A model generated the notes under the pieces. It saw only the letters and a list, made by a program, of their open reading frames with translations, had not been told where the DNA came from and searched no databases. DNA of 39,080 nt from contig JAQUDJ010000015.1 of the NCBI GenBank assembly GCA_028685755.1, forward strand, positions 1 through 39,080, in the 5' to 3' direction. Each line of letters begins with the position of its first letter. Position 1 is the first letter of the stretch. Below are positions 1 to 39,080 of this stretch, in pieces. Position numbers and translations under genes: made by a program. The stretch comes from Eubacteriales bacterium (GTDB taxonomy: Bacteria; Bacillota; Clostridia; Saccharofermentanales; UBA5734).

Positions 1-1
1 G

Positions 2-571
2 TTGAAACAGACAAATTCTCAAATGCTTCGTGCATTATTTGTGATTTTTTTCAAAGCTGGTACGTTCACGTTTGCTGGTGGGCTAGCGATGTTGCCTGTC
101 ATCGAAAAGGATGTCGTTGAAAAATATCAGATGATGCCACGGGATGAATTTTTAGAATATGCGACATTGGCCCAAACACTGCCAGGTGTCATTGCGCTCA
201 ATTGTGCGGTCTTCGTGGGGCGGCGCGTCGCCGGAACACTCGGGATGTTGATTGCAGGTCTCGGCGCAACCATCTCGGCGTTCTTTTTGATGTTGCTTGC
301 AACTATTTTGTTGCAAATTGTCCCACAAGGCGGGTTCATGGCAGGGGCTTTCGTCGGCATCCGCGCGGCTTCGGCTGCGATGATTTTGTCTGCTGCCTTT
401 ACTCTGGGACGTCATAATTTGAAAAGTACATTCGCAATTGTCGTGATGTTGGCAACGTTTATGCTGATCTTATTTGCCCACGTGAGTGCCCCAATTGTGA
501 TTTTAGCAGCTGGTTTTGCGGGATATTTTTACCAACGAATCCAATCGGGTGCAAGACGGAGGGCAAAATAA
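2..571 (+). CDS. Chromate transporter family protein, half-size subunit 1
   Basis: Membrane protein of the CHR (chromate ion transporter) family in its short, single-domain form of 189 residues; full-length ChrA is about 400 residues with two such halves. The sequence shows the family signature near the N-terminus (FAGGLAMLPVIEKDVV), then LAQTLPGVIALNCAVFVG, corresponding to the usual PGP-A-N-A block, followed by several hydrophobic segments. The frame opens with TTG at base 2, so its ribosome site lies outside the window and an upstream start cannot be excluded. The stop overlaps the start of the second half-gene (TAATG), so the two are co-translated and probably form a heterodimer. In the family these pairs export chromate or related oxyanions; substrate here is inference. 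Confidence 0.85.
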   Translation: MKQTNSQMLRALFVIFFKAGTFTFAGGLAMLPVIEKDVVEKYQMMPRDEFLEYATLAQTLPGVIALNCAVFVGRRVAGTLGMLIAGLGATISAFFLMLLATILLQIVPQGGFMAGAFVGIRAASAAMILSAAFTLGRHNLKSTFAIVVMLATFMLILFAHVSAPIVILAAGFAGYFYQRIQSGARRRAK

Positions 572-1173
572 TGCTGGGCGAAATGACACTCGGTGTTCTT
601 GTGCTTGAATGCCTCAAGTTATTGTACGTTTTTTTCAAAATTGGCGTCGTTGGCTTCGGTGGTGGGTACGCAATGATCTCAATGATCATGACAGAGTCAC
701 TGAAATTCGGTATCACGTTACCGCAATTGGCTGACTTAAATGCGCTCGATATGGTTGTTCCGGGACCGATTGCGATCAATGCTGCAACATATGTCGGCTA
801 TTTGCACGCCGGCTTCTGGGGGGCTTTGGCAGCAACGATCGGCATTTCAGTACCATCATTGATCATCGTCACGTTGGTCATGCAGTCAATTGAACGTTAC
901 CGCCATAATCAGATCATGGCGGGATTTCTCACCGGGGTTAAACCTGCAGCCGTCGGTTTGATCGTCGCTGCCTCAATGACGATCGCCTCCGGCATACTGT
1001 TCCGCGATGGAGCACATTTTCTCACAGTACTTGCCAATCCACTGACAACAATCTCTTGGTTTGCAACAGCTGTATTCGTCATCGCAGCCGTACTCAACAT
1101 TCGATATAAAGTCAGCCCAATTCTGCTAACGCTACTTGCCGGTATTGCAGGCGCATTACTATCCATATTTTAA
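571..1173 (+). CDS. Chromate transporter family protein, half-size subunit 2
   Basis: Second half-size CHR-family membrane protein, 200 residues. It carries the conserved FGGGYAMISMI stretch after the first hydrophobic helix and the block VVPGPIAINAATYVGY, followed by about four more hydrophobic helices. The ATG overlaps the stop codon of the upstream partner by one base, the arrangement expected of the two-gene CHR_S transporters whose subunits work as an antiparallel pair. No regulator of the ChrB type is next to it, so control is unknown. Substrate assignment to chromate rests on family membership only; transport of another anion is possible. Confidence 0.87.
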   Translation: MLGEMTLGVLVLECLKLLYVFFKIGVVGFGGGYAMISMIMTESLKFGITLPQLADLNALDMVVPGPIAINAATYVGYLHAGFWGALAATIGISVPSLIIVTLVMQSIERYRHNQIMAGFLTGVKPAAVGLIVAASMTIASGILFRDGAHFLTVLANPLTTISWFATAVFVIAAVLNIRYKVSPILLTLLAGIAGALLSIF

Positions 1174-1188
1174 TGTGGTGCAGGGGTC

Positions 1189-1200
1189 GTGCCAGGCACC
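1189..1200. repeat. Short palindromic repeat, copy 1
   Basis: GTGCCAGGCACC, arms GTGCC/GGCAC around one base. An identical 12-mer lies at 1415-1426 and a variant (GTGCTAGGCACC) at 2431-2442, so the three copies bracket the 1.2-1.45 kb gap and the exchanger gene. Confidence 0.6.
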
Positions 1201-1290
1201 ACGTTTAAAAATTACACCGATTTAACAAATTTTTGCAAAAATACTCGAAAAGTTCATCTTGGCTTAACATTCGCGCGGTATGATGGTGAC

Positions 1291-1380
1291 GTGGGTTGCA
1301 GGAAGCAGCCCGATAGAGCCCCATTTCATATAGAGCCCCTATCCGGAAAACCCCAGCGAAATTATGCGAGGGGATTTTTT
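1291..1380 (+). ncRNA. Candidate small structured RNA ending in a terminator
   Basis: In the 275-bp gap between the second CHR gene and the exchanger three stems follow one another: GGGTTGC/GCAGCCC (1293-1299 with 1305-1311, 5-nt loop AGGAA, one G-U pair), GATAG/CTATC (1312-1316 with 1339-1343) enclosing two copies of GAGCCCC, and a CCCC/GGGG stem followed by six T. A weak -10-like TATGAT sits at 1279-1284. It could be a free sRNA or the attenuated leader of the downstream exchanger. I compared it by eye with yybP-ykoY, fluoride, preQ1 and SRP RNA consensus features and could not match it to any of them. Confidence 0.3.
1347..1380 (+). terminator. Rho-independent terminator upstream of exchanger gene
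   Basis: AAAACCCC ... GGGG (1351-1354 with 1370-1373, with an inner GC/GC pair) followed by TTTTTT at 1375-1380. It could end the CHR operon or attenuate the exchanger gene, whose ATG lies 69 bases downstream. Confidence 0.55.
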
Positions 1381-1414
1381 GTGTCTAAAAATGGTAGAAT
1401 GGTGCAGTTCACAC

Positions 1415-1426
1415 GTGCCAGGCACC
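1415..1426. repeat. Short palindromic repeat, copy 2
   Basis: Identical to the 12-mer at 1189-1200 (GTGCCAGGCACC). It lies 22 bases ahead of the exchanger start codon, just upstream of its ribosome site. Confidence 0.6.
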
Positions 1427-1448
1427 ATTTTCCGTTGAAAGGATTTTT

Positions 1449-2426
1449 ATGACGTTTGCAATTTTGGCTATTGTGGCCGGGCTAATTCTCTTGGTTTGGA
1501 GTGCTGATCGTTTTGTTGAAGGTGCGGCTTGTGTTGCCCGTTACTTTGGTATGCCACCTCTGATGGTTGGGATGTTAGTTGTTGGCTTTGGTACTTCAAT
1601 GCCAGAAATGGTCGTATCTGTACAGTCAGCGCTCGAAGGGAATCCAGGAATTGCACTTGGAAATGCTTTTGGCTCGAATATCGTCAATATTGCTTTGATT
1701 TTAGGATTAACCGCATTGATCAAACCGATTACGGTTCAATCGCGTGTGTTAGTCAATGAATTGCCAATTTTAACTGGAATCACCATTTTAGCCACGTATA
1801 TGGTTTTTGACGGACTTGTATCTCGCCTCGATGCAATCATTCTCTTAATATTTTTCGGCTTATTAATTGCGTGGTCAATTTGGCAAGGGAAAACCAAGTC
1901 GCAGGATGTTCTAGTCGATGAATTTGAAGGCGAATTTAAGCGGCATAAGAAGCCCTTTGGTATCGCTCTGATGTGGACTGTGATTGGTCTTGGCCTTCTC
2001 ATCGCCAGCTCACGACTTCTTGTTTGGGGAGCTGTCGATATTGCAACCAAGCTTGGCATTAACGATTTGATTGTCGGTTTGACCATTGTGGCAGTCGGTA
2101 CATCATTGCCGGAATTAGCTTCGTCACTTATTGCGACCAAACGTGGCGAACATGATATTGCCTTGGGAAATGTCTTAGGATCAAATTTATTTAATACACT
2201 TGCTGTCACTGGATTGGCCGGAATAATACATCCAATCACTGCTGCGCCGGAAGTTTTCAGTCGCGACATGATGGTTCTCTTGGCTTTAACAATTGCGCTA
2301 TTCATTATTGGCTACCGGTTCAACCAGACTAGGCGTCATGGTCGGATAAACCGAATCGAAGGCGCCCTTCTGCTCCTCACCTATATTGGTTACACGACTT
2401 ATTTGGTCATCTCAACGATCATATAG
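1449..2426 (+). CDS. CaCA-family calcium/sodium antiporter (YrbG type)
   Basis: Integral membrane cation exchanger, 325 residues, normal for the bacterial YrbG-like branch of the Ca2+/cation antiporter superfamily. Both alpha repeats are visible: GFGTSMPE at about 46-53 with GNAFGSN at 71-77, and VGTSLPEL at about 216-223 with GNVLGSN at 240-246; the acidic residues in these repeats bind the cation. About ten hydrophobic segments flank a short charged loop near 145-170. The start is the ATG preceded by GAAAGGA. It is a single-gene unit behind a terminator-like hairpin; a second exchanger of the same family lies at 10720-11745. Expected role is Ca2+ extrusion driven by Na+ (or K+/Na+); the exact ions cannot be read from sequence. 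Confidence 0.92.
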   Translation: MTFAILAIVAGLILLVWSADRFVEGAACVARYFGMPPLMVGMLVVGFGTSMPEMVVSVQSALEGNPGIALGNAFGSNIVNIALILGLTALIKPITVQSRVLVNELPILTGITILATYMVFDGLVSRLDAIILLIFFGLLIAWSIWQGKTKSQDVLVDEFEGEFKRHKKPFGIALMWTVIGLGLLIASSRLLVWGAVDIATKLGINDLIVGLTIVAVGTSLPELASSLIATKRGEHDIALGNVLGSNLFNTLAVTGLAGIIHPITAAPEVFSRDMMVLLALTIALFIIGYRFNQTRRHGRINRIEGALLLLTYIGYTTYLVISTII

Positions 2427-2429
2427 ATG

Positions 2430-2442
2430 GGTGCTAGGCACC
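2430..2442. repeat. Short palindromic repeat, variant copy 3, between convergent genes
   Basis: GGTGC-TAG-GCACC hairpin between the convergent exchanger and GH13 genes; related to the copies at 1189 and 1415. It may help end transcription from both sides, though the adjoining T tract is broken. Confidence 0.45.
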
Positions 2443-2454
2443 TGCCAGATACTT

Positions 2455-4128
2455 TTATTTAATCGTGTATTCGTAGGTCTTTAGGTTTGCTTCGAGGGTC
2501 GCGGTGACACCGTTGTTTGCCCAGCGCAGCTTCAGTTGATGGAGTTCGCTCGGCAGGACAGTCAGTTTGGCGTCGAAGCCGAAGGCTGGGCAGGTGTTGC
2601 GGAATTTGAGTAAGGCGATTTGTTCTTGTACGACTTTTTTCCCCAAATCGACGTCGACCTGTGTAAGGCTCAAATTCGTGCGGTTGATTTCTTTGTGACC
2701 GCCAGAGCCTGCTTTTTCAACAGCGGCATGGTTGTTTTTACCTGCCATCAGATCAAGGTACCAGATTTGTGGTTTGCCTGGCATGAAGAGTTGGATGGCG
2801 CGGGCTAAAAGCATTTTTTGATCGTCTGCGCCGAGGGCACTGTAATAGGTTGCGTTGACTTGGTAATACATGTTTTTCTGGCCGTGAAGATCTTTGACAT
2901 AGCCGCCGCGATTGACAACGGTTTTGATCAGATTTTCAATTTGTTCATCGGATAAAAGACCTTTCAAATCGAGTAAGGGAATTCCATCGTGACAGCCGAG
3001 CATGTTCACGGTGCGGATGCCTTTTTGTTGAATATCGCCAATCCAGCACAATAATTTCTCGTTGGTCTGCCGTTCAAAAGCGTCAATCACGAGTCCTGGC
3101 AGGAAAAAGTCGTAGGTCAGATAACCCTTATCAGAAATCTTTTCGTGGATTTTTTCTTCATACTTGGAATGGATTTCCGGCAGTAAAGTCAGGCCGTATT
3201 TTTCAGCTAGCACGCGGACTTTTTCGAGGAGATCCCACGTGCCCGGATCATTTAAGAAATTCTTCTCGCCGGGTTCTTTCGGGGCGTAAGCAAAGGCATC
3301 GAGACGGACGATTTCCGCGCCGTAACGGGCTAATTTTTGGAGAGTTTCTTCGTAAAATGCCCAGACAAGCGGGGACTTGATGTTGAGATCCATTTGGCCG
3401 AGATATTTACGGCGTGATTCGAGCAGCTCGATTACGAATTCGCGATAATCAGCCAAATGGCCGAAGTCGATGTCACTAGGCTGCTGTCCGGCAGCAAGTC
3501 CGGCATTGACGATTTCGGCTACATGTTCGGCAGCCGCGTATTGGATCGCACAGACGCCCATGATGTCTTGCGCGTCGAGCTTGCCGTAGCGCACTTCTTG
3601 GTAGAACGTATTCCAATATGGGATTTCTTTACCATCCGGCATCCGCACATTTAAAATCGGAAGTCCGGGCTTACGAAAAAACATATCTTTGATTAGGTCC
3701 GGATTGGGCTGAATATAGCCTGCGGCAGTCATGGTGCCGTGACCAGCCCAAAATTTGTTCCAGTCGATGAAAAAGTCTTTGTATTCCGATTTTTCACCCT
3801 TTTTTAGGATGTCTTGGAATTGGCTAGATAGCACCGATGCGTGATTTAAGATGAAGTCGAACTTAAACGCGATGTTTTGGGCTTTAAGCGCTTGCAGATC
3901 ATCAGGGGTTGCGAGCATATCGTTGAGATTATAGTCGATGACTGAAAAGCCACGATCAAGATCGGTGTTGAACAAGCTCGGCAAAATATAAAATGCTTGA
4001 AATACGTCCGCTAGCTCTGGTTTTTGCAAAAAAGTAACCATGTCTTTTAAGGTGCCGCCAATGCTATCTGGATAAGCATTAAGCATCGGACCAGCTTGGA
4101 TCATTTTAGGCGCTGTTGCTTGATTCAT
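2455..4128 (-). CDS. GH13 sucrose-phosphorylase-like glycoside phosphorylase
   Basis: Alpha-amylase-superfamily enzyme resembling the sucrose phosphorylase subfamily (GH13_18). Counting from an upstream GTG at 4140, visible motifs are GFSVIDY (64-70), the FILNH block (97-100), the nucleophile in RLDAFAY (D281), the acid/base in LPEIHS (E322) and CHDGIPLLDLKGLL (384 on), which matches the phosphorylase-specific HDG loop; the C-terminal region has KPQIWYLDLMAGKN and EINRTN, as in sucrose phosphorylase. Length is about 557 against about 490-505 for sucrose phosphorylase; the excess is an insert of roughly 70 residues (about 180-250) before the nucleophile strand. I prefer the ATG at 4128 (GTGGGTGAAG upstream). 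It follows a P-loop kinase gene by 78 bp, probably as an operon. The acceptor could be fructose, a sugar phosphate, glycerol or glycerate; it is not determinable here. Confidence 0.8.
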   Translation of the reverse strand: MNQATAPKMIQAGPMLNAYPDSIGGTLKDMVTFLQKPELADVFQAFYILPSLFNTDLDRGFSVIDYNLNDMLATPDDLQALKAQNIAFKFDFILNHASVLSSQFQDILKKGEKSEYKDFFIDWNKFWAGHGTMTAAGYIQPNPDLIKDMFFRKPGLPILNVRMPDGKEIPYWNTFYQEVRYGKLDAQDIMGVCAIQYAAAEHVAEIVNAGLAAGQQPSDIDFGHLADYREFVIELLESRRKYLGQMDLNIKSPLVWAFYEETLQKLARYGAEIVRLDAFAYAPKEPGEKNFLNDPGTWDLLEKVRVLAEKYGLTLLPEIHSKYEEKIHEKISDKGYLTYDFFLPGLVIDAFERQTNEKLLCWIGDIQQKGIRTVNMLGCHDGIPLLDLKGLLSDEQIENLIKTVVNRGGYVKDLHGQKNMYYQVNATYYSALGADDQKMLLARAIQLFMPGKPQIWYLDLMAGKNNHAAVEKAGSGGHKEINRTNLSLTQVDVDLGKKVVQEQIALLKFRNTCPAFGFDAKLTVLPSELHQLKLRWANNGVTATLEANLKTYEYTIK

Positions 4129-4206
4129 ATCTTCACCCACTTCTTTTTACCCGCTTCACGGAAAACTAAGCCTGTCAAGGCTAAATCGAGATCTGGATGT
4201 CAGTGC

Positions 4207-5160
4207 CTAAGCCATCGACTTTAAATAATCCGCATAGGTGACGATAGCACCGGATTTGGTGACGATGATTTTGGCTTTTTTCGCCTGTGCATGTAAGAGC
4301 GCTTGCTCAATCGCAAGGACCATGGTCGTAAACGGACGATCGACACCGCCGTCACGATTGCGGGAGCGGCGGTGTTCGAGGGTTTCTTGGGGGGTGCTAT
4401 TTAAAAGAATCGGGATATCGACACCGATCAAGTTATCATTGTTGCCGTGTGTCCACTCGATGACAAGCACTTGAATCTTGCTCAGATCAACCGCGTCGTA
4501 CCAGAGATCTTTGTCATCGCGGCCCATCCGCTTTAATAGCAGCTTGCTTGCGCCATTTTTGAATGCCGTGAGGAGCCCTGAGACTTCGGCAAAATCAATT
4601 TCAAGTGATGTGCCTAGATAGTTCGCCAATGCGATACGGCCAGCTTCCTGATAAATTGCAAGCCAGGGCCATTCGCTACACAGTTCGCTGTTGGCATCCT
4701 GATCCTGGTCTTGCAAGTCCTGTATTTTTTGATTGCGATCTTTAGTGAATTCATGGTGGGCAACGAGGCCCTTGATTCCAGCTTCACGAAAAACGCGCAT
4801 ACGTTCTGCATCATTCGTGCGCGGGATCCGATGCGGGTAGTTGTCACCAGACAAAATGTAGCTGCCGATACCCATTGTATTCAAATAAAATGCAAGGAGC
4901 GAACCGATTTCGGATTTGCCAACACCAGAGCCACCATGCACCGAAATCACGGCGCGATGATTCGCCTGATTGTTTATAAGCGGTACAAGCTGTGCGAGGA
5001 GATGTGGGAAGATCATTTGAGCTTTTTTTACATGCTTTTCGTTGATGCTGATTTTATCACCCGGCATGTCGCCCTTGGGGATAGCATCGTAGTCCATTAT
5101 TTGAGGTGCTGACCAAGAGCCAACTGTGTCAATTTGTTTGAAATTTAATTCGCCAGACAT
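4207..5160 (-). CDS. P-loop kinase-like protein (uridine kinase / APS kinase fold)
   Basis: Protein of 317 residues with a Walker A motif GGSGVGKS at 76-83, preceded by the hydrophobic strand AVISVHG, and a downstream SGDNYPHRIPRTND segment resembling the substrate-acid region of uridine-kinase/phosphoribulokinase-like P-loop kinases. A second hydrophobic strand, VLVIEWTHGNND, and a basic LEHRRSRNRDGG lid-like segment follow. The start is an ATG with GGAGG 7 bases upstream. It is the first gene of a unit with the GH13 phosphorylase, so it may phosphorylate a product of that enzyme (a sugar, glycerol or glycerate); plant-type glycerate kinases share this fold, but that link is inference. It is divergent from the betaine transporter across a 291-bp control region. 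Confidence 0.6.
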   Translation of the reverse strand: MSGELNFKQIDTVGSWSAPQIMDYDAIPKGDMPGDKISINEKHVKKAQMIFPHLLAQLVPLINNQANHRAVISVHGGSGVGKSEIGSLLAFYLNTMGIGSYILSGDNYPHRIPRTNDAERMRVFREAGIKGLVAHHEFTKDRNQKIQDLQDQDQDANSELCSEWPWLAIYQEAGRIALANYLGTSLEIDFAEVSGLLTAFKNGASKLLLKRMGRDDKDLWYDAVDLSKIQVLVIEWTHGNNDNLIGVDIPILLNSTPQETLEHRRSRNRDGGVDRPFTTMVLAIEQALLHAQAKKAKIIVTKSGAIVTYADYLKSMA

Positions 5161-5205
5161 CCAAATGCCTCCAATATGATGTGGATTGACATCGGGCGTT
5201 CACAC

Positions 5206-5218
5206 AGCATGTGATGCT
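5206..5218. promoter_or_regulatory. Small palindrome in divergent control region
   Basis: AGCAT-GTG-ATGCT, a perfect 5-3-5 inverted repeat between the kinase/GH13 unit and the opu operon; possible operator. Confidence 0.3.
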
Positions 5219-5249
5219 ATTTTGTGACTAGCCAATGCACTTTTCATCA

Positions 5250-5269
5250 TATGTCATTCGAATGTCATA
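5250..5269. promoter_or_regulatory. Candidate operator upstream of betaine transporter
   Basis: TATGTCATTCGAATGTCATA is palindromic at 18 of 20 positions, with perfect core CATTCGAATG. It lies about 58 bp upstream of the -35 box of the opu promoter. A BusR-type regulator encoded just past the operon is the obvious candidate to bind here; that is inference. Confidence 0.4.
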
Positions 5270-5326
5270 GTCAATTGGGATGGCCAGTCGAAGTCATTGA
5301 TTAAGATCTGACTTTAAATACGTTAC

Positions 5327-5355
5327 TTGCTGAATACCGCCTTTTATGCTATATT
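5327..5355 (+). promoter_or_regulatory. Sigma-70-type promoter of the opu operon
   Basis: TTGCTG (5327-5332), 17-bp spacer, TATATT (5350-5355); the predicted start near 5362 gives a 90-base leader to the opuAC ATG. Confidence 0.6.
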
Positions 5356-5451
5356 TTGTAACAACCTCTATTTTATTATCAAGTTGTCAGATGGTAAATG
5401 GTTGGCAAAACGTGTTAGCCATTACGAAGTTACATGAAAAGGAGTTCTAAA

Positions 5452-6477
5452 ATGAATAAACAGTTTATTTCTCGAAATTTGGCTATTGTGATTGCGATTG
5501 CCCTACTAATTAGCACCCTCGCATTAGCTGGTTGTACAGCTAATACAAAACCTGAAACTGTCGTCAAATTTGCCGATGCAGGTTGGGATAGCATTCAACT
5601 CCACAACGCAATTGCTGCCTATGTTGTGCAAAATGGGTATGGGCTGCAGACTGAACAAATCACTGGCACGACACCTATAACTTGGAAAGCACTTACTGAA
5701 AATGAGTTGCAAATTTATATGGAAGTTTGGAGCGAGAACATCTCGAGCTATCAAGACGATGTTACTAGTGGGCTGATCAAGGAAGTTTCTGTTAATTTTG
5801 ATGACAACGCACAAGGTTTGTATGTCCCACGGTATGTAATCGAGGGAGATGCAGAACGCGGCATACCAGCGTTAGCCCCAGACCTAAAAACAGTTGAAGA
5901 TTTAGCAAAATATAGTGACGTTTTTGCTGATTCAGAAGAACCTGCAAAGGGTCGCATGTACGGTGCAGTTTCGGGCTGGGAAGTCGATAAAATACTTAAC
6001 AACAAATATTATGCTTATGGTTTAGATAAAACATTCAATTATTTTCAGCCAGGATCGGATGCCGCATTAGCATCGTCACTTGTCGCTGCCTATGAAAAAG
6101 GAGAACCTTGGGTCGGTTATTACTGGGAGCCAACTTGGATCAGTGGTCAATATGAACTTGTTCTGCTTGAAGACAAACCGTATACAAGCGTAGAAGATAT
6201 GAACGCAGGATTGACAGAGTTCCCAGCAAATCGCGTGACAATTTGCGTTAATCCAAAATTCGCTGAAGAAAATCCTGACGTTGTGACTTTCCTATCAAAA
6301 TATCAGACAAGTAGTGCCCTGACTGCAGAAGCCCTCTCCGTTATGAACAGTGAAAAAATTGATGCTTCACAAGCAGCAATATGGTTTTTGAAAAACCATG
6401 ATGATTTACTCAAAGCTTGGGTCACAGATGATAAGGTCTATCAAAAAATCACCAAAGCACTTGCCGCAGAAAAATGA
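5452..6477 (+). CDS. opuAC: Glycine betaine/proline-type ABC transporter substrate-binding lipoprotein
   Basis: Extracellular lipid-anchored solute receptor of the OpuAC family, 341 residues. The N-terminus has a basic patch, a hydrophobic stretch and the lipobox LALAGC with the lipidated Cys at residue 28. The mature part starts VVKFADAGWDSIQLHNAIAA, typical of OpuAC/ProX-like receptors, and includes aromatic-rich stretches such as VGYYWEPTW, expected to contribute to the quaternary-amine cage. I start at ATG 5452, which has AAGGAG 7 bases upstream; the upstream in-frame ATG at 5434 lies across that ribosome site. It is the first gene of a three-gene operon with permease and ATPase. Substrate is likely glycine betaine or another quaternary amine; choline or carnitine are alternatives. 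Confidence 0.9.
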   Translation: MNKQFISRNLAIVIAIALLISTLALAGCTANTKPETVVKFADAGWDSIQLHNAIAAYVVQNGYGLQTEQITGTTPITWKALTENELQIYMEVWSENISSYQDDVTSGLIKEVSVNFDDNAQGLYVPRYVIEGDAERGIPALAPDLKTVEDLAKYSDVFADSEEPAKGRMYGAVSGWEVDKILNNKYYAYGLDKTFNYFQPGSDAALASSLVAAYEKGEPWVGYYWEPTWISGQYELVLLEDKPYTSVEDMNAGLTEFPANRVTICVNPKFAEENPDVVTFLSKYQTSSALTAEALSVMNSEKIDASQAAIWFLKNHDDLLKAWVTDDKVYQKITKALAAEK

Positions 6478-6534
6478 AATTGGAATTTTCTGGCTAACTA
6501 TGCAACCATTTTATTATTTGAAAGCGATTAAGAT

Positions 6535-7395
6535 ATGATGTCGTTTCCGGAAAACTGGTCAATAGATATTGCTGAAAGCATCGATCAGGCGATACGAACC
6601 CTTGGCATTCGTTATGAAGCGATTTTTGACGGAATCAAAGCCTTTGTTTCATTTTTTCTCAATAGCGTCGAGGGATTTTTATTCTTCTTGCCTTGGTGGG
6701 TTCTCCTACTTATGGTACTTGTTGGTGGCTATTTTGCGACTAAAAGGGTCCTTTCGGCGCTCATGTTCACTGTCATGATTTTTGTAATCGGATTGTTTGG
6801 TTACTGGAACTTGATGATATATACGTTGGCAATTGTATTTGTATCGGTACTTTTTTCACTCTTCATTGGCTTGCCGTATGGCATTCTAATGGCTGAGAAT
6901 CCAAGACTTGCCCGCTATTCGACGTCTGTTTTGGATGCCATGCAAACCATGCCTAGCTGGGTCTATTTGATTCCAGCGGTCTCCTTCTTTGGATTAGGTC
7001 GAATGCCGGCGGTTATGGCAACAATGATCTATGCCTTGCCGCCGGTCATCCGACTAACAAGTCATGCCATTTCAAATGTGGATAGTGAAACGTTAGAAGC
7101 TGCGCGAGCGTTTGGCTCAACCAAAATACAGGCTTTATTCCAAGTCAAAATCCCTCAAGCTGCTGGCACGATCATGGCGGGTATCAATCAAACCACCATG
7201 ATGGCGGTTGCGATGGTTGTCACCTGCTCGATGATTGGCGCGAAAGGATTAGGTTCTGAGGTCCTAATTGCAATTAATCGTCTAGAGGTCGGACGTGGCT
7301 TTGAAGCAGGGATTTCAATTGTGTTCATAGCTATTGTGATGGATAGATTGTCGCAAGGGGTCGCCCGTAGCATGGACCGGAAAGCGAAGGCCTAA
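6535..7395 (+). CDS. opuAB: Glycine betaine/proline-type ABC transporter permease
   Basis: Inner-membrane subunit of the OpuA/ProU system, 286 residues. Five to six hydrophobic segments surround the binding-protein-dependent transport motif EAARAFGSTKIQALFQVKIPQA (positions roughly 188-209), the coupling helix that docks on the ATPase. The block MQTMPSWVYLIPAVSFFG (about 139-156) is characteristic of ProW/OpuAB. The start is the first of two adjacent ATG codons; the ribosome site upstream (GAAAG then AAGAT) is weak, so the second ATG is possible. It lies 57 bp after the receptor gene and 4 bp before the ATPase gene, so expression is coupled. Unlike fused OpuABC or BusAB proteins of lactic acid bacteria, receptor and permease are separate here. 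Confidence 0.92.
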   Translation: MMSFPENWSIDIAESIDQAIRTLGIRYEAIFDGIKAFVSFFLNSVEGFLFFLPWWVLLLMVLVGGYFATKRVLSALMFTVMIFVIGLFGYWNLMIYTLAIVFVSVLFSLFIGLPYGILMAENPRLARYSTSVLDAMQTMPSWVYLIPAVSFFGLGRMPAVMATMIYALPPVIRLTSHAISNVDSETLEAARAFGSTKIQALFQVKIPQAAGTIMAGINQTTMMAVAMVVTCSMIGAKGLGSEVLIAINRLEVGRGFEAGISIVFIAIVMDRLSQGVARSMDRKAKA

Positions 7396-7399
7396 TTGA

Positions 7400-8569
7400 A
7401 TGGCAGTAAAAATATCCGTACAACATGTCAGTAAAATATTCGGTTCAAAACCTTTAAAGATCCTTCAAGATCTCACCGCGCATTTTGATAAAAGTCTCGT
7501 TATGAAAGAAACGCAACACGTCGTTGGTGTTCATGATGCGACATTTGAAGTCAATGAGGGTGAAATTTTTGTCATAATTGGTTTATCTGGAAGTGGAAAA
7601 TCAACTTTGATTCGATGTTTGAATTTGCTTCATCGGCCAACTGGTGGCGAAATACTAATCGATGGTCAAAACATTTGTGATTTTTCGCCCAAAAAACTGC
7701 GCGAGCTTCGACGTCACCAGATCGCGATGGTATTTCAAAATTTCGCCCTGCTTTCCCATAAGAGTGTATTAGAAAATGTTAGTTATGGATTAACTATTCG
7801 TGGCGAAGTGAAAGCTGCTAGCCAATTTAAAGCTCGACAAATGCTTTTGATGGTCGGTCTTGATGGATATGAAAATGAGCCGATATCTGCGTTAAGCGGC
7901 GGGATGAAACAACGTGTTGGCCTCGCAAGAGCTTTAGCAAACGACCCCGAAATTCTCCTAATGGACGAGGCATTTTCAGCGCTTGATCCCATCGTCCGCC
8001 GCGAAATGCAATTTGAATTATTGAAACTACAGCAACAATTGCGGAAAACCATTGTATTTATAACCCATGATATTCAAGAGGCCTTTAAAATTGGTGATCG
8101 TGTAGCGATCATGAAGGATTCGAAGATTGTACAAATTGGCAGTCCTGAAGAAATTTTAACCAAACCGGCTGACGAGTATGTTGAACGCTTCATCACGGGG
8201 GTCGATCGCACACAAATATTGACCGTCCGCAGCATTATGGTTGTGCCAAGTTGCCTAATACAAATGCGATCTGGTCCGAACATGGCGATACAGGAAATGA
8301 AGCGTAACGGCGTTTCAAGTGCCTTCGTCATAGATCATGATCTTAAACTATCGGGGTTAGTTACTTTGCAAGATGCACTAAAAGCAATCGCAGAAAAACT
8401 ATCGCTTGCAGAAATTATAAATCGGGAAGTTATTCAGGTTGAGCCCTCAACAACAGTTAGTGATTTAGTCCCCTTAGCCGCACAATCTGCTTACCCAATC
8501 GCAGTTACTGAAGAAGGTCGTTTACTGGGGATTGTGACAAAAGTTGCGATTTTAAGCACTTTGGGCTAA
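7400..8569 (+). CDS. opuAA: Glycine betaine/proline-type ABC transporter ATP-binding protein with CBS domains
   Basis: Cytoplasmic ATPase of the OpuAA/ProV family, 389 residues. Walker A GLSGSGKST is at 61-69, the signature LSGGMKQ at 165-171 and Walker B ILLMDE at 185-190, with the switch His in VFITHD. The N-terminal extension before the P-loop (to VGVHDATFEVNEGE) is typical of ProV/OpuAA and not of other importers. The region after about 270 forms a tandem CBS pair (TVRSIMVVPS... and EIINREVIQVEPSTTVSDLV...), which in OpuA senses ionic strength or, in some Gram-positive bacteria, c-di-AMP. The start ATG is 4 bases after the permease stop. It is the last gene of the operon; no convincing terminator is seen before the convergent busR-like gene. 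Confidence 0.94.
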   Translation: MAVKISVQHVSKIFGSKPLKILQDLTAHFDKSLVMKETQHVVGVHDATFEVNEGEIFVIIGLSGSGKSTLIRCLNLLHRPTGGEILIDGQNICDFSPKKLRELRRHQIAMVFQNFALLSHKSVLENVSYGLTIRGEVKAASQFKARQMLLMVGLDGYENEPISALSGGMKQRVGLARALANDPEILLMDEAFSALDPIVRREMQFELLKLQQQLRKTIVFITHDIQEAFKIGDRVAIMKDSKIVQIGSPEEILTKPADEYVERFITGVDRTQILTVRSIMVVPSCLIQMRSGPNMAIQEMKRNGVSSAFVIDHDLKLSGLVTLQDALKAIAEKLSLAEIINREVIQVEPSTTVSDLVPLAAQSAYPIAVTEEGRLLGIVTKVAILSTLG

Positions 8570-8626
8570 CGATTAAGAATCAGATTTATTGAGACGCATT
8601 TGGTATTCTGTATCATCAATCGCTTG

Positions 8627-9268
8627 TTATTCGCATTGTGCTTGGCCAATTTGATTTAGAAATTGATTTATACGTTCCTCTAACCCGGCATCGCCTGTAA
8701 TTAAAAATATGTCATCTAGCTCAAAAAGGGCATACGGACCTGGCGAAAAAATTGTACTTCCTTGGCGACGTATCGCAACTATAGTACCACCAGTATTTTG
8801 CCAAAATTTCGACTGACTTATTGTAAGCCCAATAAGTGGTGATTGGTTTTCAATTTGAAATTCATATGGATACAGTGGAATGACACTATTCAGTCGATCG
8901 GCTTGCCGTGTTAAAAAATCAATCAGTTTATTAATTTTTTCATCGATTACATCGCGCTGATCAAAAAGCGTTTTAATTTCCTGGCGCACCGCTTGAATTT
9001 CGATTTTTGTTTTGAAGCGATTGACATAGTGGCGCGCTTCTTTGCGCGATAAAATGATAAAGCCACTTTTTGTTTCTGAGCGGGCAATCCCCATGTCTTC
9101 TAGTAGGTGCATCGATCGCCGAATCGTTTCGGGCGACACACGGTAGGTGCTACTAAGCAACGACCGTCCAGCTAATTTTGATCCTTCAGCAAATTCGCCC
9201 GAAGCAATTCTTTTTGCAATATCTAGTGCAATTTGAGCATAGATTGGTGTGTCGATTTTTTCAGACAT
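8627..9268 (-). CDS. busR: GntR-family regulator with RCK_C domain, BusR-like (c-di-AMP responsive)
   Basis: Transcription factor of 213 residues. The N-terminal winged helix is GntR type (PIYAQIALDIAKRIASGEFAEGSKL ... VSPETIRRSMHLLEDMGIA), followed by a helical linker (about 85-125) and a C-terminal RCK_C/TrkA-C domain (IENQSPLIGLTISQSKFWQNTGGTIVAIRRQG ... FELDDIFLITGD). This architecture and length match BusR of lactic streptococci, a c-di-AMP-binding repressor of the glycine betaine importer. The location right after a betaine transporter operon, convergent to it, supports that role. I use the ATG at 9268, which has GAGGAG upstream; an in-frame ATG at 9319 has none. BusR identity is from architecture and context, not a search. 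Confidence 0.85.
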   Translation of the reverse strand: MSEKIDTPIYAQIALDIAKRIASGEFAEGSKLAGRSLLSSTYRVSPETIRRSMHLLEDMGIARSETKSGFIILSRKEARHYVNRFKTKIEIQAVRQEIKTLFDQRDVIDEKINKLIDFLTRQADRLNSVIPLYPYEFQIENQSPLIGLTISQSKFWQNTGGTIVAIRRQGSTIFSPGPYALFELDDIFLITGDAGLEERINQFLNQIGQAQCE

Positions 9269-9346
9269 CAATTTGTGCTCCTCAGTAAATATTGAAATGA
9301 ACGATTCATATGTGCTCAAAATAATGTAAATGAGCGTTACTAGAAC

Positions 9347-9383
9347 AAACTGCGACTAACTTAAAACAAGTATATCGCAGTTT
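9347..9383 (-). promoter_or_regulatory. Inverted repeat around the busR -10 box, candidate autoregulatory operator
   Basis: Perfect 9-bp arms AAACTGCGA (9347-9355) and TCGCAGTTT (9375-9383) with a 19-bp spacer. On the minus strand the spacer starts with TATACT (9369-9374), a good -10 for busR; no strong -35 is seen. Two arms flanking a start site suit a regulator that bridges two half-sites. Confidence 0.4.
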
Positions 9384-9470
9384 CTGACTTGAGATAAACA
9401 ACTCTAATTAGATTATTTAACTAATTGATCAAAAGAACTCGCATTCAATATGCCCTTAATTTTGATTATA

Positions 9471-10691
9471 TTAGATGCCTCGATCTGCGTTGTTTTCAAT
9501 CTCAAAATTTTCATTTTCCCAATTGCGGAAAACCGCTTTATCCTTACCAATATAGAGTAAATAATTCGGGATCAAGGGTGTTTTGCCAAGGCCACCTGGA
9601 CCGTTGACGATGTAGGTCGGGATCGCCATTCCGGATGTATAACCACGTAAACTTTCCATGATCTCCAGTCCTTCTTCAAGTCTGACCCAGAAATGAGATG
9701 TCCCGCGAACGGTTTTTGGGTGAAAAATGTAGTATGGTTTGACACGCAATGTTAGAAGTAATTGGTTGAGGCGGCGAACCGTAAATTTGTGGTTATTGAC
9801 GCCGTTTAACAACACCATTTGATTGCCAAGCGGGATGCCGGCATCCGCTAAACGATCACAGGCTAGCTTTGCTTCGTGCGTAATCTCAGCGGGCGAATTA
9901 AAGTGTGTATTTACATACAATGGATGATGACGTTTGAGCATTGCAACCAATTCAGGGGTAATGCGTTGCGGTAAAGTCACTGGCGTGCGAGTACCAAGCC
10001 GGACAATCTCAACATGGGGAATCGCGTGCAATTCGGTTAAAAGCTTATCCAATACACGGTCTGAGAGCATTAAGGCATCACCGCCAGTGATCAGTACGTC
10101 GCGGATTTCTGGCTGTTCGCGGATATATTGAATTGCTTGTTGCAAAACCTGGTCTGACTCAGATTGATCAACCTCACCGATCAATCGACGGCGTTGGCAG
10201 AAGCGGCAGTACATACCGCAAAGATTGGTCACCTTGATGATCAGTCGATCAGGGTAGCGGCGCGTCACTCCCGGAACTGGCGAGGAGTGCTCCTCATCCA
10301 TCGGATCAAGCACACCTTCTGGATTCATTTCTTCAATCGAAGGGACAGCTTGCCGACGTATCGGACAATGTGGATCTTCAGGATCAATGAGCGACAGGTA
10401 ATATGGTGAAATAGCAAATCGATACTGTTGACTGACCTTGGCGATCTCGTCAAGTGTCGTTTGGTCAAGTGGCAGATACTTCCGTAGATCTTGAACATTG
10501 TCGATGCGATTAGCTAATTGCCAGCGATAGTCATCCCATTGTGCCTGCGAAGCGTTCATTTTTTGCCGTAAACTAGTTTGACGCACTTGGATTTGATCTG
10601 CGTGATTGAGACCCGTGCGAATATGGGGCAATGCTTGCAGATAGTCATCTATTTTTTCGTGAAGGTGTTGGCTACGAGGCGTTGTATCCAT
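9471..10691 (-). CDS. eam: Predicted glutamate 2,3-aminomutase (KamA-family radical SAM enzyme)
   Basis: PLP- and SAM-dependent aminomutase of the lysine 2,3-aminomutase family, 406 residues. The radical SAM cluster motif is CGMYCRFC (C158, C162, C165 from the ATG at 10691). The two residues that in lysine 2,3-aminomutase are Asp and bind the lysine side-chain amine are Lys and Asn here: K326 in FHPKTVRGT and N363 in YIVNGPGG. They are 37 residues apart, the same spacing as Asp293/Asp330 in the clostridial lysine enzyme. Lys/Asn is the pair reported for the Clostridium difficile glutamate 2,3-aminomutase, so the product is probably beta-glutamate, a compatible solute. The start is set by AGGAGG 9 bases upstream. 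It follows the exchanger gene by 28 bp as an operon. Lysine mutase remains an alternative. Confidence 0.82.
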   Translation of the reverse strand: MDTTPRSQHLHEKIDDYLQALPHIRTGLNHADQIQVRQTSLRQKMNASQAQWDDYRWQLANRIDNVQDLRKYLPLDQTTLDEIAKVSQQYRFAISPYYLSLIDPEDPHCPIRRQAVPSIEEMNPEGVLDPMDEEHSSPVPGVTRRYPDRLIIKVTNLCGMYCRFCQRRRLIGEVDQSESDQVLQQAIQYIREQPEIRDVLITGGDALMLSDRVLDKLLTELHAIPHVEIVRLGTRTPVTLPQRITPELVAMLKRHHPLYVNTHFNSPAEITHEAKLACDRLADAGIPLGNQMVLLNGVNNHKFTVRRLNQLLLTLRVKPYYIFHPKTVRGTSHFWVRLEEGLEIMESLRGYTSGMAIPTYIVNGPGGLGKTPLIPNYLLYIGKDKAVFRNWENENFEIENNADRGI

Positions 10692-10719
10692 GGTTGTGAT
10701 CCTCCTATTAATACTCGTG

Positions 10720-11745
10720 TTATCCGAGTTCCGATAATTTATAAGCAATGAAAATTAAATATGTTCCGGTTAAAAATAAACCAGTGCGCCGTGAGATGCG
10801 TTTAAAAAAATAAGCTGTTCCTAATAACAAGATTGTTGAAAAGAGCATAAATCCAAGGTCAAGCAGGGCATCGCTACGGCTTGAAATTGGATAAATCAAA
10901 GCGCTCATGCCAAGAACAAACAACACATTGAAGATATTACTGCCGACAATATTACCAACTGCAATATCATCTTCTTTTCTAAAGGTTGCAACCAAGCATG
11001 TCGTTAATTCTGGCAGAGATGTCCCAAGTGCAATGATTGTCAAACCTATAAACCGCTCAGACAGCCCAAATTGTCGCGCAATATCAACACTGCTATTAAC
11101 TATCAATTGGCTGCCAGCGATTAAGGCAATAAGACCGAGCAACAATTTTCCGATGAGTAAAATTACCGGGTGTTTTTGTCGAACATTGGCACGTTGATAA
11201 TCAATTTCATCGAATAACCCTTTTTCGAAAATACGTTCTGATTTAAGCATTGACTGAATTTGATATTCAGGATCAGCTGAAGGTTTGAGGCGTCGAGCAA
11301 TATGTCGAGATTCCCGACCCAAAAAAATCACAAACACTATAAAGCCTATCAAAAGAATAGTCGCTTCAAATCGCGATATTTGAAAACCTGTCCAAAGCAT
11401 GATCGTCAAGACAAGTCCAATTATTAGCGCTAGTGGTATTTCACGCTTGATAATTAGTGGTGAAACGCGTAATGGTCGAATAATAGCGGTAAGTCCAATA
11501 ATCAGTGTGATGTTAACGATTGAACTACCAATCACATCACCTAAAGTGATCTGGTTCACCTTCTGTAATCCAGAGACAATGCCGATTGCAGCTTCCGGAG
11601 CACTTGTTCCAAATGCAACAATTGATAATCCAATTACAAATGCAGGAATCCGCATTTTTTTTGCAAATTGAGCTGCTGAATCAACAAACCAGTCAACACC
11701 GATTATAAGTAAGATAAATCCAGCGATTAAGAGCAAATAATTCAT
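10720..11745 (-). CDS. CaCA-family calcium/sodium antiporter (YrbG type), second copy
   Basis: Membrane exchanger of 341 residues with both alpha repeats: VAFGTSAPEAAIG followed by GDVIGSSIVN, and IALGTSLPELTT followed by GNIVGSNIFN, plus about ten hydrophobic segments and a basic cytoplasmic loop (around 140-190, rich in Arg, Lys and Glu). The second repeat is closer to the YrbG consensus; in the first, GDVIGSS replaces the more usual GN-x-x-GSN. The start ATG has GAGGGG upstream. It is the promoter-proximal gene of an operon with the predicted glutamate 2,3-aminomutase, which suggests ion exchange serving the osmotic response rather than calcium detoxification alone. Divergent in sequence from the exchanger at 1449-2426, so not a recent duplicate. 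Confidence 0.9.
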   Translation of the reverse strand: MNYLLLIAGFILLIIGVDWFVDSAAQFAKKMRIPAFVIGLSIVAFGTSAPEAAIGIVSGLQKVNQITLGDVIGSSIVNITLIIGLTAIIRPLRVSPLIIKREIPLALIIGLVLTIMLWTGFQISRFEATILLIGFIVFVIFLGRESRHIARRLKPSADPEYQIQSMLKSERIFEKGLFDEIDYQRANVRQKHPVILLIGKLLLGLIALIAGSQLIVNSSVDIARQFGLSERFIGLTIIALGTSLPELTTCLVATFRKEDDIAVGNIVGSNIFNVLFVLGMSALIYPISSRSDALLDLGFMLFSTILLLGTAYFFKRISRRTGLFLTGTYLIFIAYKLSELG

Positions 11746-11777
11746 TGCAACCCCTCATCTCGCGATCTTTATAGTTT

Positions 11778-11809
11778 AAAAAGTGGATAGGCCTTGTAAG
11801 TCTACCCAC
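11778..11809 (-). promoter_or_regulatory. Terminator-like hairpin in the leader of the exchanger-eam operon
   Basis: On the minus strand GTGGGTAG (11809-11802) pairs with CTATCCAC (11790-11783), one G-U, 11-nt loop, then TTTTT (11782-11778). It sits about 33 bases before the exchanger ATG, so it is either a second terminator for the upstream sugar operon or an attenuator. Confidence 0.45.
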
Positions 11810-11905
11810 TCGAGTAAGGGTGTTTCCTTTTTCTATTCTAATCAAAACTCTTGTCCTAGATATAAACAAAATGTTAACCCGAGAACAAATTATAATGACA
11901 AATTC

Positions 11906-11934
11906 AAAAAAAGACCGGCCATTGCTGACCGGTC
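11906..11934 (-). terminator. Rho-independent terminator of the transketolase-isomerase operon
   Basis: Minus strand: GACCGG (11934-11929), 10-nt loop TCAGCAATGG, then CCGGTC (11918-11913), followed by seven T (11912-11906, including the complement of AAAAAAA). It starts 28 bases past the isomerase stop codon. Confidence 0.85.
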
Positions 11935-11961
11935 ATCTTGCCAATTTTCAATATAACAAAT

Positions 11962-13371
11962 TCAATTATGGCGGTGAACGTCCCAGCCCAAATAATTACC
12001 AAGGGCTTCTTCCAAAACGCCAGCGACGTTTGCCCGGTTCATCGCGACGTGGTGTTCAAAACCATTGCGTGTGATGTGCTGCAGGAGACCTTGAAGATCG
12101 TTGACGTTGCAAACCGAAACGCCGCCTTTGGTATCGACCGGATCATCGAGGAATTCACCTTCACCCACGTATAGTTTGATTTTGCCGTTTTTGTCATCAG
12201 TTGTGATTTTGCAGAAGGTCATTGGACCACCGACAATTTGGGCTTTGCAAGCCCCAAAGCAAGCTGAGGCACCGAGTGTCGTGCCGAGGACGTCTAAGTT
12301 TTCGATTTCAAATTCGCGGCCAAAAAAACTGGCTGGGAAATTCGAACAATGCAAATTAACACATTTGTTGCGTTCGTTGGCGAAATTATTATTCCAGTCA
12401 AAATATGCTGACGGCGATCCAGACGCTAAATACAGGGCATACATCGAAAGGGCGCCGGTGACATCCATTTCGCAGGCACTTGGCATGCCTTTTTCTCCCA
12501 TCATGCTCATGGCTAGGCAAGTTGCGACACCATAATTTTTCTGGATTGATTCCCAGCACTGGATGGCGCTCGCTTGGCAATCATGATCTGTGACGTAATT
12601 TTCGAGTACGATGTTGAGTTTGGCCTGGAGGATGATTTTTTCTGCCTCAATGTAGTTTGGGATTGTGCCATATGCTTTAATTTCGTCAATTTTGGTTTTA
12701 ACCAGATCCGACATTGGCAGTCCTTGCGCCGCAACGATGATTTCTGAGAGGTCGACTACGGAAGTTGTAATTCCGGATTTTTGCAGCAATTTTTCGGAAA
12801 AACGGACGGTGTGGAAGGCGTCTGGTCGTGCGCCAATTGCAGCGATCCGAGCGGTGCGCACTCCATTTACGACGCGACAAACCGCAGTGAAATCATCGAG
12901 TTCGCGGCTGAATTCTGCGCTGTTTAAGTCACTGGTGTGTTGGCGGGTAGTCGTGTATTTGATATCGCGCTGGTATAGATTATTGCAGAGTGAGATTTTG
13001 CCGCAGAATGCGTCGCGTCGGTTCTCAAGTTGCATTTTGTTGAGTTCGTCATCACATGCTTGAATTAAAATGGGAACGTTTAGTTTGGCTAGATCGATCG
13101 CTGTAGCCACTCCGACTTCATCGCCAAAATTTGGCAAAATGACGAGAATCCCATCAATGCGGTCACGGTTTGTTTGGAAAAGGGAGGCGCAGGTTTTGGC
13201 ATCATCATAGGTCTCGACAGCACCGAGCCGGGTCTGTTGTTCGGTCAAAATAATCGTCTCAATGCCTTTGCCATGACATAAGTTAAGGACTTTGTTGCGT
13301 TCTTCAGTGACGAGATGATCCGGGAAAAAACTGCGGTTTGTGACGATAATTCCGAGTGTGGTTGGCTTCAT
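11962..13371 (-). CDS. L-fucose/L-arabinose isomerase family sugar isomerase
   Basis: Aldose-ketose isomerase of the FucI-like (COG2407-type) family, 469 residues. The metal-binding acidic pair is visible: E301 in SACEMD and D325 in YFDWNN, 24 residues apart, the same spacing as Glu337/Asp361 in E. coli FucI; H440/H441 in NGFEHHVAM fits the C-terminal His ligand. The N-terminal Rossmann-like part begins LGIIVTNRSFFPDHLV. Its ATG overlaps the kinase stop by 4 bp, and a strong terminator follows, so it closes a four-gene operon. Function by context is conversion of a pentose or rare aldose to the ketose that the adjacent FGGY kinase phosphorylates; the sugar is not determinable. Confidence 0.82.
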   Translation of the reverse strand: MKPTTLGIIVTNRSFFPDHLVTEERNKVLNLCHGKGIETIILTEQQTRLGAVETYDDAKTCASLFQTNRDRIDGILVILPNFGDEVGVATAIDLAKLNVPILIQACDDELNKMQLENRRDAFCGKISLCNNLYQRDIKYTTTRQHTSDLNSAEFSRELDDFTAVCRVVNGVRTARIAAIGARPDAFHTVRFSEKLLQKSGITTSVVDLSEIIVAAQGLPMSDLVKTKIDEIKAYGTIPNYIEAEKIILQAKLNIVLENYVTDHDCQASAIQCWESIQKNYGVATCLAMSMMGEKGMPSACEMDVTGALSMYALYLASGSPSAYFDWNNNFANERNKCVNLHCSNFPASFFGREFEIENLDVLGTTLGASACFGACKAQIVGGPMTFCKITTDDKNGKIKLYVGEGEFLDDPVDTKGGVSVCNVNDLQGLLQHITRNGFEHHVAMNRANVAGVLEEALGNYLGWDVHRHN

Positions 13372-14876
13372 ATGGTGTCCTCACTTTTTTGTTTTGCGCT
13401 GTGGAGAACCATCTCCACAGCATTTTTCCAGCCTTGGCGGCGTTTCGCACGGGTCGATGCTTCGAGTCTGGGTTGATAAGTACGGCGTTTGATCTGATCG
13501 AAAATAGTATTGGGATAGATGCCTAACGCGATTCCGGCTGCAAAAGCTGCACCGACGCCGGACAATTCTGCTGTTTCAGATACACTCAAGGGAAGGTCTA
13601 ACAAATCACTTTGCGTTTGCATGAGGTAAGCATCGCGGGTCGGTCCACCATCGACCCGCAACGCTTTGAGATCGAGCGCGGCGACGGTTTTCATGAGGTT
13701 GATAATGTCGGTAATCTGGTGCGCGATGCAATCTTCTGCAGCCCGAACGATTTCCGCCTTACCTGTTTGGCGGGTCATGTTGCAAATGACCGCACTAGCC
13801 CGGCTCTCCCAATAGGGTGCGCCGAGTCCGGAAAAGGCTGGGACGAGATAAGTTTCATCATGGAGATTGGCCGTCGCCGCGAGTACACCCGCATCTTTGG
13901 ATGAAGCAAGTAATCCGAGTTCCTCAACGACCCATTTGATAACGGCCCCGGTGTAATTAATATTGCCTTCGAGGACATAATCAACGATCCCGTTCATGCC
14001 CCAAGCAATCGATGTGACGATTCCTGCATTCGTCAAAATTGGCTGTTGTCCGATGTTGAGCATCACGGACGAACCGGTGCCATACGTCGCTTTGATCAAA
14101 CCTTTTTCGTGGCAGCCTTGGCCGAACAGAGCGCTGTGGGAGTCGCCCATGGCACTGTGAATCGGAATCAATTGCGGTAAGATATCGCCAATCGTGGTCA
14201 TGCCAAATAACGAATTTGATTCGCACACGGTTGCGAGCATGCTCATGTCCAAGCCAAAAAGGTTGCATATTTTGGCATCCCACTGCAAGGTCGTTAAATT
14301 GAACAATTGGGTCCGTGAGGCATTGGAATAATCCGTTTTAAATGATTGGCCGTCGGTTAATTGCCAGATCAACCAACTATCCATGGTCCCGCAGCGCAAG
14401 GTTTTTTGGTGAGCGGCGGTCTGGACTGCCGGGATATTTTCGATTAGCCAAGCTAGTTTGGCAGCAGAAAAATAGGGTGACAATTGTAAGCCGGTCGTTT
14501 GGCGCACAGCTTCAGCATGGCCATCTTGTGCTAGGCGGTTGCAAATCGCTTCACCCCGAGCGCACTGCCAGACAATGGCGTTATATAGGGGTTTACCAGT
14601 CTGTGCATCCCAGGCCATTGCGGTTTCGCGCTGGTTGCTGATGCCAAGTCCGGCAATTTCACATGGATCAATTCCGGATTCGGTAATCAAATCCTGAGCA
14701 ACTGCCACAGTGTTTTGATAAATTTCTACGGGATCGTGTTCGACCCAGCCAAGTTCGTTGATGATTTGGCGGTGGGAACGATCGGTGCGCGCTAACAACG
14801 TACCAGTTTGCGAAAATAGCAACGCTTTGGTGCCGGACGTGCTTTGGTCAATCGCTAAAATATACGGCGCGTTCAT
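13368..14876 (-). CDS. FGGY-family carbohydrate kinase, glycerol-kinase-like
   Basis: ATP-dependent sugar or polyol kinase of 502 residues. It opens with ILAIDQSTSGTKALLF (phosphate 1 region), has GISNQRETAMAWD and NAIVWQ, TDYSNASRTQLF, then KATYGTGSSVMLNIG (phosphate 2) and LRVDGGPTRDAYLMQ (adenosine region). Many of these are close to glycerol kinase, but the glycerol kinase GDQQAALFGQ block reads GDSHSALFGQG, and the setting between an isomerase and a split transketolase argues for a ketose substrate. Both ends overlap neighbours by 4 bp (ATGA), so the subunits are translationally coupled. Candidates are xylulose-, ribulose-, apulose- or erythrulose-type kinases; glycerol kinase itself is less likely. 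Confidence 0.82.
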   Translation of the reverse strand: MNAPYILAIDQSTSGTKALLFSQTGTLLARTDRSHRQIINELGWVEHDPVEIYQNTVAVAQDLITESGIDPCEIAGLGISNQRETAMAWDAQTGKPLYNAIVWQCARGEAICNRLAQDGHAEAVRQTTGLQLSPYFSAAKLAWLIENIPAVQTAAHQKTLRCGTMDSWLIWQLTDGQSFKTDYSNASRTQLFNLTTLQWDAKICNLFGLDMSMLATVCESNSLFGMTTIGDILPQLIPIHSAMGDSHSALFGQGCHEKGLIKATYGTGSSVMLNIGQQPILTNAGIVTSIAWGMNGIVDYVLEGNINYTGAVIKWVVEELGLLASSKDAGVLAATANLHDETYLVPAFSGLGAPYWESRASAVICNMTRQTGKAEIVRAAEDCIAHQITDIINLMKTVAALDLKALRVDGGPTRDAYLMQTQSDLLDLPLSVSETAELSGVGAAFAAGIALGIYPNTIFDQIKRRTYQPRLEASTRAKRRQGWKNAVEMVLHSAKQKSEDTI

Positions 14877-15808
14877 CGGCCGATTAGCTCGGCAGCTTGA
14901 ACTGCGATGTTTTCGGGGGTTAGCCCATAATGTGCAAAGACTTCCGGTGATTTGCCGGCAATGGCCGGTTCATCAGGTAGGCAAAGCGACTTGAATTTGA
15001 CAGGGTACTCGCTTGCGATGAGTTGGCTGATCATGGACCCGAGACCACCGATCGCTACATGTTCTTCCAGGACAACAAGTCCTTGGGTTTCGCGGGCGGC
15101 TTGTAATACGGCTTCGCGATCTAGGGGTTTGATGCAGTACATGTCGATCACGCGGCAGGAAATTCCTTGTTTTTCGAGAATTTGAGCAGCTTGGATGGCA
15201 GGGTCAACCAGTTCTCCGGTCGCGATTAAGGTGACATCGGAACCCGCGCGGGCGAGAGACGCATGATCCATGACAAACGGGCACGCGGATTCGGTGTAAA
15301 CATCGGCGACTGGGTTGCGCCCCACGCGGACATACGCCGGTTTTTGGTCTGTGAGTAGGGCTTCGATCAAGCGTTTGGTCTGATGGCGGTCGCTCGGAAA
15401 ATAGACGCGCATATTCGGGATCGAGGCCATCGTCGCGATATCATTTGTTGAATGATGGGTCATCCCGAGGGCACCATAACTGACTCCACCAGAAATACCG
15501 ATTAGCTTGACGTTGGTATTGGAATAGGCAACATCGACTTTGGCTTGCTCCATGCTGCGGGTCGATAAAAAGCAGGCTGGTGATGCGACAAAGGCTTTCT
15601 TCCCACAGGAAGCTAGGCCTGCGGCAATCGAAACAATATTTTGTTCCGCAATCCCGGTTTCGACAAATTGGCGAGGATGGACTTTGGCAAATTCAGCTAA
15701 TGAAGCTGAGCCGCGTGAATCACTGCAGAGAACGACAATTTGCTTATCTTGAAAGGCCTTTTCAACAAGGACATCGTTAATGACTTGACGATTGTGAATG
15801 GTGTTCAT
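14873..15808 (-). CDS. Transketolase, C-terminal subunit (pyrimidine-binding half)
   Basis: Second half of a split transketolase, 311 residues, with the ThDP pyrimidine-binding and transketolase C domains. The conserved segments are FVETGIAEQNIVSIAAGLASCGKKAF (containing the catalytic Glu that activates thiamine), GVSYGALGMTHHSTNDIATMASIPNM and YVRVGRNPVADVY, then the C-terminal domain LIATGELVDPAIQAAQILEKQGISCRVIDMYCIKPLD. Length is normal for two-subunit transketolases. Overlap with both neighbours is 4 bp. Works with the N-terminal subunit as an alpha2beta2-type enzyme moving two-carbon units between phosphosugars. In this operon it probably acts on the phosphoketose made by the kinase, rather than serving as the housekeeping enzyme. 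Confidence 0.92.
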   Translation of the reverse strand: MNTIHNRQVINDVLVEKAFQDKQIVVLCSDSRGSASLAEFAKVHPRQFVETGIAEQNIVSIAAGLASCGKKAFVASPACFLSTRSMEQAKVDVAYSNTNVKLIGISGGVSYGALGMTHHSTNDIATMASIPNMRVYFPSDRHQTKRLIEALLTDQKPAYVRVGRNPVADVYTESACPFVMDHASLARAGSDVTLIATGELVDPAIQAAQILEKQGISCRVIDMYCIKPLDREAVLQAARETQGLVVLEEHVAIGGLGSMISQLIASEYPVKFKSLCLPDEPAIAGKSPEVFAHYGLTPENIAVQAAELIGR

Positions 15809-16626
15809 AAAGCAGCACCTCGTTTCGCAGCCAATTCTGCGGTAGCCAAGTGATATTCCTCAGCATTGGGAACTTTATGATGCCAGGGTGCGGCGTTCTC
15901 CATGAAGGAGACACCGTAGCCTTTGATGGTCTCGGCGATGATCACCGTCGGTTGACCTTTGATCGTTTTGGCGAGTTCAAAAGCGGTGTTCATTGCTTCG
16001 GTCGAATTACCTGCCGCTTTGATCACATGCCAGCCAAAAGCTGTCCAACGGGCTTCCAAATTCTCATGGCCCATAACATCTTCGGTCGGGCCGGAAATTT
16101 GCAGGCCGTTGCGGTCGATAACGGCACACAGGTTGTCGAGCTGGTAGTGAGATGCGGCCATCGCTCCTTCCCAAACCGAACCCTCGGCAAGTTCCCCATC
16201 ACCCATGACAATGTAAACGCGATAAGGTGCTTGGTCCATCTGGCCGGCTAACGCCATGCCCACACCGACTGATAAGCCGTGGCCCAACGAACCGGAATTG
16301 GCTTCGATGCCATTCACTTTCGTCGTCGGGTGTCCGATGTATTTTGACCCATAAGCCGAAACGAGTTTAAGATCCTCGAGCGGAAAAAAGCCACGATTCG
16401 CAAGCACGGCATACAGGGCTTCAACGGAGTGTCCTTTTGACAGAATCAAGCGGTCACGGTTTGGATCCTTCGGTTGCAACGGATCAATCCGCATCTGTTG
16501 AAAATACAAAGTTGTGAGGATGTCGGTGACACTGAAATCACCACCGATGTGGCCGGCTTTACAATTGACGACAGTATCGAGAATATCTTGTCGAATCTTA
16601 AATGCGGTCGCAGTTAAATTATCCAC
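15805..16626 (-). CDS. Transketolase, N-terminal subunit (ThDP diphosphate-binding half)
   Basis: First half of the split transketolase, 273 residues. The ThDP motif is MGDGELAEGSVWEGAMAASHYQLDNLCAVIDRN (GDG ... N), preceded by SGSLGHGLSVGVGMALAG and HIGGDFSVTDILTTLYF, all typical of the N-terminal domain. The start is GTG at 16626 with CAGGAG upstream; the ATG-free N-terminus MDNLTATAFKIRQDIL aligns with the usual family start. It is the first gene of a four-gene operon in which all three junctions are ATGA-type 4-bp overlaps. Regulation is probably by the LacI protein encoded upstream; a candidate operator lies 52 bp before the start codon. Confidence 0.92.
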   Translation of the reverse strand: MDNLTATAFKIRQDILDTVVNCKAGHIGGDFSVTDILTTLYFQQMRIDPLQPKDPNRDRLILSKGHSVEALYAVLANRGFFPLEDLKLVSAYGSKYIGHPTTKVNGIEANSGSLGHGLSVGVGMALAGQMDQAPYRVYIVMGDGELAEGSVWEGAMAASHYQLDNLCAVIDRNGLQISGPTEDVMGHENLEARWTAFGWHVIKAAGNSTEAMNTAFELAKTIKGQPTVIIAETIKGYGVSFMENAAPWHHKVPNAEEYHLATAELAAKRGAAL

Positions 16627-16677
16627 GCGTTACTCCTGTTTAACTGTGAGCATCTACCCACACGTATGCCAATCTGC

Positions 16678-16691
16678 GCTATACGTTTAGC
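16678..16691 (-). promoter_or_regulatory. Candidate LacI-family operator of the transketolase operon
   Basis: GCTATACGTTTAGC, palindromic at 12 of 14 positions around a central CG, the form usual for LacI-family sites. It resembles the site over the lacI-type gene's own promoter (GTAAACGTTGAC at 17901-17912). A weak promoter TTTAAA-17-TATAGC on the minus strand would place the operator over the -10 box. Confidence 0.5.
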
Positions 16692-16700
16692 TTAAACTAA

Positions 16701-16780
16701 TTTAAAGAAAATTCAATAGATTTTAAATTAAATTTAACTGTAATTTTAAATATTTTTAAATAAATTTAAATATTTTTAAA
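16701..16780. promoter_or_regulatory. Helically phased A/T tracts upstream of the transketolase operon
   Basis: TTTAAA-type tracts begin near 16701, 16722, 16733, 16745, 16755, 16765 and 16775, mostly 10-12 bp apart; TTTAAATATTTTTAAA is repeated exactly at 16745-16760 and 16765-16780. Such phasing predicts intrinsically curved DNA or an UP-like element. Confidence 0.45.
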
Positions 16781-16788
16781 CGGCAAAT

Positions 16789-16815
16789 TAAAAAACGGCC
16801 GATCACTCGGCCGTT
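16789..16815 (-). terminator. Rho-independent terminator of the LacI-family gene
   Basis: Perfect 9-bp stem AACGGCCGA/TCGGCCGTT (16815-16807 with 16802-16794), 4-nt loop, followed on the minus strand by a T tract. It separates the regulator from the transketolase operon it precedes. Confidence 0.88.
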
Positions 16816-16844
16816 CAGCTCGTTCAGTTCTTCTGTTTAATGAA

Positions 16845-17861
16845 TTAGATTGTTGCGACGCTTTGACGTCGGACGAGCTCGGTTGCGACTTCGATCCGCA
16901 CGTTTTCTGCCACTTTGCCGTTCATCCGTTCTAACAAGCGTTCAACAGCCAAGCGACCAAGGCTATGCTTAAAAACTCTGACGGTTGTGAGTGGTGGGTC
17001 GATCATTTCACAATAGGGCAAATCGTCAAATCCGATTATTGAGAGGTCTCTCGGAATCTGTAGCCCCTTCTCTTTAAAAGCGCGCATAGCACCAAAGGCG
17101 ATGATGTCGTTGTCGGCAAAAAAGGCTGTTGGTAGAGGTGGATTTGTATCGAGCCACGCAAGGGTTTCGCGATAAGCGCCATCAGCAGATGGCTCGACAG
17201 CACAAATGAATTGCGAATCAAGAAAGCTGTTTTCATCGATCATGGCTTGGATAACCCCAAGGTGGCGTTGGCTAAAGTTGTAAATGGGCACATTACTCTT
17301 AAGGTAACCAATTAGTCTGTGACCGTTTCGTCTCAGCTCTTGGACGGCGTCATACGCGCCCTGAAAGTTGTTGATTAATACAGCGTCACTTTGAGTGTCA
17401 GAAAGACTGCCATCAAGCACAACAAGGGGATGGTTGGCGCGGAAAAATGGCAGAAATTCGGAAAGTGATAACTCGGTAGCCAGTAAAATGATCCCTTCTT
17501 GCGGGTTATCATACACAATCTGCATGACTTGATTTTGACTTTCGAGGTCACTGATATGTGAAATCATCAGTTGCCGGCCATTCGTGCGAGCAGCAGCTTC
17601 GATGCCCTCCGTCAGCGCGAGAAAAAATGGTGTGTCAGCAACCACGCGGCCGGATTTTTTGTAAACAACTAGGCGGATGTTCCCGCCCGATTGTTGGTTA
17701 CGGCGGGTCATCAAGCGCGTGTCATAACCGAGTCGTTCGGCGAGCTCGAGTACTTGCGTCCGCGTATTGGCATTGACCCCAGGGCGATTATTGAGTGCCA
17801 ACGAAATGGTGGCCTGGGATAAATTGAGTTGATCGGCAAGATCTTTAATTGTGATCGCCAT
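16845..17861 (-). CDS. LacI-family transcriptional regulator
   Basis: DNA-binding repressor of 338 residues. The N-terminal helix-turn-helix reads TIKDLADQLNLSQATISLALNNRPGVNANTR, followed by the hinge helix and a periplasmic-binding-protein-like effector domain (VVYKKSGRVVADTPFFLALTEGIEAAA ... FFADNDIIAFGAMRAFKEKGLQIPRDLSIIGFDDLPYCEMIDPPLTTVR), which carries the family's characteristic GFDD segment. Start ATG with AAAGGA upstream. Gene orientation and a private terminator make it a separate unit just ahead of the transketolase-kinase-isomerase operon, which it most likely controls in response to the sugar or a phosphosugar. Two CG-centred palindromes near its own promoter suggest autoregulation. 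Confidence 0.9.
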   Translation of the reverse strand: MAITIKDLADQLNLSQATISLALNNRPGVNANTRTQVLELAERLGYDTRLMTRRNQQSGGNIRLVVYKKSGRVVADTPFFLALTEGIEAAARTNGRQLMISHISDLESQNQVMQIVYDNPQEGIILLATELSLSEFLPFFRANHPLVVLDGSLSDTQSDAVLINNFQGAYDAVQELRRNGHRLIGYLKSNVPIYNFSQRHLGVIQAMIDENSFLDSQFICAVEPSADGAYRETLAWLDTNPPLPTAFFADNDIIAFGAMRAFKEKGLQIPRDLSIIGFDDLPYCEMIDPPLTTVRVFKHSLGRLAVERLLERMNGKVAENVRIEVATELVRRQSVATI

Positions 17862-17885
17862 AACGTCCTTTAACAGTCATATCGA

Positions 17886-17914
17886 ATTAAATCTGAACGG
17901 GTAAACGTTGACAA
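17886..17914 (-). promoter_or_regulatory. Promoter and overlapping operator of the LacI-family gene
   Basis: Minus strand TTGTCA (17914-17909), 17-bp spacer, TTTAAT (17891-17886). The palindrome GTAAACGTTGAC (17901-17912, 10 of 12 symmetric) covers the -35 box and upstream spacer; another AACGTT-cored site lies at 17924-17937. Both fit autorepression. Confidence 0.55.
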
Positions 17915-17931
17915 AAGTATCCGGCTAACGT

Positions 17932-18279
17932 TTAACCTTTGCGGGCTCTTTTCGATACTGGTTTGCCCAGTATCTCTGCCAAAATGATTCCTTCAACTAA
18001 TCGGTCGGGCGTCAGGGGGAGATTCAGCCCAAGGGTGCCAAGCATTGGTGCAAAAAGCTGATTGGTCTGGGAAGTATCAGATGACAGCGATACCGTATGT
18101 TGTACCGTTGGCTGCACGAAAACTGGTTTGGGCATTGGGGTTGGTACCACTTCGGCTGCTGGCACAAACTCAGCCGGCGTGTTCCGTTGCGCGCCATTGC
18201 GAAATGCTTTGGCAGCCTCGGGATCAACAACTTCTAAGATGCCAATGAGGTCATTGATTTGACCGACAAGATCAAACAT
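17932..18279 (-). CDS. Small hypothetical protein of the nfeD-floA operon
   Basis: Not recognised as a named family. 115 residues: a predicted helix (VGQINDLIGILEVVDPEAAKAFRNGAQ), a Pro/Val/Gln-rich low-complexity linker (about 34-70) and a C-terminal hydrophobic-helical segment (LFAPMLGTLGLNLPLTPDRLVEGIILAEILGKP) ending in a basic tail KRARKG. No signal peptide or obvious membrane helix. The ATG has GAAGGTGA upstream. It follows floA by 80 bp on the same strand, the position occupied by yqfB after yqfA (floA) in Bacillus, although similarity to YqfB was not established. Role may be as an accessory to the FloA membrane assembly; this is context only. Confidence 0.6.
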   Translation of the reverse strand: MFDLVGQINDLIGILEVVDPEAAKAFRNGAQRNTPAEFVPAAEVVPTPMPKPVFVQPTVQHTVSLSSDTSQTNQLFAPMLGTLGLNLPLTPDRLVEGIILAEILGKPVSKRARKG

Positions 18280-18359
18280 GGATCATTCACCTTCTTTAAT
18301 CCGCTGATGCGTAATGGCTTGAATTAGCTCAATTGGTTGATCAAACTAAAACGTGGCGA

Positions 18360-19355
18360 TTATTTAGATTCACCCGTTGCAGCTTCTGGTTTACCTGTAT
18401 TGGCGATTGAGCCGCGCATTTGGGTATCCGAAATCACATTTTGCATATTGTAATAATCCATCACGCCCAGTTTTCCTTCGCGCAGTGCTTGGGCGAGGGC
18501 TTTCGGTACTTCGGCTTCTGCTTCGACAACGCGCGCCCGCATTTCGACAACAGCAGCTTTCATTTCCTGTTCACGGGCCACAGCCATCGCACGACGTTCT
18601 TCCGCTTTGGCCTGTGCAATCCGTTTGTCAGCTTCAGCTTGATCGGTCTGCAGTTGCGCACCGATGTTACGGCCGACGTCGACATCCGCGATATCGATGG
18701 AGAGAATTTCGAATGCGGTCCCGGAGTCGAGTCCTTTGCTTAAGACGGTCTTAGATATACGGTCAGGGTTTTCGAGTACTTCTTTGTGGGTATTAGCAGA
18801 CCCGATGGTTGTGACGATGCCTTCACCGACACGGGCGATGATGGTTTGTTCGCCGGCACCACCGACTAATCGTTCAATATTGGCACGGACCGTTACTCGG
18901 GCTTTCGCTTTGAGTTCGATACCATCTTTGGCGATTGCTGCGACTAAGGGCGTTTCAATCACTTTCGGGTTGACGCTCATTTGAACCGCTTCTAAGACAT
19001 CACGGCCAGCCAAATCAATGGCTGCAGCACGTTCAAAAACGAGTGGAATTTCGGCACGCTGTGCAGCGATCAAGGCATTGACGACTTTGTCGACATTACC
19101 ACCAGCGAGAAAATGTGCTTCGAGTTGATTGATGTTGACGAGGAGACCCGCTTTTGTGGCTTTGATTAACGGATTAACGACGCGGGTCGGCACGACACGT
19201 CGCAAGCGCATGCCGATTAGATTGAAGATACCGACTTTGACACCTGCGGCGGCGGCAGAAATCCACAAGCCGACTGGGACGAAGCTAAAGAACATCGATA
19301 AAAAAATCAGAATCGCGGCAAAAAGTAATCCGTATGATAGTAATAATCCGCTCAT
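18360..19355 (-). CDS. floA: Flotillin-like membrane scaffold protein FloA
   Basis: SPFH/band-7 family protein of 331 residues, the length of Bacillus FloA (YqfA). An N-terminal hydrophobic hairpin (about 5-35) anchors it to the cytoplasmic face of the membrane, followed by [23 protein letters not shown], the beta-rich SPFH domain with [33 protein letters not shown], and a long charged, Ala/Glu-rich helical region (about 230-300) that drives oligomerisation. FloA organises functional membrane microdomains and membrane fluidity. It is preceded by an NfeD protein, its usual partner, at a 72-bp distance and followed by a small unknown gene. Confidence 0.93.
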
Positions 19356-19427
19356 AAAATATTTTCTCCTTTGATTTAATTGTATTTTTTGTTTTAAGCT
19401 TGGAAATTTAGATAACCGAGTTGGCGT

Positions 19428-19958
19428 TTAATTAGAGGGTCTCGATAAAGCGACAACAATCCGGCGGCCTTCGACACGCACGATTGTGATCGCGGCTCCT
19501 GCTTCGATGAAGCTCCCTTCGGAGACGACATCCATGCGGCGGCCAGAAAATTCGCCCATGCCTGCAGGACGAAGTACGGTGTTGGCGACTCCCACTTGCC
19601 CAACCAATTGACTGTTATCCTCGTTGGTGCTAAATCCATCCTCGTGTTTGGCAGCCGACCAAAGGATCAATTTTTTCGCAAGTTTGCCCTTTTTGGCCGA
19701 GCGAAGGAGAATGGCAACGAGCGCTGCCATCAGCAAAATGAGGATGATCACCATCGTTAAGGCTTCGAGCGGCGTCCTTGCGGTCATGATGATCCCGATG
19801 ATCAACATGACAAAACCGCCGATTCCGGCAAAACCGATGCCAGGTGTGAACATTTCAGCAAAAATCAACAACAGGCCTGCCGAGAAGACGATGATTTGGG
19901 CCGTTTCGATGGCCTCAACAAAACTAAAGATTGATAGGAATAAGCCAAGAAGATTCAA
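19428..19958 (-). CDS. NfeD-family membrane protein, short form
   Basis: Partner protein of SPFH scaffolds, 176 residues. Three to four hydrophobic helices (about 15-35, 38-58, 65-105) precede a soluble C-terminal OB-fold-like domain (VGQVGVANTVLRPAGMGEFSGRRMDVVSEGSFIEAGAAITIVRVEGRRIVV), the NfeD core. It lacks the N-terminal ClpP/serine-protease domain of the long YqeZ form, so it is a short NfeD1b-like version. The start is TTG at 19958, chosen because AAGGAGG sits 7 bases upstream and no ATG fits. It is the promoter-proximal gene of the floA operon and is preceded by a structured 5' region. Confidence 0.85.
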   Translation of the reverse strand: MNLLGLFLSIFSFVEAIETAQIIVFSAGLLLIFAEMFTPGIGFAGIGGFVMLIIGIIMTARTPLEALTMVIILILLMAALVAILLRSAKKGKLAKKLILWSAAKHEDGFSTNEDNSQLVGQVGVANTVLRPAGMGEFSGRRMDVVSEGSFIEAGAAITIVRVEGRRIVVALSRPSN

Positions 19959-19985
19959 CTGAATCCCTCCTTTAAAATGGCAAGA

Positions 19986-20097
19986 GGTGGGTGACCTGCA
20001 ACAGGCTACCCACCCCAGTAAGCCGGCTTCTCATAACGTGGCAACCTTATCTGATGACTTAGGTTACCTTGTCTCGTCAGACAATCTTTCGCTTGTC
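19986..20097 (-). ncRNA. Structured 5' leader of the nfeD-floA operon
   Basis: Reading the minus strand, four stems follow each other: GACAA/TTGTC (20097-20093 with 20084-20080), GGTAACCT/AGGTTGCC (20068-20061 with 20047-20040), the palindrome AAGCCGGCTT (20029-20020), and GGTGGGT/ACCCACC (20014-20008 with 19992-19986) extended by CCTG/CAGG. No T tract follows the last stem, so it is not a standard terminator. It ends 28 bases before the TTG start. I do not recognise a known riboswitch. Confidence 0.4.
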
Positions 20098-20171
20098 AGA
20101 CTTTGACCGAAACTATATGTATTTATTTCATTTTACATCAAACTGTCCGAAAAGTCTGTCGAAAATTTGGA

Positions 20172-20199
20172 CTATTAAGCGTTGACTAGTAAGCGTTGA
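20172..20199. repeat. Tandem 14-bp repeat
   Basis: CTATTAAGCGTTGA followed directly by CTAGTAAGCGTTGA, between the oadB stop and the nfeD leader. Possible regulator site for nfeD-floA; function unknown. Confidence 0.4.
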
Positions 20200-20231
20200 T
20201 CAGCTATACGTTTCCATGGTTTAGCAGGTCA

Positions 20232-21368
20232 CTAGTTGCCAAACATGGCTAACAAAAAGCCTGCGGCGACAGCAGAACCGATGACCCCGGCAACATTTGG
20301 CCCCATCGCATGCATCAGCAAATAGTTTTTCGGATTGGCACGCTGTCCTTCAACTTGCGAGACACGCGCAGCCATGGGCACGGCGGAAACCCCTGCTGAG
20401 CCAATCAATGGGTTGACTTTGCCGCCGGTCAGGACGTACATTAGTTTGCCGAATAGCAAACCACCAACCGTGCTGAACATGAAAGCAAATAACCCCAAAG
20501 CGATAATTTTTAATGTTTCTACTTGGAGAAAGCGATCAGCATTTGCTGTTGCGCCAACGGTGACACCTAAGAAAATGGTCACGATGTTGATCAGTTCATT
20601 CTGGGCAGTCTGGGAGATGCGATCGACGACGCCGGATTCACGGAACAAATTACCGAGCATCAGCATGCCAATCAGCGGCGCAACAGAGGGCAATAGCAGC
20701 GTGGAAACGATCGTCACCACAATTGGGAAAATGATTTTTTCAGCCTTGGAAACATCACGCAATTGCGCCATCTGGGTCTTGCGTTCCTTTTCAGTTGTCA
20801 ACGCGCGCATCAGCGGTGGCTGAATCAACGGAATCAAGGCCATATATGAATAGGCGGCAATAGCAATTGCGGGCAAGAGTTCCGGGGCGAGGCGGGTAGT
20901 TAGAAAAATGGCGGTCGGGCCGTCGGCACCACCGATGATACCGATAGATGCAGCCTCTTGAACAGTAAAGCCAAGCATTCGCGCGACGGTAAAAGCCACA
21001 TAAATACCGAACTGTGCAGCAGCACCGAGTAGTAAGCTGGAGGGGCGCGCAATCAAGGGGCCAAAGTCAGTCATCGCCCCGATGCCTAGGAAAATCAATG
21101 ATGGATAAATCCCAAGCTTGACGCCTTGGTAAAGGTAGTACAAAAGACCACCGGGGGCGTGGTCGATCGGAGCATCCATTAGGCCAGTGATTGGCAAATT
21201 GGCTAAAAGCATGCCAAAGGCGATGGGCAGCAAGAGGAGAGGTTCGAACTTTTTGACGACAGCCAGGTAAATTAAAACACAAGCGACGATGATCATGATC
21301 AGATGCTTGAAATCAAGGGCATAAAAACCGGAATCTGCCCAGAGTTTTTGTAAAGTTTCTAAAAACAT
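20232..21368 (-). CDS. oadB: Na+-translocating decarboxylase beta subunit (OadB/MmdB/GcdB family)
   Basis: Polytopic membrane subunit that couples decarboxylation of enzyme-bound carboxybiotin to Na+ export, 378 residues. About nine to ten hydrophobic segments are visible. The functional loop [44 protein letters not shown] (around residues 141-184) holds the Asp of the GGADGP motif required for Na+ transport and decarboxylation. C-terminal [20 protein letters not shown] also matches the family. The start ATG is 13 bp after the biotin-carrier gene. It closes the four-gene set oadA-oadG-biotin carrier-oadB. The complex could act on oxaloacetate, methylmalonyl-CoA or glutaconyl-CoA, but the alpha subunit points to oxaloacetate. 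Confidence 0.93.
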
Positions 21369-21381
21369 CGCGCTACCCCTA

Positions 21382-21804
21382 TCAATGAATCATGACCAGC
21401 GGATCGCCGGTCTTGACGATAGAGCCTTTGCTGACAAGCACTTGGCCAATTGTCCCTGCTTTAGCGGCCACGATTTCATTCTCCATTTTCATGGCCTCGA
21501 GGACACAGACCACTTCGCCTTCGGCAACTTTATCCCCTTCCTTTTTGAGAACATTGAGGATGGTGCCTGGCATCGGCGCGGTCAATGCATCCCCTGAAAC
21601 GGCATGAACCGGCGCGTGTTTGAGTTCAGTCGACGCAGGCCCGGATGTAGGGGCAACGGCAGCAGTCGGTGTGGCAAGTGATGCTATGGCAGGTGCAACA
21701 GTGACAGGTGCAGCAACGGCTTCATATTCGGCCGTCACTTGTGCGACACCGCGCTCGACTTCTACTTCATATGTTTTTTGGTTAATTGTGATCTGATATT
21801 TCAT
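21382..21804 (-). CDS. Biotin carboxyl carrier subunit of the Na+-pumping decarboxylase
   Basis: Biotinyl protein of 140 residues. The C-terminal biotinyl domain carries EAMKMEN, with the biotinylated Lys, inside [19 protein letters not shown], and ends [18 protein letters not shown]. An N-terminal domain ([19 protein letters not shown]) is joined by a flexible Ala/Pro/Thr/Val-rich linker (about 25-70), as in the gamma subunit of methylmalonyl-CoA decarboxylase and the C-terminus of OadA. I start at ATG 21804, with GGAG about 10 bases upstream; a TTG 42 bases farther upstream is less likely. In Klebsiella-type pumps this domain is fused to OadA; here it is separate. Confidence 0.9.
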
Positions 21805-21870
21805 CGACGCATTCTCCACATTCTTAGATTTGAACAAGCTGTTCAAGATCGGCAGGATAATCGCTTGTGA

Positions 21871-22251
21871 TCATGACGTAACTGCAGGGGTGTCCTCAAG
21901 TAAGCGTATCGATTTGAAAACGAGTTCCGGTGCGGGTATATCACTTTCGGCGCAAACAATGGCCATGACCATTGCAGCTGTTTTGTCATCGATATTGAAC
22001 AGCTTGAGTTGCGGACGAGCGATGCTCGCAATGCCCGAATCAGGCGTCACAGCGGTAGTCACGGCAGGTGTGGCTGTCTGTTGCGTTGACGACGCGACTT
22101 GGGCTTGATTAGCCTTTGGCACGGCTGAATTGACGTGAAATTTTTTCAAAAGATAAGACTGGAGGTAGATCAAGAGAATCAAGCTGACGAGCACTAAAAA
22201 AACGACACTCATGCCAAAAATGGAGGTCAAAAGACTATTGATGATGTCCAT
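21871..22251 (-). CDS. oadG: Na+-translocating decarboxylase gamma/delta subunit (OadG family)
   Basis: Small membrane subunit of 126 residues that holds the pump together. One N-terminal membrane helix (SIFGMSVVFLVLVSLILLIYLQSYLL) is followed by a soluble tail with an Ala/Gln/Thr-rich linker (about 48-72) and a C-terminal segment FNIDDKTAAMVMAIVCAES. The start ATG at 22251 has GGAGG upstream. It begins 17 bp after the stop of the carboxyltransferase gene and is followed by the biotin carrier gene. Sequence conservation in this family is low, so identification rests on topology and on its position in the operon. Confidence 0.8.
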   Translation of the reverse strand: MDIINSLLTSIFGMSVVFLVLVSLILLIYLQSYLLKKFHVNSAVPKANQAQVASSTQQTATPAVTTAVTPDSGIASIARPQLKLFNIDDKTAAMVMAIVCAESDIPAPELVFKSIRLLEDTPAVTS

Positions 22252-22268
22252 ATCTCTAACCCTCCACG

Positions 22269-23645
22269 TCAAATCTGACGGATCGAATAGGTAACCCGAT
22301 TGCTCTGCTTCGCTTCGCGCGATTCAAAGAATTTTTCAGCAATTTGCGGGAAAGCTAGATAACTCAAGACATCTTCATCGTTTTGTGCAATGCCAGCGAG
22401 TTTGATCTTGGCATTTTCAAACTCTGGGGGTAGCGTCTCCGCATAACGACCGGTGATTGGTTTTTCGTCACCGAGGACGGTTTTGATGAGCTCGTCACTG
22501 ACTTTACCCGGTGCCTGGCCATATTCGCCACGAACATAGGCTTTGATTTCCTTGGAAATGTTCTTGTAACGTGTGCCAACCAGCACATTGGTCGCTGCTT
22601 GAACCCCAACCATTTGGCTCATTGGCGTGACGAGTGGCGGATAGCCTAGATCTTCACGGACTCGAGGTGTTTCGGCCAAAACTTCAGGGAGACGATCGAG
22701 GGCATTTTGCGACTTGAGCTGAGACACTAAATTTGACAACATTCCACCTGGAATCTGGTAAATCAGGGCGTCGGTTTCAGTGCTCAGCACATAAGGATCG
22801 AGTAGACCTGATGCGACGTATTTCTCTTTGACCGGCTTGAAATGGTCATTTATCAACTTGACAACGGCATCATCGAGACCAGACTCGTAACCCATTTGTT
22901 TGAGTGCATAGTTGAGTGATTCAGTTGCTGGTTGCGAGGTGCCTCCGGAGAAGGATGAAATCGCCGTGTCGATGCCATCCGCACCGGCTTCAACAGCTTT
23001 TAAATAGGTCATCGGACCCAAACCGGTGGTCGAGTGAGTGTGGACATAGATTGGAAGACTGACATTCGCCTTGAGGGCGGTCACCAGATCAAAGGCTTCT
23101 TGGGGGCTCATGATACCAGCCATGTCTTTGATACAGATCGAATGTACGCCCATTTTTTCGAGGTTTTTTCCTAATTGGATGTAGTTTTCAAGGTTATGAA
23201 TCGGGCTGATTGTATAGCAAATAGTCCCCTGAGCATGACCACCACGTTTAAGGGTTTCGTCGACGGCAACTTCGATGTTGCGCAAGTCATTCAACGCGTC
23301 AAAAATGCGCAGAATATCGATGCCATTCTCAATCGAATGTTGGACAAATTTGCGGACGACATCATCCGAATAATGGCGATAGCCTAAGATGTTTTGGCCG
23401 CGCAAAAGCATTTGTAATTTGGTATTGGGAATATGTTTTTTAATGAGGCGTAATCGTTCCCATGGATCCTCATCGAGATAGCGTAAGCAAGAGTCAAACG
23501 TGGCTCCACCCCAACATTCGACGGAATGGTACCCGGCTTTGTTGATTGTGTCGAGGATATTGATAAAATCCTCTTGGGGCATCCGCGTGGCAACCAGGGA
23601 TTGGTTTGCATCGCGCAGGACAGTTTCTGTGAAATTGATTTTCAT
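22269..23645 (-). CDS. oadA: Oxaloacetate decarboxylase alpha subunit, carboxyltransferase without biotin domain
   Basis: Cytoplasmic carboxyltransferase of 458 residues. It begins with the HMGL-like TIM barrel (FTETVLRDANQSLVATRMPQEDFINILDTINKAGYHSVECWGGATFD), which contains the metal-site Asp, the RDAN signature and the family block LLRGQNILGYRHYSDDVVRKFV. The metal-site histidines lie in PIYVHTHSTTG and the Lys that is carbamylated in the family in CIKDMAG. The C-terminal PYC/OADA domain includes IPGGMLSNLVSQL and TPMSQMVGVQA. The biotin attachment domain is absent and supplied by a separate gene downstream. The ATG at 23645 has GGAGG upstream; a good promoter lies about 85 bp ahead. It transfers CO2 from oxaloacetate to biotin, powering Na+ export by OadB. 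Pyruvate carboxylase subunit B is the alternative name for the same family. Confidence 0.92.
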   Translation of the reverse strand: MKINFTETVLRDANQSLVATRMPQEDFINILDTINKAGYHSVECWGGATFDSCLRYLDEDPWERLRLIKKHIPNTKLQMLLRGQNILGYRHYSDDVVRKFVQHSIENGIDILRIFDALNDLRNIEVAVDETLKRGGHAQGTICYTISPIHNLENYIQLGKNLEKMGVHSICIKDMAGIMSPQEAFDLVTALKANVSLPIYVHTHSTTGLGPMTYLKAVEAGADGIDTAISSFSGGTSQPATESLNYALKQMGYESGLDDAVVKLINDHFKPVKEKYVASGLLDPYVLSTETDALIYQIPGGMLSNLVSQLKSQNALDRLPEVLAETPRVREDLGYPPLVTPMSQMVGVQAATNVLVGTRYKNISKEIKAYVRGEYGQAPGKVSDELIKTVLGDEKPITGRYAETLPPEFENAKIKLAGIAQNDEDVLSYLAFPQIAEKFFESREAKQSNRVTYSIRQI

Positions 23646-23728
23646 TAAGTGTCCTCCAAGCCAATATTGATGGGTGTGAACCGATTGCATGATTAAGATG
23701 ACAATAGCGGCAGCTAAAAAATGCTCCC

Positions 23729-23757
23729 AGAATATTGTCACCCATGATTTGTGTAAA
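23729..23757 (-). promoter_or_regulatory. Sigma-70-type promoter of the oad operon
   Basis: Minus strand TTTACA (23757-23752), 17-bp spacer, TATTCT (23734-23729), giving a leader of about 75 bases before oadA. Confidence 0.6.
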
Positions 23758-23792
23758 TGCAATAAAGATTATTTGAATATTTAGGGGGAGTT

Positions 23793-24932
23793 TTATGCAA
23801 ACGATTGAGAATACTTGATAAAACGCATCAAATTATCCATTGTTAACGATAAATCTTCTCGGCTACGTAATTTAGCCTCGCTAAAAGGAATTGCCGTTCG
23901 ATTGATGCTAAATATGGCGGTAATTCCAACATCGTAAGCCCCTTCGATGTTGTCACCGATATCTCCAACAATGGCAATCAGCGGAATCTTCAATTTGTGT
24001 GTGCGATTTGCAATGCCGATCACAACTTTACCTAAAAGACTTTGAAAATCAATTTTCCCCTCTCCGGTAAAAACGAGATCTGCACCTTCAAGTAATTGGG
24101 AAAAATTAACTGCATCGAGAACGGTTTCGATGCCCATTTGCAGACTGCTATTAAAAAATGCCACCATGCCACCACCCATACCACCCGCCGCACCAGCACC
24201 ATGTAAATATAAAATTTCCTTATGTAAATCTTTATATACAATCTCTGCTAAATGCGCTAATCCAGCATCGAGCAACGCGACCGTTTTATCGTCAGCACCC
24301 TTTTGTGGGGAAAACACTTGTGCCGCACCCAAAGGTCCGCACAGTGGATTATCAATATCACACATTGAAACGAGTTCAACATGACTTAATGCAAGCGGTA
24401 AATTTGTTGTGTTGATAGATGAAATATCTTTAAGTGATTTTCCAACGGGAATAAATGACTCGCCCGCCTGATTTCTAAACACTACGCCTAATGCGGCAGC
24501 TGCGCCACACCCACCATCGTTTGTCGCACTGCCACCTAGTCCGACAATCATTTTTTTACAACCACTTTGAAGCGCATGGAGCATGAGCTGGCCTACCCCG
24601 TAAGTAGTTGTTTGCTCAGCATACTTATTTTCACCAACGAGTGGCAACCCTGCTGCGGCGGCCATTTCGATAACTGCAACTCCATCTGGAAGCATGCCAT
24701 AAAACGAATCGATTTCTTCAAAATATGGACCGAGAACTTTAAGATGAATTTTTTCACCACCAACAGCTTGAAGAAAGGCATCAACACTCCCTTCTCCTCC
24801 GTCAGCAACGGGAACACTGATAATTTCAGTAGTTGGGAAAAATGTCTTAATAGATTGGGCCATAATTGCACAGATCTCGGCTGAAGTCATGGTGCCTTTG
24901 AAGGAATCTGGCATAAGAATAATTTTTTTCAT
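23793..24932 (-). CDS. garK: Glycerate 2-kinase (GlxK/GarK family)
   Basis: ATP-dependent kinase making 2-phosphoglycerate from glycerate, 379 residues, the normal family length. Diagnostic segments are the N-terminal MPDSFKGTMTSAEICAIM, VPVADGGEGSVDAFL, VGLGGSATNDGGCGAAAALGV, the Gly-rich HGAGAAGGMGGGMVAF and VFTGEGKIDFQS. The start ATG has GGAAGA upstream. It lies 72 bp after gntP on the same strand, with a terminator hairpin in between, and both follow a CdaR-type regulator; together they form a glycerate uptake and use module. The product enters lower glycolysis directly. Confidence 0.94.
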   Translation of the reverse strand: MKKIILMPDSFKGTMTSAEICAIMAQSIKTFFPTTEIISVPVADGGEGSVDAFLQAVGGEKIHLKVLGPYFEEIDSFYGMLPDGVAVIEMAAAAGLPLVGENKYAEQTTTYGVGQLMLHALQSGCKKMIVGLGGSATNDGGCGAAAALGVVFRNQAGESFIPVGKSLKDISSINTTNLPLALSHVELVSMCDIDNPLCGPLGAAQVFSPQKGADDKTVALLDAGLAHLAEIVYKDLHKEILYLHGAGAAGGMGGGMVAFFNSSLQMGIETVLDAVNFSQLLEGADLVFTGEGKIDFQSLLGKVVIGIANRTHKLKIPLIAIVGDIGDNIEGAYDVGITAIFSINRTAIPFSEAKLRSREDLSLTMDNLMRFIKYSQSFA

Positions 24933-24948
24933 AAGATATCTTCCTTAT

Positions 24949-24988
24949 AAAAATGGGGACGGTAATTTCGAATCACCGCCCCCATTTT
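24949..24988 (-). terminator. Terminator hairpin between gntP and glycerate kinase
   Basis: Minus strand stem of about 12 bp (24987-24975 with 24963-24951, including one G-U pair), 11-nt loop, then five T. Being inside the gntP-garK unit, it may reduce kinase expression relative to the permease. Confidence 0.75.
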
Positions 24989-25004
24989 ATTTTGAGGAGG
25001 TTGC

Positions 25005-26390
25005 TTAAAATATCAGGGTCATGATAAAGATTCCAATGATCGAAGCAAGGCCTAGAACCAGTGTTGCAAGTGAGTGCGTTTTGTAGCCTTTTTCAGGTGT
25101 CATTTCACCAAAATTTGTCACGACCCAGAAGTAAGAATCATTCGCGTGCGATACGACCATCGAACCTGAACCAATAGCCATAACCGTCAAGGCTGCTAAA
25201 ATCGGGGTGTCTAAGCCTAAGGCGCCCATTAACGGGGCAAGGATGCCGGCTGTCGTTGTAATTGCGACGGTTGATGAACCTTGTGCAGATTTCAATATTG
25301 CGGCTAATAGGAAGGGGAAGAAAATGCCAATTGTTTTTAAAACAGAAGCATTGTCGGTGATAAAGTTTACAAGGCCGGATACTGAAATCACTTTGCCCAA
25401 AACACCACCGGCTGCAGTGACAAACAAGATTGGGCCGACGATTTTCAACGTATCGTTTGTAATATTATAGAATTCACCGATTTTATTTGCACTAGATAAT
25501 AGTGCAATTCCGAATAATGTGCCCACTGTTAAAGCAATAATCGGTGTACCAAGAAAACCAAAGAGATCTCCTGTGAAGCCAGACCATTTGGCCATGTTGG
25601 AAATTGAACCAACAGCCATCAAGAGAATTGGCACTAGGATCGGAGATATGGCGAGAAAACCATTCGGAAGTTTGCCAAATTCTTTGACTAATTCTTCATA
25701 AGATTTAACATTCTCACCGGTATCTTCGTCGTCAGCTGCTTTGACTTTTTTGCCAATATACTTTGCAAAGAAGTAAGCTGCAACCAGTGGGAAGATCGAT
25801 GCCAAGACGCCAATTCCCATGACAAGCAATAAATTGTTGCCAATTCCTAACGCGTTGGCAGCACCTATTGGACCCGGTGTTGGCGGAATCATGACATGCG
25901 AAATATATAGGCCCATGCTTAATGCAACCGTCATGGCTACACTGGAGACTTTTGTTCGTTTAACTAGCGCTTTACGGATCGGGTTGAGAATAACGAAGCC
26001 CGAATCACAAAATACGGGGATTGACACGACCCAACCCATCAAAAGTATGGCTAATTCAGGATTTTTCTTACCAACAAGTTTAATGACCATGTCTGCTAAC
26101 TTGATGGCTGCACCTGTCTTTTCAAGGAATGTACCAACTAGCGCACCGAGAATAATGACGATACCAATACTCGTAAACGTCCCGGAAAAGCCAGCGCCGA
26201 TGACATTAGCTAACCCTAATGTTACCTTATCATCGACAGTTTTGTTGACGAGCGGAATCCCGGCCGCAAAACCCAACAGCAATGAAACACCCATAATCGA
26301 AAGAAATGGGTGAACCTTAAACTTTGAGATGGCCAGAATCATCACAACAATGGAGATGACAAATGCAATAAGTAGCGGAATACCGGACAT
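25005..26390 (-). CDS. gntP: GntP-family gluconate/glycerate H+ symporter
   Basis: Polytopic membrane permease of 461 residues with about twelve hydrophobic segments. Family blocks include IILGALVGTFLEKTGAA, MGWVVSIPVFCDSGFVILNPI, MGLYISHVMIPPTPGPIGAAN and SAQGSSTVAITTTAGI, all characteristic of the GntP family. The start ATG is preceded by GGAGGGT. Family members carry gluconate, glycerate, serine or related hydroxy acids; with a CdaR-type regulator and a glycerate kinase on either side, D-glycerate is the best guess here. Expression is probably controlled from the palindrome-covered promoter at 26494-26540. Confidence 0.9.
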   Translation of the reverse strand: MSGIPLLIAFVISIVVMILAISKFKVHPFLSIMGVSLLLGFAAGIPLVNKTVDDKVTLGLANVIGAGFSGTFTSIGIVIILGALVGTFLEKTGAAIKLADMVIKLVGKKNPELAILLMGWVVSIPVFCDSGFVILNPIRKALVKRTKVSSVAMTVALSMGLYISHVMIPPTPGPIGAANALGIGNNLLLVMGIGVLASIFPLVAAYFFAKYIGKKVKAADDEDTGENVKSYEELVKEFGKLPNGFLAISPILVPILLMAVGSISNMAKWSGFTGDLFGFLGTPIIALTVGTLFGIALLSSANKIGEFYNITNDTLKIVGPILFVTAAGGVLGKVISVSGLVNFITDNASVLKTIGIFFPFLLAAILKSAQGSSTVAITTTAGILAPLMGALGLDTPILAALTVMAIGSGSMVVSHANDSYFWVVTNFGEMTPEKGYKTHSLATLVLGLASIIGIFIMTLIF

Positions 26391-26493
26391 ATTTTACCCT
26401 CCTTGTTCTACTTCATCCACAAAAAACAACGTCTTTTATGTATGTTCATTGTTCATATTGTATAAGTCGGAGGGCTAAATAAATATATTCTAT

Positions 26494-26540
26494 GTAACAT
26501 ATAAATTGTTTTATATTGTTACGCAGAACACTGTCGTCAA
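26494..26540 (-). promoter_or_regulatory. gntP promoter with overlapping palindromic operator
   Basis: Minus strand TTGACG (26540-26535), 19-bp spacer, TATAAA (26515-26510). A long inverted repeat, GTAACATATAAA (26494-26505) against TTTATATTGTTAC (26510-26522), matches except for one extra base and covers the -10 box. The CdaR-type protein encoded upstream is the likely ligand-dependent regulator. Confidence 0.5.
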
Positions 26541-26569
26541 ATTATCTGCTACGATCATGTGCGAATCAA

Positions 26570-27715
26570 CTAAATTTTTAAATACCCTTCGATATCTTCA
26601 AAAAAGAGCATCGCAATATAAAATGCAGTTAAATTACTTGGCATGCGTACGTCTAACCCAGAAATTTCTTTTAGTTTTTTGAGTTTAAACTGCAAGGTGT
26701 TTTTATGAATAAACAAAGCACTAGCAGCGGCATTGATTGAACCTTCAACAGAAAAATAAACCTCTAAAATCTGAATCCAGCGACTTATTTCTCGGTAATC
26801 GCAATTCCTGAATATTTTTCGGATATATTCGACTTTCGTTTGTCTAGAAACCTCGCCCGTGAACATCTCGAGGGTGACTTGATCATATGCCCTTATGCCT
26901 TCTTTAGCCGATCTTGCTGAACGCCAGGCTTGATTTGCCTGAATATAGGATTGATGCAGATCCGAAGCCTCGCCATCAATCCCAACCGAGAGCCGGACCC
27001 CGTATCGGTCAAAAATAAGGGTACTCAACTTAATTGCTAAATGCTCCATTTGGACGTCTGTTCTTCGTCTTAATAGCACGATCTGGCGAGCGGCATTTCG
27101 CAAAATCAAATTACCATATTCTGCCTCAATGTTATGACTTACCGTCGATTCAACTTCGTCGATCATTTTCTGGCCTAAAGCGGTATCAATATGTTTCTCT
27201 AAATTTTGTACACTAATAACCATAACGCGACGTGGCAAGGTGATATCAATATTAAGCGTTTGTCCTCGCTCAGCAAGGCCTTGATGTTGCAAAAGTCCAT
27301 TGCCCAGGATCCAATCTTCTAAAAATCTCGAAAGAATGCGCTGTTTCAATTTGATTTCATCTTGATCAATACTTTCTCTGATTAAAATTTCCGTCATCTT
27401 TTTGACGACTTGGCCATACCCTTTGACTTGCTCGTATTCACCCGTGATGCCGATCACACCAAAAATCTGGCCCTCGTAACTTATTGATAAATTTAACCCC
27501 GCGCGTACTGTAGGCGTCACATCAGCAGGTGAAATATAGAGTTCGGACAGATGCTCATCTATTATTTTTCGGGCAGCCTCATGAAAATTACCAATGCGCT
27601 TGTCATCGGTACTTGCGATAATATAGCCATGTTCGTCCATCATGTTAATGTTTTGTCGAACAACCTCGCCAATTTCGTTAACAATGAGCTGCGCGCTTTG
27701 TTTTGAAATTCTCAT
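26570..27715 (-). CDS. cdaR: CdaR-type sugar diacid / glycerate utilisation regulator
   Basis: Transcription factor of 381 residues. The N-terminal diacid-recognition domain spans about 1-135 (KQSAQLIVNEIGEVVRQNINMMDEHGYIIASTDDKRIGNFHEAA ... GVIGITGEYEQVKGYGQVVKKMTE), a GGDEF-like/PucR middle region follows, and the C-terminal PucR-type helix-turn-helix is SINAAASALFIHKNTLQFKLKKLKEISGLDVR. CdaR-like proteins activate genes for glycerate, galactarate and glucarate in response to glycerate-type effectors. It precedes gntP and garK on the same strand. There is no good ribosome site before its ATG, but a 49-codon ORF ends across it with a 4-bp overlap, so translation is probably coupled. Confidence 0.9.
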   Translation of the reverse strand: MRISKQSAQLIVNEIGEVVRQNINMMDEHGYIIASTDDKRIGNFHEAARKIIDEHLSELYISPADVTPTVRAGLNLSISYEGQIFGVIGITGEYEQVKGYGQVVKKMTEILIRESIDQDEIKLKQRILSRFLEDWILGNGLLQHQGLAERGQTLNIDITLPRRVMVISVQNLEKHIDTALGQKMIDEVESTVSHNIEAEYGNLILRNAARQIVLLRRRTDVQMEHLAIKLSTLIFDRYGVRLSVGIDGEASDLHQSYIQANQAWRSARSAKEGIRAYDQVTLEMFTGEVSRQTKVEYIRKIFRNCDYREISRWIQILEVYFSVEGSINAAASALFIHKNTLQFKLKKLKEISGLDVRMPSNLTAFYIAMLFFEDIEGYLKI

Positions 27716-27861
27716 ATTTTACTATTGTCAAACATAACGCTCAATATAATTGTGCGAGGTGTGATTGTCGATTTGAAGTCAATAGGATTGACGCGAACTG
27801 ACTGGTCAACAGACAAATCGGGATCAATCGAGGTCGTCACATGATTGTCGTGGCAAATCAT
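27712..27861 (-). CDS. Overlapping 49-codon ORF upstream of cdaR (possible leader peptide)
   Basis: The ATG at 27861 has a strong ribosome site (GGAGG, 8 bases upstream). The frame runs 49 codons, beginning MICHDNHVTTSIDPD and ending VMFDNSKI, and its TGA overlaps the cdaR start as ATGA. A promoter (TTGTCA-16-TATAAA) lies about 60 bases upstream, so it would be the first frame on the cdaR mRNA. The peptide has no membrane helix or domain I recognise, and no run of identical codons typical of amino-acid attenuators. The cdaR gene itself lacks a good ribosome site, which favours a translational coupling role. Coding status is inferred from these signals only. Confidence 0.55.
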   Translation of the reverse strand: MICHDNHVTTSIDPDLSVDQSVRVNPIDFKSTITPRTIILSVMFDNSKI

Positions 27862-27926
27862 TAATTGCACCTCCAGTGGCTCAAAAAAAGTCGTTGATTA
27901 CATATATCTTTACATTAAACATTTCT

Positions 27927-27954
27927 TTTATACGAAATACCGTCTAAATGACAA
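27927..27954 (-). promoter_or_regulatory. Promoter of the small ORF-cdaR transcript
   Basis: Minus strand TTGTCA (27954-27949), 16-bp spacer, TATAAA (27932-27927), just past the stop of the UPF0126 gene. Confidence 0.55.
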
Positions 27955-27962
27955 TCGCAACG

Positions 27963-28580
27963 TTATTTCGCAGTATTTATTTTTTGGGGGACGGTCAGAT
28001 GGATGTTTCTAGAATAAGTGAACAGACGCAAGAAAACGATGATTAAAAGCCCTAGGTAAGGTGCGACTGGCTTGAGTGCAGTTTGTTCGGTCACATAATA
28101 GGCCAAAGATCCAATCAAAGCGGCTATGGCATAAATATCCTTTTTTAAAATGACTGGAATTTGTTGACTTAGCAAGTCACGCAAGACACCTCCTCCGACC
28201 CCGGATATGACAGCGACAAACAAAAAGGCTAGCAAGCCAAGCTGGCGGTCAATTACTTTGCTCCCAGCATCGATGGAAAAACAGGCTAAGCCAATTGCAT
28301 CTAACCAGACGATCAGTCGCGCCACCTGGTTTACGAGGTGGCGACCCATGATCGCTACAAAACAGGCGAGAATAATATAAATCATATAAGACGGATGGGC
28401 AAAAAAGGCTGGGACGCCATTATCCATCACAACATCCCGGATGATGCCCCCACCCGTTGCAGTCAGCGTTGCCAGCATGAGCATGCCAAAAAGATCCATT
28501 TTTCTGTCGCGCGCAACGAGTGCTCCGGACAAGGCAAAAACAATAATCCCGATCGGTTCAAAAAAACTAATAACCGTCAT
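27963..28580 (-). CDS. UPF0126 / TRIC-like membrane protein (YicG family)
   Basis: Integral membrane protein of 205 residues made of two homologous three-helix halves. The duplicated motif is clear: VFALSGALVARDRKMDLFGMLMLATLTATGGGIIRDVV in the first half and LACFSIDAGSKVIDRQLGLLAFLFVAVISGVGGGVLRDLL in the second, with the conserved GGG-xx-RD in each. Length matches the family. Members are related in fold to TRIC cation channels, and some have been linked to glycine transport; the substrate cannot be told here. ATG with GAGGT upstream. It lies between the signalling protein gene and the cdaR unit, 30 bp after the former on the same strand. Confidence 0.88.
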   Translation of the reverse strand: MTVISFFEPIGIIVFALSGALVARDRKMDLFGMLMLATLTATGGGIIRDVVMDNGVPAFFAHPSYMIYIILACFVAIMGRHLVNQVARLIVWLDAIGLACFSIDAGSKVIDRQLGLLAFLFVAVISGVGGGVLRDLLSQQIPVILKKDIYAIAALIGSLAYYVTEQTALKPVAPYLGLLIIVFLRLFTYSRNIHLTVPQKINTAK

Positions 28581-28610
28581 GGTTATACCTCGTGCTTTGA
28601 TGAATTTATG

Positions 28611-30845
28611 CTACACCAATGCCGTTGCAAAATGGTGCTGCGAATGCAGCAGGAATGCTAGGAACTCCGAGGTAGGCAAAGGCCTGCTAAAATAAAATCC
28701 TTGAATATAATCACAGCCGAATTGCATCAGCAGATCAAGTTGTGCTTTTGTCTCAACCCCTTCAACCACAACTTCAAGGGCCAAGCCTTGAATGATGGCG
28801 ATCAGTGACCCGAGAATCATTTGATCTTTAGCGTTTGATGCAATATTGGCGATCAAGGATCGATCAATTTTAACGATATCCAGAGGCAGATCTTTTAGAT
28901 AGCCAAAGGTCGAATAACCCGTGCCAAAATCGTCTAAGGCTAATCTGACACCAATTTTTTTGAGTGCTTGAAACGCTAGCATGACATCTTCAGTGTCATG
29001 CATGAGTGTGCTTTCCGTAATTTCCAATTTGAGGCTTTTGGGGCTAATTTCCGCCTCCTTGATCGTCTTTTCAATGTATTGAACGAGTTCATCACTACGG
29101 TGTTCAAAGGAAATGAATGATAAATTGACACTAACCATAATTCCTTGTAATCCATTAGCGTTCCATGCTGCAATTTTTTGGCAGGCTTCGCGAATGACCC
29201 AGTCCGTAATCGGTAAGATTAATTTAGTCTTCTCGGCAATTGGAATAAACTCTACCGGCGAAATGCGGCCAAGTGTCGGATGATTCCAGCGCAGTAAGGC
29301 TTCCGCCTGATCAAACATTTTTGTTTTGACATTATAGATGGGTTGAAAATGAAGCTCGAGCTGATTCTCGTCTATCGCTCGACGCAAGTCATCTTCGAGC
29401 ACAATTTCGCGGGAACGGGCTTTTTCCATGTCGCGACTATAAAGCACCGTTGTGTTTTTTACTTTTTTAGCCACATATAACGCGGTATCAGCATGTTTAA
29501 TGGTCTGAAAAATGGTCTCTAACGGACTACCTAAACACATACCAATGCTGGCCGTAATCGTATACATGCGGCCGTTAATAATGAGTTTTTCAGATATCAC
29601 AGCAAGTATTTTTTTGGCCATTTTTTGAATAATCGTCAAATCGATTGATTCAACTAAAATAACAAATTCATCCCCTTCATTGCGATAAACGGTGCCCAAC
29701 GGTTTTGAAATTGCAAATAATTTATCTGCAATTTCCGTGATGAATTGATCCCCTGCATGATGTCCGAGATCTTCGTTGATCACTCGGAAATTATCGAGAT
29801 TGAGACATATCACCGAATGGGGTTGAATTGTTACCGCTTGTGCTTCGACATTCGATTTAAAAATCCGCAGGGCATTGCGATTCTTTAGGCCGGTCAGTGG
29901 ATCATGCAGATTGCTAAATAAAAGTTCTTCCTGCTTTTCGGATTCGATACGCTTCAAAACGAGCTCAGCTTCTTCAATTTCTCCAATTTTTTGGGTCACC
30001 AATTTTTCCAACTCAAAATTGTGCGCTCGGATTTCTGATTCCATACGTTTGATTTGTGTAATATCGAGTAAAGTCGTCATCAGACATTTTTCTTGGCCGA
30101 TATAAATAAACTCAGCATTAATTAATCCAATCAGCAGCGTCCCATCTTTTTTTCTGACCTTAATTTCCTTATCACGAACGCGTGTAACGTTCTCAAGTTG
30201 ATTTAAAAGATCGATACGGTCTTGATAATTCACAAAGAGATCGAGTTCCTTGGCTGAATGACCGAGTGCTTCTTCGCGAGTATAACCATATTTTTCACAA
30301 AATGACTGGTTGACGTCTATATATTGACCCGACACAATACGCGAGATGGCCATGACAGCGGCGCTAAATTGAAACGCTTTTGAAAACTTCTCTTCGGACA
30401 ATTTGAGTTCGCTGATATCTTTAGACACCCCGAATAAAACAGGCTGGCCACTCCATGTTCCAAGCGTCACACGCGTTTCAACTGGAACTTGCTGACCTTG
30501 TTTGGTGACTAATGGAACTGGACAAAACAGTCGCTTGTTTTGAAGCATTTCGCCAACATATTGATTCGCTTCTTCGCGGCGATGCTCCGGATGCACCCTC
30601 AATACGGACTGGCCAATCAACTCATCTAATGTATAACCCAAGCGATCAATAACCGTTTTGTTGACATAAATAATATTTCCCAACATATCGAGAATGAAGA
30701 GAAAATCAAATATCGTATTGAAAAATTGGTAGAAATTTTCTAAAGGTTCTAATTGCGGTTCAGCTTCAATTGGCACTTGATTAAGTTGACTATTCAAGCG
30801 ATCTTGTTCGGCGTTATTACTTGAATGTTGCGATGCTGTCTTCAT
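28611..30845 (-). CDS. PAS-PAS-GGDEF-EAL c-di-GMP signalling protein
   Basis: Cytoplasmic sensor-effector of about 744 residues. Two PAS domains (FNTIFDFLFILDMLGNIIYVNKTVIDRLGYTLDEL ... and SAAVMAISRIVSGQYIDVNQSFCEKYGYTREEALG ...), a coiled-coil linker, a GGDEF domain whose signature is degenerate (RNEGDEF) and an EAL domain follow. The EAL residues expected for phosphodiesterase activity are present: EALLRWNHP, VNLSF, LEITES, LDDFGTGYSTFGYLKDLPLDIVKID and VVEGVET. No RxxD inhibitory site is seen before the GGDEF motif. So c-di-GMP breakdown is likely and synthesis doubtful. I start at ATG 30845, with AAGGA 8 bases upstream; an in-frame ATG at 30908 lacks a ribosome site. No membrane helix is seen. 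Confidence 0.92.
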   Translation of the reverse strand: MKTASQHSSNNAEQDRLNSQLNQVPIEAEPQLEPLENFYQFFNTIFDFLFILDMLGNIIYVNKTVIDRLGYTLDELIGQSVLRVHPEHRREEANQYVGEMLQNKRLFCPVPLVTKQGQQVPVETRVTLGTWSGQPVLFGVSKDISELKLSEEKFSKAFQFSAAVMAISRIVSGQYIDVNQSFCEKYGYTREEALGHSAKELDLFVNYQDRIDLLNQLENVTRVRDKEIKVRKKDGTLLIGLINAEFIYIGQEKCLMTTLLDITQIKRMESEIRAHNFELEKLVTQKIGEIEEAELVLKRIESEKQEELLFSNLHDPLTGLKNRNALRIFKSNVEAQAVTIQPHSVICLNLDNFRVINEDLGHHAGDQFITEIADKLFAISKPLGTVYRNEGDEFVILVESIDLTIIQKMAKKILAVISEKLIINGRMYTITASIGMCLGSPLETIFQTIKHADTALYVAKKVKNTTVLYSRDMEKARSREIVLEDDLRRAIDENQLELHFQPIYNVKTKMFDQAEALLRWNHPTLGRISPVEFIPIAEKTKLILPITDWVIREACQKIAAWNANGLQGIMVSVNLSFISFEHRSDELVQYIEKTIKEAEISPKSLKLEITESTLMHDTEDVMLAFQALKKIGVRLALDDFGTGYSTFGYLKDLPLDIVKIDRSLIANIASNAKDQMILGSLIAIIQGLALEVVVEGVETKAQLDLLMQFGCDYIQGFYFSRPLPTSEFLAFLLHSQHHFATALV

Positions 30846-30904
30846 GCCGTGCATCCTTAATTTTGTCATATTTGGACTAGAGAATATGTAACGTTTCAAA
30901 ATCG

Positions 30905-30924
30905 TCATTATTTTTTAATAATGA
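30905..30924. repeat. AT-rich inverted repeat near the GGDEF-EAL promoter
   Basis: TCATTATT-TTTT-AATAATGA, perfect 8-bp arms. It overlaps the region where a weak minus-strand promoter (TTGCGA-17-CATTAT) would place its -10. Confidence 0.35.
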
Positions 30925-30947
30925 TTCTTTTATGACAGTTTCGCAAC

Positions 30948-30996
30948 TAGAAGATGCATCAAATATTACATATTGTAATATTTGATGCATCTTCTA
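30948..30996. repeat. Perfect 23-bp inverted repeat with 3-nt loop
   Basis: Arms 30948-30970 and 30974-30996 are exact reverse complements, spacer TAT. Each arm also contains the palindromes GATGCATC and AATATT, and the centre reads TTACA-TAT-TGTAA. It lies between divergent genes, so it does not terminate either of them, and it has no adjoining T tract. A related TTACA-N3-TGTAA site occurs at 31077-31089. It could be a regulator site, a cruciform or the hairpin of a small RNA. Confidence 0.75.
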
Positions 30997-31075
30997 CGGG
31001 GGTAAACGGGTTCAGTTATTTGAAGTAACATCGAATGGTGAGAAGAAAAACGATTGATCCAAATAGTTTTAGGAA

Positions 31076-31090
31076 GTTACATTTTGTAAC
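31076..31090. repeat. GTTACA-TTT-TGTAAC inverted repeat
   Basis: Perfect 6-3-6 inverted repeat sharing TTACA-N3-TGTAA with the centre of the 23-bp hairpin 111 bp upstream. Possible second site for the same protein. Confidence 0.4.
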
Positions 31091-31200
31091 AAGATTTCGG
31101 TTGTACACGATTGGGTGGATTAGTTATTTTCGCACTTGGCCACTATTGGAACGTACATGCAAACCCTAATAAGCATAGAATTTTTTCCTATGATTTGTGT

Positions 31201-31229
31201 TTGACACACTTCTGTTTAGTGATTATTAT
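31201..31229 (+). promoter_or_regulatory. Near-consensus promoter of the desulfurase-arsR-CGGC operon
   Basis: TTGACA (31201-31206), exactly 17 bp, TATTAT (31224-31229). The strongest promoter seen in the window. Confidence 0.85.
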
Positions 31230-31230
31230 T

Positions 31231-31264
31231 ATTTCATACTTGCGATATTTCGCAAGTATGAAAT
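31231..31264 (+). promoter_or_regulatory. Perfect 15-bp inverted-repeat operator over the transcription start
   Basis: ATTTCATACTTGCGA (31231-31245), loop TATT, TCGCAAGTATGAAAT (31250-31264). It starts two bases after the -10 box and so covers the start site; the ArsR-family protein encoded by the second gene of the operon is the obvious binder. Confidence 0.75.
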
Positions 31265-31286
31265 ATCGCCAACAAGAGGTGTCCAG

Positions 31287-32411
31287 ATGATCTACTTTGA
31301 CTATAACGCGACGACCCCGATCGATGCAGAAGTGGCCAAGGCAATGCTGCCATATATCCGTGAACACTTTGGCAACCCCTCAAGTGGTCATGATTACGGC
31401 CGTATAGCAAAGGTCGCGGTCGAAAAGGCTCGGGCTCAGGTTGCCGGTATACTCAATGTCGGTGCTGACGAAATCATTTTCACCAGCGGTGGCAGTGAGT
31501 CCAATAATACCGCGATCAAGGGTGTCGCTTGGCATAACCGTAGCAAGGGCAACCACATCATCACATCTGTGATTGAACACCCAGCCGTCCTGAATGTTTG
31601 TGAATGGCTCAAGACACAAGGATTTGAGATCAGCTATTTGCCAGTTGATTCGGCTGGTCGCGTCAATCCAGCCGATCTCGAAGCTGCGATAACTCAACAG
31701 ACAATCCTAGTCAGCATCATGCATGCGAATAATGAGACCGGAACGATTCAGCCAATTCGCGAATTGGCTGATATAGCACATCGCAATGGCGCACTTTTTC
31801 ACACCGATGCAGCGCAATCTGTCGGCAAGATTCCAACTGATGTGCAGCAAATGGGCGTTGATTTACTGACGATCGCTGGTCATAAGCTCTATGCACCCAA
31901 AGGGATTGGAGCGCTCTATATCCGCCGCGGCATTCAGATCGATTCACTGATTCATGGTGCCTCACATGAACGAGGCTTACGGGCAGGGACAGAAAATGTC
32001 GTTTTTGACGTGGCGTTGGGTAAAGCCTGTGAAATTGCCCGATTTCAATTGGCCAACCCCATCGTCCGAGAACTAACTGACTATTTTTGGTCTGAATTAG
32101 AGATTAATCTCGGTGATCTTGTGCACCTAAACGGTCATCCTACGGAGCGACTACCCAACACGCTGAATATCAGTTTCATGGGCAAAGCAGGGTATGAAAT
32201 TTTAGACCTGTTGCCAGACGTTGCCGCTTCCACCGGATCAGCCTGTCATACAGGAGAGACCGCCTTATCACCCGTACTTCGCGCAATGGGTGTATCGATA
32301 GAGGCCGGCCGTGGCGCTGTGCGATTCAGCTTAGGACGATACACGCAAAAGACAGAGATCAATTTGGTCGTCAACCAGATTGTCGCTGCATTGAATAAAA
32401 AGGGAGCTTGA
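31287..32411 (+). CDS. Cysteine desulfurase (NifS/IscS-like, class V aminotransferase)
   Basis: PLP enzyme of 374 residues that takes sulfur from cysteine as a protein persulfide. It begins MIYFDYNATTPIDAEV, has TSGGSESNNTAIKG, the PLP-stacking His in IEHPAV (H98), HTDAAQSVG, the Schiff-base Lys in AGHKLYAPKG (K200) and the catalytic Cys in STGSACHTGE (C320) on the short SxxxC-type loop. ATG at 31287 has AAGAGGT upstream; the longer frame to 31197 runs through the promoter and operator and is discarded. It is the first gene of an operon with an ArsR-family regulator (1-bp gap) and a CGGC-domain protein. No iscU-type scaffold follows, so a role in persulfide handling outside standard Fe-S assembly is possible. 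Confidence 0.92.
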   Translation: MIYFDYNATTPIDAEVAKAMLPYIREHFGNPSSGHDYGRIAKVAVEKARAQVAGILNVGADEIIFTSGGSESNNTAIKGVAWHNRSKGNHIITSVIEHPAVLNVCEWLKTQGFEISYLPVDSAGRVNPADLEAAITQQTILVSIMHANNETGTIQPIRELADIAHRNGALFHTDAAQSVGKIPTDVQQMGVDLLTIAGHKLYAPKGIGALYIRRGIQIDSLIHGASHERGLRAGTENVVFDVALGKACEIARFQLANPIVRELTDYFWSELEINLGDLVHLNGHPTERLPNTLNISFMGKAGYEILDLLPDVAASTGSACHTGETALSPVLRAMGVSIEAGRGAVRFSLGRYTQKTEINLVVNQIVAALNKKGA

Positions 32412-32412
32412 A

Positions 32413-32739
32413 ATGAGTAATGACAGTAGCAAAGAACTCTACGAGCTGCACGCAGACTTTTGCAAATTTATGGGCAATGCCAAGCGGATCGAAATGTTAT
32501 TCATCTTAGGCGAGGAAGAGCGCTGCGTCGACGACCTCGCCCACAAAATGGACGTCCCGATTCCCAATGTTTCCCAGCACTTGGCGATTATGCGCGACAA
32601 AGGGATTGTTGAATCTCGCCGTGCAGGGACAAAAGTCTACTATCGTCTATCAAACCCGAAAACACTGCAGGCTTGCATTCTGATGCGAGAGGCCATGATC
32701 GAACGGATGGAACAGTGTGTGGCGAAAGTCGGCGGATAA
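32413..32739 (+). CDS. ArsR/SmtB-family regulator with two widely spaced cysteines
   Basis: Winged-helix repressor of 108 residues. The helix-turn-helix is CVDDLAHKMDVPIPNVSQHLAIMRDKGIVESRRAGTKVYYRLSNP. Cysteines are C17, C38, C88 and C102. C38 sits where arsenic-sensing ArsR has ELCVCDL, but the second Cys of that pair is Asp here (ERCVDDL), so the usual arsenite site is incomplete. C38 and C102 are 64 residues apart, similar to the Cys pair that forms a polysulfide bridge in SqrR/BigR-type persulfide sensors. Being next to a cysteine desulfurase makes sulfane-sulfur sensing plausible. It probably represses its own operon through the 15-bp inverted repeat at 31231-31264. Metal sensing is the alternative. 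Confidence 0.88.
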   Translation: MSNDSSKELYELHADFCKFMGNAKRIEMLFILGEEERCVDDLAHKMDVPIPNVSQHLAIMRDKGIVESRRAGTKVYYRLSNPKTLQACILMREAMIERMEQCVAKVGG

Positions 32740-32847
32740 TCTGAAACCCAAAGGGTTGCCAGAGCGACATCTTTATAAAGATACAGTCAATAAAATAGCA
32801 TTGGAAATATGATGAATCTTGCACCTAATTTATCTGGAGGGAAAATA

Positions 32848-33180
32848 ATGAAAGTTGGCTTGATCCGTTGCCTACAGACCGAGGACATGTGTCCTGCGAC
32901 CACTTGTTTCAAGGTCATGAACCTGAAGAAACTGGCCTTTGCTGGAATAAAAGAAGATATCGAAGTTTTCGGTGTCAACACCTGTGGCGGATGCCCTGGT
33001 AAAAAAGCTGTGACCCGTTCAGCAGAGATGGTCCGGCGAGGTGCAGATACGATCGTTCTGGCTTCCTGTATCACCAAGGGGAACCCAATCGGATTTGCCT
33101 GCCCGCACGCCGCGCAAATGAAAGCTGCGATTGAACGGGAAGTTGGCGAAACCATCCGCATGATCGATTACACCCATTAA
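32848..33180 (+). CDS. CGGC-domain cysteine-rich protein
   Basis: Small soluble protein of 110 residues, of the CGGC domain family (putative metal-binding or redox proteins of unknown function). It starts MKVGLIRCLQTEDMCPATTC and contains the eponymous NTCGGCPGKKA (C46, C49), then LASCI (C74) and FACPH (C85, H87); with C8, C15 and C20 it has seven Cys, enough to bind a metal or cluster or carry persulfide. ATG at 32848 has GGAGG 7 bases upstream. It is 108 bp after arsR on the same strand, and the gap contains two small palindromes (AACCC-AAA-GGGTT at 32745-32757, ATCTTTATAAAGAT at 32769-32782). It probably accepts or handles the product of the desulfurase. Confidence 0.85.
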   Translation: MKVGLIRCLQTEDMCPATTCFKVMNLKKLAFAGIKEDIEVFGVNTCGGCPGKKAVTRSAEMVRRGADTIVLASCITKGNPIGFACPHAAQMKAAIEREVGETIRMIDYTH

Positions 33181-33197
33181 CGAAATATTCATTTTGA

Positions 33198-33237
33198 TCA
33201 TGAGTCTCGCGGTCGAATGTGTAACCCTGACTCATGA
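33198..33237. repeat. Inverted repeat after the CGGC gene
   Basis: TCATGAGTC (33198-33206) and GACTCATGA (33229-33237), perfect 9-bp arms with a 22-nt spacer, 18 bases past the stop. No T tract follows, so it is at best a weak terminator. The rest of the convergent gap to 33357 shows nothing clear. Confidence 0.4.
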
Positions 33238-33357
33238 AAAGTATGATGTAGCAGACCAATCGAAAGCATTTCTCGAAGTAACTTACAAATCCATAGGGAA
33301 ATTCGCCATTTGCAGATGCACTTTTTTAGCCACATTAATTACCAAAACAGCCAAACT

Positions 33358-35847
33358 TTAATTTGCCGCTGATCCAATCTGTTGCCATTCAAAGACGTAG
33401 TAGGTGCCCGCGTAATCACCTACCCACAGCTCTTCCCGGTCGCCCTCGGAATAGCCGGCGGGAATTTCGGCAGAAATGGTATCGCTGATTGAAGATACAT
33501 TCTTATCGCTGTATTTCACCGAGGAATAAATCTCAAAAAAGGATTTGCCAGCCGTATTTGTAAATTTCACATTGCCCCAGTCGGCTCTGCAACTCCCATG
33601 TCCATCATAATAAGATAGATTTTGCTCGGTGAAAGCGAGGTCGAAGCTAAGATTGATCGTTTCCCCGCCCTTGATCTGCGCAGGTGGGACCGAGATGGAC
33701 AGTTGTGTCGCAAAACTTTCCCCATGGATCACATCAGGGTCGGGATAATCATCACTTTCGCCGATATACTTCCAACTGAAGGTATAGCTCCCTGGCGAGG
33801 CTGAAGCGCTTTTCTGATAGATTCCGCCCTTGTTTGTGTTGTCGACATCCGCTTGACGTGTTTCGTGTATGGTCTCGACTAGCACCCAGGCGTAGGCTTT
33901 GTCTTCGGGCTGCTGTGATTCTGCCGCTGTGACATCTGGCTGTTCTAGTTTCGGTTCGTTCTCGCCGTGGCTGGACAGCAGGATAGTGGTGGTGGGATAT
34001 GCGACTTTGAATGGTATCGTCAGGGTTGGTGTATCCTCGCCGGGTTTGTACAGTTCCACGCTACCGGGGGAGCCTGACTGCATATGCCCGATGATGGTAA
34101 ACGAGGTGTCCATTTCGCCGCCCGCTGGCATTTTACCGCTCCAGTTTTTTGTGTTTGCACGGCTCGAAAGGGGTGCAAAGCGGACCGTATAGCCCTCATA
34201 TTGATAGTCTGCATCGCCTTCTGGCTGTTCAATAATCTGTACCTGAATTGTTTTGTTCAGCTCTTCTTTCAGGGCGCGAAGTTGCTTTTCAAATTCGCGT
34301 TGCGCTTGCTCCATGGCTTGACTCAGAAGATAATTCCGCGCTGAAGTCATGGGTGCCTGCAAGCGACTCAGAAGATGTTCCCGGTACTGTGCGGTCAGCA
34401 CCGCGCGGTCTTTTGTCCACTGTCTCTCGTCGAATGAATAGTTTAATCCGGACACGCCGGCTATTTCCTTGACCTTGCCGTAATCGAGGGTCCAGAAGCG
34501 GTCGCAGTAGCTGTCGATTTCCTGATTGATCAGCTGCTGCGCCATTTGGGGGTCATCCGCATTTTCCTTGAGTATTTCGATCAATATCTTGCGCCATTCC
34601 TGAGTGGACCGCATTGCCTCCACATCGTTGTAATACTGGTACACACCACCGAGATTTTCCAGCTTGAGCTCCATCATATCGCTCTGAACTTCTGACAAAA
34701 CCACATCGAACACGGCAATCGCGGCAAAACCCACCTGCAATGTAGCGGAGCCGAAATAGCCGACTGCGTTATTGGCAACATTTTTGACGAGATTTGCAAG
34801 GGTGCTGAGTTTACTTTGGTCGTCTGAGAAGTTGTAAGTGAAGTCATAGCAGGTCTGCACGGCGGCCAGAGCCAGCCCCAGGCGCTGCGTTCCTTTGCCC
34901 AACGCGTCGGCCAGTGCCCCTTCATACTGTCCACCGAGTGTCAGCGCAGTCAGCGCAGTGCCGGAGTTGCCCGTCACCGAGTTGACCGCAGAAAAACCCG
35001 CTTCAAAGGCAGCATTTCCGGGTTGCCCCTGCTCAGCTAGTTCTTGGATAACTTCAAAGGATTTGCCCGAATTCAGCAAACCTGCTATCGCATAGGTATC
35101 GGTGATGTAAGCTTTGCGGGTGTTTTCGTCTTTTACTTGAAATACCCCGTAAGTGGAGAGGTGCGTGGTGTAGATCAGCACCTGGCCATTTTCGGTGTCC
35201 ACCTCGTAGTAAACACCCTCCCATTCGCCGGTGTCTTGGTTGAAATATTTCGCACCGATGCACTCATTCTCCACACCGGACTCGGCATATTTAGCGTCAT
35301 AAGGAATGGCAATCGTAATCACATCATCGAAATTGGCTTGGTCATCAAGTGCAAAATCATAAGCCGTTACTTTGACGCCGTTATCCTGGTCTGTCTTTTC
35401 GGGGAGCTCCCGTATCATCAGTGTTTTATCCCCATCTAGGGCATACTCACCGAATTGAATAGTCACCCCATGCGCGGAAGCGGTTGGACTTTCCGGTGAG
35501 ACTGTTCGCGTCTGGGCTTTTGCCGCATAGTCCTGCTCTGAATAAGCAAAGGAACTGAGGTCACCGGTCATTCCATCTGTATTGGTCACCGTCTGGCCCA
35601 ATCTGGGAATAATGAAAGCCACTAATGCAATCACCACAATGACCGCCACGGCGGACAATAAAAGCTTCTTGGGTGGTTTCCCGGATGACGGCCTTGGATT
35701 TGCTTCCATGGGCGTTTTGTTCACTGATACGGATGGGGGTGTAATCAATGGCGATGCGACACCCGCCTGTGTGTTCGTTCCGCAGGAGCCGCAGAATTTG
35801 ATGTCGTCATTGAGTTGTGTGCCACAATTTTTACAAAATTTGCTCAT
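33358..35847 (-). CDS. Uncharacterised zinc-ribbon, membrane-anchored, beta-rich protein (829 aa)
   Basis: No named family recognised for the whole protein. Domains in order: zinc ribbon at the N-terminus (C5, C8, C19, C22; FCKNCGTQL ... FCGSCGT); Pro-rich linker; one membrane helix (about 61-81), with the ribbon predicted cytoplasmic and the rest outside; a beta-rich region (about 126-237) with a ZU5-like flavour (TAYDFALDDQANFDDVITIAIPYDA ... TTHLSTYGVFQV); a mostly helical region (about 240-535) ending in a coiled coil of Gln, Glu and Lys; a beta segment (536-615); and a C-terminal beta domain (about 652-823) from AWVLVETIHE to YYVFEWQQ. The 733-residue neighbour shares the last domain and general layout. 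ATG with AGAGGT upstream; 27 bp after that gene. Confidence 0.8.
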   Translation of the reverse strand: MSKFCKNCGTQLNDDIKFCGSCGTNTQAGVASPLITPPSVSVNKTPMEANPRPSSGKPPKKLLLSAVAVIVVIALVAFIIPRLGQTVTNTDGMTGDLSSFAYSEQDYAAKAQTRTVSPESPTASAHGVTIQFGEYALDGDKTLMIRELPEKTDQDNGVKVTAYDFALDDQANFDDVITIAIPYDAKYAESGVENECIGAKYFNQDTGEWEGVYYEVDTENGQVLIYTTHLSTYGVFQVKDENTRKAYITDTYAIAGLLNSGKSFEVIQELAEQGQPGNAAFEAGFSAVNSVTGNSGTALTALTLGGQYEGALADALGKGTQRLGLALAAVQTCYDFTYNFSDDQSKLSTLANLVKNVANNAVGYFGSATLQVGFAAIAVFDVVLSEVQSDMMELKLENLGGVYQYYNDVEAMRSTQEWRKILIEILKENADDPQMAQQLINQEIDSYCDRFWTLDYGKVKEIAGVSGLNYSFDERQWTKDRAVLTAQYREHLLSRLQAPMTSARNYLLSQAMEQAQREFEKQLRALKEELNKTIQVQIIEQPEGDADYQYEGYTVRFAPLSSRANTKNWSGKMPAGGEMDTSFTIIGHMQSGSPGSVELYKPGEDTPTLTIPFKVAYPTTTILLSSHGENEPKLEQPDVTAAESQQPEDKAYAWVLVETIHETRQADVDNTNKGGIYQKSASASPGSYTFSWKYIGESDDYPDPDVIHGESFATQLSISVPPAQIKGGETINLSFDLAFTEQNLSYYDGHGSCRADWGNVKFTNTAGKSFFEIYSSVKYSDKNVSSISDTISAEIPAGYSEGDREELWVGDYAGTYYVFEWQQIGSAAN

Positions 35848-35874
35848 TTAAACCTCTTCTTGGTCACTTGCCTG

Positions 35875-38076
35875 TCAGGATGTCGCTTTCCACTCGTAAA
35901 TATAGTACGTTTGAACACCCACAACGCCAGGGGATGCTGCGACACGGATAGCCATTCGATCGCCTGGCGCACCCGCGCCGATGGTTCCATAAACGGTGGA
36001 GGAGAATGTCTGGTAGTTGTTACTGGAGCTGGAAGTAAAGCTAGTTTCCCCATCCCGATCACTCAGATAGCCCGCACCTCCTTTTTGTTCGCCTGTCTCG
36101 TCGATCAAGAAAACTTGCGCCAAGCCCGTCCAGCCGCCTGACTGATTGGAATGGTCATTGTAAAGGTGCGAGACAATTAAGTCGATTGAAAATTCTTCAT
36201 CAGGATGGATGATTGTTTTAGATGGAGCAGTCCAGGTGACCTGTCCCGACTGACTGATCCCAGGCTTCATCCACACATCACCACTGCCCGAGCCGGTGTA
36301 GGTGTGGACAAACGTCGCACTGCCACTGCCTGCCGCGATGTCCAGCCGCCAGGATCCCTCTGTCTTCTTGTTCTGGGCATCGAGTTTAGCTTGCCAATCA
36401 TTGGTTTTGCTTTCCACAAAAACCCAGGCGAATTGATCGCCATCAGACAGTGTCTTCTGGCTTTTATAGCCCTTTTCTTCTAGCCAGGCAAAGAAATCCC
36501 CCCGATTTTTTGGTCCGAGGCTAATCCATTTCGCGATTGCTTCATTCAGGTTCGCTTCAGCACTGTCACCACTATTGAGCACCGGCATTTCCCCGCCAAA
36601 TAGATCGAGAATGTTCTTTCTGGCGGCAAACAAGGTTCGAAGCCGACTCTCGATATCCATGTCAAAGTCGAAGCCGAAGGTTCCTCGTTCCAATAGCAAG
36701 TCCCGCTTGAATCCCTCAATTATTTTCCCGTACTCCGCTTCTTTCACTTGGACAGCCTTCCCGCTGGCAAGGCGCTTTTCAAATGTTTTCCGCAAATTCG
36801 TTTCCGTTTGGCTCGCGATGCGACTGCTTAAAATTGGGTCTGAATCGAGCTCGCTTCTCGAGATGCCATTCACTGCGCAGTAATTGTTTTTTGCCTCATC
36901 TTGAAGTCGGATCAGATAACCTCGCATTTGGGTCGAACACATTAAAGCCCAGTCGTCATTACTGACTGAGCTGGCACCATCACCGGCATCTTTGATATAG
37001 TTTTTATAGGCCTCGTCCAGTTCATAGTCCTTCCAGCTTGCAATGCTGGCATCGATGATTTCCACGGTGCTTTGGTATGCTCGGCCAACAGGGAAATAGC
37101 CTATGAAGGCGGAGGCAAGTTCTTTCGTCGCATCGGTGTAATTGCCGTCTTTGAGCTGAAGGGCGCCTTTGACGAGTCCTGTTGCCACTGCCGCGCCCTT
37201 GCCCGTAATATTTTCCATCAGCGCGTCTTCCATCTTCAAATGCTGGATCAAGGCGTTTGCTGCCAGCTCTCCACACTTGACCCCAAAGTCTGCGACATCC
37301 CCTCGTTCAGTGGATACGAGGATCGTACCGAAATCATATTCTTTTGCAACTGAGCGCAACAATTTGCCTTTGACAGTTTCGTCAGAAATGCCCATTTTTT
37401 CAAAGGCTTCATTGAACGTTTCCATGACTTGAGCTGAAAAAACTGTTTCACGTTCCTCATCTTCCCAGGTTTGCACGGCCATTTTTTTGGTATAGAGCTT
37501 TATTTTTTCTGCTTCAGTCGGTTTTACTGCGGAAAAGAGCGAAAAATGGTCGGTTTCAAAGGTGATGAAGCCGTCGCTGATCTTTGTGTGATCGGGAAAC
37601 AGATAATCCCAATCCGCACCATTAAAATAAGCAGCCAGATAGTCATCCGCATTTTCTTTTGTGGTACGCAGCGACTCTGGAATTTCCAAGGTCACTCGAA
37701 CAGACCGGTCAAGAAAGACGCCATCCCCATCACCCGCTGTGATCTCCACCGGTGTTCCGATCCACTCAAATGCATTCGTTTGATACTGCTCACTATCGGA
37801 CTCTGAGAGGACGTTCATCGTCAGCGAGAGATCCTGTTCAACGGCATGAGCCGGAATTTCCAGCTGCCATCCGGTTTTTGCGCTGTCACCGACAGTTGTG
37901 TCCCTGTCAGAACGGACCACTTGCTTGACTGTCGAACCTTTTGCAAATGGCTCATCGCTTCCGTTGAAGAGCCGAGGTAGGATCATAACCCCGACTGCGA
38001 TGATTAGGAAACCGGCGATGATAGGAAATAGCATGTTTCGGGTCAATTGTCCACGTTTCACATCAATTTTGTTCAT
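35875..38076 (-). CDS. Uncharacterised membrane-anchored beta-rich protein (733 aa), partner/paralogue
   Basis: Not a recognised family. One N-terminal membrane helix (about 14-34) without a zinc ribbon; a ZU5-like beta region (about 68-185: GWQLEIPAHAV ... RSVRVTLEIPESL ... YLAAYFNGADWDYL ... ITFETDHFSLFSAV); a long helical region (about 188-495), with no membrane segment, containing the repeated small-residue stretch TGKGAAVATGLVKGALQL; and a C-terminal beta domain (about 549-731), AWVFVESKTNDW ... YYIYEWKAT, matching the last domain of the 829-residue neighbour. Both thus share order TM, ZU5-like, helical, beta. ATG with AAAGGAG upstream. Middle gene of a three-gene minus-strand operon. 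Function unknown; a surface or cell-envelope assembly is the natural guess from topology. Confidence 0.8.
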   Translation of the reverse strand: MNKIDVKRGQLTRNMLFPIIAGFLIIAVGVMILPRLFNGSDEPFAKGSTVKQVVRSDRDTTVGDSAKTGWQLEIPAHAVEQDLSLTMNVLSESDSEQYQTNAFEWIGTPVEITAGDGDGVFLDRSVRVTLEIPESLRTTKENADDYLAAYFNGADWDYLFPDHTKISDGFITFETDHFSLFSAVKPTEAEKIKLYTKKMAVQTWEDEERETVFSAQVMETFNEAFEKMGISDETVKGKLLRSVAKEYDFGTILVSTERGDVADFGVKCGELAANALIQHLKMEDALMENITGKGAAVATGLVKGALQLKDGNYTDATKELASAFIGYFPVGRAYQSTVEIIDASIASWKDYELDEAYKNYIKDAGDGASSVSNDDWALMCSTQMRGYLIRLQDEAKNNYCAVNGISRSELDSDPILSSRIASQTETNLRKTFEKRLASGKAVQVKEAEYGKIIEGFKRDLLLERGTFGFDFDMDIESRLRTLFAARKNILDLFGGEMPVLNSGDSAEANLNEAIAKWISLGPKNRGDFFAWLEEKGYKSQKTLSDGDQFAWVFVESKTNDWQAKLDAQNKKTEGSWRLDIAAGSGSATFVHTYTGSGSGDVWMKPGISQSGQVTWTAPSKTIIHPDEEFSIDLIVSHLYNDHSNQSGGWTGLAQVFLIDETGEQKGGAGYLSDRDGETSFTSSSSNNYQTFSSTVYGTIGAGAPGDRMAIRVAASPGVVGVQTYYIYEWKATS

Positions 38077-38090
38077 GATTGACGCTCCTT

Positions 38091-38146
38091 TTGACCAATC
38101 CTCTGGATGATCGGTCTTCTGGCAATATGATCGGTTCTTTGGTCAA
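38091..38146 (-). repeat. Direct and inverted repeats in the 81-bp gap of the three-gene operon
   Basis: ATGATCGGTCTTCTGG (38107-38122) and ATGATCGGTTCTTTGG (38127-38142) agree at 14 of 16 positions, 20 bp apart, and lie between inverted arms TTGACCAA (38091-38098) and TTGGTCAA (38139-38146). Possible regulatory or mRNA-stability element ahead of the 733-residue gene. Confidence 0.45.
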
Positions 38147-38157
38147 TAGTTTTCAGC

Positions 38158-38763
38158 TTATTTTAACAATGGGCACCCGCATCGAAAGCATTGATCATCG
38201 CTTATCTCGCACAAAGTGCCACATGCGGCGCAGAAAATGATCTTGTCATTGGATTTGTCGAACTTCTCATAAGACCTAATCCCAGCATGGAATCGCACTC
38301 GATCGCCGATCTGATAATAATTAAATACCGTGTCGTCATCTTCGGCAGTTAATCGGTGGGTCTTACCCGTTTTATCTTCCCGGACTATAAGCGCATACTC
38401 GGTATAGTGGCGGGTATAGTAATCATCACCACTGCCAGTACTTTTTCGGTGTTCCTTTTTGGTAATCGTCTTATTTGCGACCTGTCCATCCCAAGTCTTG
38501 CTACGATTTCTGCCCACAATCTGCACTAAAGCGATGAGAACGAACATCCCTCCAATACCCAGGCCGATATAGAACGCTTGTGGATTCTCCATACCGTCAG
38601 CACCGGTTTCACCGGCGATCGTAAAGCCAACTATAGCGATTACAGCCAATATCAACGAGAACATTCCTGACCAGCGGTTGGCGTTTTTGACATATTTTGC
38701 AAAAGCAGGGTCGTTGATCCGTTGAGAAAACCCATCATTTCGCTGATCAGATCGATTTTGCAT
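38158..38763 (-). CDS. Uncharacterised two-helix membrane protein with C-terminal zinc ribbon (201 aa)
   Basis: Not recognised. A polar N-terminus (about 1-30) is followed by two membrane helices (MFSLILAVIAIVGFTIAG and FYIGLGIGGMFVLIALVQIVG), a beta-rich cytoplasmic domain (about 93-170: WDGQVANKTITKKEHRK ... YTEYALIVREDKTGKTHRLTAEDD ... YQIGDRVRFHAGIRSYEKFD), and a zinc ribbon of two CxxC pairs (FCAACGTLCEISDDQCFRCGCPLL). Start ATG with CAGGTG upstream. It is the first gene of a minus-strand operon with the two large beta-rich proteins. Its ribbon and that of the 829-residue protein would both face the cytoplasm, so the two may interact or share a ligand. Function unknown. Confidence 0.78.
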   Translation of the reverse strand: MQNRSDQRNDGFSQRINDPAFAKYVKNANRWSGMFSLILAVIAIVGFTIAGETGADGMENPQAFYIGLGIGGMFVLIALVQIVGRNRSKTWDGQVANKTITKKEHRKSTGSGDDYYTRHYTEYALIVREDKTGKTHRLTAEDDDTVFNYYQIGDRVRFHAGIRSYEKFDKSNDKIIFCAACGTLCEISDDQCFRCGCPLLK

Positions 38764-38781
38764 CGTTTTACACCTGCTGTC

Positions 38782-38837
38782 CTGATTTTTAATTATGCGG
38801 CGCTGATTTTTAATTGTGCGGAACTGATTTTATCGTG
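38782..38837. repeat. Tandem 21-bp repeats upstream of the three-gene operon
   Basis: Units at 38782-38802, 38803-38823 and a partial at 38824-38837, each starting CTGATTTT; the first two agree at 18 of 21 positions. Two helical turns per unit, 19-74 bp ahead of the start codon: possible regulator-binding array. Confidence 0.65.
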
Positions 38838-38854
38838 TGACTTGAAATGAAATG

Positions 38855-38880
38855 ATTATAAATAATTGTATTGTACAATA
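38855..38880 (-). promoter_or_regulatory. Promoter -10 and palindromic operator of the three-gene operon
   Basis: Minus-strand TATAAT at 38860-38855. The perfect 12-bp palindrome TATTGTACAATA (38869-38880) lies in the spacer/-35 region, where a bound protein would block polymerase. The -35 box itself is weak. The stretch 38881-39015 shows no gene I can support. Confidence 0.45.
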
Positions 38881-39023
38881 ATATCGCTATTTTATTCCAT
38901 TTTATGCTAATTATTGTGTACTCTTTGTCAAGAACATTCGAAAAGGGCTGCTCATTGACTAGCCCAATACATTTACTATGCGCATCCTTCCATTTAAGCT
39001 TACGCTTTCCAAAAAGTCTTTTA

Positions 39024-39061
39024 AAAGACCTGAAGGGCATTTAAATGCCCTTCAGGTCTTT
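39024..39061. terminator. Perfect 38-bp palindrome, probable strong terminator at the right edge
   Basis: Arms 39024-39042 and 39043-39061 are exact reverse complements (AAAGACCTGAAGGGCATTT and its complement). On the minus strand it is followed by TTTTAAAAGACTTTTT. It overlaps a second palindrome GTCTTTTAAAAGAC (39016-39029). Likely ends a minus-strand gene beyond the window. Confidence 0.75.
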
Positions 39062-39080
39062 GTTAAGGATCGATGTTATC

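Follow-up and report, generated by a model that had tools for sequence, protein, structure and literature searches.

In animal adhesion receptors and inflammasome proteins, self-cleavage of the ZU5/GAIN domain is a central step. In the GAIN domains that cut themselves, a His deprotonates a Ser or Thr, which attacks the preceding peptide bond (PMC13062082). BAI2 carries the cleavage motif H910-L911-S912 yet stays uncut, and the aromatic residue that stacks on the His is missing there (PMC13062082); an H-X-S/T motif alone is thus insufficient for cleavage. For bacteria, ZU5 autoproteolysis in surface proteins was predicted by Zhang et al. 2012 (PMC3482391), and no test of the cleavage of bacterial ZU5 relatives was found in the open-access literature searched. 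Neither the ZU5/GAIN fold family nor the notion that bacterial ZU5 domains cleave is new. In RsgI, autocleavage beside the membrane is coupled to signalling in Clostridia (PMC12203970), which provides a precedent. In Eggerthella, multi-helix (12-TM) LuxR proteins act as activators (PMC9734109).

The locus described here is located at one end of the window, i.e., the whole 39,080-nt stretch of DNA that was analysed, which comes from an uncultured Clostridia-like bacterium. It consists of three genes, which encode proteins of 201, 733 and 829 aa and are termed p201, p733 and p829 (Table 1). The ORF list of the window shows them on one strand with gaps of 81 nt (p201–p733) and 27 nt (p733–p829), a three-gene compact locus as originally predicted. 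A purine-rich, ribosome-binding-like stretch precedes the start codon of each gene. We propose, with a probability of about 0.5, that p829 and p733 are self-cleaving two-piece surface receptors or binders that have cytoplasmic zinc-ribbon partners and belong to a clostridial envelope cassette.

A promoter, a palindrome and a repeat array had also been assigned to the locus. The 19-bp palindrome is perfect and the 21-nt repeat is present in 2.4 copies. The promoter candidate fits in position, but the number of promoter-like matches in the region (9 vs 7.2 ± 2.7 in shuffled sequence) is not above chance. Elsewhere in the genome the repeat has one match with 1 mismatch, found inside a gene with a glycerol kinase-like start, which is approximately the chance level (a control pattern has 1 match). 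The palindrome divides the operon from whatever sits upstream. The contig ends at position 39080, just upstream of p201, and the locus was read up to that point. An Rfam scan shows no RNA family.

Table 1. Features of the p201–p733–p829 locus (positions in the window).
Feature	Position	Strand	Description or basis
p829 gene, 829 aa	33358..35847	-	cytoplasmic zinc ribbon, TM helix, ZU5/GAIN-fold domain, helical region, small beta segment, C-terminal beta-sandwich
p829 zinc ribbon, N-terminal, residues 4-25	35773..35838	-	C5, C8, C19, C22; Pfam PF13240 Zn_Ribbon_1, 26.6 bits, cut-off 25
p829 TM helix, residues 62-80	35608..35664	-	hydropathy 3.34; helix 62-82 in model
p829 ZU5/GAIN-fold domain, residues 111-240	35128..35517	-	Foldseek and VIA fold matches
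p829 predicted self-cleavage motif H229-L230-S231 (cut between L and S), between last two strands	35155..35163	-	fold position, conservation
p829 helical region, residues 241-530	34258..35127	-	model (details of low confidence); relatives keep it
p829 C-terminal beta-sandwich AWV...YEW, residues 650-825	33373..33900	-	model
p733 gene, 733 aa	35875..38076	-	TM helix, ZU5-like domain, helical region, C-terminal beta-sandwich; without zinc ribbon
p733 TM helix, residues 15-33	37978..38034	-	hydropathy
p733 predicted self-cleavage motif H177-F178-S179 (cut between F and S)	37540..37548	-	profile alignment to p829 HLS
p733 C-terminal beta-sandwich	35884..36435	-	homologous to p829 C-terminal domain
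p201 gene, 201 aa	38158..38763	-	two TM helices; weakly DUF7489-like region on the cytoplasmic side; zinc ribbon at the C-terminus
p201 zinc ribbon, C-terminal, residues 178-197	38173..38232	-	Cys invariant in relatives
21-nt repeat, 2.4 copies, between promoter and p201	38782..38831	.	possible operator
Promoter candidate for operon, sigma-70-like, TTGACA-16-TAGCAT	38904..38931	-	position fits
Perfect 19-bp palindrome (inverted repeat), bidirectional terminator-like	39024..39061	.	fold z -7.3

The TM helices of p201 are at residues 33–51 and 66–84, and its ribbon has Cys at positions 178, 181, 192 and 195, plus 185 and 197. The TM helices of all three proteins display positive charge toward the predicted cytoplasmic side. 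Hydropathy and charge predict that the zinc ribbon of p829 and both ends of p201 face the cytoplasm, with the ZU5, helical and beta regions on the outer side. This is in keeping with the original prediction of two zinc ribbons on the cytoplasmic side, one N-terminal in p829 (a Pfam match) and one formed by C-terminal Cys in p201. The order TM helix, ZU5-like beta region, helical region and C-terminal beta domain is likewise borne out for p829 and p733.

When p829, p733 and p201 were scanned with Pfam, NCBIfam and PADLOC, the zinc ribbon alone was above threshold. Searched against PDB sequences, p829, p733 and the ZU5 profile had no meaningful relative. The locus had been said to match no described system, and it does represent a conserved locus of membrane proteins to which no curated family corresponds. 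DUF4179 is a domain of anti-sigma-type proteins; p829 matches it over the TM helix and the start of ZU5 with 21.7 bits, below the gathering cut-off of 30.1. A phage origin of the locus is without support, as scans of viral contigs found no relative.

The fold of the membrane-proximal domain was assessed with an AlphaFold2 model of p829 made from a four-sequence alignment. The model has a mean pLDDT of 45 and is good in the ZU5 part only, with block means of 50–86 over residues 101–240. Foldseek matches this region to the ankyrin-B ZU5 domain (E 6.5e-4, probability 1.00) and to the BAI3 GAIN domain (probability 1.00). With VIA, ankyrin ZU5A is matched over 132 residues with a Z of 10.8 and an rmsd of 3.1, followed by the GAIN domains of CD97 (Z 9.6) and BAI2 (8.3), and by UNC5b (7.4). 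The ankyrin and CD97 entries (Z 9.6–11.4) exceed the unrelated ones, of which two axonemal entries at Z 8.7 are between CD97/BAI3 and BAI2, and the best glycoside-hydrolase beta domains have 7.6. On this model, the membrane-proximal domain of p829 is a ZU5/GAIN fold, as its description as a ZU5-like region had anticipated. Sequence-profile models of ZU5, GAIN and GPS show no match (19 members searched with Pfam ZU5/GPS, E up to 1), and homology to ZU5/GAIN therefore rests on the fold. Because it is the fold that defines this superfamily, the missing Pfam match does not exclude membership.

The predicted cleavage motif is in the position expected from GAIN domains. In the p829 model the last two strands comprise residues 222–229 and 232–238, with the break at L230-S231. 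The end-anchored VIA range places p829 102..240 on BAI2 691..921; if the last ten residues are ungapped, H229-L230-S231 is exactly on H910-L911-S912 of BAI2. In a set of 30 ZU5 domains with a median pairwise identity of 29%, the most conserved of 144 columns are W209 (100%), T227 (100%), S231 (94%), H229 (88%) and Y201 (82%), but most of these members were located via the motif itself, which biases its conservation upward. A second set consists of 29 profile-found matches across the class Clostridia, 28 of which reach the motif. Here H-[FL]-[ST] is kept in 25 of 28; an automatic pattern counts 23, and in two more a different residue precedes HFS. The His is present in 25/28 and the Ser in 24/28, and the T, S and H columns rank first among the aligned columns. 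When seven close relatives are removed, H, S and T are still within the top four columns. Y201 is a candidate for the His-stacking aromatic (GAIN position S10.49), as suggested by its conservation (82%) and plausible spacing.

The same domain could also be a non-cleaving structural stalk, like the uncut ZU5/GAIN domains of some receptors. H-X-S would then be kept for stabilising the turn that leads into the last strand, and p829 and p733 would be common surface adhesins or scaffold proteins of the envelope. This reading is possible though less probable than cleavage. The closest fold matches are ankyrin ZU5 domains, which act as binding platforms, and the intact HLS of uncut BAI2 fits a stalk as well; so does the frequency of the domain in surface proteins (69/393 genomes, often before S-layer-homology-like tails). 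However, His-x-Ser outlasts nearly all other positions at <30% identity, which is hard to explain for a generic turn. The His is lost in five relatives (L032, L033, L110, L112 and L114) that still match the domain profile, so it is probably not needed for folding.

Most of the length of p829 is related to p733, and on sequence comparison the two are true paralogues, as had been proposed for the large proteins. BLASTP links the C-terminal domains with E 1e-5 to 2e-4, and profile comparison does so with E 6e-8. They start with AYAWVLVE and FAWVFVE and finish with YYVFEW and YYIYEW, respectively, which bears out the AWVxVE and YYxxEW ends described earlier. For the TM-ZU5-helical parts, hhalign with 16 p829-type and 3 p733-type sequences joins p829 64–423 to p733 17–381 over 320 columns (probability 96.4, E 1.3e-9), and places H229-L-S231 of p829 on H177-F-S179 of p733. 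The first ZU5 profile, made without p733 relatives, does not recognise p733 by itself (E 0.01 to 0.4), and the link needs profile-profile comparison.

Modelled alone, the C-terminal domain of p829 is a ten-strand sandwich (pLDDT 75, pTM 0.73). It has no significant match among PDB structures: the lowest Foldseek E is 0.024, and the highest VIA Z, 6.2, is in the range expected by chance. The presence of the same sandwich in both paralogues argues against a toxin-delivery or contact-dependent antagonism protein whose distal part is freed by ZU5, where a variable toxin tip would be expected. Such a role is very improbable. For polymorphic toxins, PMC3482391 describes ZU5 as an autopeptidase with a releasing function, but none of p829, p733 and p201 has a toxin or immunity domain in the Pfam, NCBIfam and PADLOC scans, and neither RHS repeats nor an immunity gene was recognised alongside.

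Full-length relatives of p829, 77–78% identical, are found in a Clostridia MAG (L004) and in a MAG labelled Synergistaceae (L005). Both are directly after a p201 relative. A third relative (L006) is 61% identical and has a decayed zinc ribbon, and there is no p201 at its locus. Relatives of p201 that are 60–66% identical are present in L004, L005 and L008. In a class survey of 393 genomes, the p829 core is present in 10, p201 in 31 and both in 7. The co-occurrence (7 of 10 core-positive genomes vs 31/393 overall) has a Fisher p of about 1e-6 in a test that ignores relatedness; the seven genomes span seven families. The core and p201 are adjacent and on one strand in 5 of the 7 (G000, G242, G280, G325 and G404), and also in L004, L005 and L047. 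In the other two, both genes are at contig ends (G321) or they are on different contigs (G354).

The distribution of p733 is different. The four sister species of the genus are without full-length p829 and p733. Within the order, p733 is found only in the genome of the window, in G009 (29% identical) and in G027. The genomes of L004, L005, L006 and L008 have no full-length p733, and one of them has a match to the C-terminal domain only. The original prediction had named co-occurrence of the three genes as support and their occurrence apart in related genomes as a counterargument. They do occur apart in the case of p733, but not in that of the p829/p201 pair. A conserved trio is rejected, p733 being rare and p201 commoner than p829. 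The conserved unit is the p829 core with p201, often accompanied by a 12-TM LuxR protein and a membrane protein of ~172 aa. The ZU5 domain itself is present in 69 of the 393 class genomes and is common in surface proteins. It often directly precedes S-layer-homology-like tails.

The neighbourhoods that were read show a recurring gene order: a 12-TM LuxR regulator, the ~172-aa membrane protein (F9), at least one ZU5 protein and p201. The ZU5 proteins of these cassettes are either of a lipoprotein type or of a zinc-ribbon-TM type. In some genomes p201 is fused behind another small membrane domain, and several cassettes also hold a small protein that starts with MERFDTLLEAAEF. The 12-TM LuxR gene, mostly with F9, adjoins genes for ZU5, C-terminal-domain or p201 proteins in thirteen loci (L150, L151, L153, L155, L156, L158, L159, L160, L074, L085, L005, L008 and L049). 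Within the order, this LuxR family is present in 5 of 186 genomes, 4 of which have ZU5 or p201 relatives. It was not found in the genome of the window, whose assembly is 96.6% complete, and the regulatory part is therefore not applicable here unless the gene is in an assembly gap. The LuxR-F9-ZU5-p201 cassette and its conserved H-[FL]-S were not found in the open-access literature searched.

The lipoprotein type bears on a further reading, in which Site-1-like autocleavage feeds regulated intramembrane proteolysis and the freed zinc ribbon of p829 modulates transcription or acts as an anti-sigma fragment, much as RsgI does. We consider this improbable. The layout is that of RsgI (cytoplasmic domain, TM helix, autocleaving domain and sensor; PMC12203970), and the DUF4179 match is over the TM helix and the start of ZU5, but its score is sub-threshold. 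Many relatives are lipoproteins without a cytoplasmic part, so a cytoplasmic fragment cannot be the general output. Judged from the ORF sequences, no sigma factor was recognised in the neighbourhood of the window or in the cassettes read.

Returning to the two-piece receptor or binder, its computed features are the fold class, the motif and its conservation, the paralogy, the gene linkage, the anchor and the topology. In the mechanism that we propose, p829 and p733 would be N-in/C-out membrane proteins with a ZU5/GAIN-fold domain beside the membrane. After folding, this domain would cut its own chain, between L230 and S231 in p829 and between F178 and S179 in p733; the chances of such self-cleavage are about even. 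The inner fragment of p829 would consist of the zinc ribbon, the TM helix and most of ZU5, and the outer fragment of the last ZU5 strand, the helical region and the beta-sandwich, with the beta-sheet holding both pieces together. A partner or polymer would be bound by the outer fragment. Were this fragment lost or displaced, that event would be what is released or reported inward, a direction of signalling that we infer. With its two TM helices and cytoplasmic zinc ribbon, p201 would be the usual inner-membrane partner, and a physical association at the membrane is about evenly balanced. The cassette would be switched on, in many genomes, by a 12-TM LuxR activator from a neighbouring gene. Sensing, rather than plain adhesion or scaffolding, is a tentative assignment that falls somewhat short of even.

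A broader proposal is that the cassette represents a bacterial counterpart of adhesion-GPCR logic, with self-cut receptors whose pieces are kept together, removal of the outer piece reported to cytoplasmic zinc-ribbon partners (the inner fragment of p829 and p201), and in many genomes control by a membrane LuxR. This is rather unlikely in its entirety. The cassette offers membrane-anchored bacterial ZU5 domains, variants that naturally lack the His and can serve as controls, and an 881-aa relative in the cultured Acetoanaerobium noterae; with these variants and this relative, bacterial ZU5 cleavage is directly testable. A fold and a conserved gene partner are also assigned to large unannotated surface proteins across Clostridia.

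Several known systems can be compared with this locus. The GAIN domain of adhesion GPCRs, which undergoes GPS autoproteolysis, is likewise a beta-sandwich by the membrane on its outer face, and has H-X-S/T before the last strand in an equal structural position and a conserved Trp upstream. Here, however, the domain follows the TM helix (N-in) and a 7TM part is missing; cleavage is predicted, and a tethered-agonist role is unlikely. Among the ZU5 domains of ankyrin, UNC5, PIDD and NLRP1/CARD8 (FIIND), that of ankyrin is the best fold match (Z about 11). PIDD has an HF|S-type motif, like p733. These eukaryotic domains are cytoplasmic and often followed by UPA and death-type domains, whereas those of p829 and p733 are predicted to be extracellular and are followed by a helical region. 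The ZU5 domains that bacteria have in polymorphic toxins and surface proteins (PMC3482391) are similar in being secreted or surface-exposed and in having predicted autoproteolysis, but the present proteins have no toxin, RHS or SpvB modules and are membrane-anchored, in a p201/12-TM-LuxR cassette that the available part of that paper does not mention. The RsgI/SEAL-domain anti-sigma factors of Bacillota share the order of cytoplasmic domain, TM helix, autocleaving domain and sensor, but have a different autocleaving domain, and no sigma factor gene was recognised here. The Coriobacteriia 12-TM LuxR proteins (DadR family, PMC9734109) resemble the cassette regulator in layout, i.e., a long multi-helix membrane part with a LuxR-type HTH. 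Their neighbours are metabolic enzymes, while those of the cassette regulator, which was not found in the genome of the window, are surface proteins.

The outer module of proteins at the position of p829 (zinc ribbon, TM helix, ZU5-like domain, C-terminal AWV...YEW beta domain) seems exchangeable, because the L086 protein adjoining p201, the two-helix zinc-ribbon protein, has a different outer domain with a HELMH metallopeptidase-like motif. The AWV...YEW beta domain, which has no Pfam match, is mobile; it is also found near the N-terminus of the L003 protein. The middle part of the latter is FecR-type by look. In three genomes, the gene for the core/C-terminal domain or for p201 is broken up over several reading frames, and the cassette (12-TM LuxR, F9, ZU5 proteins, p201) appears to be decaying in places.

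Locations of repeats and genes in the window and related loci
Feature	Location	Remark
Two 20-nt direct repeats, ATGATCGGTTCTTTGGTCAAT type	window 38107-38148	between p201 and p733
Zinc ribbon-TM protein	L086:2486-4906	G009 C152
495-aa protein	L003:706-2193	G009
881-aa zinc ribbon-TM-ZU5 protein	L164:6545-9190	NZ_CP154629.1
Split genes	L157:6851-8155	G539
Split genes	L153:11316-12195	G325
Split genes	L158	G548

The protein at L164 is from a cultured species, Acetoanaerobium noterae, and has the motif EHFS. Its replicon is recorded as a 2.6 Mb plasmid and looks chromosome-sized. A p201-p829 pair with 64–77% identity to the window's Clostridia-like genome is present in a MAG labelled Synergistaceae (L005), which may reflect transfer or mis-binning.

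In the ZU5-helical proteins of L032 and L033 (G174, G166), which are large (some 1,090 aa before the frame runs off the edge of the locus), TDHFSxY of other relatives is replaced by TRSFTPF or TRSCSPF. These are natural variants without the motif His, and may be used as uncut controls for the predicted ZU5 cleavage.

In Clostridia surface proteins, S-layer-homology-like repeats directly follow the ZU5-like domain (L099, L103–L106, L109, L110, L112, L115), and the H-[FL]-[ST] motif is retained in most of these, though not in L110 and L112. A predicted cut at this motif, before the repeats, would detach the ectodomain from its wall anchor.
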